Shown: one piece after another, positions 1 to 33,967 of the stretch
Position numbering within the stretch: the first letter of the stretch is position 1
Layout: each line of letters starts with the position of its first letter
From: a virus
IMG/VR virus record: IMGVR_UViG_3300033150_002012
Coordinates: 1-33,967 of that record
DNA: 33,967 bases
Direction: 5' to 3' (one strand)
Made by a program: the position numbers and the translations under genes
The notes under the pieces: generated by a model
What the model was told of the DNA's origin: nothing
The model's database searches: none
The model's input: only the letters and a program-made list of their open reading frames with translations

Positions 1-114
1 AGAACAAGTAATGAAAGCAATAGAAGAATTAGAAGGCGAAATAAGAAAAGAAACTCAAACAGCAGGGGGTTTTCAGCAAATACACTTAAGAGGCGAGTGG
101 TATTCTCTGCAAAA
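1..114. repeat. Left copy of 114-bp terminal direct repeat
   Basis: Bases 1-114 are identical to 33854-33967 in the same orientation. The match ends only because the window ends. This is the signature of a circular or circularly permuted genome assembled with an end overlap, or of a short fixed terminal redundancy. It lies inside a coding sequence, which argues for an assembly overlap rather than a specialised terminus. Confidence 0.95.
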
Positions 115-160
115 GCTAAAGGAAAAGCTCAAAAAAGAATTAAAATTATTTTTATATTAA
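1..160 (+). CDS. C-terminal part of small protein spanning the contig ends
   Basis: This is the 3' end of the gene that starts at 33714. Reading begins in frame at base 2 and stops with TAA at 158-160. The joined protein is about 99 residues, charged and Lys/Glu-rich, and probably largely helical. It contains a central stretch reading GGFQQIHLRGEWYS. I do not recognise its family. It directly precedes the modification operon, with a GGAGGAGG ribosome site for the next gene 12 bases after its stop. That the reading frame stays open across the junction is direct evidence that the two contig ends are contiguous in the real genome. Confidence 0.75.
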   Translation, partial: EQVMKAIEELEGEIRKETQTAGGFQQIHLRGEWYSLQKLKEKLKKELKLFLY

Positions 161-181
161 AATATATAAGGAGGAGGATTT

Positions 182-520
182 ATGAGAGTTTATAAAAAAG
201 TTGAAATTAGTGCAGCTCATTCTTTAAGAGGATATAAAGGCAAATGCAAAAACCTGCACGGGCATAATTACATAATTGAAGTTTGGCTTGAAGGTGAAAT
301 GGATAAAGATACAAAGATGCTTTTTGATTTTAGCAAGATAAAAAAGAAAATAGAAGTGTTTGACCATAAGAACCTTAATGAGTTTTTCAGCAATCCAACA
401 GCTGAAGTATTGGCAAGATTTTTAGCAGAAAGTTTTATCTCAATGCCAAGAATAAGAAAAGCAAAAGTAAGAGTTTGGGAGGATAGTAATAGCTATGCGG
501 AGGAAGAACTATGCAAGTAG
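182..520 (+). CDS. queD: 6-carboxytetrahydropterin synthase (QueD)
   Basis: This enzyme converts 7,8-dihydroneopterin triphosphate to 6-carboxy-5,6,7,8-tetrahydropterin, the second step of preQ0 synthesis after FolE. The 112-residue protein has the family's zinc and catalytic signature: His13 (SAAH), then Cys22-x3-His26-Gly-His28 (CKNLHGH). It also has DF at 49-50, Asp61-His62 (DHKNLNE), NPTAE at 71-75 and a C-terminal VWED with Glu100. The length is typical for QueD. The ATG at 182 follows a strong GGAGGAGG site. It overlaps queE by 10 bases and heads a folE/queD/queE/queC/dpdA cluster, so in this context it serves DNA rather than tRNA modification (inference). Confidence 0.93.
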   Translation: MRVYKKVEISAAHSLRGYKGKCKNLHGHNYIIEVWLEGEMDKDTKMLFDFSKIKKKIEVFDHKNLNEFFSNPTAEVLARFLAESFISMPRIRKAKVRVWEDSNSYAEEELCK

Positions 521-1164
521 TTGAAATATTTGAAAGCATACAAGGAGAAGGAAAATATGCAGGAACTCCAGCTTTGTTTATAAGGTTAGCTGGATGTAAT
601 AGGAGATGTCCTTATTGTGATTCAAAATATGCGCTCAAAGGAAAAGCCAAGAATATTGATGCTTCAGTATTAGCAGAACAGCTTACTCATTCTAATTTAA
701 AAATAGTTGTTTTCACCGGAGGAGAACCTTTGCTTCAGTTTGATGAGATAAAAACTTTAATATTAGATTATGTAACAAATTGGAATTCTAATTGGAAAGA
801 ATTTCATTTAGAAACAAATGGTGATTTGCTTTTAAAGGATAATAGAATAGATTTAAATAAAGCTGTTTTGTTTAGCCATATTGAAGTAAGTCCAAAAGAA
901 AAGAAAGTAGCAAAAGCAATTTATAAATCCTTAAAAGATATGCCTCATTTGAAAGAAAAAATAACTATTAAGGTAGTTACAGATATGCGAAAGGTAGGAA
1001 GAGATATGCTCAAGTATGCGGATATTGTTATGCCTTTAACTACTTTTGATGAAGAAAAAGATAGAAAAATAGCACAGAAAGTATGGAATTATTGTGTTAA
1101 GCATAATAAAAAATTTGGAGCAAGGTTGCATATTTACATATGGGGAAGGAGGCGAAGCATATGA
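511..1164 (+). CDS. queE: 7-carboxy-7-deazaguanine synthase (QueE), radical SAM
   Basis: QueE is a radical S-adenosylmethionine enzyme that contracts 6-carboxytetrahydropterin to 7-carboxy-7-deazaguanine. The 217-residue protein begins with the diagnostic EIFESIQGEG. It carries the 4Fe-4S cluster motif C29-x3-C33-x2-C36 (GCNRRCPYC), the SAM-binding FTGGEPLLQ near 69-77, and LETNG near 111. It ends with the family's RLH...WG motif just before the stop. Start and stop overlap queD and folE respectively (ATGA at 1161-1164), indicating translational coupling. Confidence 0.95.
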   Translation: MQVVEIFESIQGEGKYAGTPALFIRLAGCNRRCPYCDSKYALKGKAKNIDASVLAEQLTHSNLKIVVFTGGEPLLQFDEIKTLILDYVTNWNSNWKEFHLETNGDLLLKDNRIDLNKAVLFSHIEVSPKEKKVAKAIYKSLKDMPHLKEKITIKVVTDMRKVGRDMLKYADIVMPLTTFDEEKDRKIAQKVWNYCVKHNKKFGARLHIYIWGRRRSI

Positions 1165-1682
1165 AAGGAATGAGTTTTCCAGATAGTTTTTTTAACAAAG
1201 AGGAGTTGGAAAATACTCCAAGAAGAATAAGAAAATTTCAAAGAGAGCTGGAAAAGTTGAGAGATTTCAAATTCACAGTATTTGAAAATCCAAATTATGA
1301 CCAGCTAATAGTGTTAAAAGATATAGATTTTTGCTCTTTTTGTTCGCATCATTTACTTCCTTTTTTTGGAAAAGCGCATATAGGATACTTGCCAGATAAG
1401 AAAATATGCGGAGTAAGTAAGTTAGCAAGAGCAGTAGATAAGTTCGCTTCAAAACCACAAGTGCAGGAAAAACTAACCAACGAAATAGCAGATTTTATCT
1501 ATGAAAAGCTTAATCCAAAATTCCTTATGGTAGTAGTTGAAGGAAAACACTTATGTATGCAGATGAGAGGAGTAAAAAAATCCAATGCGGTTATGATAAC
1601 AAGTGCAATAAGAACAAAAGAAGATATAACTTATTGGCATAGTTTGAAAGAAGAGCTATTATCTATTATATTCAAAGGGTGA
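1161..1682 (+). CDS. folE: GTP cyclohydrolase I (FolE)
   Basis: This enzyme opens GTP to 7,8-dihydroneopterin triphosphate, the committed precursor for the QueD reaction. The ATG at 1161 is chosen because it follows GGAAGGAGGCG and forms an ATGA overlap with the queE stop. The in-frame ATG at 1140 lies upstream of that ribosome site. From 1161 the protein is 173 residues. Zinc ligands match type I cyclohydrolase: Cys61 and His64 in CSHHLLPF and Cys132 in GKHLCMQMRG. GVSKLARAVD at 84-93 and the QMRGVKK segment are also typical. It lacks the QueF nitrile-reductase signature. A viral copy raises preQ0 precursor supply without using host enzymes. Confidence 0.95.
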   Translation: MKGMSFPDSFFNKEELENTPRRIRKFQRELEKLRDFKFTVFENPNYDQLIVLKDIDFCSFCSHHLLPFFGKAHIGYLPDKKICGVSKLARAVDKFASKPQVQEKLTNEIADFIYEKLNPKFLMVVVEGKHLCMQMRGVKKSNAVMITSAIRTKEDITYWHSLKEELLSIIFKG

Positions 1683-1686
1683 TTTA

Positions 1687-2256
1687 ATGAAGCATATATT
1701 ATTAGCTTCAGGAGGAGTAGATTCTACTTTAATTTACTTTAAAAAGAAGGAAATTATTGATGATATTCTATACTTTGATTATGGACATCGCTTTAAAGAT
1801 AAGGAACTGAAAGTAATAAAAAAGCTTTATGGAAATAAATGCAAGATAGTAAAGATAGAAGATTTAAAAGTTAGTAAAAATGGCTTTTTTTATGGAAGAA
1901 ACCTTAAATTCTTTATAACTGTTAGGGAACTATATCCAGATGAAGATATTATGGTATATTTTGGGCATAGTGCAGACGATAATTTTAGCGACAATACTCG
2001 CTATTTTTTATACGAAGTTGAAAGAGTTATAAATCATTCATATCCTAACAAAACATTAAGAATAATTACACCATTAGAAAATATGACCAAAAAAGAAATA
2101 TGGAAAGAGCTTCTTTCTATGAACCCCCCTGTTTTGCCTTGGTTTTGCGATTATCCTTATGATGAACCTTGCGGAAAATGTCATTCTTGCAAAGCAATGA
2201 AAGATGCAGGCATATTTGATGAATACCTCGCTATTTTGAGGAGGAACAAACAATGA
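1687..2256 (+). CDS. queC: 7-cyano-7-deazaguanine (preQ0) synthase (QueC)
   Basis: QueC converts 7-carboxy-7-deazaguanine to preQ0 using ATP and ammonia. The 189-residue protein has the PP-loop SGGVDST (8-14) that binds ATP, FDYGHRF where other QueC proteins have a YGQxH-like motif, and RNLKFF at 71-76. The C-terminal zinc site is C154...C162-G-x-C165-x2-C168. The protein is somewhat shorter than the common ~220-residue form but has every core motif. It starts four bases after folE, and its stop overlaps the next start (ATGA at 2253). It completes the four-enzyme GTP-to-preQ0 route. Confidence 0.93.
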   Translation: MKHILLASGGVDSTLIYFKKKEIIDDILYFDYGHRFKDKELKVIKKLYGNKCKIVKIEDLKVSKNGFFYGRNLKFFITVRELYPDEDIMVYFGHSADDNFSDNTRYFLYEVERVINHSYPNKTLRIITPLENMTKKEIWKELLSMNPPVLPWFCDYPYDEPCGKCHSCKAMKDAGIFDEYLAILRRNKQ

Positions 2257-3704
2257 AAGTGTTTATAGTAGTGGGAAAACAAGATTTTGAATTACTTAAA
2301 AAAATAAAACCCCACTATATTCTTTGTTCTTACTATTATGTAGATTCAGTAGAGTTTCTAAAACAAATTAAAAAAATGGGTATAAAAATAATGATGGATA
2401 GCGGAGCTTTTACTCTTGTCTGGGGAAGTGGAGAAAAAACCATAACTCTTAACCATTTCTTCTACAATTATATTTCTTTCCTCAAAAAAACAAAACCAGA
2501 TTGGTGCATAACTTTAGATGTGGGAACAGAAGAAGAACAAAAAAAATACTATCAAAAAATGGTAGAAGAAGGTTTAGAACCTATACCTGTTTTTCACTTA
2601 CAAAAAAACGGTGCAGATAGCAAAGAATTTTTAGAATGGATGTTAGAGAACAGCAAAAGCAAAATTATAGCTTTAGGAGGTTATGCAGGTCTATCAAAAC
2701 AAGGAGTAACCTTTGAAGAAGTATTGCCACGCTTAAAAAAATATGTAAAAATAATCGGTGAAAGAGGCTATAAAGTTCATCTTCTTGGTTTTGGAAAAGT
2801 GGAAAATATCCCTAAAGAGATAAGAAAATATGTTTTTTCTATCGATAGTACTGCTTGGATTGGTGCAAGAAATGGTATTGTTTATTATATTGAAGGAGGA
2901 AAAATTAAACAAATACATTGGAAAGAATTAAGACCTAAAATTTCAGCTTTTGCAAAAAAACATCAAATAGAAAGAAAAGTAGCAGATTTAGTTAAAAAAG
3001 GAGACGGAAATGCCATCAATGAATGGAATATGAAAGTTTGGAAGAAATACCAAGAGCTTATGGATGAAAATTTGGGAGCATCGTCTAATGGCAGGACAGG
3101 TGCCTCCAGAGCACCAGATGCAGGTTCAAATCCTGCTGCTCCCACAAATTCGCACACAAAGATTGTTCCATCTGTTTTAGAAAACAAGAAGGATAGGTTT
3201 GGCAGAGATGTTAATTCATATAGGTTTAACGCAGTAAAGCACGGATTGTATGCTAAAAAATTAAGAGGTTTATTGTGTGATTATTGCCCAATTAGTGAAA
3301 AATGTCCTAACTTTCAAGAAGGAGCTATATGTTATTATGAAAAAAGCTGGAGAAGATTAGGAAATACAAGGGATAGGAAAACTTTATTAAAAATGTTAGA
3401 TGAGCTAATAAAAGATGCTTGGTATAGATGGAATAGAGCGAGAGCATTTCAGGATGCAGAAGGAGGGTATGAAGATAAGAGCGTATTACAGTTAGAGAAG
3501 CATTTAGCACAATTAGTAGAGCTAAAAGATAAGTTAGAGCATCCAGAGAGATATAATCCAAACCTAAGTATAAGTATGCAGAAGCAACAAAATCTATACA
3601 TAACACAAAACATATTTGCAGATTTTGAGGAAAAGCTTAAAAAATACGAAGAAGTGATGAAAAAGTGGAGATTGCAGAAAGGTTTAAGCTTCCAGAAGGA
3701 GTAG
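2253..3704 (+). CDS. dpdA: DpdA-like DNA 7-deazaguanine transglycosylase read through a tRNA into a small-terminase domain
   Basis: The uninterrupted 483-codon frame has three parts. Residues 1-270 resemble the TGT/DpdA family, which swaps guanine in DNA for preQ0: MMDSGAF with candidate nucleophile Asp49, TLDV with Asp89, PVFHL (His115), LGGYAG (141-146), HLLGFG (176-181) and SIDSTAW (Asp198). Residues 275-297 are simply the translation of the embedded tRNA (SSNGRTGAS...GSNPAAPT). Residues about 305-483 look like a small terminase: AVKHGLYAKKL (327-337), four cysteines (342, 345, 351, 360) and a helical C-terminus. No in-frame ATG, GTG or TTG lies between the tRNA and the KHGLYA motif; the nearest upstream are ATG 3060 and TTG 3072. 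The terminase part is therefore a fusion, a product started before the tRNA, or a gene with a rare start such as ATT 3162. Confidence 0.75.
   Translation: MKVFIVVGKQDFELLKKIKPHYILCSYYYVDSVEFLKQIKKMGIKIMMDSGAFTLVWGSGEKTITLNHFFYNYISFLKKTKPDWCITLDVGTEEEQKKYYQKMVEEGLEPIPVFHLQKNGADSKEFLEWMLENSKSKIIALGGYAGLSKQGVTFEEVLPRLKKYVKIIGERGYKVHLLGFGKVENIPKEIRKYVFSIDSTAWIGARNGIVYYIEGGKIKQIHWKELRPKISAFAKKHQIERKVADLVKKGDGNAINEWNMKVWKKYQELMDENLGASSNGRTGASRAPDAGSNPAAPTNSHTKIVPSVLENKKDRFGRDVNSYRFNAVKHGLYAKKLRGLLCDYCPISEKCPNFQEGAICYYEKSWRRLGNTRDRKTLLKMLDELIKDAWYRWNRARAFQDAEGGYEDKSVLQLEKHLAQLVELKDKLEHPERYNPNLSISMQKQQNLYITQNIFADFEEKLKKYEEVMKKWRLQKGLSFQKE
3074..3144 (+). tRNA. tRNA-Trp (anticodon CCA), inside a coding frame
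   Basis: The sequence folds into a complete cloverleaf. The acceptor is GGGAGCA (3074-3080) paired perfectly with TGCTCCC (3137-3143). The D arm is GTCT/GGAC around AATGGCA (G18 G19 present). The anticodon stem GGTGC/GCACC encloses loop CTCCAGA with U33 and anticodon CCA at 3106-3108. The variable loop is AGAT. The T arm GCAGG/CCTGC has loop TTCAAAT. The discriminator is A73 and the 3' CCA is not encoded. Position 15 is A with U48, so it is not a G15 archaeosine substrate. It lies wholly inside the dpdA-terminase frame. It could be a functional viral tRNA or a remnant of recombination at a host tRNA gene. Confidence 0.92.
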
Positions 3705-4996
3705 AACAATGGCAGGAGAAAGGTTGGAAATTAATAGAAAAAACGCCGGATGCAGTAGCGTTCAGTATTTTTATGCTTGAATTAGAGCCATTTGATTATC
3801 AGATTGATTTTTTATTGGATAATAGTAAGAGGCAAATATTTGTAGCAGGCAGGCAAGTTGGAAAAACTACAATGACAGCGATTAAAGCCTTATTTTTCGC
3901 TTTGAAGAATAAAGGAGTGTTAGTTTTAACTTTAGCTCCGACATTTAGGCAAGCAAGTATTTTGTTTGATAGGATAAGGGAGATGATTTTAAGAAATCCT
4001 TTGCTTATGGCATTAGTTGAAAGAATGACGCAAACAATGGTGTTTTTTAAGAATGGAAGTAGAATATTTTGCTTGCCTTCAGGACATACCGGAGAAACAG
4101 TCAGAGGCTATCCTGCTGATATGGTTATTATAGATGAAGCGGCTTATGTTCCAGATGAAGTATTTGTAGCAATAGAGCCAAGTTTGACAACAACACACGG
4201 TTGGCTATTATTTTTAGGAACACCGGCAGGAAAGATTGGAAGATTTTGGGAAGCTTGGAATTCAGAGCATTTCAGCAAGCACCACGCAAAAACAGAAGAT
4301 AATCCATTAGCAAGTAAGGATTTTATAGAGGAGCGAAGAAAGAGTTTAACAGAAGTTCAGTTTGCACAGGAATTTTTAGGAGAATTTGCAGAAGAAGTAG
4401 ATGTATTCTTTCCATATCGTTTGGTAAAGCCGTTAATGGTATTAGAGCCTAAAGAAGAAGTAGAAGAAGGATGGGATTATTGTTTGGGAGTAGATGTAGC
4501 AAGATATGGAACAGATGAAACTGCTTATGTTATTGTGAGAACGCAAGATTATGAAAATTGGCAAATGGTGAATTACATTACAACAAAGAAAAAGCCATTA
4601 ACCGATGTAATGGGCAGAATAAAGGATTTGCATAAAAAGTGGAATTTCAGAAGCATAGTGATAGATGAAACAGGAGGATTAGGAGCAGGGGTAGTGGATA
4701 AGCTAAAAGAAGATGGTTTGCCAATTGAAGGATTTACTTTTTCGCCATCAGATAGGGAGAAGATGTATAATAACTTAAAGTGGTTGTTGGAAGATAAGAA
4801 AGTGCTTTTATTGAATGATATTAAATTATTAAACCAATTCCAGAGTTTAAGGTATGAATACACTTCAGCAGGAAGGTTAAAAATAATCAAGGACGAGAGA
4901 GGACACGAAGATATAGTAGATGCGTTAGGAATAGCAGTTTATAGGAAGGTAGAAAAATGGACAGTTTTAGAGGATAAGGAAGGAGTAGTTTTGTAA
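3665..4996 (+). CDS. terL: Terminase large subunit
   Basis: This is the ATPase and nuclease motor that cuts and packages viral DNA through the portal. The protein has 443 residues from a GTG start and overlaps the preceding frame by 40 bases, a usual terS/terL arrangement. The ATPase half shows Walker A AGRQVGKTT (61-69), Walker B MVIIDE (153-158) and motif III LFLGTPAG (182-189). The RNase H-like nuclease half shows acidic residues in GVDVAR (Asp277), VIDETGGLG (Asp334) and GHEDIVDA (Asp416/Asp419). All motifs are intact. It is followed by a new promoter. Confidence 0.95.
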   Translation: MEIAERFKLPEGVEQWQEKGWKLIEKTPDAVAFSIFMLELEPFDYQIDFLLDNSKRQIFVAGRQVGKTTMTAIKALFFALKNKGVLVLTLAPTFRQASILFDRIREMILRNPLLMALVERMTQTMVFFKNGSRIFCLPSGHTGETVRGYPADMVIIDEAAYVPDEVFVAIEPSLTTTHGWLLFLGTPAGKIGRFWEAWNSEHFSKHHAKTEDNPLASKDFIEERRKSLTEVQFAQEFLGEFAEEVDVFFPYRLVKPLMVLEPKEEVEEGWDYCLGVDVARYGTDETAYVIVRTQDYENWQMVNYITTKKKPLTDVMGRIKDLHKKWNFRSIVIDETGGLGAGVVDKLKEDGLPIEGFTFSPSDREKMYNNLKWLLEDKKVLLLNDIKLLNQFQSLRYEYTSAGRLKIIKDERGHEDIVDALGIAVYRKVEKWTVLEDKEGVVL

Positions 4997-5011
4997 GCGA
5001 AAAATTTAAAA
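4997..5011 (+). promoter_or_regulatory. Archaeal BRE/TATA-like promoter before portal gene
   Basis: GCGAAAA followed directly by TTTAAAA resembles an archaeal BRE plus TATA box. It begins right after the terL stop. The expected start site, about 25 bases downstream, would leave a leader of about 30 bases before the portal ATG. An almost identical element lies before the protease gene at 8575. The leader also contains a short GCCT/GGGC hairpin followed by four T (about 5044-5059), which could instead help end the terL transcript. Confidence 0.6.
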
Positions 5012-5066
5012 GCAAGAATGAGCATATTATTTATAGGTTCCTTGCCTGTTCGGGCTTTTAATATTT

Positions 5067-7700
5067 ATGGGATTGGTTGATTTATTCAAAGGTAGTCAGA
5101 TAAGAGAGCTACAAAAGAAGATTATTTCTTTAGAGGACAAATTGCAAAGCATAAGAACGCAAGCTGATTTAGATGCAATTTATACAGACGAAGGAGTAGT
5201 AATTCCAAGAGTGCCTTTTCCTTATAGAAGGCTTTACGAGTTTTACAAGCACAGCGATATTTTACGAATTGTTATAGATACGCTTACTCACGAAACCTTT
5301 AGAAATGGATGGGAGTTTGAAAAAAAATATGAGTTTAAATGCACCCAATGTGGCAGAGAATACGATTACAAGCCAAAGAATGGAATTTGTGAAAACTGCG
5401 GAAGTAATCAATTAGCAGAGCCAGACCCAGACGAAATAACAGAGTTAGAAAAAACATTCAAAGAAGGAGTAAATCTAAATGGGCAAACCCTAATAGATGT
5501 TTTAAAGCAAGTAGATAAGGATGTAAATATTTTTGACGATGGTTATGTTCTTGTTTTGAAGGACTATTTCTTTAATGGCGAGGGAAAATTAATAGGTGCT
5601 AAAGTAAAGGAAATCTTGCGAGGAAATCCGCAAAAGATACAAATAATAGCAGACGAACAGGGAAGACCAGCGAGAGATGAAAAGGGAAGAATAATTAAAA
5701 CCTGCGTTGAGCATAGGGATAGGGTTTGGAAAAACGAGGATAGATGCCCGATTTGTGGCAAGGAGCTGTTTCCTGCTTATTTTGTGGCAAAGAAAAGCAA
5801 AGATAAAAAGGTTTATTACATAAAAGATGAGTGCATTCACATAAGCAAGTTTAATCCTTCGCTAACTTATGGCTTTTCACCTATTTATGCGATTTGGCAA
5901 AAGGTAGTAACTTTATGGAATATGGACAGATACATTAGGCATTATTACGAAAAGGAAAGACCGCCAAAAGCTCTATTGTTGGTTAATACAAGAAATGAAG
6001 GAGCATTAAAGAAAGCTTGGGATTGGCTGATAAACAAAACAAAGCAGAACCCACATATGATTTATCCGCTTGCAATAGAAAGCGATAATAAGAATTTCGC
6101 ACAATATTTAAAGCTTGCCGATACTTTAACCGAGATGCAGTTTATTGAAGCAAGAAACGAGTTAAGAAGAACAATAGGAGCAATTTATGGAGTAATGCCT
6201 CTATTCCAAGGCGATATTCAGATGAGCGGAGGATTAAACAATGAGGGCTTGCAGGTTACAGTAACAAACAGAGCAGTAGAAAGAGCACAGGCTATTTACA
6301 ATGATAAAGTGTTTCCATTCTTAATGAAGCAGTTTGGCATAGATGGATGGGAATTGAGGTTAGTTCCAGCAGAGCAGAGAGATGAAATGGCAGACTTGAA
6401 GCTTGAAGCAATGAAGATACAAAATGCAAGAATGATGCTTGATATGGGCTTTAATGTGGAGTTAGATGAAAAAGGAGAGTTCCAATACAGCGGAGAGGCT
6501 AAAAAGCCAAGATTAGAATTGCCAATGCAACAGGTGAATGAGCCAGAGCAAAGATTTGAAGGCGAGCCAATGGATGTGCATAGGGGATATATAAAAAAAA
6601 AGAAAATTTATTTAAAGCCCGGAGAAAATGCTCCACAGGGTAAAACAGTTTATGTTGGCCCATCAGGAGGCAGGTATTATTATAGTGATGAAGAAAACAA
6701 CGTTGATGAGGTAAATGCCAAATTGTATGAGGACTATTTATCCAAACCGCCTTTATCTTTGGATACTTTTAGGAAATTGATGCAAAATTGGACTTCAGGA
6801 GCAGACGCAGAAAGTAGGGACAAGGCAGTTGAATTAGCGAGATATGATGAAGATTTAAGAAATTATTTAATTGCCGATTTTATTTCCTCTTTAAATAGAA
6901 GCGGCTTTTTTAAAAAACCTATTGGAATGGACGAATTCAAGAATATGAATTTGAAGGTTTATAGAGTAGGTAGGTTAAGAGAAGGCAATAACAGTTTTTT
7001 TCTTGATAGGAAACAAGCCGAAGATTATGCAAGAAGAATGGGAGTTGAAGATGTTAGAGAATATACAGCAAGGGGAAAAGATATAATTCCTACTTTATCA
7101 GGGTCAGGAGAAATTGTTGTTAATTCAGAAGATGTTAATATTACACAAAAAGAAGAAGATTTATTAGCAAAATTTCTTGAAAAGGAGATAGAGGAAATAG
7201 AAAAGCAAGAAAACGCCAATTTAATCTTTAAGCAGAAGCCAAGTTTTTTAATAGAGGCAATGAAACAGGTATTGTGGGATAAGGTATATGAGGGATTTAC
7301 AAAGAGAAAAAGCAGGGAAATAAACAATATTCTTTTGAGGGGAGCGGCAGAGAATTGGAGCGAAAAGAGATTAATGGATGAATTAGTTAGAAAGTTTGGA
7401 ATGGATGAAGCACAGGCAGAAGGAATAGTTAGAACGGAGATGCACGAATTAAAAAGTAAAGCGAGAGAAATAGCATACAAAATGGCAGACCCAGAGGGAG
7501 AAGCAAAATACAAGTGGATTAATCCTTTAGATAGCAGAACAACAAAGGTATGCAAGGAATTAGTGGAGAGAACGAAAAACGGCGTAACTTTAGATAGGCT
7601 TAAAGAATTGGTAAAAGAAGTGGCAAGTAAATATGGATTTAAAGCAAGGGAATTTACTCCGCATCCTAATTGTAGAAGCACATTTATTAGAGTATTTTAG
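5067..7700 (+). CDS. Portal protein fused to ADP-ribosyltransferase-like and MuF head-morphogenesis domains
   Basis: Residues 1-480 are a portal protein: the ring at the head vertex through which DNA passes. They include two zinc-ribbon-like inserts, CTQC...CENC (92-111) and C213...CPIC (227-230). Residues 510-540 form a linker with KPGENAPQGK and GPSGGRYYYS. Residues about 545-690 resemble an ADP-ribosyltransferase: VYR (Arg633), SFFLD (643-647), DRKQAEDYARR and SGEIVV with candidate catalytic Glu682. Residues 725-877 are a MuF/SPP1 gp7-like minor head domain (VRTEMHELKSKAR, WINPLDSRTTKVC, TPHPNCRS). Such ART domains occur in injected MuF proteins of some phages. Portal-MuF fusions are known; the three-part order with ART between is unusual. 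The start lacks a clear ribosome site. Confidence 0.85.
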   Translation: MGLVDLFKGSQIRELQKKIISLEDKLQSIRTQADLDAIYTDEGVVIPRVPFPYRRLYEFYKHSDILRIVIDTLTHETFRNGWEFEKKYEFKCTQCGREYDYKPKNGICENCGSNQLAEPDPDEITELEKTFKEGVNLNGQTLIDVLKQVDKDVNIFDDGYVLVLKDYFFNGEGKLIGAKVKEILRGNPQKIQIIADEQGRPARDEKGRIIKTCVEHRDRVWKNEDRCPICGKELFPAYFVAKKSKDKKVYYIKDECIHISKFNPSLTYGFSPIYAIWQKVVTLWNMDRYIRHYYEKERPPKALLLVNTRNEGALKKAWDWLINKTKQNPHMIYPLAIESDNKNFAQYLKLADTLTEMQFIEARNELRRTIGAIYGVMPLFQGDIQMSGGLNNEGLQVTVTNRAVERAQAIYNDKVFPFLMKQFGIDGWELRLVPAEQRDEMADLKLEAMKIQNARMMLDMGFNVELDEKGEFQYSGEAKKPRLELPMQQVNEPEQRFEGEPMDVHRGYIKKKKIYLKPGENAPQGKTVYVGPSGGRYYYSDEENNVDEVNAKLYEDYLSKPPLSLDTFRKLMQNWTSGADAESRDKAVELARYDEDLRNYLIADFISSLNRSGFFKKPIGMDEFKNMNLKVYRVGRLREGNNSFFLDRKQAEDYARRMGVEDVREYTARGKDIIPTLSGSGEIVVNSEDVNITQKEEDLLAKFLEKEIEEIEKQENANLIFKQKPSFLIEAMKQVLWDKVYEGFTKRKSREINNILLRGAAENWSEKRLMDELVRKFGMDEAQAEGIVRTEMHELKSKAREIAYKMADPEGEAKYKWINPLDSRTTKVCKELVERTKNGVTLDRLKELVKEVASKYGFKAREFTPHPNCRSTFIRVF

Positions 7701-7709
7701 GTGAGCTAA

Positions 7710-8159
7710 TTGGATAGATATGAAAAAGAGGTAATGAAATGGAGAGCGAAGCGATTTAAAGAATTGGAAAGAAAAAAGAAACGCAGAATTAAAGAATTTG
7801 AAGAAGTTGCAGATAATGATAAAAAGTTTTTGGAAAAATTAGGCGGAAGAAAATACGCTAAAATAGTGGATAGGCAAAGGATTCCTTTAACCAAAGAAAG
7901 AATATGTCATAGGTGCGGAAAAACAGATGCGATGATTGTATGGGGAGTTACAGAATGTTGCAAATCCTGTGTTAAAAGAATAGCAGAAGTAGATGGAAAG
8001 GTTACAATTTTAAGCAAGAGAGCGGCATTATTGATAGACCCATTGCACGGAATAATAGAAAGAAAGAAATGCCCAATTTGTGGAAAGAGATGCATTTTGC
8101 TTTACACAGTTAATATAAGAATGTGCCAAAAATGTTGGAAGAGGGTAAGCAATGGCTGA
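7710..8159 (+). CDS. Small Cys-rich zinc-binding protein, function unknown
   Basis: The TTG start is chosen because it follows GGTGAGC at normal spacing, right after the portal stop. The 149-residue product has a basic, coiled N-terminus (1-50). Several cysteine pairs follow: C66-x2-C69, C83-C84-x2-C87, C121-x2-C124 and C139-x2-C142, enough for two zinc sites. It lies between portal-MuF and a gp10-like protein, so a head-assembly or DNA/RNA-binding role is possible. It overlaps the next gene by 8 bases. I do not recognise a named family. Confidence 0.8.
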   Translation: MDRYEKEVMKWRAKRFKELERKKKRRIKEFEEVADNDKKFLEKLGGRKYAKIVDRQRIPLTKERICHRCGKTDAMIVWGVTECCKSCVKRIAEVDGKVTILSKRAALLIDPLHGIIERKKCPICGKRCILLYTVNIRMCQKCWKRVSNG

Positions 8160-8574
8160 ATTAGTATTAGAGGTTGATGAAAAGAGCTTTAAAAAATTCA
8201 AGAAGGATTTGCTGACTACAATAGCGATGGAGATATTTAGCAAAAGCCAGCAGAATTTAGTAGAGCCAGATGAGAAGGGAAGAATAATAACCGATACAGG
8301 TGCATTGTTAAGAAGTGGAAATGTTGAAACTTGGACAGATAAAGCTAAAATCGTTTATGATGCTCCTTATGCCGATTTTGTAGAATTTGGCACAGACCCT
8401 CATTGGGTTCCAATAGATGTATTAGTTAAATGGTGCAAACGCAAGTTAAGAATGAGCGATAGAGAGGCAAGAGAAGTAGCAAGAAGAATACAATTAAAGA
8501 TAGCAAAAAAAGGAACAGACCCGAGAAGATTTTTGAGAAATGCAATAGATGAAGTAAGGGCAAAGTATAGGTAA
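8152..8574 (+). CDS. HK97 gp10-like head-tail/neck protein
   Basis: This 140-residue protein resembles the HK97 gp10 family, whose members join head and tail. The diagnostic stretch is DTGALLRSGNVE, followed by YDAPYADFVEFGTDPHW at about residues 69-85. It ends with a basic helical segment containing DPRRFLRNAIDEV, also typical. It sits in the head module just before a new promoter and the protease gene. A head-tail connector or tail-completion role is most likely. Confidence 0.75.
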   Translation: MAELVLEVDEKSFKKFKKDLLTTIAMEIFSKSQQNLVEPDEKGRIITDTGALLRSGNVETWTDKAKIVYDAPYADFVEFGTDPHWVPIDVLVKWCKRKLRMSDREAREVARRIQLKIAKKGTDPRRFLRNAIDEVRAKYR

Positions 8575-8590
8575 GCGAAAAACTTAAAAA
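8575..8590 (+). promoter_or_regulatory. Archaeal-type promoter giving a leaderless transcript
   Basis: GCGAAAA plus CTTAAAAA reads as BRE and TATA boxes. The ATG at 8612 lies about 26 bases from the TATA centre and has no ribosome site, so transcription probably starts at or next to the ATG. Leaderless starts at this spacing are common in archaea. Confidence 0.65.
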
Positions 8591-8611
8591 GAAGAAAGGC
8601 ACAATATTATT

Positions 8612-10072
8612 ATGCAGACAAAGATTTTGGATAGCGATAAGCGGATTTTTGAAGCTTGGGGTTCTGTTGAAATAAAAGATAAAGATGGCGAGCTAATTCC
8701 TATTGAAGAGCTTGAAAAAGTTATGCCAATTCTAATGGACAGAGGCGGATATATCATAGACCAGCACACAAATAGAGTAGTAGGTAAAATTCTAAATTAT
8801 GAGATTAAAGAGCATCCAGAAACAGGCAAGAAAGGAGTTTATATCAGAGGAAAGATATTCAACGATTATGAATTAGATGACCAAGTGTGGGAAGAGATAA
8901 AAAGCGGAAAGAGAACAGGATTAAGCTTTGGCGGTAGAAGTAAAAAGCAAGAAATAGCTTTTTCTTTTGAAAACAAAGAGCCCGTTAAGGTTTTAAGGGA
9001 AATAGAAGGTTATGAGTTTAGCGTTGTAGATAAACCTGCCAATCCGCTTGCTACTTTTGAATGGATAAACCCAATAGCAAAGCAGTATAAAGAACCAGAA
9101 AGAATGCGAGATATGATTGCTGAAGCTGTTTATGGTAAAAAGTTTGATGAATTAACCGATGAGCAAAAGCAGAAGGTTTGCAATATTGCTCAAAAGATTA
9201 AAGAAGTTGGCAAAGCATTAGAAGAAGTGCAAAAGCCATTTGCAGGATTTAAAGATTTTGATGACTGCATAAGGCATATGAAAGAAGAGCAAGGATATGA
9301 TGAGGAAACCGCAAGAAAGGTTTGCGGTAAGATTTATTGGCAAACAGAAGGAAAGAATAAGAAAAAAGAATACATTGAAAAGACTTATGCTCATTTCTTT
9401 AAAGATAATAATGACCGACCTCCGCAGAGTTGGTGGGCGAGGTGTATAGAGAAAACAAGCTCTTTCACCGATGAGCCTGCTAATTTCTGCAAATTCCTTT
9501 GGGAAGACCAATTACTAAAAAATACTGAAGAGGTGAATGCTATGGTAGATAAAAAGGTTGAAAAGCAAGATGAAGCTCCAGCAGAGGAGCAGAATAATCT
9601 TGAGGCGAGAGTAGCCGCTCTGGAAAAGAAAATACAGGAACTTGAGCAGAAGTTAGCTCCTGTTGAAGAGCTAACAGAGGGTGAGGAAGCACAGAAAGAA
9701 GGGGATGTTGGCACAAAGCCAATAAACCCTGACCCAAAGGGAGGCAAAGTAACGCTTCCTAAAGCAGTATCAGAGAAGGTGCAAGAGGAAGAGCCAAAGC
9801 CAGAAACTGACGAAGTAAAGATTACTGAGAAGATGGAGAACCTTGAGAAGAAAATAGAAGAGATAACAAAGGGCTTAAGCAAAATAGGAGTAGTCAGCAC
9901 TCCAAGGGTTGAAGAGGTAAGCAAAGAGGAAGAAAGCGAAGAAAAGGTAGAAAATCCAGCGTGGGAGATAATTCAGAAAGCAAGGAAAGGCGAGAAAGTA
10001 ACAATGCTTGATATTAAAGAGATGGTAGCCAAGCAAAAAAAGAAGGAATTAGAAAAAATACTTAAAAGGTAG
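8612..10072 (+). CDS. XkdF-like prohead protease with C-terminal scaffold region
   Basis: The 486-residue protein begins with a domain resembling phage XkdF-type head-maturation protease (about 1-150): IIDQHTN with His52, TGLSFGG with Ser105, and YEFSVVDKPANPLATF at 134-149. The middle has a small cysteine module, DDCIRHMKEEQGYDEETARKV (216-238), and PPQSWWARCIEKTSSF (270-285). From 311 on it is Glu/Lys/Pro-rich with a strong coiled coil (LEARVAALEKKIQELEQKL) and a second coiled segment, as expected for a scaffold. The gene directly precedes the major capsid gene, the classic protease-scaffold-capsid order. The start follows the leaderless promoter. Confidence 0.82.
   Translation: MQTKILDSDKRIFEAWGSVEIKDKDGELIPIEELEKVMPILMDRGGYIIDQHTNRVVGKILNYEIKEHPETGKKGVYIRGKIFNDYELDDQVWEEIKSGKRTGLSFGGRSKKQEIAFSFENKEPVKVLREIEGYEFSVVDKPANPLATFEWINPIAKQYKEPERMRDMIAEAVYGKKFDELTDEQKQKVCNIAQKIKEVGKALEEVQKPFAGFKDFDDCIRHMKEEQGYDEETARKVCGKIYWQTEGKNKKKEYIEKTYAHFFKDNNDRPPQSWWARCIEKTSSFTDEPANFCKFLWEDQLLKNTEEVNAMVDKKVEKQDEAPAEEQNNLEARVAALEKKIQELEQKLAPVEELTEGEEAQKEGDVGTKPINPDPKGGKVTLPKAVSEKVQEEEPKPETDEVKITEKMENLEKKIEEITKGLSKIGVVSTPRVEEVSKEEESEEKVENPAWEIIQKARKGEKVTMLDIKEMVAKQKKKELEKILKR
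9542..10072 (+). CDS. Nested scaffolding protein (internal start)
   Basis: An in-frame ATG (Met311 of the protease frame) follows GAGGTGA with 5 bases between, which is as good a ribosome site as those used by neighbouring genes. It would give a 176-residue acidic coiled-coil protein without the protease domain. This matches the well-known nested design in which a scaffold shares the C-terminus of the protease gene, as with lambda C and Nu3. Internal translation is inferred, not shown. Confidence 0.6.
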   Translation: MVDKKVEKQDEAPAEEQNNLEARVAALEKKIQELEQKLAPVEELTEGEEAQKEGDVGTKPINPDPKGGKVTLPKAVSEKVQEEEPKPETDEVKITEKMENLEKKIEEITKGLSKIGVVSTPRVEEVSKEEESEEKVENPAWEIIQKARKGEKVTMLDIKEMVAKQKKKELEKILKR

Positions 10073-10082
10073 GTGATTAACG

Positions 10083-11219
10083 ATGGCGTATAGAGATTAT
10101 GTTAAAACAATAGAGGATTTGGAAAACCTCTATTATGGCAAAGGCGCAGAATACATAGCGAAGGCAGATGCCCCTGTTCTCTCAACCACCACAGGCGTAT
10201 ATAACGCTGTATATGGTGCTCAAGTTTGGGCACAGCTAAATCAAGAGGCTAACGCCTTCGGTATTCTGCCAAAGTATCCTTGGACAAGGAGCGGTTGGAG
10301 AGTAATAACAGCGAGGTCAAGTGCTTCGGTGATAGGTGGTGTTGCGGAGAATGCAACCCTGCCAGAAACAACCAAACCATCATTCCTTGAGGTTAGCACA
10401 AAGCCAAAGACAGTTGTTCATACGTTTGATGTTTCAGAAGTGCAGGAGTTCCTTGCAACAGAGAGCGATGACGATGCCATTGGCGATATGGCATTTATGA
10501 GGCAGTATAAAGGAATTGAGCACAAAGAATACATTAACAAAATGCTTCTAATGGATGTAGATACTCTGGCAGGAGATAACTTTGAGAGCATAGATAGAGT
10601 TTGTTCAGCTTATAGCGAAGTGAATGCAGGGCTTTGTGGTGCTAACGATGCCGATATTTATGGTATAGATAGAGATGCCGCAGCGAGCTGGGCAGACGCT
10701 TACGTATCGCACAACAGCGGAACAGACAGAAGCCTAACAGACGAGATAATTAGAACAGCGATGTATAATGTGCGAACCAATGGCGGAAATACTACTGTTC
10801 TGCTGACAGGTGAGGACACATATAGCGTAATTCAGGGGCTTTATGACCCACAGGTGAGATACAGCGTATTAGGTGAAGCAACAGTAAAAATCGGTGTAAA
10901 TGGAATAGATACCAAAGATGGAATAAATGTGGGCATTCACGTTGCCAGCCTTTACGGAGTGCCTATAATAACCAGCAAGGATGTAGCCAAAGACACAATT
11001 AGCAGAATTTATCTGCTTGATACCAGCGACCCAGAAGGGTTCGGTATTCCAAGGCTTGGGTTTAAGGTTGCAAAGCCTACCCAATACTTTGAAGCAGGTA
11101 TCAGTATGGGCGACCCATTCAGCATTAACAGGCTTGGTAACGAGGGAATGTATAGAACGATGGGCGAGCTAATCTGCACTTTCTTCAAGGCACAGGGTAA
11201 AATCAGAGACCTCAAGTAA
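10083..11219 (+). CDS. Major capsid protein (HK97 fold)
   Basis: The 378-residue protein follows the protease/scaffold gene with a GGTAGGTGAT ribosome site. Its features fit an HK97-fold capsid protein: an N-terminal helical arm, a central KTVVHTFDVSEVQEFLA segment, and a C-terminal part with GVPIITSKDV and RIYLLDTSDPEGFG before the capsid-specific end. Its codon use is visibly richer in G+C than that of most neighbours, consistent with high expression. A hairpin with a T-rich tail follows immediately, as expected after a very abundant transcript. Confidence 0.85.
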   Translation: MAYRDYVKTIEDLENLYYGKGAEYIAKADAPVLSTTTGVYNAVYGAQVWAQLNQEANAFGILPKYPWTRSGWRVITARSSASVIGGVAENATLPETTKPSFLEVSTKPKTVVHTFDVSEVQEFLATESDDDAIGDMAFMRQYKGIEHKEYINKMLLMDVDTLAGDNFESIDRVCSAYSEVNAGLCGANDADIYGIDRDAAASWADAYVSHNSGTDRSLTDEIIRTAMYNVRTNGGNTTVLLTGEDTYSVIQGLYDPQVRYSVLGEATVKIGVNGIDTKDGINVGIHVASLYGVPIITSKDVAKDTISRIYLLDTSDPEGFGIPRLGFKVAKPTQYFEAGISMGDPFSINRLGNEGMYRTMGELICTFFKAQGKIRDLK

Positions 11220-11255
11220 AGGAAGGGTTTTTTCCTTTCCTTTTATTTTATTTAT
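11218..11255 (+). terminator. Hairpin plus T-rich tail after capsid gene
   Basis: AAAGGAA (11218-11224) and TTCCTTT (11232-11238) form a perfect 7-bp stem around GGGTTTT, followed by CCTTTTATTTTATTT. The stem begins inside the capsid stop codon. Archaeal terminators need mainly the T-run. Confidence 0.6.
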
Positions 11256-11270
11256 AGGCAGGTGAGTAAG

Positions 11271-11483
11271 ATGGTGAAGGTAAGGATTAAAGATTTGCCG
11301 ATGGAAGCAAATACCTATTTTACGCCAAAGGGAAATAGTTATACTTTCTTCAGAGGGCAATGGTTAGAAATAACAGACAAGGAAGATATTGAATACTTTA
11401 AAAACAATCCAAGATTTGAAGTGGAAAGCGTTGCAGAGAAGGTAAAGAAAGCAGTTACAAAGAAAACAAAGAAGAAAAGGTGA
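11271..11483 (+). CDS. Small basic-tailed head-region protein
   Basis: The ATG at 11271 lies just after GGTGAGTAAG, the same leader seen before 16293 and 19269; an in-frame GTG at 11262 is part of that ribosome site. The 70-residue product has a compact beta-rich body (YFTPKGNSYTFFRGQWLEI) and a lysine-rich tail. Its architecture recalls the protein at 16724, which also ends in a basic Lys-rich tail. Small proteins in this position are often capsid-associated, but no family is recognised. Confidence 0.7.
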   Translation: MVKVRIKDLPMEANTYFTPKGNSYTFFRGQWLEITDKEDIEYFKNNPRFEVESVAEKVKKAVTKKTKKKR

Positions 11484-11488
11484 TTGCC

Positions 11489-11701
11489 TTGCAGAGAAAG
11501 ACAATATACACAGAGATAGCTGATATAAAGGCAGATATAAAGGAAATCAGAAAGCACATTGAAATAGTGAATGATGAATTAGGCAAGGTTTGGCAGAATA
11601 TGGCAAAACTAACAGAAAACCAAAAATGGTTAAAAACAATACTTGCAGGCATTTTTTTCCTTTTGTTAGGTTTAATTATTCAAAACATTTTTGCAGGATA
11701 G
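11489..11701 (+). CDS. Small membrane-anchored coiled-coil protein (XhlA-like layout)
   Basis: The TTG at 11489 follows AAAGGTGATT and matches the TTG starts used elsewhere. The 70-residue product has an N-terminal amphipathic coiled coil (about 5-45) and one C-terminal membrane helix (LAGIFFLLLGLIIQNIF). This layout is like that of XhlA/hemolysin-type lysis accessory proteins, but it is a simple layout and similarity may be superficial. It sits among head genes rather than with the holin-like gene at 23613. Confidence 0.65.
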   Translation: MQRKTIYTEIADIKADIKEIRKHIEIVNDELGKVWQNMAKLTENQKWLKTILAGIFFLLLGLIIQNIFAG

Positions 11702-11718
11702 GATAGGAGGTGTTTTAA

Positions 11719-11985
11719 GTGGCGTTTAGCTACAATGTTTTGAGAAGAACAATAATAGGAAATATGAGATTAGTGTTAGGGACTTATACTAATGGTTCGT
11801 CAGATACAGGCGGAAATATAGATACAGGGTTAAGAATAGTGGAATTCTTTGCAGTTCAGCCAACAGGTTCAGCAGTAGCGAGCAATGCAAGTGTAGTTAA
11901 TGAGAGCTTTCCAGTCAGCGGTGGAGTGATTACGATAGTTACGGATTCAGGCCAAGACGGAGTATGGATAGCGATAGGCAAGTAA
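11719..11985 (+). CDS. Small conserved structural protein
   Basis: The 88-residue protein starts with GTG after AGGAGGTG. It contains the run RTIIGNMRLVLGTY, then DTGGNIDTGLRIVEFF, a pattern I associate with small structural proteins of tailed phages. No enzymatic motif is present. It may decorate the capsid or form part of the neck. It is beta-rich and Ser/Thr/Gly-rich. Confidence 0.7.
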   Translation: MAFSYNVLRRTIIGNMRLVLGTYTNGSSDTGGNIDTGLRIVEFFAVQPTGSAVASNASVVNESFPVSGGVITIVTDSGQDGVWIAIGK

Positions 11986-11996
11986 AGGTGATGTGA

Positions 11997-12167
11997 ATGA
12001 CAAACTATAATGTTACAAGCAAGGTTGTAGAGGGTAGCAAAAACACAATAGGGAGCAGTATAGCAACTTACTTAAATACTGTTGATGATACCAAAGTAAT
12101 TAGGGCAATTTTATTGCAGAGAACAGGAGCAGATAATTTCATAGCAGTTATAATCCACGATGCATAG
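11997..12167 (+). CDS. Small protein, 56 residues
   Basis: The ATG follows AAAGGTGATGTGA with normal spacing, and the frame ends with TAG at 12165-12167. The product starts MTNYNVTSKVVEGSK and ends in a hydrophobic beta-like stretch (NFIAVIIHDA). It sits between two small structural genes in the same operon. It may be a second, shorter relative of the 11719 product, but I see no firm similarity. Confidence 0.6.
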   Translation: MTNYNVTSKVVEGSKNTIGSSIATYLNTVDDTKVIRAILLQRTGADNFIAVIIHDA

Positions 12168-12175
12168 GTGAGCTA

Positions 12176-12337
12176 ATGGGCGAGTTAGTATTAGTGCTAA
12201 AAGATAGCAAGAAGCAGATTAAGAAAGACATACATATCAAAAGAGTTAAAGGCAAAGGAAAAAAGATGTTTATTAATTTATTAAAAAATAAACTTGAAGG
12301 AGGGATAAAACGTGGAAGTGAAGAAAGAAACGCTTAA
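12176..12337 (+). CDS. Small basic protein, 53 residues
   Basis: The ATG follows GGTGAGCTA, the same leader as before 7710. The product is very lysine-rich (KDSKKQIKKD, KGKGKKMF), which suggests nucleic-acid or acidic-surface binding. Its last 26 bases overlap the next gene, whose ribosome site GGAGGG lies inside it. No family is recognised. Confidence 0.5.
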   Translation: MGELVLVLKDSKKQIKKDIHIKRVKGKGKKMFINLLKNKLEGGIKRGSEERNA

Positions 12338-12770
12338 ACTTCGTGGTGAGATTGAGTTCATATTAAAAGATAGTGAAGGAAGAATAAAGGAAGTAAGAAA
12401 GCTCAAAAATCTAATAGTGAATGCGGGCAAGTCAGAGGTAGCAGGGTTAATAATAGGTGATACAGGAGCTACTGCATTTGGATATGTTGCTATTGGCACA
12501 GGGACGACTGCTCCAAGCGCAAGCGATACAGCTTTGGAGAATGAAACACATAGAACTTCAGCAACCACTTCGCTAACTACAACGAATGTAACTAACGATA
12601 CGGCGCAATTGCAGGCAACATTTAACTTTACAGGCAGTTATGCAATAACAGAATGTGGAATATTCAATGCAAGCTCAGGCGGAGATATGTTAGCAAGACA
12701 AACTTTTGATGTTTTAAATGTTGCAAATGGCGATAATTTAACAATGACTTGGAAGATAACAGTTAGTTAG
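12312..12770 (+). CDS. Tail/fibre-associated structural protein (paralogue of 23220 product)
   Basis: The GTG start follows GAAGGAGGG. The 152-residue protein has a charged N-terminus followed by a beta-rich body with GYVAIGTGTTAPSASDTALE and CGIFNASSGGDMLARQTF. The same two motifs, in the same order, occur in the gene at 23220 (GAIGTGTTSASATDTALE and HGIFDASSGGNMWNRFVF). The two genes flank the tail region. Proteins with this pattern occur in phage tail-tip and fibre regions. The exact role is unknown. Confidence 0.7.
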   Translation: MEVKKETLKLRGEIEFILKDSEGRIKEVRKLKNLIVNAGKSEVAGLIIGDTGATAFGYVAIGTGTTAPSASDTALENETHRTSATTSLTTTNVTNDTAQLQATFNFTGSYAITECGIFNASSGGDMLARQTFDVLNVANGDNLTMTWKITVS

Positions 12771-12850
12771 AATTTTTAAGTCCTCTGTGTGACGAAAGGA
12801 ACGCAGAGAATAAGGGTGGGCGGTTGGGGAACGGATAAAGGGGATGTTAA
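12771..12850 (+). promoter_or_regulatory. Leader with TATA-like box, hairpin and G-runs
   Basis: After the preceding stop comes AATTTTTAAG (TATA-like). Then CTCTGTG (12783-12789) pairs with CGCAGAG (12802-12808), a 7-bp stem with one G-T pair around a 12-base loop. A run of G tracts follows: GGG at 12814 and 12818, GGGG at 12826 and 12840. This is conspicuous in such A+T-rich DNA. The next gene starts with TTG at 12851. The segment could be a 5' regulatory leader. Confidence 0.45.
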
Positions 12851-15328
12851 TTGACTTGGTGGAATACTGATTGGCAGTATAGAAGAGCTATTACTATTGA
12901 TAATACTGGAAATAGCAATACGCTCACAGACTACCAAGTAAAAATAACGCTAACTACTTCTAATTTTGATTATTCAAAAGCAAATGCCGATGGCTCTGAT
13001 ATAAGATTTATTGATAGCGACGATACAACAGAGCTAAACTACTGGATTCAGGAATGGAATACTTCTGGCGATAGTATAATCTGGGTAAAAGTGCCATCCA
13101 TTTCCGCAGATTCTACTAAAACAATTTATATGTATTATGGAAACACAAGCGCAACTGCAGTGTCGGATATTCAAAATACTTTTGTATTGGGGCGAGAATG
13201 GGACAATCCCCCTTATACTCCGCCAGGTAGTGGAACAGAGGGGGAAGCTGAAGGGTTTGTAACAAGAATTTATTATCCGCACCCCACACTGGTAGCTAAT
13301 GACTTGCCAACACGGGGAATTGACCACGATACTGCTAATGCACACGATAGCAACTCTCTTTATCTAATTGCAAGAAAAGATGGTCGCAATTGTGAAGTAG
13401 AAGCTGATAAAACCTTAACTGCTGCTGATGTACAGGCTGCTGGCAAACTGGGTTATAAGATTAGAGTTGTAACAAATGGAACTAATAGTGGTTGGTCTGG
13501 CCAGTTAGGTGGCGGAGTCTTGCAATTGAGTGATGGAATAGGCATTGCAGCTGGCCGCTGGTTATACAACGATAGCGCATCTATAGATGTTTCCGAGCAA
13601 GATGAATTGGATTTTACAGTTTATTCTTTAGATGGTGCCGGTGTGCGCATAAGAGCAAGGACTTGGGACCAGTGCACTTCTGGTTCTTATGCGCAGGTGT
13701 GGTGCGATTGGATTTATCTCAGAAAAATGGAACCCTGGCGTGATGACTTTTCAGATGGGAATTTAAATGGCTGGGATACTGAGCCTAACACCAGTATAAC
13801 TACAGGAGGCAAAGTTGGAACTTATTGTGTGCAAACTGATGGGTCGCTTAGTAGGCCAACTAATGGAACTTCTGGAGAAAGAGGTTTAGCATATAGCACT
13901 TGGGTAAAGTTTGCAAATACTACTACTGATAAGGCGTATTATGTATTGTTGCAAGAGGATTCTTCTTCTTTAGGCAATAATTATATTGGAGTCTGGCTTG
14001 AATACGATTCAGATGCAGGCGGAATGACTTTTAAGCTGAAAATTAATAATAGCGGTTCGCTTTCTACTTATAATATTTATACTATTCCTTCTGGAGAGGA
14101 AAGCAAGTGGTATAAGGTAGTTATTTCCATTGATAAATTTAACAATAAAGCAAGAGGCTATGTTATTAATGAGAATGAGGATACTCGCTTAGGTTATAGT
14201 GGCTGGTTGTCTTGCAGTTCAAATCTTATTTACAGAGTAAAAGTAGGGGTTGAAGGCTCAACTACTGCCTATTTTGATGGGATAACCTGGAAATATAATG
14301 GAGACCCTTCTATTAGTGTTGGAAGCGAGGAAACCCCTTCTCAAAGTTACACTCAAACCTGCACCGAAACAATTTCTTTAAGCGATACTGTAAGCAAAGA
14401 GGCGGGTAAATCTTTAAGCGAAACATTAAATTTGGCAGATGCTTTTAGCAAGGTTATAAGCAAGCTTGTTCAGGAAAACATTTCTTTAGATGATGGCGAT
14501 ATTAAGCAAATAGTAAAAACATTAGCAGAAGGTATTACATTAAGCGATAGTTACACAAAATCTTGGACATTAAATAGGGAATTCACGGAAAATATTAATT
14601 TAAGCGATGCAGTAAAGAAAACATTAGTTAAAAGCCTTTTAGAAGAGGTTAGTTTAACGGATGTTTTGGAAAAAATAAGAACCATTTATAGAACATATAC
14701 AGAAAGCTTGACTTTATCGGATAGTTTGAATAAAAGCCCAGCAAAAAGTTTATCGGAAAATATCTCTTTAGATGATAATTTAAAAAGAGAAGTTGTAAAA
14801 CAGCTCATAGAGAGCTTAAATCTTAATGATAGCAAGCAGTTTAGTTTAAGCAAGACATTTGAAGATGGTATTATTCTTGATGATGGGGATGTTAAAAACA
14901 TTGCTAAAACATTGAGCGAAAGCATAAGTTTGAATGATGTGTATAGCAGAATATGGAACATAGCAAGAACGTATGAGGAAACCTTATCAATGGAAGACAA
15001 TGCAACAAAGCAAGGAGCAAGAATATTAGCAGATAGTATAGTTTTGAGCGATTTGCTTTTTAAAGCAGTTGCAAAAGAGCTGGAAGAAAACATAAATCTA
15101 AACGATACAATAACCAAAGCAACAGCAATCGTAATTGCAGAGAATTTAGGATTAAGCGATAGCATAGTTAAAAGTTTGGTCAGAGAGTTTGTTGAAAGTT
15201 TATCGTTAGCAGATAGCGTTACTACTGAAAAATTATTAAGAAAGATTTATGAAGCGAGATTATTTACTCCAAAAATACTTAAAGCAATTTTAGAGGAAGC
15301 AAAGCTGAAAGGTTTAATAACAGAATGA
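12851..15328 (+). CDS. DUF2341-type adhesion/tail fibre protein with 16 C-terminal repeats
   Basis: The 825-residue protein starts with TTG and opens with a DUF2341-like domain: WWNTDWQYRRAITIDNT, DIRFIDSD, LNYWIQEW and TIYMYYGNTSA (about 3-105). Such domains occur in archaeal and bacterial surface proteins and viral fibres. A lectin-like beta region follows: DDFSDGNLNGWDTE near 300 and WYKVVISIDKFNNKARGYV near 420. From residue 503 to about 795 come 16 tandem 17-20-residue repeats. The likely role is host attachment. Its position between head and tail genes, away from the tail tip, is unusual. Confidence 0.75.
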   Translation: MTWWNTDWQYRRAITIDNTGNSNTLTDYQVKITLTTSNFDYSKANADGSDIRFIDSDDTTELNYWIQEWNTSGDSIIWVKVPSISADSTKTIYMYYGNTSATAVSDIQNTFVLGREWDNPPYTPPGSGTEGEAEGFVTRIYYPHPTLVANDLPTRGIDHDTANAHDSNSLYLIARKDGRNCEVEADKTLTAADVQAAGKLGYKIRVVTNGTNSGWSGQLGGGVLQLSDGIGIAAGRWLYNDSASIDVSEQDELDFTVYSLDGAGVRIRARTWDQCTSGSYAQVWCDWIYLRKMEPWRDDFSDGNLNGWDTEPNTSITTGGKVGTYCVQTDGSLSRPTNGTSGERGLAYSTWVKFANTTTDKAYYVLLQEDSSSLGNNYIGVWLEYDSDAGGMTFKLKINNSGSLSTYNIYTIPSGEESKWYKVVISIDKFNNKARGYVINENEDTRLGYSGWLSCSSNLIYRVKVGVEGSTTAYFDGITWKYNGDPSISVGSEETPSQSYTQTCTETISLSDTVSKEAGKSLSETLNLADAFSKVISKLVQENISLDDGDIKQIVKTLAEGITLSDSYTKSWTLNREFTENINLSDAVKKTLVKSLLEEVSLTDVLEKIRTIYRTYTESLTLSDSLNKSPAKSLSENISLDDNLKREVVKQLIESLNLNDSKQFSLSKTFEDGIILDDGDVKNIAKTLSESISLNDVYSRIWNIARTYEETLSMEDNATKQGARILADSIVLSDLLFKAVAKELEENINLNDTITKATAIVIAENLGLSDSIVKSLVREFVESLSLADSVTTEKLLRKIYEARLFTPKILKAILEEAKLKGLITE
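14357..15240 (+). repeat. 16 tandem degenerate 17-20-codon repeats
   Basis: Each unit fits roughly S-L-x-E-x-(I/L)-x-L-x-D-x-x-x-K-x-x-x-K, for example SLSENISLDDNLKREVVK. The DNA of the units has diverged, so the repeat is kept at protein level. The heptad-like hydrophobic spacing suggests a rod or trimeric stalk. Confidence 0.85.
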
Positions 15329-15353
15329 ATGTAAATTATATAAGGTGAGATAA

Positions 15354-16211
15354 ATGGGAGTATTGTTAGTATTTGAACCGCCAGCACCAACAAGCCCGTT
15401 TGATAAGATTAAAATATACCGAGCAACTTCGCAAGATGGCACTTATTCGCTTATAGCAACGCAGGATGCAACAGATAATACCTATTATGATGTAAATGGA
15501 ACGAGCAGTAGTTGGTATAAGATTAGTTATTATGATAGCACGAATGATGTTGAAAGTGATTTAAGTGAGGCAGTAAAAGGAACAGCGGAAACCTATACTA
15601 CAACGCAGAAGGTAGCAGATTTCTTGCAAATAGACCCATTTAGCGATGATACAGATGTAACAGTTGCTCAAGTAGTTAGATTAATCAATAGAAGGGAGGA
15701 TTTCATAGATAGCTTCACAGGGCACGCTTGGAGAGAAAAGACAGCAAGCGAAGAGTATCACGATATTGAACGAAATTGGCAATGGGATATAGGAATACCG
15801 ATTTATTTGAGGCATAGGAAAATCAAAACCTTAAAGGCAGATAAGGGAGATAGTTTATTAGTATGGAATGGAGGAGAATGGGAAGAATGGATAGGAAATA
15901 AAACAGAGAGCAGAACAGGAGATTATTGGCTTAATTATGAAACAGGGATTTTATTCATAAGAACAAGGTATTTGCCAAGAAAGTTTAGCATAAAGATAAC
16001 ATACCGATATGGGGAAACTGAAGTAGATGGCGATATTGAGCAAGCTTGCACATTATTGGTAGCGTATGATTTGCTAATGAATGAAGACAGAAGCTTAAAA
16101 CTACCAGAAGGGTTAAGTGGAATAAGCTATTCAGAGAGAGCCCAAAGATGGTATGAGGAAGCAATGAATATCCTATACAGAAAGCAGGAAATTCTTTTAG
16201 GGTATAGATAA
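15354..16211 (+). CDS. Head-tail connector (gp6-like) with N-terminal Fn3-like domain
   Basis: The 285-residue protein follows AAGGTGAGATAA. Residues about 5-75 look like a fibronectin type III repeat (PTSPFDKIKIYRATSQDGTY, NTYYDVNGTSSSWYKISYYDS). Residues 80-285 resemble phage head-tail adaptors of the gp6 class: KVADFLQIDPFSDDTDVTVAQ, LINRREDFIDSFTGHAW and a C-terminal SYSERAQRWYEEA helix. The adaptor ring would sit under the portal. An Fn3 domain on an internal connector is unusual and could decorate the neck. Confidence 0.68.
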   Translation: MGVLLVFEPPAPTSPFDKIKIYRATSQDGTYSLIATQDATDNTYYDVNGTSSSWYKISYYDSTNDVESDLSEAVKGTAETYTTTQKVADFLQIDPFSDDTDVTVAQVVRLINRREDFIDSFTGHAWREKTASEEYHDIERNWQWDIGIPIYLRHRKIKTLKADKGDSLLVWNGGEWEEWIGNKTESRTGDYWLNYETGILFIRTRYLPRKFSIKITYRYGETEVDGDIEQACTLLVAYDLLMNEDRSLKLPEGLSGISYSERAQRWYEEAMNILYRKQEILLGYR

Positions 16212-16212
16212 G

Positions 16213-16269
16213 TTTAAAAAGAGAAAAAACACAATATATTTGATAGGGAGGGTTGGCGGGGGTGACGGG
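16213..16269 (+). promoter_or_regulatory. TATA-like promoter and G-quadruplex-type leader
   Basis: TTTAAAAA (16213-16220) is a TATA-like box right after the previous stop. The expected start site near 16245 falls at four G tracts: GGG 16246, GGG 16250, GGGGG 16258 and GGG 16267, with loops of 1, 5 and 4 bases. This fits the canonical G3+N1-7 quadruplex rule on the + strand, so the mRNA 5' end could form one. The next gene begins at 16293. Confidence 0.55.
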
Positions 16270-16292
16270 CGGTAATTAAGTGAGTGAGTAAG

Positions 16293-16727
16293 ATGCTGAC
16301 AGATGCAGTAGATGAAATAGTTAATTTACTAACCACTAATTGGAATAGTGCTAATACCGATAATATAACACCTACAATTAAGGCTGTTTATGATGTTAAG
16401 AGAATTGGCGGGCTTACAAAAGGCAAAGATTATGTTCTTCTTTATGAAGGAAGAACCTCAATTGTTGAAAATTCGCTTGGAGGTATAGCCCATAGAGTTG
16501 AAACTTCGTTAAGTATTGATATTCGTTCATTTCATAGCAGGGCACGGCTCTTTAAACTGCTCAATGAGGTTAGACGTATTCTCTGGGACGCTATATTAGG
16601 CACTACAAACTATGATATAATAGACCTGCATAATTCGGGCTATGTGGATTTGAGCGATAAAACAATAGGATTATGGAGAGCGGTTTATGATATTAGGCTA
16701 TTAAAATTAAACGAGGTGAGAGGATGA
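16293..16727 (+). CDS. Tail terminator / tail completion candidate
   Basis: The ATG at 16293 follows GTGAGTGAGTAAG, the leader also seen at 11271 and 19269; an in-frame GTG lies at 16284. The 144-residue protein contains VETSLSIDIRSFHSRARLFKL and a long helix, resembling small alpha/beta tail terminator proteins. It is placed between the connector and tail tube genes, where a terminator is expected. The family assignment rests on position and general shape. Confidence 0.55.
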   Translation: MLTDAVDEIVNLLTTNWNSANTDNITPTIKAVYDVKRIGGLTKGKDYVLLYEGRTSIVENSLGGIAHRVETSLSIDIRSFHSRARLFKLLNEVRRILWDAILGTTNYDIIDLHNSGYVDLSDKTIGLWRAVYDIRLLKLNEVRG

Positions 16728-16897
16728 AGATTAGCTGTAAGCAAGATGGTATGGTAGCGATAATAGATGGAGTTTCATATAAATTTAACAAAGCAGGAGA
16801 GCCAATAGAGGTAAATGAAAAGCACGCTGAAAAACTATTGAAAAATTCTTTATTTGAAGCAGTAGATAAGCCTAAAAAGAAAGAAAAGGTGAAGTGA
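16724..16897 (+). CDS. Small protein with basic tail, 57 residues
   Basis: The ATG overlaps the preceding stop (ATGA) and follows GAGGTGAGAGG. The body is beta-rich (MVAIIDGVSYKFNKAGEPIEV), followed by a helix and a Lys-rich end (KPKKKEKVK). Its layout is like that of the 11271 product, suggesting a distant relationship or a similar role at head or tail surfaces. No named family is recognised. Confidence 0.65.
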   Translation: MKISCKQDGMVAIIDGVSYKFNKAGEPIEVNEKHAEKLLKNSLFEAVDKPKKKEKVK

Positions 16898-16898
16898 A

Positions 16899-17357
16899 AT
16901 GGGTTATCCTTGGACAGATGGAGATGTGCTTACTGCAAGCGATTTAAACGATATAGTAGAGAAAGTAGCAAATAATGATAGAACAACAGCAACAACGACA
17001 ACAACAGGTGCTTGGGAAACACTTAAATCTGCAACAGTAACAGGCGGAACATATAAAAAATTATTTTTTGTATGGGCACAGGGAGAGATATATACAGCAC
17101 CAGAAGAACCACAAAGGGTAGTAGGGCAGGTTAGAATTACAGTAGGTGGAACAACGAAAGTATCGACAAGCGCAGAGATAACGGCGCACAGAACGACAAC
17201 ATACGCAGAGAAAGTTCCTTGGAGTTTATTTGTAGTTATAGAAAGCACAGATGCGGATTGGGACCCAACAGCAGATGTAACGGTTACGGTAGATGGATAT
17301 GCTTCAACTGGGGGAGATGCTGTTTCTTGCAGGAGTTTCGTAATATGGGGGATATAA
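16899..17357 (+). CDS. Beta-rich fibre-like structural protein
   Basis: The 152-residue protein begins MGYPWTDGDVLTASDLNDIV, a WxDGDxLTAxDLN motif frequent at the start of phage fibre and receptor-binding proteins. The rest is Thr/Val/Ala-rich beta sequence with many TTT and GGT turns (VRITVGGTTKVSTSAEIT) and ends VIWGI. It follows the preceding gene by one base. A receptor-binding or neck-fibre role is likely. Confidence 0.6.
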   Translation: MGYPWTDGDVLTASDLNDIVEKVANNDRTTATTTTTGAWETLKSATVTGGTYKKLFFVWAQGEIYTAPEEPQRVVGQVRITVGGTTKVSTSAEITAHRTTTYAEKVPWSLFVVIESTDADWDPTADVTVTVDGYASTGGDAVSCRSFVIWGI

Positions 17358-18293
17358 ATGATTAGAGCGCTTTTATGCAATTGGTTAAATTGTTGCGAGG
17401 AATTTAAAAAAGAAATAGAAAGATTAGTTTTAAGCAAAGAAACCTATAAAAGGTTGTTAAATCAATGTGAAGTAGAAAGAGGAGCAGTAATGAAAAAGTT
17501 AGAAGAAAAGGATAACAAAATGCAGGAATTGATGTTAGATTTGCATAGTGCAAATGCTTATATTGAAGATTTAGAAAGGGAAATAGAAGAATTAAAGCAA
17601 AGTATTAACAAAATACCGCCATATAGAGGAAAGCACACAGAGGCAGAAATTACTTACAGAAGGTATATGATGGTAGGAAAGAATGAAATAAGACAGTTTA
17701 AGATAGATGTAAGGCATTTCATTATGCCGAATAATTTTGAAATTTACAACGATATAGAGAGAAATAACTTATTCGTAGAGGATACAGAGCATTTAAACGA
17801 GGTAGTGCCAAAGTTGTATTATTTAGCAAAGAAAAGATATAAGTATGCTTATGATAGTCAGCAGTTTGGAATAGGCGAAGTATGGTTGTTTCCGTTTGAG
17901 TTGCTACAATTAATAAAGCTTGGAAAAGCCGGCGATTGCGAGGATTGGAGTCATTTAATAGGAAGTTATTTCGCTTGTGCAGGAGTGCCGAGAGATAGAT
18001 GGTGGATTAGTTGTGGATATTGTAAGGGAGTAAATGGAGGACATAGCACAGTTTATGTAAAAGATGATAGCGGAGTATGGAGACACTTAAATAGCACTTC
18101 GCCATATCCGAAAAATGCAAAATCGTTAGAGGAATTTCCAGATAAAGATGACCCTAACGATAGTTTGGGAATTGGGGATTTTTGGTTTAGTTTTAACGAT
18201 TATTGGAGCATTAGCGATTTCACAACAAATGCAAAAAAATCATACTCAAAAGAGAAAGCGATGAAGAATATAAAAATAAAGTTTAAGAGGTGA
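17358..18293 (+). CDS. Coiled-coil protein with transglutaminase-fold cysteine peptidase domain
   Basis: Residues 15-85 of this 311-residue protein form a long coiled coil. Residues about 140-260 look like a transglutaminase-type cysteine peptidase, with candidate triad Cys194 in AGDCEDWSHL, His229 in NGGHSTVYV and Asn245 in RHLNST (or a nearby Asp). No secretion signal is present. Known archaeal virus pseudomurein endoisopeptidases (PeiW, PeiP) also use a transglutaminase-like fold, so cell-wall opening during entry or release is a possible role. Its place directly before the tail tube gene favours a virion-associated enzyme. Substrate is unknown. Confidence 0.65.
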   Translation: MIRALLCNWLNCCEEFKKEIERLVLSKETYKRLLNQCEVERGAVMKKLEEKDNKMQELMLDLHSANAYIEDLEREIEELKQSINKIPPYRGKHTEAEITYRRYMMVGKNEIRQFKIDVRHFIMPNNFEIYNDIERNNLFVEDTEHLNEVVPKLYYLAKKRYKYAYDSQQFGIGEVWLFPFELLQLIKLGKAGDCEDWSHLIGSYFACAGVPRDRWWISCGYCKGVNGGHSTVYVKDDSGVWRHLNSTSPYPKNAKSLEEFPDKDDPNDSLGIGDFWFSFNDYWSISDFTTNAKKSYSKEKAMKNIKIKFKR

Positions 18294-18297
18294 TAGT

Positions 18298-19236
18298 ATG
18301 GCTTATACGAGTAAGCAGTCTTATGTTCTCATAGGAAAGGAAAGCACTTGGGGAACTTCAGTAACAGCAGATAAAGATGTAGGATTGGTGCAGAATTTAA
18401 GCACAGACTTAAGCAATACAGCGAGGAAAATATTTTGCTTGGGAACAGCGGAAGTGCAGGCTATTGTAGCAGGGAGATTTGAAGCGGGAGGCAGTTTAGA
18501 ATACAAGGTTCAGCACGGAAGGTTTTTTGAATATATTTTTGGTTCAGTAACGCACGATGATACAAATGCGCCAGATATAAAGCACACGTTTGCATTTGCA
18601 GAGGATTTGCCAAGCTTTACTCTTGAAGATGGCTATAATTCTTCAACGGATACAGTAAAAATCTTTTCAGGAGTAAAAGTAGGTGGAGCAAGGATAAGGT
18701 TAGAGTTAGACAATGATTTAACAGTATCGGCAGATTGGTTGGCAAAGGATGTAAAGCCAAGCGATACAGCGAGTGCAAAGATAGTAAGCACATTGCCAAC
18801 ATTAACAAGCCAGATGGCCACAGTAACAATAGGCGGAACAACAGCAAGCGAAGTTCAGAATGTGGAAATAACAATAAACAGAAATACAGAGAGAATATAT
18901 GGTTTAGGAAGCAGAGTTGCACAGGGAATGAGCAGTAGAGAGTTTAGCATTGATTTTTCGGGAACGATAGGATTTAGAAACAAAGACGAAGTAGAAAGAT
19001 TAATCGGCGGTAGTTCAGTAGGCGAGCCAACAGAGTTTGACTTCGTTCTTAATGTAGATAATGGAGAAACAGCAGGTAGCGGTAAGAGGCAGTTCTATAT
19101 AGAATTAACAGATTGCATATATAATACATTGAGCAAGACGGCAAGCGTAGGAGATTTCGTATATATTGATGTTGCAGGGCACGGAAAGTTAAGCAGTTGC
19201 TATATGTATGATAACATAACAGAAGCCAATTGGTAA
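18298..19236 (+). CDS. Major tail tube protein
   Basis: The 312-residue protein follows GAGGTGATAGT. It starts SYVLIGKESTWGTSVTADKD and has two related beta halves, as in phage tail tube proteins. FEAGGSLEYKVQHGRFFEYIFG near 60-81 and MSSREFSIDFSGTIGFRNKDEVERLIGG near 209-236 are the expected matching segments. It is followed by the tail assembly chaperones and tape measure, the invariant siphovirus order. Confidence 0.82.
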   Translation: MAYTSKQSYVLIGKESTWGTSVTADKDVGLVQNLSTDLSNTARKIFCLGTAEVQAIVAGRFEAGGSLEYKVQHGRFFEYIFGSVTHDDTNAPDIKHTFAFAEDLPSFTLEDGYNSSTDTVKIFSGVKVGGARIRLELDNDLTVSADWLAKDVKPSDTASAKIVSTLPTLTSQMATVTIGGTTASEVQNVEITINRNTERIYGLGSRVAQGMSSREFSIDFSGTIGFRNKDEVERLIGGSSVGEPTEFDFVLNVDNGETAGSGKRQFYIELTDCIYNTLSKTASVGDFVYIDVAGHGKLSSCYMYDNITEANW

Positions 19237-19268
19237 ATATTCAAAACTTTAAAAGGAGAGTGAGTAAG

Positions 19269-19580
19269 TTGAAGAAGATAAAGTTAGATGATGGTAGAGA
19301 GATAGAGATAAAAGAGCCGAAGCAAAAACACCTTGTAAAGTATTTCAGTTTATTGCAAAAGATGAGCGAAGACCCAGATAAAATTACAGAGTATTTAGAA
19401 TTTCAAAAAGAAATGATTGAAGAACTAACAGGGATAAGCAAAGAAGAGCAAAGCGAGATGGAATTAGCAACGCTCGAGAAGATAATGGACTACATAGTGG
19501 ATAGGATGATGGGTGCAACGGGTTTTGCGAGGCTCTGGAAACAGCAACAAAGCTTATCGCAACAGGCAAAGGCGGAATAG
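19269..19580 (+). CDS. Tail assembly chaperone, short form (gpG-like)
   Basis: The TTG at 19269 follows AAAGGAGAGTGAGTAAG; in-frame TTG 19230 and GTG 19260 lie before or in that ribosome site. The 103-residue acidic helical protein sits between tail tube and tape measure, where lambda gpG lies. It contains a slippery heptamer at 19520-19526. Without slipping, it ends ...FARLWKQQQSLSQQAKAE. It would bind the tape measure during tail assembly and is not expected in the virion. Confidence 0.8.
   Translation: MKKIKLDDGREIEIKEPKQKHLVKYFSLLQKMSEDPDKITEYLEFQKEMIEELTGISKEEQSEMELATLEKIMDYIVDRMMGATGFARLWKQQQSLSQQAKAE
19520..19526 (+). promoter_or_regulatory. -1 ribosomal frameshift site G_GGT_TTT
   Basis: In the chaperone frame the codons read ACG GGT TTT GCG, placing a canonical X_XXY_YYZ heptamer at 19520-19526. 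Slipping back one base continues as TGC GAG GCT CTG and stays open to 19795. A weak stem (GCGA at 19527 with TCGC at 19557, plus GCT/AGC) lies just downstream. Tail chaperone genes in this position commonly use such a shift. Confidence 0.82.
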
Positions 19581-19795
19581 TCAAAAGTATGCTAAAGAGA
19601 GGCTACATTGATGATAAGGTTGCAGAGTATATAGCGATGTTTCAGATGAGCAGAGAGTTCGGCTGGACACCAGAGCAGATAAGAAATTTAAGTGCAGAGG
19701 ATTATCAAGCTTATCTAACAATGATAAATGCAATAGCAGAAGCAGAGGAAGAAAAAAATAGAAGGTTGAAAAATCAATTAAATAAAATAAGGTGA
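19526..19795 (+). CDS. Frameshift extension of tail assembly chaperone (gpGT-like)
   Basis: This segment is translated after the -1 shift and adds about 89 residues (CEALETATKLIATGKGGIVK, then a helical part with FGWTPEQIRNLSAEDYQAYL). The joined G-T protein is about 175 residues. An ATG at 19589 exists in this frame but has no ribosome site, and the coding character extends upstream of it to the heptamer; both favour frameshifting over independent initiation. The stop TGA overlaps the ribosome site of the tape measure gene. Confidence 0.8.
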   Translation, partial: CEALETATKLIATGKGGIVKSMLKRGYIDDKVAEYIAMFQMSREFGWTPEQIRNLSAEDYQAYLTMINAIAEAEEEKNRRLKNQLNKIR

Positions 19796-19799
19796 AAAG

Positions 19800-21275
19800 A
19801 TGGCAAAGCTTGAATTAGAACTAATAGTAAGAGCAAAAAACCTGAAAAAAGCAATTCAAGAAGCAAGTAAAAATTTAATTAGTGGAGTATCTGAAGGAGC
19901 AAAAAAAAGCATAAAAAAGGTTGCAGAAGAAACAAGCAAAAAGGCAATACAACCAAAAGGCAAAGGAAAAGAAAAAGGATTTATGGGCATTGATTTTGAC
20001 AAAGTAATTTCAGGAATAAAAGGAAAAGCATTAGCACCTATTCAAGGTATGCTAAAAAGCAGTTTGGGAGTAGAGATGACTTCATTAGGAAAGATAGGGC
20101 TCATTCTCGGTGCGGTTCTTCTTATAACGAAAATAATATCCGAATTGAAGCCAATTAGAGCATTGTTTAGCATAATTACAAAAATATTAACAATTTTCTT
20201 TTTGCCATTTGCTATGATGCTTTATAGATTATTAAAGCCTGTTTTGATGTTTTTATTAAGGTTAAGCTTAATGTGGTATAGGTTTTGGAAAGACCCTGTG
20301 GGAAACATACAAAATGCGATAAGAGGATTGAGCGAGTTTTTTGGAAACTTATTTGAAGGAATAGGAACAGCAATAAACAATACATTGGATGCTTTCTTTC
20401 AAGGAGCGATAAATTTAGGACAATGGCTATGGGATAACCTTGTTAATTTTGTAACAGGAGTGTTTAATTTTTACAATTGGCTAACGGAGAACATAAAAAA
20501 ATATGTTAATCTTGAAAACCTTGCTAATTTCGGGCAATGGCTTTATGATTTAATAACAGCTCCTCATTTATTTGCTCTTGATGTTTTGGCAGGATTTGGC
20601 AGTTGGCTTATAGATACAATTGAAGATTTAACGGGTTGGGATTTAACACCGCTTGAAGAGTTTGGTGGATGGTTGTATGAGCAAATAAAAGGATTTATAA
20701 AAGACCCTATTGGAAAGTTAAGTGAGTTTGGGCAATGGCTATATAATACAATAACAGATGCTATTGCAGGAGCAAAATCAACAGGTTGGAATTTGATAAA
20801 AGGTTTCGCAAAATGGTTATGGGAAAAAGTAAAAGGAACAATTGAACTTGCTAAAAAAGCGTGGGAGGATTTAAGCGGATTTGCCGATTGGTTATGGAAA
20901 AAGATAACAAAAGCAATAGAAAGTGGTTTAGATGTTTTGAAAGGATTAGGAAAATGGATTAAAGATAGAGTTACAGGTTTTGTTGGAGGAGTAACCAGAG
21001 CAGGAGGAGGGCTTATAGAGGCAGGAAGCAGAGCAGTTGGAAGTATTTTAGAAGCAGGAGCTAAAGCTTTGGGAATAAAGAAGACAGGGGATTTAATCAT
21101 TACTCCAAGTGGGCAGGTATTCCAAACAAGCCCGAGAGATTATACAATTGCTACAACAAAGCCAATGGGAAATACATTCAACATAAACATTTATGTTAAG
21201 GGAGAAGGAAAAGAATTAGCAGATAAAATAAGAAGAGAGTTAGTTAGCGAGTTGCAAAGATATGGTAGGTGGTAA
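19800..21275 (+). CDS. Tail tape measure protein
   Basis: The 491-residue protein follows AAGGTGAAAAG. It has a basic helical N-terminus, hydrophobic membrane-like helices at about 97-160, and nine WL repeats at 18-26-residue spacing between about 205 and 390 (GQWLWDNL, GQWLYDLI, GSWLIDTI, GGWLYEQI, GQWLYNTI, AKWLWEKV and others). It ends with NINIYVKGEGKELADKIRREL, typical of tape measure C-termini. At the usual ~0.15 nm per residue it predicts a tail of roughly 70-75 nm. The WL repeats may space it inside the tube. Confidence 0.85.
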   Translation: MAKLELELIVRAKNLKKAIQEASKNLISGVSEGAKKSIKKVAEETSKKAIQPKGKGKEKGFMGIDFDKVISGIKGKALAPIQGMLKSSLGVEMTSLGKIGLILGAVLLITKIISELKPIRALFSIITKILTIFFLPFAMMLYRLLKPVLMFLLRLSLMWYRFWKDPVGNIQNAIRGLSEFFGNLFEGIGTAINNTLDAFFQGAINLGQWLWDNLVNFVTGVFNFYNWLTENIKKYVNLENLANFGQWLYDLITAPHLFALDVLAGFGSWLIDTIEDLTGWDLTPLEEFGGWLYEQIKGFIKDPIGKLSEFGQWLYNTITDAIAGAKSTGWNLIKGFAKWLWEKVKGTIELAKKAWEDLSGFADWLWKKITKAIESGLDVLKGLGKWIKDRVTGFVGGVTRAGGGLIEAGSRAVGSILEAGAKALGIKKTGDLIITPSGQVFQTSPRDYTIATTKPMGNTFNINIYVKGEGKELADKIRRELVSELQRYGRW

Positions 21276-21277
21276 AT

Positions 21278-21709
21278 ATGACAGATGGCTATATCGTAAA
21301 GAGCGATGGAAAGAAATTCATATTCAGAGGAATAGGTAATTGGAACGATAGGAAAAGCCAAGATGTAGATGATTTTGATTTGCCAGAGGAAAGTGAAGAG
21401 AATAGAATTTTAATGCGTTTAAGCGGAGCAAAGAGGGAAATTACATTTACTTTTCAAATCTATGATAGCGATACGGATTTAGCAGATGGAACATATACCA
21501 GTCAGGTAAAAACTATCGGAGAGCAGATACATTATTTGATGGAAGTAATGTTTTCGCCAGAGAGCGATACTTATTGGACGCTGTATCAAGATAGATATTA
21601 TCCTTCAGGAGTGCAAGTAGCTATTGAAAGCATAAATCTAACAGAAGTGGGCGGAGAGCCTAATAGAGTAGAGGGAACAATAACTCTTATAGTAGGGACA
21701 GTAGAATGA
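21278..21709 (+). CDS. Tail tip protein downstream of tape measure
   Basis: The ATG at 21278 follows AGGTGGTAA; an in-frame GTG at 21269 lies inside that signal. The 143-residue protein is beta-rich and acidic. It includes FIFRGIGNWNDRKSQDVDDF near the start and ESINLTEVGGEPNRVEGTITLIVG at the end, resembling small distal tail or baseplate proteins. Its position after the tape measure supports a tail-tip role. No specific family is assigned. Confidence 0.6.
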   Translation: MTDGYIVKSDGKKFIFRGIGNWNDRKSQDVDDFDLPEESEENRILMRLSGAKREITFTFQIYDSDTDLADGTYTSQVKTIGEQIHYLMEVMFSPESDTYWTLYQDRYYPSGVQVAIESINLTEVGGEPNRVEGTITLIVGTVE

Positions 21710-21825
21710 ATAAAATAGAGGAAAAATTAATTGAAATAAGAAGGATAGTAAAAGCATTAGATGAAAGATTAAAATGGTTAGAGGAAGAAGTGAGAAGTAA
21801 TGACAAGAACAATAAGGATGTTTAA
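21706..21825 (+). CDS. Very small coiled-coil protein, 39 residues
   Basis: The ATG overlaps the previous stop (ATGA) and the frame ends at TAA 21823-21825, overlapping the next gene by 26 bases. The product (MNKIEEKLIEIRRIVKALDE...) is one amphipathic helix. It may be real, or the reading frame may serve mainly to couple translation of the next gene, whose GAAGTGAGAAG ribosome site it contains. Confidence 0.45.
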   Translation: MNKIEEKLIEIRRIVKALDERLKWLEEEVRSNDKNNKDV

Positions 21826-23173
21826 AGGAACAACGGAATACTACCCTTCAAGCATAAAGATAGAATTGCTAACAGAAAAGGCAGTAGATAGTGCAACAGT
21901 TGAGATAAAGCCTTGCGATTTGAATGTAGGAGATGAGGTAACTTTTTACAAATCAGATGGAACAACAAAAATATTCGCAGGCAAGATAATTGATAAGAAG
22001 ATAAAAAAGTTATGGGAGCTAAAGGTTCTCGGCTATGGTTGGGAGCTAAACAATTTGTGGATTACGCAGGTTTATGAAAACAAAAGCCCGGAGTATATAG
22101 TTGAGGATATAATAACAAATTATACAAACTTCACTTATGCAAGCACAAGTTCAAGCGGAGTAACTCTAACAAAATATGTAGCGAATGATTATGCTTATAA
22201 AATCATAGATGAGATGGCGAGCATTTTAGATTGGCAATTCTACACAGATGCAGATAAGAATGCTTATTTTGAGCCTAAAGGAACAATAGATAATGGGGTT
22301 GTATTCACTAATGGAACGAATTGCAGAGTTGAAGAATGGCGAGAAGACCCTACAAAGTTGGTTAATAAGGTTAAGGTAAAAGGCGATTTTGCAAGCTATA
22401 ATACTACGGAAACATTTACGGGAGATGGAAGCACAACAGAGTTTGCTTTAAGCTATAAGCCTGTTAGTAATATAAAAGTTGTAGTTGATGGAACAGAGTT
22501 ATCAGGCGGAGCAGAGGGAAAAGGAGATTATGATATAGATAAAGAGCAGAAGAAGATAATATTCAGTTCAGCTCCAGCAAATGGTTCAAGCATAGAAATA
22601 TCCTACACCTATAATATCCCAATAGTTGTGCAAACGCAAGATGATGATAGTATAGCATTATATGGGGAGATTTACAAAGAAGTAGAAGTTCCAAGCTTGA
22701 AAACTTTTGCAGATGCGAGGGCTTATGCTAAACAATATTTGGCAACATATTCTACGCCTGCAAGTAGTGTTGCTTTTAGAATAGCGGGAATAAATACAAC
22801 AATTCAGCAAGGAGAAAAAATAAGAGTAATTGATAGTTTGAGAAGTAAAGATGAATACTTAATCATTAATAAAATAAAGTATCTTTATCCAGAGGGCGTA
22901 ACAGAGGTTGAAGCAGGAGAAATATATTACACAGCTTATGATTGGCAAAAGGAAGTCCAAGAAAGAATAAAAGAATTGGAAAAAAAGCTCTCAAATGAAG
23001 AGTTTGTATTGGTGCATAGATTGTTGGAAGGAAATTTAAAAATTACTCTGACTGCTACGATTACAAAAAAGAAGAGAGCAATAAATGATAGCTTTATTTT
23101 GGGGCATTCAAGTAATGGGATATTAGGCACAAGTGAATTGGGAGATAGAAGAGGAGCGTGGGAAACAATATAA
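21800..23173 (+). CDS. Tail hub / baseplate protein with inserted beta domain
   Basis: The 457-residue protein resembles phage tail hub (tail-associated, gp27-like) proteins: an N-terminal beta region (LNVGDEVTFYKSDGTTKIFAGKI), a middle part with YENKSPEYIVEDIITNYT, and a C-terminal ring-like region (IQQGEKIRVID, EYLIINKIKYLYPEG). Residues about 200-272 form a separate beta insert (TFTGDGSTTEFALSYKP ... GDYDIDKEQKKIIFSSAPA) of a type common in fibres and adhesins. A coiled coil follows at 385-412. The family name is inferred from order and motifs. Confidence 0.7.
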   Translation: MTRTIRMFKGTTEYYPSSIKIELLTEKAVDSATVEIKPCDLNVGDEVTFYKSDGTTKIFAGKIIDKKIKKLWELKVLGYGWELNNLWITQVYENKSPEYIVEDIITNYTNFTYASTSSSGVTLTKYVANDYAYKIIDEMASILDWQFYTDADKNAYFEPKGTIDNGVVFTNGTNCRVEEWREDPTKLVNKVKVKGDFASYNTTETFTGDGSTTEFALSYKPVSNIKVVVDGTELSGGAEGKGDYDIDKEQKKIIFSSAPANGSSIEISYTYNIPIVVQTQDDDSIALYGEIYKEVEVPSLKTFADARAYAKQYLATYSTPASSVAFRIAGINTTIQQGEKIRVIDSLRSKDEYLIINKIKYLYPEGVTEVEAGEIYYTAYDWQKEVQERIKELEKKLSNEEFVLVHRLLEGNLKITLTATITKKKRAINDSFILGHSSNGILGTSELGDRRGAWETI

Positions 23174-23178
23174 TAGAT

Positions 23179-23190
23179 AACTATATAAAG
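23179..23190 (+). promoter_or_regulatory. TATA-like promoter before 23220
   Basis: AACTATATAAAG is a good archaeal TATA match shortly after the hub gene stop. A start site about 25 bases on would fall just ahead of the AGGTGAGAGGT ribosome site. Confidence 0.5.
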
Positions 23191-23219
23191 TAGAAAAAAG
23201 ATAAATATAGGTGAGAGGT

Positions 23220-23585
23220 ATGGTTTTAACCAATACCCTTTTGAATGATATAAAACAGCAAGTAAAGAATAGGATAATAAATACTCACACTTACGGAGCA
23301 ATAGGAACAGGAACTACAAGTGCGAGTGCTACGGATACAGCATTAGAAAGCGAAGTATTAAGAAAAGCAAGGCAGGAATACACCGAAGGAACAGATGATG
23401 TAACGATAAGCACTTGGATAGCAAGCACAGAGGCGAATGGAAACACAATAAGCGAACACGGAATTTTTGATGCAAGTTCCGGAGGAAATATGTGGAACAG
23501 GTTTGTATTCACAGGAATTAGCAAAACTTCGGATATAGAATTGTGGTTTGATGTGCAAATAACAATAACTGTTGAGGAAGCTTAA
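23220..23585 (+). CDS. Tail-tip/fibre-associated protein (paralogue of 12312 product)
   Basis: The ATG at 23220 follows AGGTGAGAGGT; an in-frame GTG at 23211 lies in that signal. The 121-residue protein has GAIGTGTTSASATDTALE, then HGIFDASSGGNMWNRFVFTGI and a beta-rich end (WFDVQITITVEEA). The order and spacing of motifs match the 12312 gene. Two paralogues at opposite ends of the tail region suggest duplication and separate attachment points, perhaps neck and tip. Confidence 0.7.
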   Translation: MVLTNTLLNDIKQQVKNRIINTHTYGAIGTGTTSASATDTALESEVLRKARQEYTEGTDDVTISTWIASTEANGNTISEHGIFDASSGGNMWNRFVFTGISKTSDIELWFDVQITITVEEA

Positions 23586-23612
23586 TACTCACTTAAAAGG
23601 GGTGATTGAAAA

Positions 23613-23891
23613 ATGTGGCAGGAGATTTGGAACATAATAAAACACTATATAGGGAAGCTGATAGCCACAGGCGGAACGCTAACGCTAACAGTAGGAACTT
23701 ATACGATAACAATAGTGTTCAGCGAAGCGACAGGCATAAAGCTTACGCCAGAGAGCATAGATGCAATAGTGAGGGCTTTGATTTCTCTATTGGCAGGATA
23801 TAGTGTATGGCAGAACGGCGTAGTGAAAGCGTTTAAACCTAAATATACCAAAGCAAGATATGGAGAGGAAAAAAGCATACTTGAGTTTTAA
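23613..23891 (+). CDS. Holin-like small membrane protein
   Basis: The 92-residue protein follows AAAGGGGTGATTG. Two hydrophobic segments are visible, around 14-36 (IGKLIATGGTLTLTVGTYTI) and 47-66 (IDAIVRALISLLAGYSVWQN), followed by a basic C-terminus. The ISLLAGYSVWQN ending of the second helix is like that of several small phage holins. It is the last gene of the late block, where holins commonly lie. Function is inferred. Confidence 0.55.
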   Translation: MWQEIWNIIKHYIGKLIATGGTLTLTVGTYTITIVFSEATGIKLTPESIDAIVRALISLLAGYSVWQNGVVKAFKPKYTKARYGEEKSILEF

Positions 23892-23894
23892 GCT

Positions 23895-23948
23895 TATACA
23901 ATAGAATATATAAAATAAGGGGCTTTTCTATACAGCAGAATGTATAAA
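23895..23948 (+). repeat. Two 20-base imperfect direct repeats
   Basis: Bases 23895-23914 and 23929-23948 match at 17 of 20 positions (TATACA-xx-AGAAT-x-TATAAA), 34 bases apart. Each contains a TATAC...(G/A)TATA dyad. They may be protein-binding sites or duplicated TATA elements at the late-block end. Confidence 0.6.
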
Positions 23949-23960
23949 CCTCTTTTTTAT
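23918..23960 (+). terminator. Terminator after late genes
   Basis: AGGGG...CTATAC (23918-23933) can pair imperfectly with GTATAAACCTCT (23942-23953). It is followed by T-runs to 23967. It separates the late block from the A+T-rich region. Confidence 0.5.
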
Positions 23961-23997
23961 TTTTTTATTTGATTAATGTCTAATTTTAAAATAGGTA

Positions 23998-24079
23998 TAT
24001 GATAATATATTATCTTAAAAAATAATACTTTATAATATAATATATTATAAAATATGATAAAATACGATAATATATTATC
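23998..24079. other. A+T-rich palindrome cluster; candidate origin or operator
   Basis: The non-coding stretch 23892-24178 is the largest in the window and nearly all A and T from 23950 on. It carries the perfect 14-base palindrome GATAATATATTATC twice (24001-24014 and 24066-24079). Between them is an inverted repeat with 10-base arms, TTTATAATAT and ATATTATAAA, around AAT (24029-24051). Just downstream lie two ribbon-helix-helix-like regulator genes that could bind such sites. Easy melting also suits an origin. Neither use is shown. Confidence 0.6.
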
Positions 24080-24132
24080 ATATCTCTGTTTTTGATTTAT
24101 TATTTATTCTCTCTTTTAAAAAAACTAAAAAC

Positions 24133-24150
24133 ATAAATATATAAATATTT
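24133..24150 (+). promoter_or_regulatory. TATA-like promoter for the early/regulatory gene block
   Basis: ATAAATATATAAATATTT lies 29 to 46 bases before the ATG at 24179, whose own ribosome site is AGGTGAGA. Background A+T content makes the exact box uncertain. Confidence 0.4.
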
Positions 24151-24178
24151 ATGACTAATATATATTATAGGTGAGAAA

Positions 24179-24316
24179 ATGAAGGTGCTAAAAGCTATTA
24201 CAATAGATGTTGAGGTTTTCAAAAAGTGGAGAGAAAAATATCCTCTTATTCCTTTTTCTCGTTGGGTTAATCAAAAGCTCAAAGAGGAGGTTGGAGATGA
24301 GCGATTGGATAATTAA
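24179..24316 (+). CDS. Small ribbon-helix-helix-like DNA-binding protein
   Basis: The ATG follows AGGTGAGAAA. The 45-residue product has a short strand (KAITIDVEVF) and two helices with PFSRWVNQKLKEEV, the size and layout of a ribbon-helix-helix repressor. The next gene starts with a clearly related segment, so the two are a tandem duplication. It lies just downstream of the palindrome cluster and may control it. It overlaps the next gene by 20 bases. Confidence 0.6.
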   Translation: MKVLKAITIDVEVFKKWREKYPLIPFSRWVNQKLKEEVGDERLDN

Positions 24317-24752
24317 ATCAGTTAGAATAAAAAGAGAAAGCTTTGAGCGATGGAAATCAACGCATAAGTATTTTTCTTTTTCTCGTTGGGTGCAAATGAT
24401 GTTAGATATGGAAAATGGAGGAAAAGACCAAGTTATAAAAGAGCTTGCTGAAGAGTTTGAAAAAGTAAAAGAAAACGAGCCTGTAATTCTGATAAAAGAA
24501 GAGGAAAAAAGAAAAAAATTAGAAACAGATTCATTGGCTGAAAAAGAGGAAGTAAGAAGTTTAGTTAGAGCATTCAAAAAGCTAATGCCTATTGTTCTTT
24601 ACGGAAATGCTTTAGAAAAAGAAATGGCAGATAAAAAGATAAATAAAATAAAGCAAATCCTATTAAAAAAATACAATATAGATGCTCAAAGATTAACTGA
24701 ATTAGCAAATCTCGTTGGAACAGGTGAGGAAAATGCCGGACAAGATAGATGA
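24297..24752 (+). CDS. Ribbon-helix-helix-like regulator with long helical C-terminus
   Basis: The ATG at 24297 follows GAGGAGGTTGGAG; the frame is open further upstream but no better start is seen. The first 36 residues (IIKSVRIKRESFERWK ... FSFSRWVQMML) match the 24179 product. The remaining 115 residues are charged and helical, with a coiled coil around 45-90, and may drive oligomerisation or a partner contact. The total length is 151 residues. A regulator of the early block is likely. Confidence 0.6.
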   Translation: MSDWIIKSVRIKRESFERWKSTHKYFSFSRWVQMMLDMENGGKDQVIKELAEEFEKVKENEPVILIKEEEKRKKLETDSLAEKEEVRSLVRAFKKLMPIVLYGNALEKEMADKKINKIKQILLKKYNIDAQRLTELANLVGTGEENAGQDR

Positions 24753-24984
24753 ATTTATGAAGGTAGTGTTTTTCAATCTCAAAAATGCAGGCATAGATGT
24801 AAATAAGCAGAGGCATATATCAACGGGCTCTCTGATGCGAGCCATAAAAAACTATTTCAACTTAAAAACCGATAAGACAGCAAAAGAATACATAAAAAGA
24901 ATGGTAGAAAAAGGCTACCTTGAAACAGGATTTGGAAGCTTCAAAATAACCGATAGTGCAATAGCGATTTTTGGTAAAAATTAA
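24733..24984 (+). CDS. Winged-helix-like small protein
   Basis: The ATG at 24733 follows GGTGAGG. The 83-residue protein has helices then a recognition-like segment (SLMRAIKNYFNLKTDKTAKEYIKRMVEKGYLE) followed by a beta-turn wing (TGFGSFKITDS), a layout typical of winged-helix DNA-binding proteins. It is the third gene of a regulator block that ends at 24984. A new promoter follows. Confidence 0.55.
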   Translation: MPDKIDEFMKVVFFNLKNAGIDVNKQRHISTGSLMRAIKNYFNLKTDKTAKEYIKRMVEKGYLETGFGSFKITDSAIAIFGKN

Positions 24985-25040
24985 CAATCTGATTTCAAAT
25001 TTTACGTTTTTTCATAGAAAAATCCTTAAAATTCAGTAAA

Positions 25041-25057
25041 AACATATATTTAAAAAT
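25041..25057 (+). promoter_or_regulatory. TATA-like promoter before 25109
   Basis: AACATATATTTAAAAAT lies in the 124-base gap after the winged-helix gene. A start about 25 bases on leaves a short leader before the AAAAAAGGAGGTCGGG ribosome site. Confidence 0.5.
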
Positions 25058-25108
25058 ACATATGCTTTTATATTATAATATAAAAAAAATAAAAAAGGAG
25101 GTCGGGAG

Positions 25109-25552
25109 ATGAAGATAAAGGTTGCAATTCAAAATAGTGAGCCTTTCCTAATTCTTCGCTATGAAGCAGATGAGTGGGAAACCCTCAAGAAAAAGCTTGA
25201 AAGCTTTGGGTTGGAAAAAGCCCATACAGTGAGGGGATTTGGGTCTAATTCTTTTTGGTTTTATCGTGATAGAAATGCAAATTTATTCCAATACCTGAAA
25301 AAGATTTATTCTATCTCAATTCAAGATGATATAAACGCTTCGCTGATTGGTGGTTATCCACAATTCAATGTTGCCCTATTTCGAGTAATTCCAGATGAGC
25401 AAGGCGAGGTAAAAATCAAGCTAAATAATTTTCTTTCTATTTTGGAGGTAAGTCGTTTAGTGAGTTGGATAGCCACAGGGATAAAAGCTCTACTGGAGAT
25501 AGCAAATGGAGTTGAGTTTGACTTAACACTTAAAAAGAAGGTGATAGAATGA
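25109..25552 (+). CDS. Unknown protein preceding amidoligase
   Basis: The ATG follows a strong AAAGGAGGTCGGG. The 147-residue protein is alpha/beta with no recognised catalytic motif. Notable stretches are TVRGFGSNSFWFYRDRNANLF and a hydrophobic helix SRLVSWIATGIKALLEIANG near 115-134. Its stop overlaps the amidoligase start (ATGA), so it is probably co-translated with the amidoligase and glutamine amidotransferase and may act with them. Confidence 0.75.
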   Translation: MKIKVAIQNSEPFLILRYEADEWETLKKKLESFGLEKAHTVRGFGSNSFWFYRDRNANLFQYLKKIYSISIQDDINASLIGGYPQFNVALFRVIPDEQGEVKIKLNNFLSILEVSRLVSWIATGIKALLEIANGVEFDLTLKKKVIE

Positions 25553-26313
25553 GGAGCAAGTATATCCAGAGCGTAGGAATAGAGCTTGAGGGAGGAATTA
25601 ATAACGATGACCTCAAAAAAGTTTACAATTGGTTGGAAAGGAACAAGCTTAAAAAGTATTTTTCAGAAGGTCCCGATGGTAGCATTTCAGGGCTTGATGC
25701 AGATATTTACATTGAATTGAAGTTTTGGCAAAATTTGAAGGATATAGATAATTTATTTGAATTTTTGAAAATTGTTTATAATAATGGTTTTGTAACTAAC
25801 AGAAGTTGCGGATTTCACGTCCATTTAAGATTAAAGAATATTGAACATTGGAAGATTTTTTCTTATAGGCGGTTTTTCAGAGAGTTCGTAAGAGAATACA
25901 AAAAATCTTTCAAGAGTGATAAATACTTGCAGCGACTAACAAATGAATACTGCAAAGCTATTTGGAGAGAAAAGGACATTAAAGAGCAAATAAACAACAC
26001 CTATAAAGTAAGTGCAAGGTATAGAGCGATAAACCTCAATGCTGTAAATCTTTATGAAACAGTTGAGATAAGAATAATGCCTTATCAAAGCACTGCAAAC
26101 GAAGCTATAAAATCGCTTAAATGGATAATAAAAACAACACATAAATTGTTCAGAAAGTATAACAAAAAGGCATTGTATGTGAAAAATTATTCTTTTGATG
26201 AAATGTTAGAAGAATACAATAGAGAAGTGAGGTGTTTCAATCCTTCAAATGAGATTGAGTATTATGAAGATATAATCAATAAAAAAATAGAAATAGAGGT
26301 AGGAGGTTGGTAA
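25549..26313 (+). CDS. Phage-type amidoligase (COOH-NH2 ligase, glutamine-synthetase-like fold)
   Basis: The 254-residue protein has the motif string of the phage amidoligase family: GIELEGG (10-16), PDGSI (42-46), YIELKF (54-59), SCGFHVHLRL (87-95 region) and RAINLNAVNLYETVEIRIMPYQ (159-180). These ATP-dependent enzymes join a carboxyl group to an amine. Their gene neighbourhoods often include a class II glutamine amidotransferase, exactly as here, where the next gene is one. Proposed roles for such pairs are peptide tagging or modification of cell-surface or small-molecule targets; the substrate here is unknown. Confidence 0.8.
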   Translation: MRSKYIQSVGIELEGGINNDDLKKVYNWLERNKLKKYFSEGPDGSISGLDADIYIELKFWQNLKDIDNLFEFLKIVYNNGFVTNRSCGFHVHLRLKNIEHWKIFSYRRFFREFVREYKKSFKSDKYLQRLTNEYCKAIWREKDIKEQINNTYKVSARYRAINLNAVNLYETVEIRIMPYQSTANEAIKSLKWIIKTTHKLFRKYNKKALYVKNYSFDEMLEEYNREVRCFNPSNEIEYYEDIINKKIEIEVGGW

Positions 26314-26315
26314 AG

Positions 26316-27089
26316 ATGTGCCGATTGGGTTTTTTCAGCTTGAAAGAAGAAAAGGATTTAACGGATAAAGTGAGGTTGTTTACAACCTACTTTAGCCAAA
26401 GCAATCCACAGGGAACAGGGGTTGCTTGGTTTAATAGCAAGCTGGAAGTAGAAAAAGCTCCAGAGAATGCAGTAGTTTTCTGGCTAAGGAAAAACAAGTT
26501 ACAGATTAAAACAGATACAGTTATATGGCATACGAGGTTTGCAACGAATGGAAGTGTTAAGTGGAAAAACACACACCCGTTTTGGGTTGGCAGTATTGCA
26601 ATGGTGCATAATGGCGTTTTGAGTAATTACTATGATGCAAAACGAGAGCTTGAAGAAAGGGGGGCAAAGTTTCACAGCGATACAGATAGTGAGGTTCTTT
26701 TGTGGGCTTATGTTTTTGAGAAAGAAAACTTTATTAAGTATTTAAGGAAAAAAGAAGTAGGAGGCACAGCAACAGTTCTTATAATGAAAGGCAGAACAAT
26801 ATTAGCATATACAAATAATAAGGCATTGGTAATTTACAAAGCCAGCAATGGTTATGTTGGAGCAAGTGAAAATGTGTTTGGTGATTATTCAGTAAGGCAA
26901 ATCAAGGTAAAGCCACATAGACTTTATTTCTTTAAGAAAGGAAATTTGCTTTCAGTAAAGAAGGTAGGTAGTTTGAAGTGGGAAAGTTGTTACAATAGGG
27001 AGTTTCGTTATAGTAATTGGAATTGGTCTTATCAAACCAAGATAGATGATGCTTATGGATATGTATATCCCACAGGAGGTGTTAGATAA
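26316..27089 (+). CDS. Class II glutamine amidotransferase (Ntn-hydrolase)
   Basis: The ATG at 26316 is chosen because Cys must follow Met; an in-frame TTG at 26307 would bury it. After Met removal Cys2 becomes the N-terminal nucleophile. Conserved features are QGTGVAW (32-38), WHTRFATNGS with Arg74 (71-80), HNGVLSNY (98-105) and SDTDSE (121-126), together a complete glutaminase site of 257 residues. It releases ammonia from glutamine. The likely partner is the adjacent amidoligase. An alternative is QueC or preQ0-DNA, since GAT-QueC fusions make archaeosine-type bases. Confidence 0.85.
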   Translation: MCRLGFFSLKEEKDLTDKVRLFTTYFSQSNPQGTGVAWFNSKLEVEKAPENAVVFWLRKNKLQIKTDTVIWHTRFATNGSVKWKNTHPFWVGSIAMVHNGVLSNYYDAKRELEERGAKFHSDTDSEVLLWAYVFEKENFIKYLRKKEVGGTATVLIMKGRTILAYTNNKALVIYKASNGYVGASENVFGDYSVRQIKVKPHRLYFFKKGNLLSVKKVGSLKWESCYNREFRYSNWNWSYQTKIDDAYGYVYPTGGVR

Positions 27090-27211
27090 TGGATTGGATA
27101 GAGTTTGTTAAGAATACGCCAGACCAAATCAGAGTGCCAAAAATAAGGCACGAAAAAGCATTGATTTTAGAGGAGGTCGATAAAAATGAGACAGGTAAAA
27201 AAGGTTTTTGA
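27089..27211 (+). CDS. Very small protein, 40 residues
   Basis: The start overlaps the previous stop (TAATG) and follows AGGAGGTG. The product begins MDWIEFVKNTPDQIRVPKIR and ends in the ribosome-site region of the next gene, overlapping it by 26 bases. It has no recognised motif. It may be a genuine small protein or a coupling leader. Confidence 0.45.
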   Translation: MDWIEFVKNTPDQIRVPKIRHEKALILEEVDKNETGKKGF

Positions 27212-27542
27212 AGAAAAGTTTGCAGGAGTAATGGGGACATATTGGGTTGCCATAGGAAAAAATGCAACTCAATATATAGAATTAGTGATAAGGCAAGCGT
27301 GTGAGGCAGAGAACAGAGAAGACCGTTCAAAAGCGTGTATAGAATACGTTGGCAAGGATTTTGTTATTTTTAGTTTGCCAAACTTTGGCAGAGTAAGAAG
27401 AAGAATAAAATATAGATTAGAAAGACAAACACATCACCAAATTTGGTTAGTTACTTTAAATCCTTTATCTAAAAAAATCCATTGCACAAAATTAAATGAT
27501 GCTCAAAAAAATGAAAAGGAGGTTGGTCTATGGAGAGGTTGA
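27186..27542 (+). CDS. Unknown basic protein, 118 residues
   Basis: The ATG follows GAGGAGGTCG. The protein is basic, with VRRRIKYRLERQTHHQIWLV in the second half and a central CEAENREDRSKAC segment. An alpha/beta fold is likely. No family is recognised. It overlaps the next gene by 13 bases and belongs to the same early operon. Confidence 0.7.
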   Translation: MRQVKKVFEEKFAGVMGTYWVAIGKNATQYIELVIRQACEAENREDRSKACIEYVGKDFVIFSLPNFGRVRRRIKYRLERQTHHQIWLVTLNPLSKKIHCTKLNDAQKNEKEVGLWRG

Positions 27543-27889
27543 TAGATTTAGTAATTTGGATGGCAAGAAAGGGATTTGCCGAGAAAGAGATAAAGAAAGT
27601 AGCAAGCGTTTTACAAATACCACGAAAAGAAGCAAAAATAAAAAAGACTGGCGAGAGATGGATTAAACAATTGAAAAGAACAAAGCCAAGAGGATATACA
27701 GCAGAAAAGCTGGAGAAAATCTACAATGAGCTAAAAGATGCAAAACAAATGGATAGCAAAGATGTGGCAAGATTGCTAAATATCACCAGAAGGGCAGCAG
27801 TAAGATTGATGCACTTGTTGGCATTGAAATATCCACACATTGAGGAGTTCTATGAAAAGGGACAGGTAAATATTGTTTGGAGGGAGTGA
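27530..27889 (+). CDS. Helix-turn-helix protein
   Basis: The ATG follows AAAGGAGGTTGG. The 119-residue protein contains a clear helix-turn-helix at about 74-98 (MDSKDVARLLNITRRAAVRLM) and a second helical pair near 19-36 (EKEIKKVASVLQIPRKEAK) that could be another. It ends with a short beta wing (GQVNIVWRE). A DNA-binding regulatory role is likely. Confidence 0.65.
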   Translation: MERLIDLVIWMARKGFAEKEIKKVASVLQIPRKEAKIKKTGERWIKQLKRTKPRGYTAEKLEKIYNELKDAKQMDSKDVARLLNITRRAAVRLMHLLALKYPHIEEFYEKGQVNIVWRE

Positions 27890-27890
27890 A

Positions 27891-28025
27891 ATGGAAAATG
27901 AATGCGTTATTTGTGGAAAAAAGGAATTTAGTGCAGTAGAAATCCCGCACTTTGTTTGTGAGGAATGCAGTAAACGGCATTATAAAGAATTAGAAAAGGA
28001 GGTGCAATTATGGAAATCAGATTAG
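27891..28025 (+). CDS. Small zinc-ribbon protein, 44 residues
   Basis: The ATG follows GGAGTGAA. The product has two cysteine pairs, C5-x2-C8 and C23-x2-C26, separated by 14 residues: a minimal four-Cys zinc knuckle. It overlaps the next gene, whose ribosome site AAAGGAGGTGC lies in its final codons. Small zinc knuckles are frequent in this block and in archaeal viruses generally. Confidence 0.6.
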   Translation: MENECVICGKKEFSAVEIPHFVCEECSKRHYKELEKEVQLWKSD

Positions 28026-28270
28026 GCAATTTGGGAACCAAGAATAGAAATATGATAACAATTGAAAACAATGGCAAGAGCGTAAATCTTTATTTCAGTT
28101 ATTCCACTTTGGTAGCAGTAGATAATATTGTAGCTGAAAACCGATGGAGTAAAACAACGGGCAGGTTTTTGAACTTGCTCCAGCCTGATAAAAAGAAAAG
28201 AGTTGATTGGCAAATAGTAAAGAAAGAAGCAGAAAGAAGATTGAAGGAAGTATTATGCTCAAAAAAATAA
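28010..28270 (+). CDS. Small conserved phage/archaeal protein (SYSTLVA type)
   Basis: The 86-residue protein contains LYFSYSTLVAVDN and ENRWSKTTGRFLNLL. I recognise this pattern (SY.T.VA...TT..HL) from many small phage and archaeal proteins of unknown function. Its leader, AAGGAGGTGCAATTATGGA (27996-28014), is repeated exactly before the ribbon-helix-helix gene at 29996, suggesting shared translational control or recent copying. Confidence 0.6.
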   Translation: MEIRLGNLGTKNRNMITIENNGKSVNLYFSYSTLVAVDNIVAENRWSKTTGRFLNLLQPDKKKRVDWQIVKKEAERRLKEVLCSKK

Positions 28271-28285
28271 AAAGGAGGGATTTGT

Positions 28286-28753
28286 TTGGAAAAAATAAAA
28301 GGAAGAATAGATGCAATTGAGAGAAACAGGACAGGAGTAAAAATTGATGGCAAGTGGTATAATGTAGAACAAGATGCACAAAAGTTTATTCCAGAGAAAG
28401 GCAAGCAAGTGATAGCACAGCTTAAAAATGGAAAAATCAGCTTCATAAAGGAAAGCAAAGAAGCAGAAAAGAAAGAAGAGCAAGAAGTAACAGAGCCAGA
28501 AGTAGAAAGAAAAGCAGTTTATACAGCAGAAGATATAAAAGAGATGATTGAAAACATAAGAGCAAGGTTGTTCGGCGAATTAAAGTGGGCATTGATAGCA
28601 ACAAACGATGCTATACTTGAAGCAGAAAAAGAATTGCAGAAAAAGTTTAACTTCACAAATGAAGACATAGAAAAATTAGCAGCGATGCTTTTTATTCAAT
28701 TTCAGAGAGAGTATGCAAAATTAAAGAATTTGATAGAGGGGGATGATAAATGA
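28286..28753 (+). CDS. Possible OB-fold protein with helical C-terminus
   Basis: The TTG start follows AAAGGAGGG at good spacing. Residues 1-55 are beta-rich (KIKGRIDAIERNRTGVKIDGKWYNV ... GKQVIAQLKNGKISFI), resembling a small OB-like barrel. A charged linker and a helical C-terminal half follow (residues 75-155). Single-stranded nucleic-acid binding is a reasonable guess, since no other candidate SSB is visible in this genome, but it is not established. Confidence 0.6.
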   Translation: MEKIKGRIDAIERNRTGVKIDGKWYNVEQDAQKFIPEKGKQVIAQLKNGKISFIKESKEAEKKEEQEVTEPEVERKAVYTAEDIKEMIENIRARLFGELKWALIATNDAILEAEKELQKKFNFTNEDIEKLAAMLFIQFQREYAKLKNLIEGDDK

Positions 28754-29094
28754 AGAAAAAGGTTGTTAAAACTTGGGAGGAGTTTAAGCAGAGTTTCAAA
28801 GAACCAGAAAAGTGGGAACTCCCTGTGCTTTCTCCAAATGACATATTAGAGGCAATAACACAGCTTATCGAAGAAAATGCAGAAATGGTTACAACAATAG
28901 AAGTGCTTGATAAAATAAGAGAAAAGAAGAAGTATTCAGATTTCTGGATGGGCGTAGCTTTAGCAAGGACAGAGCCAATTTTCAAAGAGCTTTCAAAAAA
29001 GATGTTTGGCAAACCGATTAAATTGAAAAGGGCTGAAGATGTTAAAGAACTTATGAAGGAGGTAGATAGCGATGAAAATAAGATTGCGATGTAA
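28750..29094 (+). CDS. Unknown protein, 114 residues
   Basis: The ATG overlaps the previous stop (ATGA) and follows GAGGGGGATG. The protein is charged and mainly helical (TWEEFKQSFKEPEKWELPV, then LEAITQLIEENAEMVTTIEVLDKIREK). No motif identifies a function. Coupling to the preceding OB-like gene suggests they work together. It overlaps the next gene by 23 bases. Confidence 0.65.
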   Translation: MKKKVVKTWEEFKQSFKEPEKWELPVLSPNDILEAITQLIEENAEMVTTIEVLDKIREKKKYSDFWMGVALARTEPIFKELSKKMFGKPIKLKRAEDVKELMKEVDSDENKIAM

Positions 29095-29293
29095 AAAAAC
29101 AAAGAAAGTAAAAGAGGAAAAGGCAGACGAAACCAAAGTAACTTACTATTATTATCTTGAAAGTGAAGAAGGCTATAAAGTTACAATACGAAGCGAAGAC
29201 CCTATCCAAATTCACAGAGAAGACGAGTTTATTCTAAAAAAGCAAAAAGCACAACAGGAAGTAGGCAGTTTTTCAGAACCTAAAGCGGAGTGA
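29072..29293 (+). CDS. Unknown small protein, 73 residues
   Basis: The ATG follows AAGGAGGTAG. The first third is very basic; the middle is beta-rich (VTYYYYLESEEGYKVTIRSEDP). It resembles a small beta barrel or nucleic-acid-binding fold but matches no family I know. Confidence 0.6.
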   Translation: MKIRLRCKKTKKVKEEKADETKVTYYYYLESEEGYKVTIRSEDPIQIHREDEFILKKQKAQQEVGSFSEPKAE

Positions 29294-29297
29294 TGCG

Positions 29298-29504
29298 ATG
29301 ATAAATATGCCTGTTAGGTATTTAGGCAAGGGCTGGTGGGAAGTAAAAGGAAAATACTTAGTGAAGTTAAGACCAAAGCCAACCTGCTCTTGCCTTTACT
29401 TTTCTTTATTTCAGCGAGAATGCAAGCATATTAAATTCATTAAAAGAAAGGAAAAAATACTAAAGGAGATAAGAAAATGCAGGACGAAAAAATCTACCAA
29501 ATAA
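29298..29504 (+). CDS. SWIM-type zinc finger protein
   Basis: The 68-residue protein has the SWIM signature C30-x-C32 ... C42-x-H44 (CSCLYFSLFQRECKHI), preceded by a beta hairpin (WWEVKGKYLVKL) as in SWIM domains. These bind DNA or proteins and occur in helicase, transposase and recombination partners. Here the domain stands alone. It shortly precedes a PD-(D/E)xK-like protein, so a shared DNA-processing role is possible. Confidence 0.7.
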   Translation: MINMPVRYLGKGWWEVKGKYLVKLRPKPTCSCLYFSLFQRECKHIKFIKRKEKILKEIRKCRTKKSTK

Positions 29505-29632
29505 TAGATATTGTATTAGACCATACGATAGTAGATGGGGTTGAAGACCCTGAATTTGAAGTTTGGAATGTTCAAGAAGTAAAGAAAAAAATAAAAGAAA
29601 TCATAGGTGAAAGCAATGGTAACAGCAGATAA
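29477..29632 (+). CDS. Small acidic protein, 51 residues
   Basis: The ATG follows AAGGAGATAAG and overlaps the SWIM gene by 28 bases. The product is acidic and helical (IYQIIDIVLDHTIVDGVEDPEFEVW) and ends inside the next gene. It is preserved between two well-supported genes with a good ribosome site. Function unknown. Confidence 0.5.
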   Translation: MQDEKIYQIIDIVLDHTIVDGVEDPEFEVWNVQEVKKKIKEIIGESNGNSR

Positions 29633-29939
29633 ACTGCAAAAGATAGAATTAGGAAGCAGAAGGCATATAAATTGTGTCAGGTTCGGCAAGAATGAAAGCT
29701 TAATGCACGCTTTAAAAAAAGCAGAAGTTTGCTATCATTTACGCCAAGCAGGCTATAACTTCATTACAGAATGCAAATTTACAAACAAAGCAAGGGCAGA
29801 TATTTATGTATTAGAAGATGATACAGCAATAGAGATTTGCCACACAGAGAAAGAAAAGAGCATAGTAAAAAAGAGAAAAGCATATCCTTGCAATGTGGTA
29901 GCAATGAAAGTAGATGAAAAAAGTTATGTGGAGGAATAG
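29616..29939 (+). CDS. PD-(D/E)xK-like nuclease-fold protein
   Basis: The ATG at 29616 follows AGGTGAAAG; an in-frame GTG lies in that signal. The 107-residue protein has Glu52 (ITECKF), RADIYV with Asp62, and AIEICHTEKE with Glu73, which fits the acidic core of restriction-like nucleases. The usual Lys after Glu73-x is Cys75, so the catalytic Lys has moved (for example to Lys79 or Lys81) or activity is lost. A role in DNA repair, recombination or host DNA cleavage is possible. Confidence 0.6.
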   Translation: MVTADKLQKIELGSRRHINCVRFGKNESLMHALKKAEVCYHLRQAGYNFITECKFTNKARADIYVLEDDTAIEICHTEKEKSIVKKRKAYPCNVVAMKVDEKSYVEE

Positions 29940-29942
29940 GTT

Positions 29943-30011
29943 ATGATAGATATAAAAATATTTTCATATCAAATAATAGATAAGGAGGTGCAATTATGGA
30001 TAAAAGAATAA
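29943..30011 (+). CDS. Mini-ORF, 22 codons, possibly a leader peptide
   Basis: ATG at 29943, TAA at 30009-30011. It follows the nuclease gene with a GGAGGAA site and overlaps the next start. It may only couple translation to the next gene. Confidence 0.25.
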   Translation: MIDIKIFSYQIIDKEVQLWIKE

Positions 30012-30163
30012 GAATGATGAGTATAACTCTTTATGAGGACGATGTTAGCTTTTTGCGAGAAAAGGGTTTCAGTATTTCAAAGTTTGTAAGAGAGCTTGTG
30101 CATAGAGAAGTGAAAAAGCTAAAGGAGGTCGGTATTCTTGAAAGCGAGGGACAAAGTAATTGA
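29996..30163 (+). CDS. Ribbon-helix-helix protein, 55 residues
   Basis: The ATG lies in the exact 19-base leader also used at 28010. The product has a strand (RMMSITLYEDDVSFL) and two helices (SISKFVRELVHREVKKLKEV), a classic ribbon-helix-helix layout of the CopG/Arc kind. It is the third such protein in this genome and probably represses an early promoter. It overlaps the next gene by 26 bases. Confidence 0.65.
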   Translation: MDKRIRMMSITLYEDDVSFLREKGFSISKFVRELVHREVKKLKEVGILESEGQSN

Positions 30164-30449
30164 AATTTTGCAAAATTATCCAAAAACAAGAAACAACGAT
30201 AATTTGCTTATATTCAAGTATTGGGCAAAGTTTCACGGAATTTACGAGGATAGCAATTGCTACATAATTCCAAAGGATAAAATATTTACTCTCACGAACC
30301 CAGAAACAATAATCAGAATGCGAGCGCATATACAAAACGACTTAAAAATATTGCTTCCAACAGACCCGGCAGTTAGAAGAAAAAGAGGGCAAAGAGAAGA
30401 AGAATTTAGAGCTTATTTTAAACAAGTAAGGAGGGCGTTAGCAAGATGA
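30138..30449 (+). CDS. Small conserved phage protein (TIxRxR type)
   Basis: The TTG start follows AAAGGAGGTCGG. The 103-residue basic protein has LTNPETIIRMRAHIQND and LPTDPAVRRKRGQREEEFRAYF. I know this pattern from small proteins of many phages; their function is unknown but sequence suggests nucleic-acid binding. It overlaps the next gene by 4 bases. Confidence 0.65.
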   Translation: MKARDKVIEILQNYPKTRNNDNLLIFKYWAKFHGIYEDSNCYIIPKDKIFTLTNPETIIRMRAHIQNDLKILLPTDPAVRRKRGQREEEFRAYFKQVRRALAR

Positions 30450-30634
30450 CAAGGAGAAGATATATAACAATGGTAGTTGAATGCGATAATGAAAAAGAAA
30501 AAGATAAAGTAGAAATATACTGCAAGCAGTTTAATATTTTAATCAAAGCTAACACTTTAGGACAGGCATTTGTTAAGTTAGGCAATAGGCTTAAAAGATT
30601 GAAAGTAGCAGAAATAAAGAGGGGTTTAGAATGA
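30446..30634 (+). CDS. Unknown small protein, 62 residues
   Basis: The ATG follows AAGGAGGGCG and overlaps the previous stop by 4 bases. The product has a ferredoxin-like alternation (ITMVVECDNEKEKDKVEIYC, then FNILIKANTLGQAFVKLGNRL). Function unknown. It overlaps the next start (ATGA). Confidence 0.55.
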   Translation: MTRRRYITMVVECDNEKEKDKVEIYCKQFNILIKANTLGQAFVKLGNRLKRLKVAEIKRGLE

Positions 30635-30774
30635 AAAGAGTTGTGTGTCCAAACTGCAACAATGGTATGGTAATAAAGGATATAGATAAGAAGCATTATA
30701 TTTGTCCAATATGTGGTTTGAGATTTTTAGAGCCACGAGAAAGATATGTTTTCATAGGCAGGCGGTTCAGATGA
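30631..30774 (+). CDS. Small zinc-ribbon protein, 47 residues
   Basis: The product has C6-x2-C9 and C25-x2-C28 (VCPNCNNG ... ICPICGLRF), a standard zinc ribbon with 15 residues between the pairs, and a basic tail (FIGRRFR). Such ribbons bind nucleic acid or transcription factors. It overlaps neighbours by ATGA at both ends. Confidence 0.7.
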   Translation: MKRVVCPNCNNGMVIKDIDKKHYICPICGLRFLEPRERYVFIGRRFR

Positions 30775-30926
30775 AGCAAAACAAAATAACAAACTTTGTT
30801 TTTTCTTTATTGGAAGATATTGAAATAGCTATCTCTTTAAAGCCAGAAGAATTGAAAAATCTTGCAGATGCTCCCAATGAATTTAGAAATTGGATAAATT
30901 ATAATTTAATGGAGGTAGGTAAATGA
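30771..30926 (+). CDS. Unknown small helical protein, 51 residues
   Basis: The ATG at 30771 is chosen because it forms an ATGA overlap with the zinc-ribbon stop; longer versions in this frame would overlap that gene. The product (KITNFVFSLLEDIEIAISLK ...) is helical and amphipathic. It contains the ribosome site GGAGGTAGG of the next gene. Confidence 0.5.
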   Translation: MKQNKITNFVFSLLEDIEIAISLKPEELKNLADAPNEFRNWINYNLMEVGK

Positions 30927-31225
30927 GCTTATTGAAGTGGTTAGCAAAAATTTTTGGTTCAGATGAAGGTTGTGAAAAGCATACTTTAGATGACCACAAA
31001 TATTTTGATTATCATTATGAAGTTTTAGGTATTTTAGATAAAGAAAGATTTGATAATTTGCACGATGCTATAAAATATGCGGCAAAACAAATCAAAGATG
31101 GCGAAAAAATAACAGGGATTAAGGTAGTAAGAACAACAAAATATAGAGGAGTTAATCCTAAAAGATTTGAGGAAAAAGAGGAAACAATAGCATCTATATA
31201 TGATTGTTATCCTTACTATCCATAA
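30923..31225 (+). CDS. Unknown protein, 100 residues
   Basis: The ATG follows GGAGGTAGG. An amphipathic N-terminal helix (LLKWLAKIFG) may touch membrane. A His/Asp/Tyr-rich segment follows (HTLDDHKYFDYHYEVLG), and it ends in DCYPYYP. No family is recognised. The His-rich run might bind metal. Confidence 0.6.
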   Translation: MSLLKWLAKIFGSDEGCEKHTLDDHKYFDYHYEVLGILDKERFDNLHDAIKYAAKQIKDGEKITGIKVVRTTKYRGVNPKRFEEKEETIASIYDCYPYYP

Positions 31226-31240
31226 AAAGGAGGTGTAAGT

Positions 31241-31516
31241 ATGGAGATAATAGAAAGAGAATATACAAAATCTAAAAAGAAGTTTGAAAAAGGAGAAGAA
31301 GGAGGTTATATAGAAAGAGAGTTTGAAGAGGAATGCAAGATAAAGAGAAAACAGCTATTTGGCGAGTTTCAGGTTTCCTTTAATTCCAACAACCACATTG
31401 TATTGAGAAGCTTTGTAAAAGACAACGAAGGGCACATAAGAAAGGAACTGCTAATATGCCTTACAGCCTATGAAACAATGAAGCTTCTCGGTTTTAAAGC
31501 TCCAAAGGGGATGTAA
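31241..31516 (+). CDS. Unknown protein, 91 residues
   Basis: The ATG follows AAAAGGAGGTG. The N-terminal half is highly charged and helical; the C-terminal half is beta-rich with a hydrophobic core (EFQVSFNSNNHIVLRSFV, ELLICLTAYETMKLLGF). Its C-terminal arrangement (strands, then an ETxKL helix) recalls the next gene's middle (KQYFLYLDKAQTKALLTILKL), suggesting the two may be relatives. Confidence 0.6.
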   Translation: MEIIEREYTKSKKKFEKGEEGGYIEREFEEECKIKRKQLFGEFQVSFNSNNHIVLRSFVKDNEGHIRKELLICLTAYETMKLLGFKAPKGM

Positions 31517-31517
31517 A

Positions 31518-31898
31518 ATGGAAGAGCAGTATTTTTGGATAAAAAGCGATGGAAGAATAAAAACAATAAGCGGAAAAGAAATTTGGAAATCTCACCAAAG
31601 AGAAAGAAAAACAAATTACGAAAGAAGTAAGATTTTTGTTCAAGTAGGCGGAGGTCATCTATGGGTATGGAAAGGCAAACAATATTTCCTATATTTAGAC
31701 AAAGCACAGACCAAAGCATTGCTAACAATCTTGAAGCTAATGGAGGAACAGGAAAGAAAGAAAAAATGCCAGCACGAAGTTTTAAGGAAGGTAAGCGGTG
31801 GAGAAATAAAGGTAAATAAAAAGAAAAGATTTGAGTGGATGGAGTTTCAATGTGTTTGTTGCGGAAAAACATTTAGAGTTAATTGCCAAAAGAAGTGA
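31518..31898 (+). CDS. Unknown protein with C-terminal zinc motif
   Basis: The ATG lies one base after the preceding stop and follows AAAGGGGATG. The 126-residue protein has a beta-rich first half (KIFVQVGGGHLWVWKGKQYFLYL) and a C-terminal cysteine set, CQH near 84 then CVCCGKTF and a final NC, that could bind one zinc. Function unknown. Confidence 0.6.
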   Translation: MEEQYFWIKSDGRIKTISGKEIWKSHQRERKTNYERSKIFVQVGGGHLWVWKGKQYFLYLDKAQTKALLTILKLMEEQERKKKCQHEVLRKVSGGEIKVNKKKRFEWMEFQCVCCGKTFRVNCQKK

Positions 31899-31904
31899 TG
31901 CAAA

Positions 31905-32462
31905 ATGTGGGTAGAAAAACTAAAAAACTTAATTGAAGAGGGAATAAAAGAGCGAGAAGAAGGGCTTGAAAGAGAGAAGAAAGGCTTGCCTATTGGCAGA
32001 TTAGACAACAGCATCAAGGAAAAAATTGACAAGCTTTCAGATTTTGAAAAAGCAGTTCTTTTAGCAATGACAATGGAAAGCTTGAGAGGCTATTGGGGAG
32101 AACCCGAAGCAAGGCTTGGAATAGTAGCTTACTTATGCGATACGATTTCAGATGCACTACCCAAACAGCTTCTCAAGGCGATTAAGCATAATGCATATAT
32201 GTTCAGTGGCCACTTGATAGATGGAAGAATTTTCAGAGATGGTGATAGGGAATTTGGCTTGAGCGGAAACCTTGCTTTTCAGCTTGTTGGCGATGACCGA
32301 GTTACACAAAAAGGTTTTTATGGAACTTATGCAGAAGTCTGGAACATTTTAGGAGGCATAGAAAAAAATGAAAAAACAATAAGAAAGCTTTACTTGGAAA
32401 TTCTTTCTCAGACTTCAGACTTAACTTGGGAAAATATAGTAGATACTGAAGAAGGTGATTAA
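31905..32462 (+). CDS. Unknown protein, 185 residues
   Basis: The ATG follows AAGAAGTGATG. A charged helix opens the protein. A conserved-looking core follows (LSDFEKAVLLAMTMESLRGYW, RLGIVAYLCDTISDALPKQLL, FGLSGNLAFQLVGDDRVTQ). It appears globular and cytoplasmic. I do not recognise it. It is one of the largest products of the early block and so a candidate for a specific viral function. Confidence 0.65.
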   Translation: MWVEKLKNLIEEGIKEREEGLEREKKGLPIGRLDNSIKEKIDKLSDFEKAVLLAMTMESLRGYWGEPEARLGIVAYLCDTISDALPKQLLKAIKHNAYMFSGHLIDGRIFRDGDREFGLSGNLAFQLVGDDRVTQKGFYGTYAEVWNILGGIEKNEKTIRKLYLEILSQTSDLTWENIVDTEEGD

Positions 32463-32464
32463 AA

Positions 32465-32917
32465 ATGCCAGAACCACTAAAAGATGCAGCAATATTTGAA
32501 GAGCGTTATACCGAGTTATTTTTTCCTTATGATAGGGTTAAATCCGCCTGCGAGTTTTATTTGAGGTATAAAGATAATCCGAAATTGTTGGGTAAAGAGC
32601 ACCCTTTACTCATTGAGAAAGTTAATGAACTGTACAGAAAACACATTGAAATAGAAGAGGAATTAGGCGAAAATTATGACCCAAAAAGCAAAACCTTTAT
32701 TGATGAATATAATGAGTGGCTTTTCAAGTATTCATTTTTTGATATTTTTGCTGAAAAGGAGAGTGGTTTGGTAAAAAAGAAATCGACAGAGAAAAAGAGC
32801 TTTGTGGAAGAACATTACGACCCAGAATTAAAAGAATACCCAATATACGATGAAGATGATGTGTTATTTAATCTCTTTCCCATTACTTTTTTGAAAAACA
32901 AAAAGGAGCGTAATTAA
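32465..32917 (+). CDS. Unknown acidic protein, 150 residues
   Basis: The ATG follows GAAGGTGATT, two bases after the previous stop. The protein is acidic and aromatic-rich (RYTELFFPYDRVKSACEFYLRY, EYNEWLFKYSFFDIFAE), with a lysine patch at about 104-112 and an acidic C-terminal part (YDEDDVLFNLF). A DNA-mimic or protein-binding role is conceivable but not supported by a motif. Confidence 0.6.
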   Translation: MPEPLKDAAIFEERYTELFFPYDRVKSACEFYLRYKDNPKLLGKEHPLLIEKVNELYRKHIEIEEELGENYDPKSKTFIDEYNEWLFKYSFFDIFAEKESGLVKKKSTEKKSFVEEHYDPELKEYPIYDEDDVLFNLFPITFLKNKKERN

Positions 32918-33130
32918 ATGGTTAAAAGACTGGCATATTGGACTATTAGAATAGAGAATATAAGGGAAAATTTGGAAGGGTTTTTGTCTTGGTTATTGAG
33001 AATGCACGAAGTTGTTTTCTATGCTTTTGATGGAAAGACGTTGGTAATCAGAATAGAGAGAAAAGAAGATGAACTTGAAAGATTGAAAAAAGATGCTGAA
33101 CTGTTAGGTATAAAAATTGAAGGAGTGTAG
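32918..33130 (+). CDS. Unknown small protein, 70 residues
   Basis: The ATG directly follows the previous stop; AAAGGAGCG is the ribosome site. The product alternates strands and helices (LAYWTIRIENIRENLEGFL, VVFYAFDGKTLVIRIERKE) like a small ferredoxin-type fold. Function unknown. Confidence 0.55.
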   Translation: MVKRLAYWTIRIENIRENLEGFLSWLLRMHEVVFYAFDGKTLVIRIERKEDELERLKKDAELLGIKIEGV

Positions 33131-33134
33131 TTAA

Positions 33135-33284
33135 ATGGTTGATTGGAAAAAGCAAAGAGAAGCTTTGATTAAAGGTTGCAAAGATGGGTTGTTTCACTTA
33201 TCGGAAGAGCGGAAAAGAGAGCTATTGCATTTGATTGCTGAAAAAGAAGCACAGGAGCGTGGCAAAGATGGGGGGAATATATAG
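33135..33284 (+). CDS. Unknown small basic protein, 49 residues
   Basis: The ATG follows GAAGGAGTG. The product is helical and charged (WKKQREALIKGCKDGLFHLS ... RELLHLIAEKEAQ). It overlaps the next gene by 17 bases and contains that gene's AGGAGCG ribosome site. Function unknown. Confidence 0.5.
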   Translation: MVDWKKQREALIKGCKDGLFHLSEERKRELLHLIAEKEAQERGKDGGNI

Positions 33285-33576
33285 AGTTTTTGTTAATCTG
33301 CAAGTAAATGAGAAAAAAAATTTAGAATGTGAAACTTTGAGAGTACTATTTTGCCATAATTGGGCTGGTGATGACTGGTTTATTCGGCTTCAGTTCAAAA
33401 GAAAAGAAACCAACAGAATTTATTATCAAGGGAATTATGGAAAATTTTATGTTTTTGAAAGAATCGTAAAAAGGTTCGTAAAAGAATTTATCGTAGAGGA
33501 AAAAAGAGCAACATTTAAAAGAATAAATCAGATAGTTAAGGAAATTGCTGGAAATACTCCAAAATGGTCAAAATAA
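33268..33576 (+). CDS. Unknown protein, 102 residues
   Basis: The ATG at 33268 follows AGGAGCGTGG; an in-frame alternative start further upstream at 33235 has no ribosome site. The protein has a beta-rich first half (GIYRVFVNLQVNEKKNLE, WFIRLQFKRKETNRIYYQ) and a basic helical end. Function unknown. Confidence 0.6.
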   Translation: MGGIYRVFVNLQVNEKKNLECETLRVLFCHNWAGDDWFIRLQFKRKETNRIYYQGNYGKFYVFERIVKRFVKEFIVEEKRATFKRINQIVKEIAGNTPKWSK

Positions 33577-33592
33577 AGGAGTGTGGTAAGGA

Positions 33593-33727
33593 ATGAATAA
33601 GTGCCATTATTACCTCAATGGACAATGTGCTTATTGGTCTGCAAAAAGGAAACTGCCTAAATGTGATAAGAACACTCCTTTCTGCAATAAGAACTTTAAG
33701 GGGAGTGTAAGAAATGAGCGAGCTTGA
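33593..33727 (+). CDS. Small Cys-rich protein, possible CCCC zinc finger, 44 residues
   Basis: The ATG follows AGGAGTGTGGTAAGG. Cysteines at 4, 13, 24 and 31 (CHYYLNGQC ... KCDKNTPFC) have spacing like that of CCCH/CCCC knuckles that bind RNA or proteins. It overlaps the next start by 14 bases. Confidence 0.55.
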   Translation: MNKCHYYLNGQCAYWSAKRKLPKCDKNTPFCNKNFKGSVRNERA

Positions 33728-33967
33728 GGAATACAAAAAGTTATACGAGATAATAAGAGATTGGGAAAGACAGGGATTTATTACAATTCACCAATGGAAG
33801 AATTTTGCTGATTATCTCAACATAGCCTTAAAAAAGGAAAAACGCAAAGCCATAGAACAAGTAATGAAAGCAATAGAAGAATTAGAAGGCGAAATAAGAA
33901 AAGAAACTCAAACAGCAGGGGGTTTTCAGCAAATACACTTAAGAGGCGAGTGGTATTCTCTGCAAAA
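33714..33967 (+). CDS. N-terminal part of protein continuing at base 1
   Basis: The ATG follows GGGGAGTGTAAG. The frame is open to the window end and, when the 114-base terminal repeat is overlapped, continues in frame to the stop at 160, giving about 99 residues. The N-terminus is helical and charged (LEEYKKLYEIIRDWERQG), with aromatic residues in the middle. No family is recognised. It is the last gene before the preQ0 operon on the circular map. Confidence 0.75.
   Translation, partial: MSELEEYKKLYEIIRDWERQGFITIHQWKNFADYLNIALKKEKRKAIEQVMKAIEELEGEIRKETQTAGGFQQIHLRGEWYSLQ
33854..33967. repeat. Right copy of 114-bp terminal direct repeat
   Basis: Identical to 1-114 in the same orientation and inside the same coding frame. 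It indicates end overlap of a circular or circularly permuted genome. Confidence 0.95.

What the first reader, a model, noticed from the sequence alone, without database searches (positions are those of the whole stretch)
2253..3704. A complete tRNA-Trp sits in frame between a DNA-base transglycosylase and the small terminase
The reading frame is open from the DpdA-like domain, through a perfect 71-nt tRNA (3074-3144), into a small-terminase-like domain. No ATG, GTG or TTG lies in frame between the tRNA and the KHGLYA motif. If the tRNA is processed from this transcript, the dpdA mRNA loses its stop codon and the terminase message loses every standard start. The virus must therefore make a fused protein, use a rare start (ATT 3162), or choose between tRNA and protein from one RNA. 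That could link base modification, packaging and tRNA supply. I know of no described case.
Basis: partly seen in the sequence, partly recalled or inferred. Interest (0 to 1): 0.88.

Follow-up and report, generated by a model that had tools for sequence, protein, structure and literature searches.

The report
tRNA gene inside a viral protein gene
In an uncultivated virus that probably infects tiny DPANN archaea, a complete tryptophan tRNA gene lies in frame inside the gene for a DNA-base-modifying enzyme joined to a packaging-type domain, so one stretch of RNA can be read either as protein or as tRNA, but not as both from one copy.

Summary
A full-scoring tRNA-Trp(CCA) lies at 3074-3144 inside one open frame, 2253-3704. 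No ATG, GTG or TTG occurs in frame between the tRNA and KHGLYA.

The tRNA looks real. It carries archaeal Trp identity (G1-C72, A73). Its best full-length matches are tRNA-Trp genes of the DPANN phylum that also holds relatives of this virus's capsid protein. The virus uses about twice the Trp of genomes from that phylum.

The two-gene picture needs revising. DpdA joined to this C-terminal domain is a known protein family (phrog_887). It occurs as one ORF without a tRNA in Streptomyces phages and in three IMG/VR viruses, where it abuts TerL. The window's linker is the same length as theirs (78 against 79-80 residues). The tRNA starts exactly where the DpdA fold ends, and its codons fall in a predicted disordered linker.

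Best reading: uncut mRNA gives a DpdA-TerS-like fusion; cut mRNA gives tRNA-Trp. The partition itself is inferred. The DpdA tree suggests the fusion arose more than once, so the order of events is open. TerS function of the domain is likely, not proven. I found no described precedent.

The parts
2253..3071 (+). DpdA-like DNA 7-deazaguanine transglycosylase domain (residues 1-273), TGT fold
   Evidence: phrog_887 E 7e-22 for this part alone; AlphaFold model confident, best PDB match ArcTGT 1iq8, E 4e-7; Asp of the DSG motif (D49) and D89 invariant in 20 relatives
3072..3146 (+). Codons 274-298 of the ORF, start of the disordered linker, read across the tRNA
   Evidence: frame; residues 275-369 pLDDT < 50
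3074..3144 (+). tRNA-Trp, anticodon CCA, 71 nt, no intron, no encoded CCA; G1-C72 and A73 (archaeal Trp identity)
   Evidence: ARAGORN, Rfam RF00005 66.2 bits, alignment with DPANN tRNA-Trp genes
3147..3701 (+). C-terminal part with the TerS-like domain: KHGLYA, C-x2-C...K-C...C cluster, GG-x-x-D motif, long helices
   Evidence: phrog_887 E 3e-9 and phrog_6902 (terminase small subunit) E 0.013; conserved with 9 other fusions; HMM match to Gordonia Amore2 gp10, the gene before terminase
3273..3275 (+). In-frame TTG one codon before the Cys cluster, with AGAGG 4 nt upstream: the only plausible separate start for the second part (weak)
   Evidence: sequence
3665..4996 (+). Terminase large subunit, overlapping the 3' end of the fusion ORF
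   Evidence: PF03237 E 5e-17 and PF17289; closest characterised relative is Halogranum tailed virus 1, 38%
182..2256 (+). preQ0 pathway genes queD, queE, folE, queC in one tight run leading into dpdA
   Evidence: Pfam PTPS, Radical_SAM, GTP_cyclohydroI, QueC; coordinates

Best explanation
The ORF 2253-3704 codes for one fusion protein: an N-terminal DpdA enzyme that puts a preQ0-type base into viral DNA, a disordered linker, and a C-terminal TerS-like domain placed directly before TerL. A working tRNA-Trp occupies the 5' part of the linker, so the region has two readings on one strand. Uncut mRNA is translated straight through and gives the fusion. When host RNase P and tRNase Z cut out the tRNA, that copy gives tRNA-Trp, a dpdA fragment without stop codon, and a downstream fragment that starts inside the linker. 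tRNA supply is thus bought at the cost of fusion mRNA, in a virus rich in Trp codons. Shown: the tRNA, the open frame, fusion homologues without a tRNA, linker position and length, archaeal Trp identity. Inferred: translation through the tRNA, excision, charging, and the trade-off.
For: tRNA intact and full-scoring. Same DpdA+domain architecture in one ORF without tRNA in L005, L006, L007 (next to TerL) and in Streptomyces phages and their IMG/VR relatives. Linker 78 aa here, 79-80 in L005-L007. The DpdA domain's last helix ends at residue 273 and the tRNA starts in codon 274; residues 275-369 predicted disordered. No close ATG/GTG/TTG for a separate second protein. tRNA matches DPANN tRNA-Trp genes at 75-76% over all 71 nt; capsid relatives lie in two genomes of that phylum. 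Archaeal RNase P RNA found in 132 of 148 genomes of the phylum, so excision is possible there. Trp 1.9% of viral codons, 0.6-1.1% in sampled genomes of the phylum. The mRNA context still folds the cloverleaf as minimum-energy structure. No TATA-like element above background 22-46 nt before the tRNA, which favours the shared transcript.
Against: No expression, processing or proteomic data. No second virus with a tRNA at this junction was found. A tree of DpdA domains rejects window plus L005-L007 as one clade (p-AU 0.0025, long branches), so this fusion may be a separate and perhaps recent event in which an intergenic tRNA became coding. Split dpdA + domain pairs exist. Related viruses mostly have raised Trp content (0.9-1.9%) with no Trp tRNA in the stretches held.
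Confidence: 0.6

Rival explanations
1. Two proteins, no fusion: dpdA and the TerS-like protein are made separately. The first ends as a stopless product on cut mRNA, and the second starts at TTG 3273, ATT 3162 or another non-standard start, perhaps after tRNA excision.
For: TTG 3273 has AGAGG 4 nt upstream and would give M-CDYC, the start of the conserved core. Split gene pairs exist in BS162P1 and MT835482. Relatives such as L057, L080 and L070 have a separate TerS before TerL.
Against: The start is weak, with short spacing, and would drop KHGLYA. Standalone versions carry about 95-110 residues before the Cys cluster. A stopless DpdA would load ribosome rescue. Fusions are found in at least two other virus groups.
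Confidence: 0.15
2. Protein only: the tRNA is an insert or relic tolerated because it reads as a good flexible linker; no tRNA is matured from it.
For: Its codons read as small, flexible residues (G, A, S, N, P) and fall in a predicted disordered region. Excision would destroy the message of an enzyme likely needed for protection.
Against: All stems pair, the score is far above threshold and Trp identity bases are kept; about 75% identity to cellular tRNA-Trp argues for long divergence with the fold intact, not a fresh copy.
Confidence: 0.17
3. Assembly or sequencing artefact: a misjoin at a host tRNA or an indel created the continuous frame.
For: Single metagenomic record with no second copy found.
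Against: Both sides belong to one known fusion family, in one frame, with the linker length of the homologues, and TerL follows as in L005-L007. No genome of the sampled phylum has an identical tRNA.
Confidence: 0.05

Closest known systems
phrog_887 DpdA fusions (Streptomyces phage BRock gp36, GiJojo gp181)
   Same: One protein of about 500 aa: DpdA domain, variable linker, Cys-cluster helical C-terminal domain; one profile covers residues 15-468 of the window protein
   Different: No tRNA in the linker; in BRock the gene lies about 70 kb from TerL; DpdA domains only distantly related
IMG/VR viruses L005, L006, L007
   Same: Fusion of 461-465 aa immediately before TerL, linker of 79-80 aa
   Different: No tRNA; different TerL; DpdA tree does not place them with the window
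Split pair dpdA + domain gene in Bacteroides phage BS162P1 and MT835482
   Same: Same two domains side by side
   Different: Two genes, each with its own stop and start
Virus-borne tRNA genes (e.g. 29 in BRock)
   Same: Intact tRNA of cellular type carried by a head-tailed virus
   Different: Those mostly lie in tRNA arrays between genes; here the whole tRNA is inside a conserved ORF in frame
SSV-type archaeal viruses with attP inside the integrase gene (from memory, not tested)
   Same: tRNA-derived sequence read as protein in an archaeal virus
   Different: There only part of a tRNA, as an integration site; here a whole tRNA, and no integrase was recognised among the proteins scanned

Membership tests
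tRNA-Trp (archaeal type) | Cloverleaf with all four stems, full-length model match | tested here: met
   66.2 bits, positions 1-71 of RF00005; ARAGORN
tRNA-Trp (archaeal type) | CCA anticodon, A73 and G1-C72 (PMC5370408) | tested here: met
   sequence
tRNA-Trp (archaeal type) | Matured and charged with Trp | not testable with these tools
   needs RNA from infected cells
DpdA / TGT superfamily | TGT-type barrel with conserved Asp residues | tested here: met
   ArcTGT 1iq8 best PDB match, E 4e-7; D49 and D89 invariant; NCBIfam DpdA hit only 21 bits, below its cut-off of 200
DpdA / TGT superfamily | Sits with preQ0 genes | tested here: met
   queD, queE, folE, queC at 182-2256
phrog_887 fusion family | Profile match across both domains in one ORF | tested here: met
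   E 4e-32, residues 15-468 on positions 29-484 of 509
Terminase small subunit | Gene directly before TerL | tested here: met
   overlaps TerL here, next to it in L005-L007; not so in BRock
Terminase small subunit | Profile or fold match to known TerS | tested here: inconclusive
   phrog_6902 in 6 of 10 members, best E 0.008; Amore2 gp10 E 1e-7; no significant Foldseek match, Gordonia phage Jumbo TerS at E 0.5; no Pfam or NCBIfam match
Terminase small subunit | Oligomer that binds viral DNA and TerL | not testable with these tools
   needs protein work

The most novel reading that the evidence does not exclude
A virus uses one RNA segment both as a tRNA and as the linker codons of an important fusion protein. 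Translation through the segment and tRNA excision compete, so ribosome traffic on the modification/packaging message sets how much tRNA-Trp is made, and tRNA maturation in turn cuts DpdA-TerS output.
Probability: 0.35. Interest if true: 0.85.

Novelty: new variant of a known kind. Interest (0 to 1): 0.6.

Why it matters
A whole tRNA inside a conserved ORF, on the same strand and in frame, would be a clear case of one RNA region selected at once as codons and as a folded RNA. Every transcript can be either mRNA or tRNA precursor, which makes competition between translation and tRNA processing directly testable. It also documents a repeated coupling of DNA base modification (DpdA) with a packaging-type domain in one protein, hinting that modification may act at, or be read by, the packaging machine.

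Tried and rejected
Searches with the full window protein and with TerL as single queries found no kin in IMG/VR. The tRNA core as exact DNA pattern found nothing in IMG/VR. Pfam and NCBIfam do not name the second domain. I first took the fusion as ancestral from shared architecture with L005-L007; the DpdA tree argues against one origin, so that claim was dropped. A 4-5 bp pairing of the tRNA flanks shows in the fold, but exact flank pairing at zero offset is nil, so I give it no weight. A tRNA promoter inside dpdA was looked for; nothing above background. Host RNase P loss, as in Nanoarchaeum equitans (PMC3491384), was considered; most genomes of the phylum have the RNA. The DPANN-genome hits of the C-terminal profile (L165-L167) are weak and lie outside clear virus context. 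DpdA acting on its own tRNA at G15 seems unlikely, as position 15 is A. Paper searches for a tRNA inside an ORF found no precedent in the held library.

Full report
Observation. The window holds one tRNA by ARAGORN, tRNA-Trp(CCA) at 3074, and Rfam's tRNA model matches 3074-3144 over its full length at 66.2 bits. The frame 2253-3704 is open through it, 483 codons. In-frame starts after the tRNA are TTG 3246, which is the Leu of KHGLYA, then TTG 3273 and ATG 3393. An open frame through the tRNA is not surprising by itself: two of the three frames of this tRNA lack stops, and shuffles of the 84 nt after it stay open in 7% of cases. What lifts it above chance is that conserved domains lie on both sides in the same frame.

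What the protein is. PHROG family 887, named queuine tRNA-ribosyltransferase, aligns with residues 15-468 in one stretch (E 4e-32), and each half matches its own part of that profile (E 7e-22 and 3e-9). Streptomyces phages BRock and GiJojo carry the same two-part protein of about 500 aa. Three IMG/VR viruses (L005, L006, L007) carry a 461-465 aa version directly before TerL, and further IMG/VR relatives of the Streptomyces type exist. None has a tRNA in the stretch held. The linker between the conserved W and the first Cys is 78 aa in the window and 79-80 aa in L005-L007. AlphaFold on 20 relatives gives a confident domain up to residue 273 and no order from 275 to 369; the best PDB matches are tRNA-guanine transglycosylases, archaeosine TGT first. 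The tRNA therefore begins exactly where the enzyme fold ends.

The second domain. It has KHGLYA, a C-x2-C...K-C...C cluster, a GG-x-x-D motif and long helices. Evidence that it is TerS-like: it lies next to or overlaps TerL here and in L005-L007; phrog_6902 (terminase small subunit) matches 6 of 10 members at best E 0.008; and its profile finds Gordonia phage Amore2 gp10 (E 1e-7 among about 600 sequences), the gene overlapping Amore2's terminase. Against: in BRock the fusion lies about 70 kb from TerL, in BS162P1 the domain is a separate gene beside dpdA with no annotated terminase near, and fold searches are not significant. I call it TerS-like. Relatives of the virus by capsid protein have a different, helix-turn-helix-like small gene in this place (my reading of the sequences), which fits replacement.

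The tRNA and the host. Capsid relatives at 50-68% are common in IMG/VR; a Pacearchaeota genome contig encodes one at 57%, and a second genome of that phylum does too. In 371 genomes of the phylum the best full-length matches of the viral tRNA, 75-76%, are tRNA-Trp genes; in 293 genomes of the Thermoplasmata phylum only three partial matches were found. The tRNA has G1-C72 and A73, which mark archaeal and eukaryotic tRNA-Trp (PMC5370408). The host is thus most likely a DPANN archaeon, by inference. Trp makes up 1.9% of viral codons against 0.6-1.1% in samples of the phylum. Most relatives without a Trp tRNA in the stretches held are also Trp-rich, so this is a motive, not proof.

How it most likely works. 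No TATA-like element above background precedes the tRNA, whereas several cellular tRNA-Trp genes of the phylum show one, so it is probably part of the preQ0-dpdA-terminase transcript. The local mRNA still folds the cloverleaf. RNase P RNA is found in 132 of 148 genomes of the phylum. I infer that each transcript goes one of two ways: read through to the fusion, or cut to tRNA-Trp plus two fragments of no use for the fusion. Translation would unfold the tRNA and so oppose cutting. This partition is the untested part.

History. A tree of 46 DpdA domains separates the window from L005-L007 and from the Streptomyces group; holding them together is rejected (p-AU 0.0025 and 0.008). Branches are long, so this is not final, but it suggests DpdA met this domain more than once. 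Two routes stay open: a tRNA was inserted into an existing linker, or a tRNA between two genes became the linker when stop and start were lost.

Verdict. I found no described precedent in the held papers, which is not proof of absence. It is a new variant of known parts (virus tRNA, DpdA fusion) with an unusual double use of one sequence.

Noticed in passing
L213 (MT835482.1) 2473-4713: The dpdA ORF is 747 aa with an insert of about 420 residues splitting the TGT domain (HMM pieces at 51-235 and 656-725): an intein or homing-endonuclease candidate.
   Followed up: no
window 3187-2963, - strand: Antisense ORF across the tRNA reads GAAGFEPASGALEAP, a familiar type of spurious protein from tRNA antisense strands (from memory).
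   Followed up: no
window 25549-27089: Amidoligase_2 (PF12224) next to a class II glutamine amidotransferase (GATase_6/4) in a viral genome; role unknown, possibly peptide or base tailoring.
   Followed up: no
NC_048650.1 101007-101080: BRock's annotated tRNA-Lys lies inside the annotated CDS gp178 on the same strand; likely a start-site annotation matter, but worth a check as a second overlap.
   Followed up: no
L171 2-6403 and L002 (Hilltopfarm) 202-4627: preQ0 genes and dpdA lie right before the terminase genes in L171 and at the genome's left end, near a ParB-like gene, in mycobacteriophages: the placement recurs.
   Followed up: partly
L165 271-819 (G087): 182-aa protein in a DPANN genome with a Cys cluster like the TerS-like domain, at a contig end.
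   Followed up: partly
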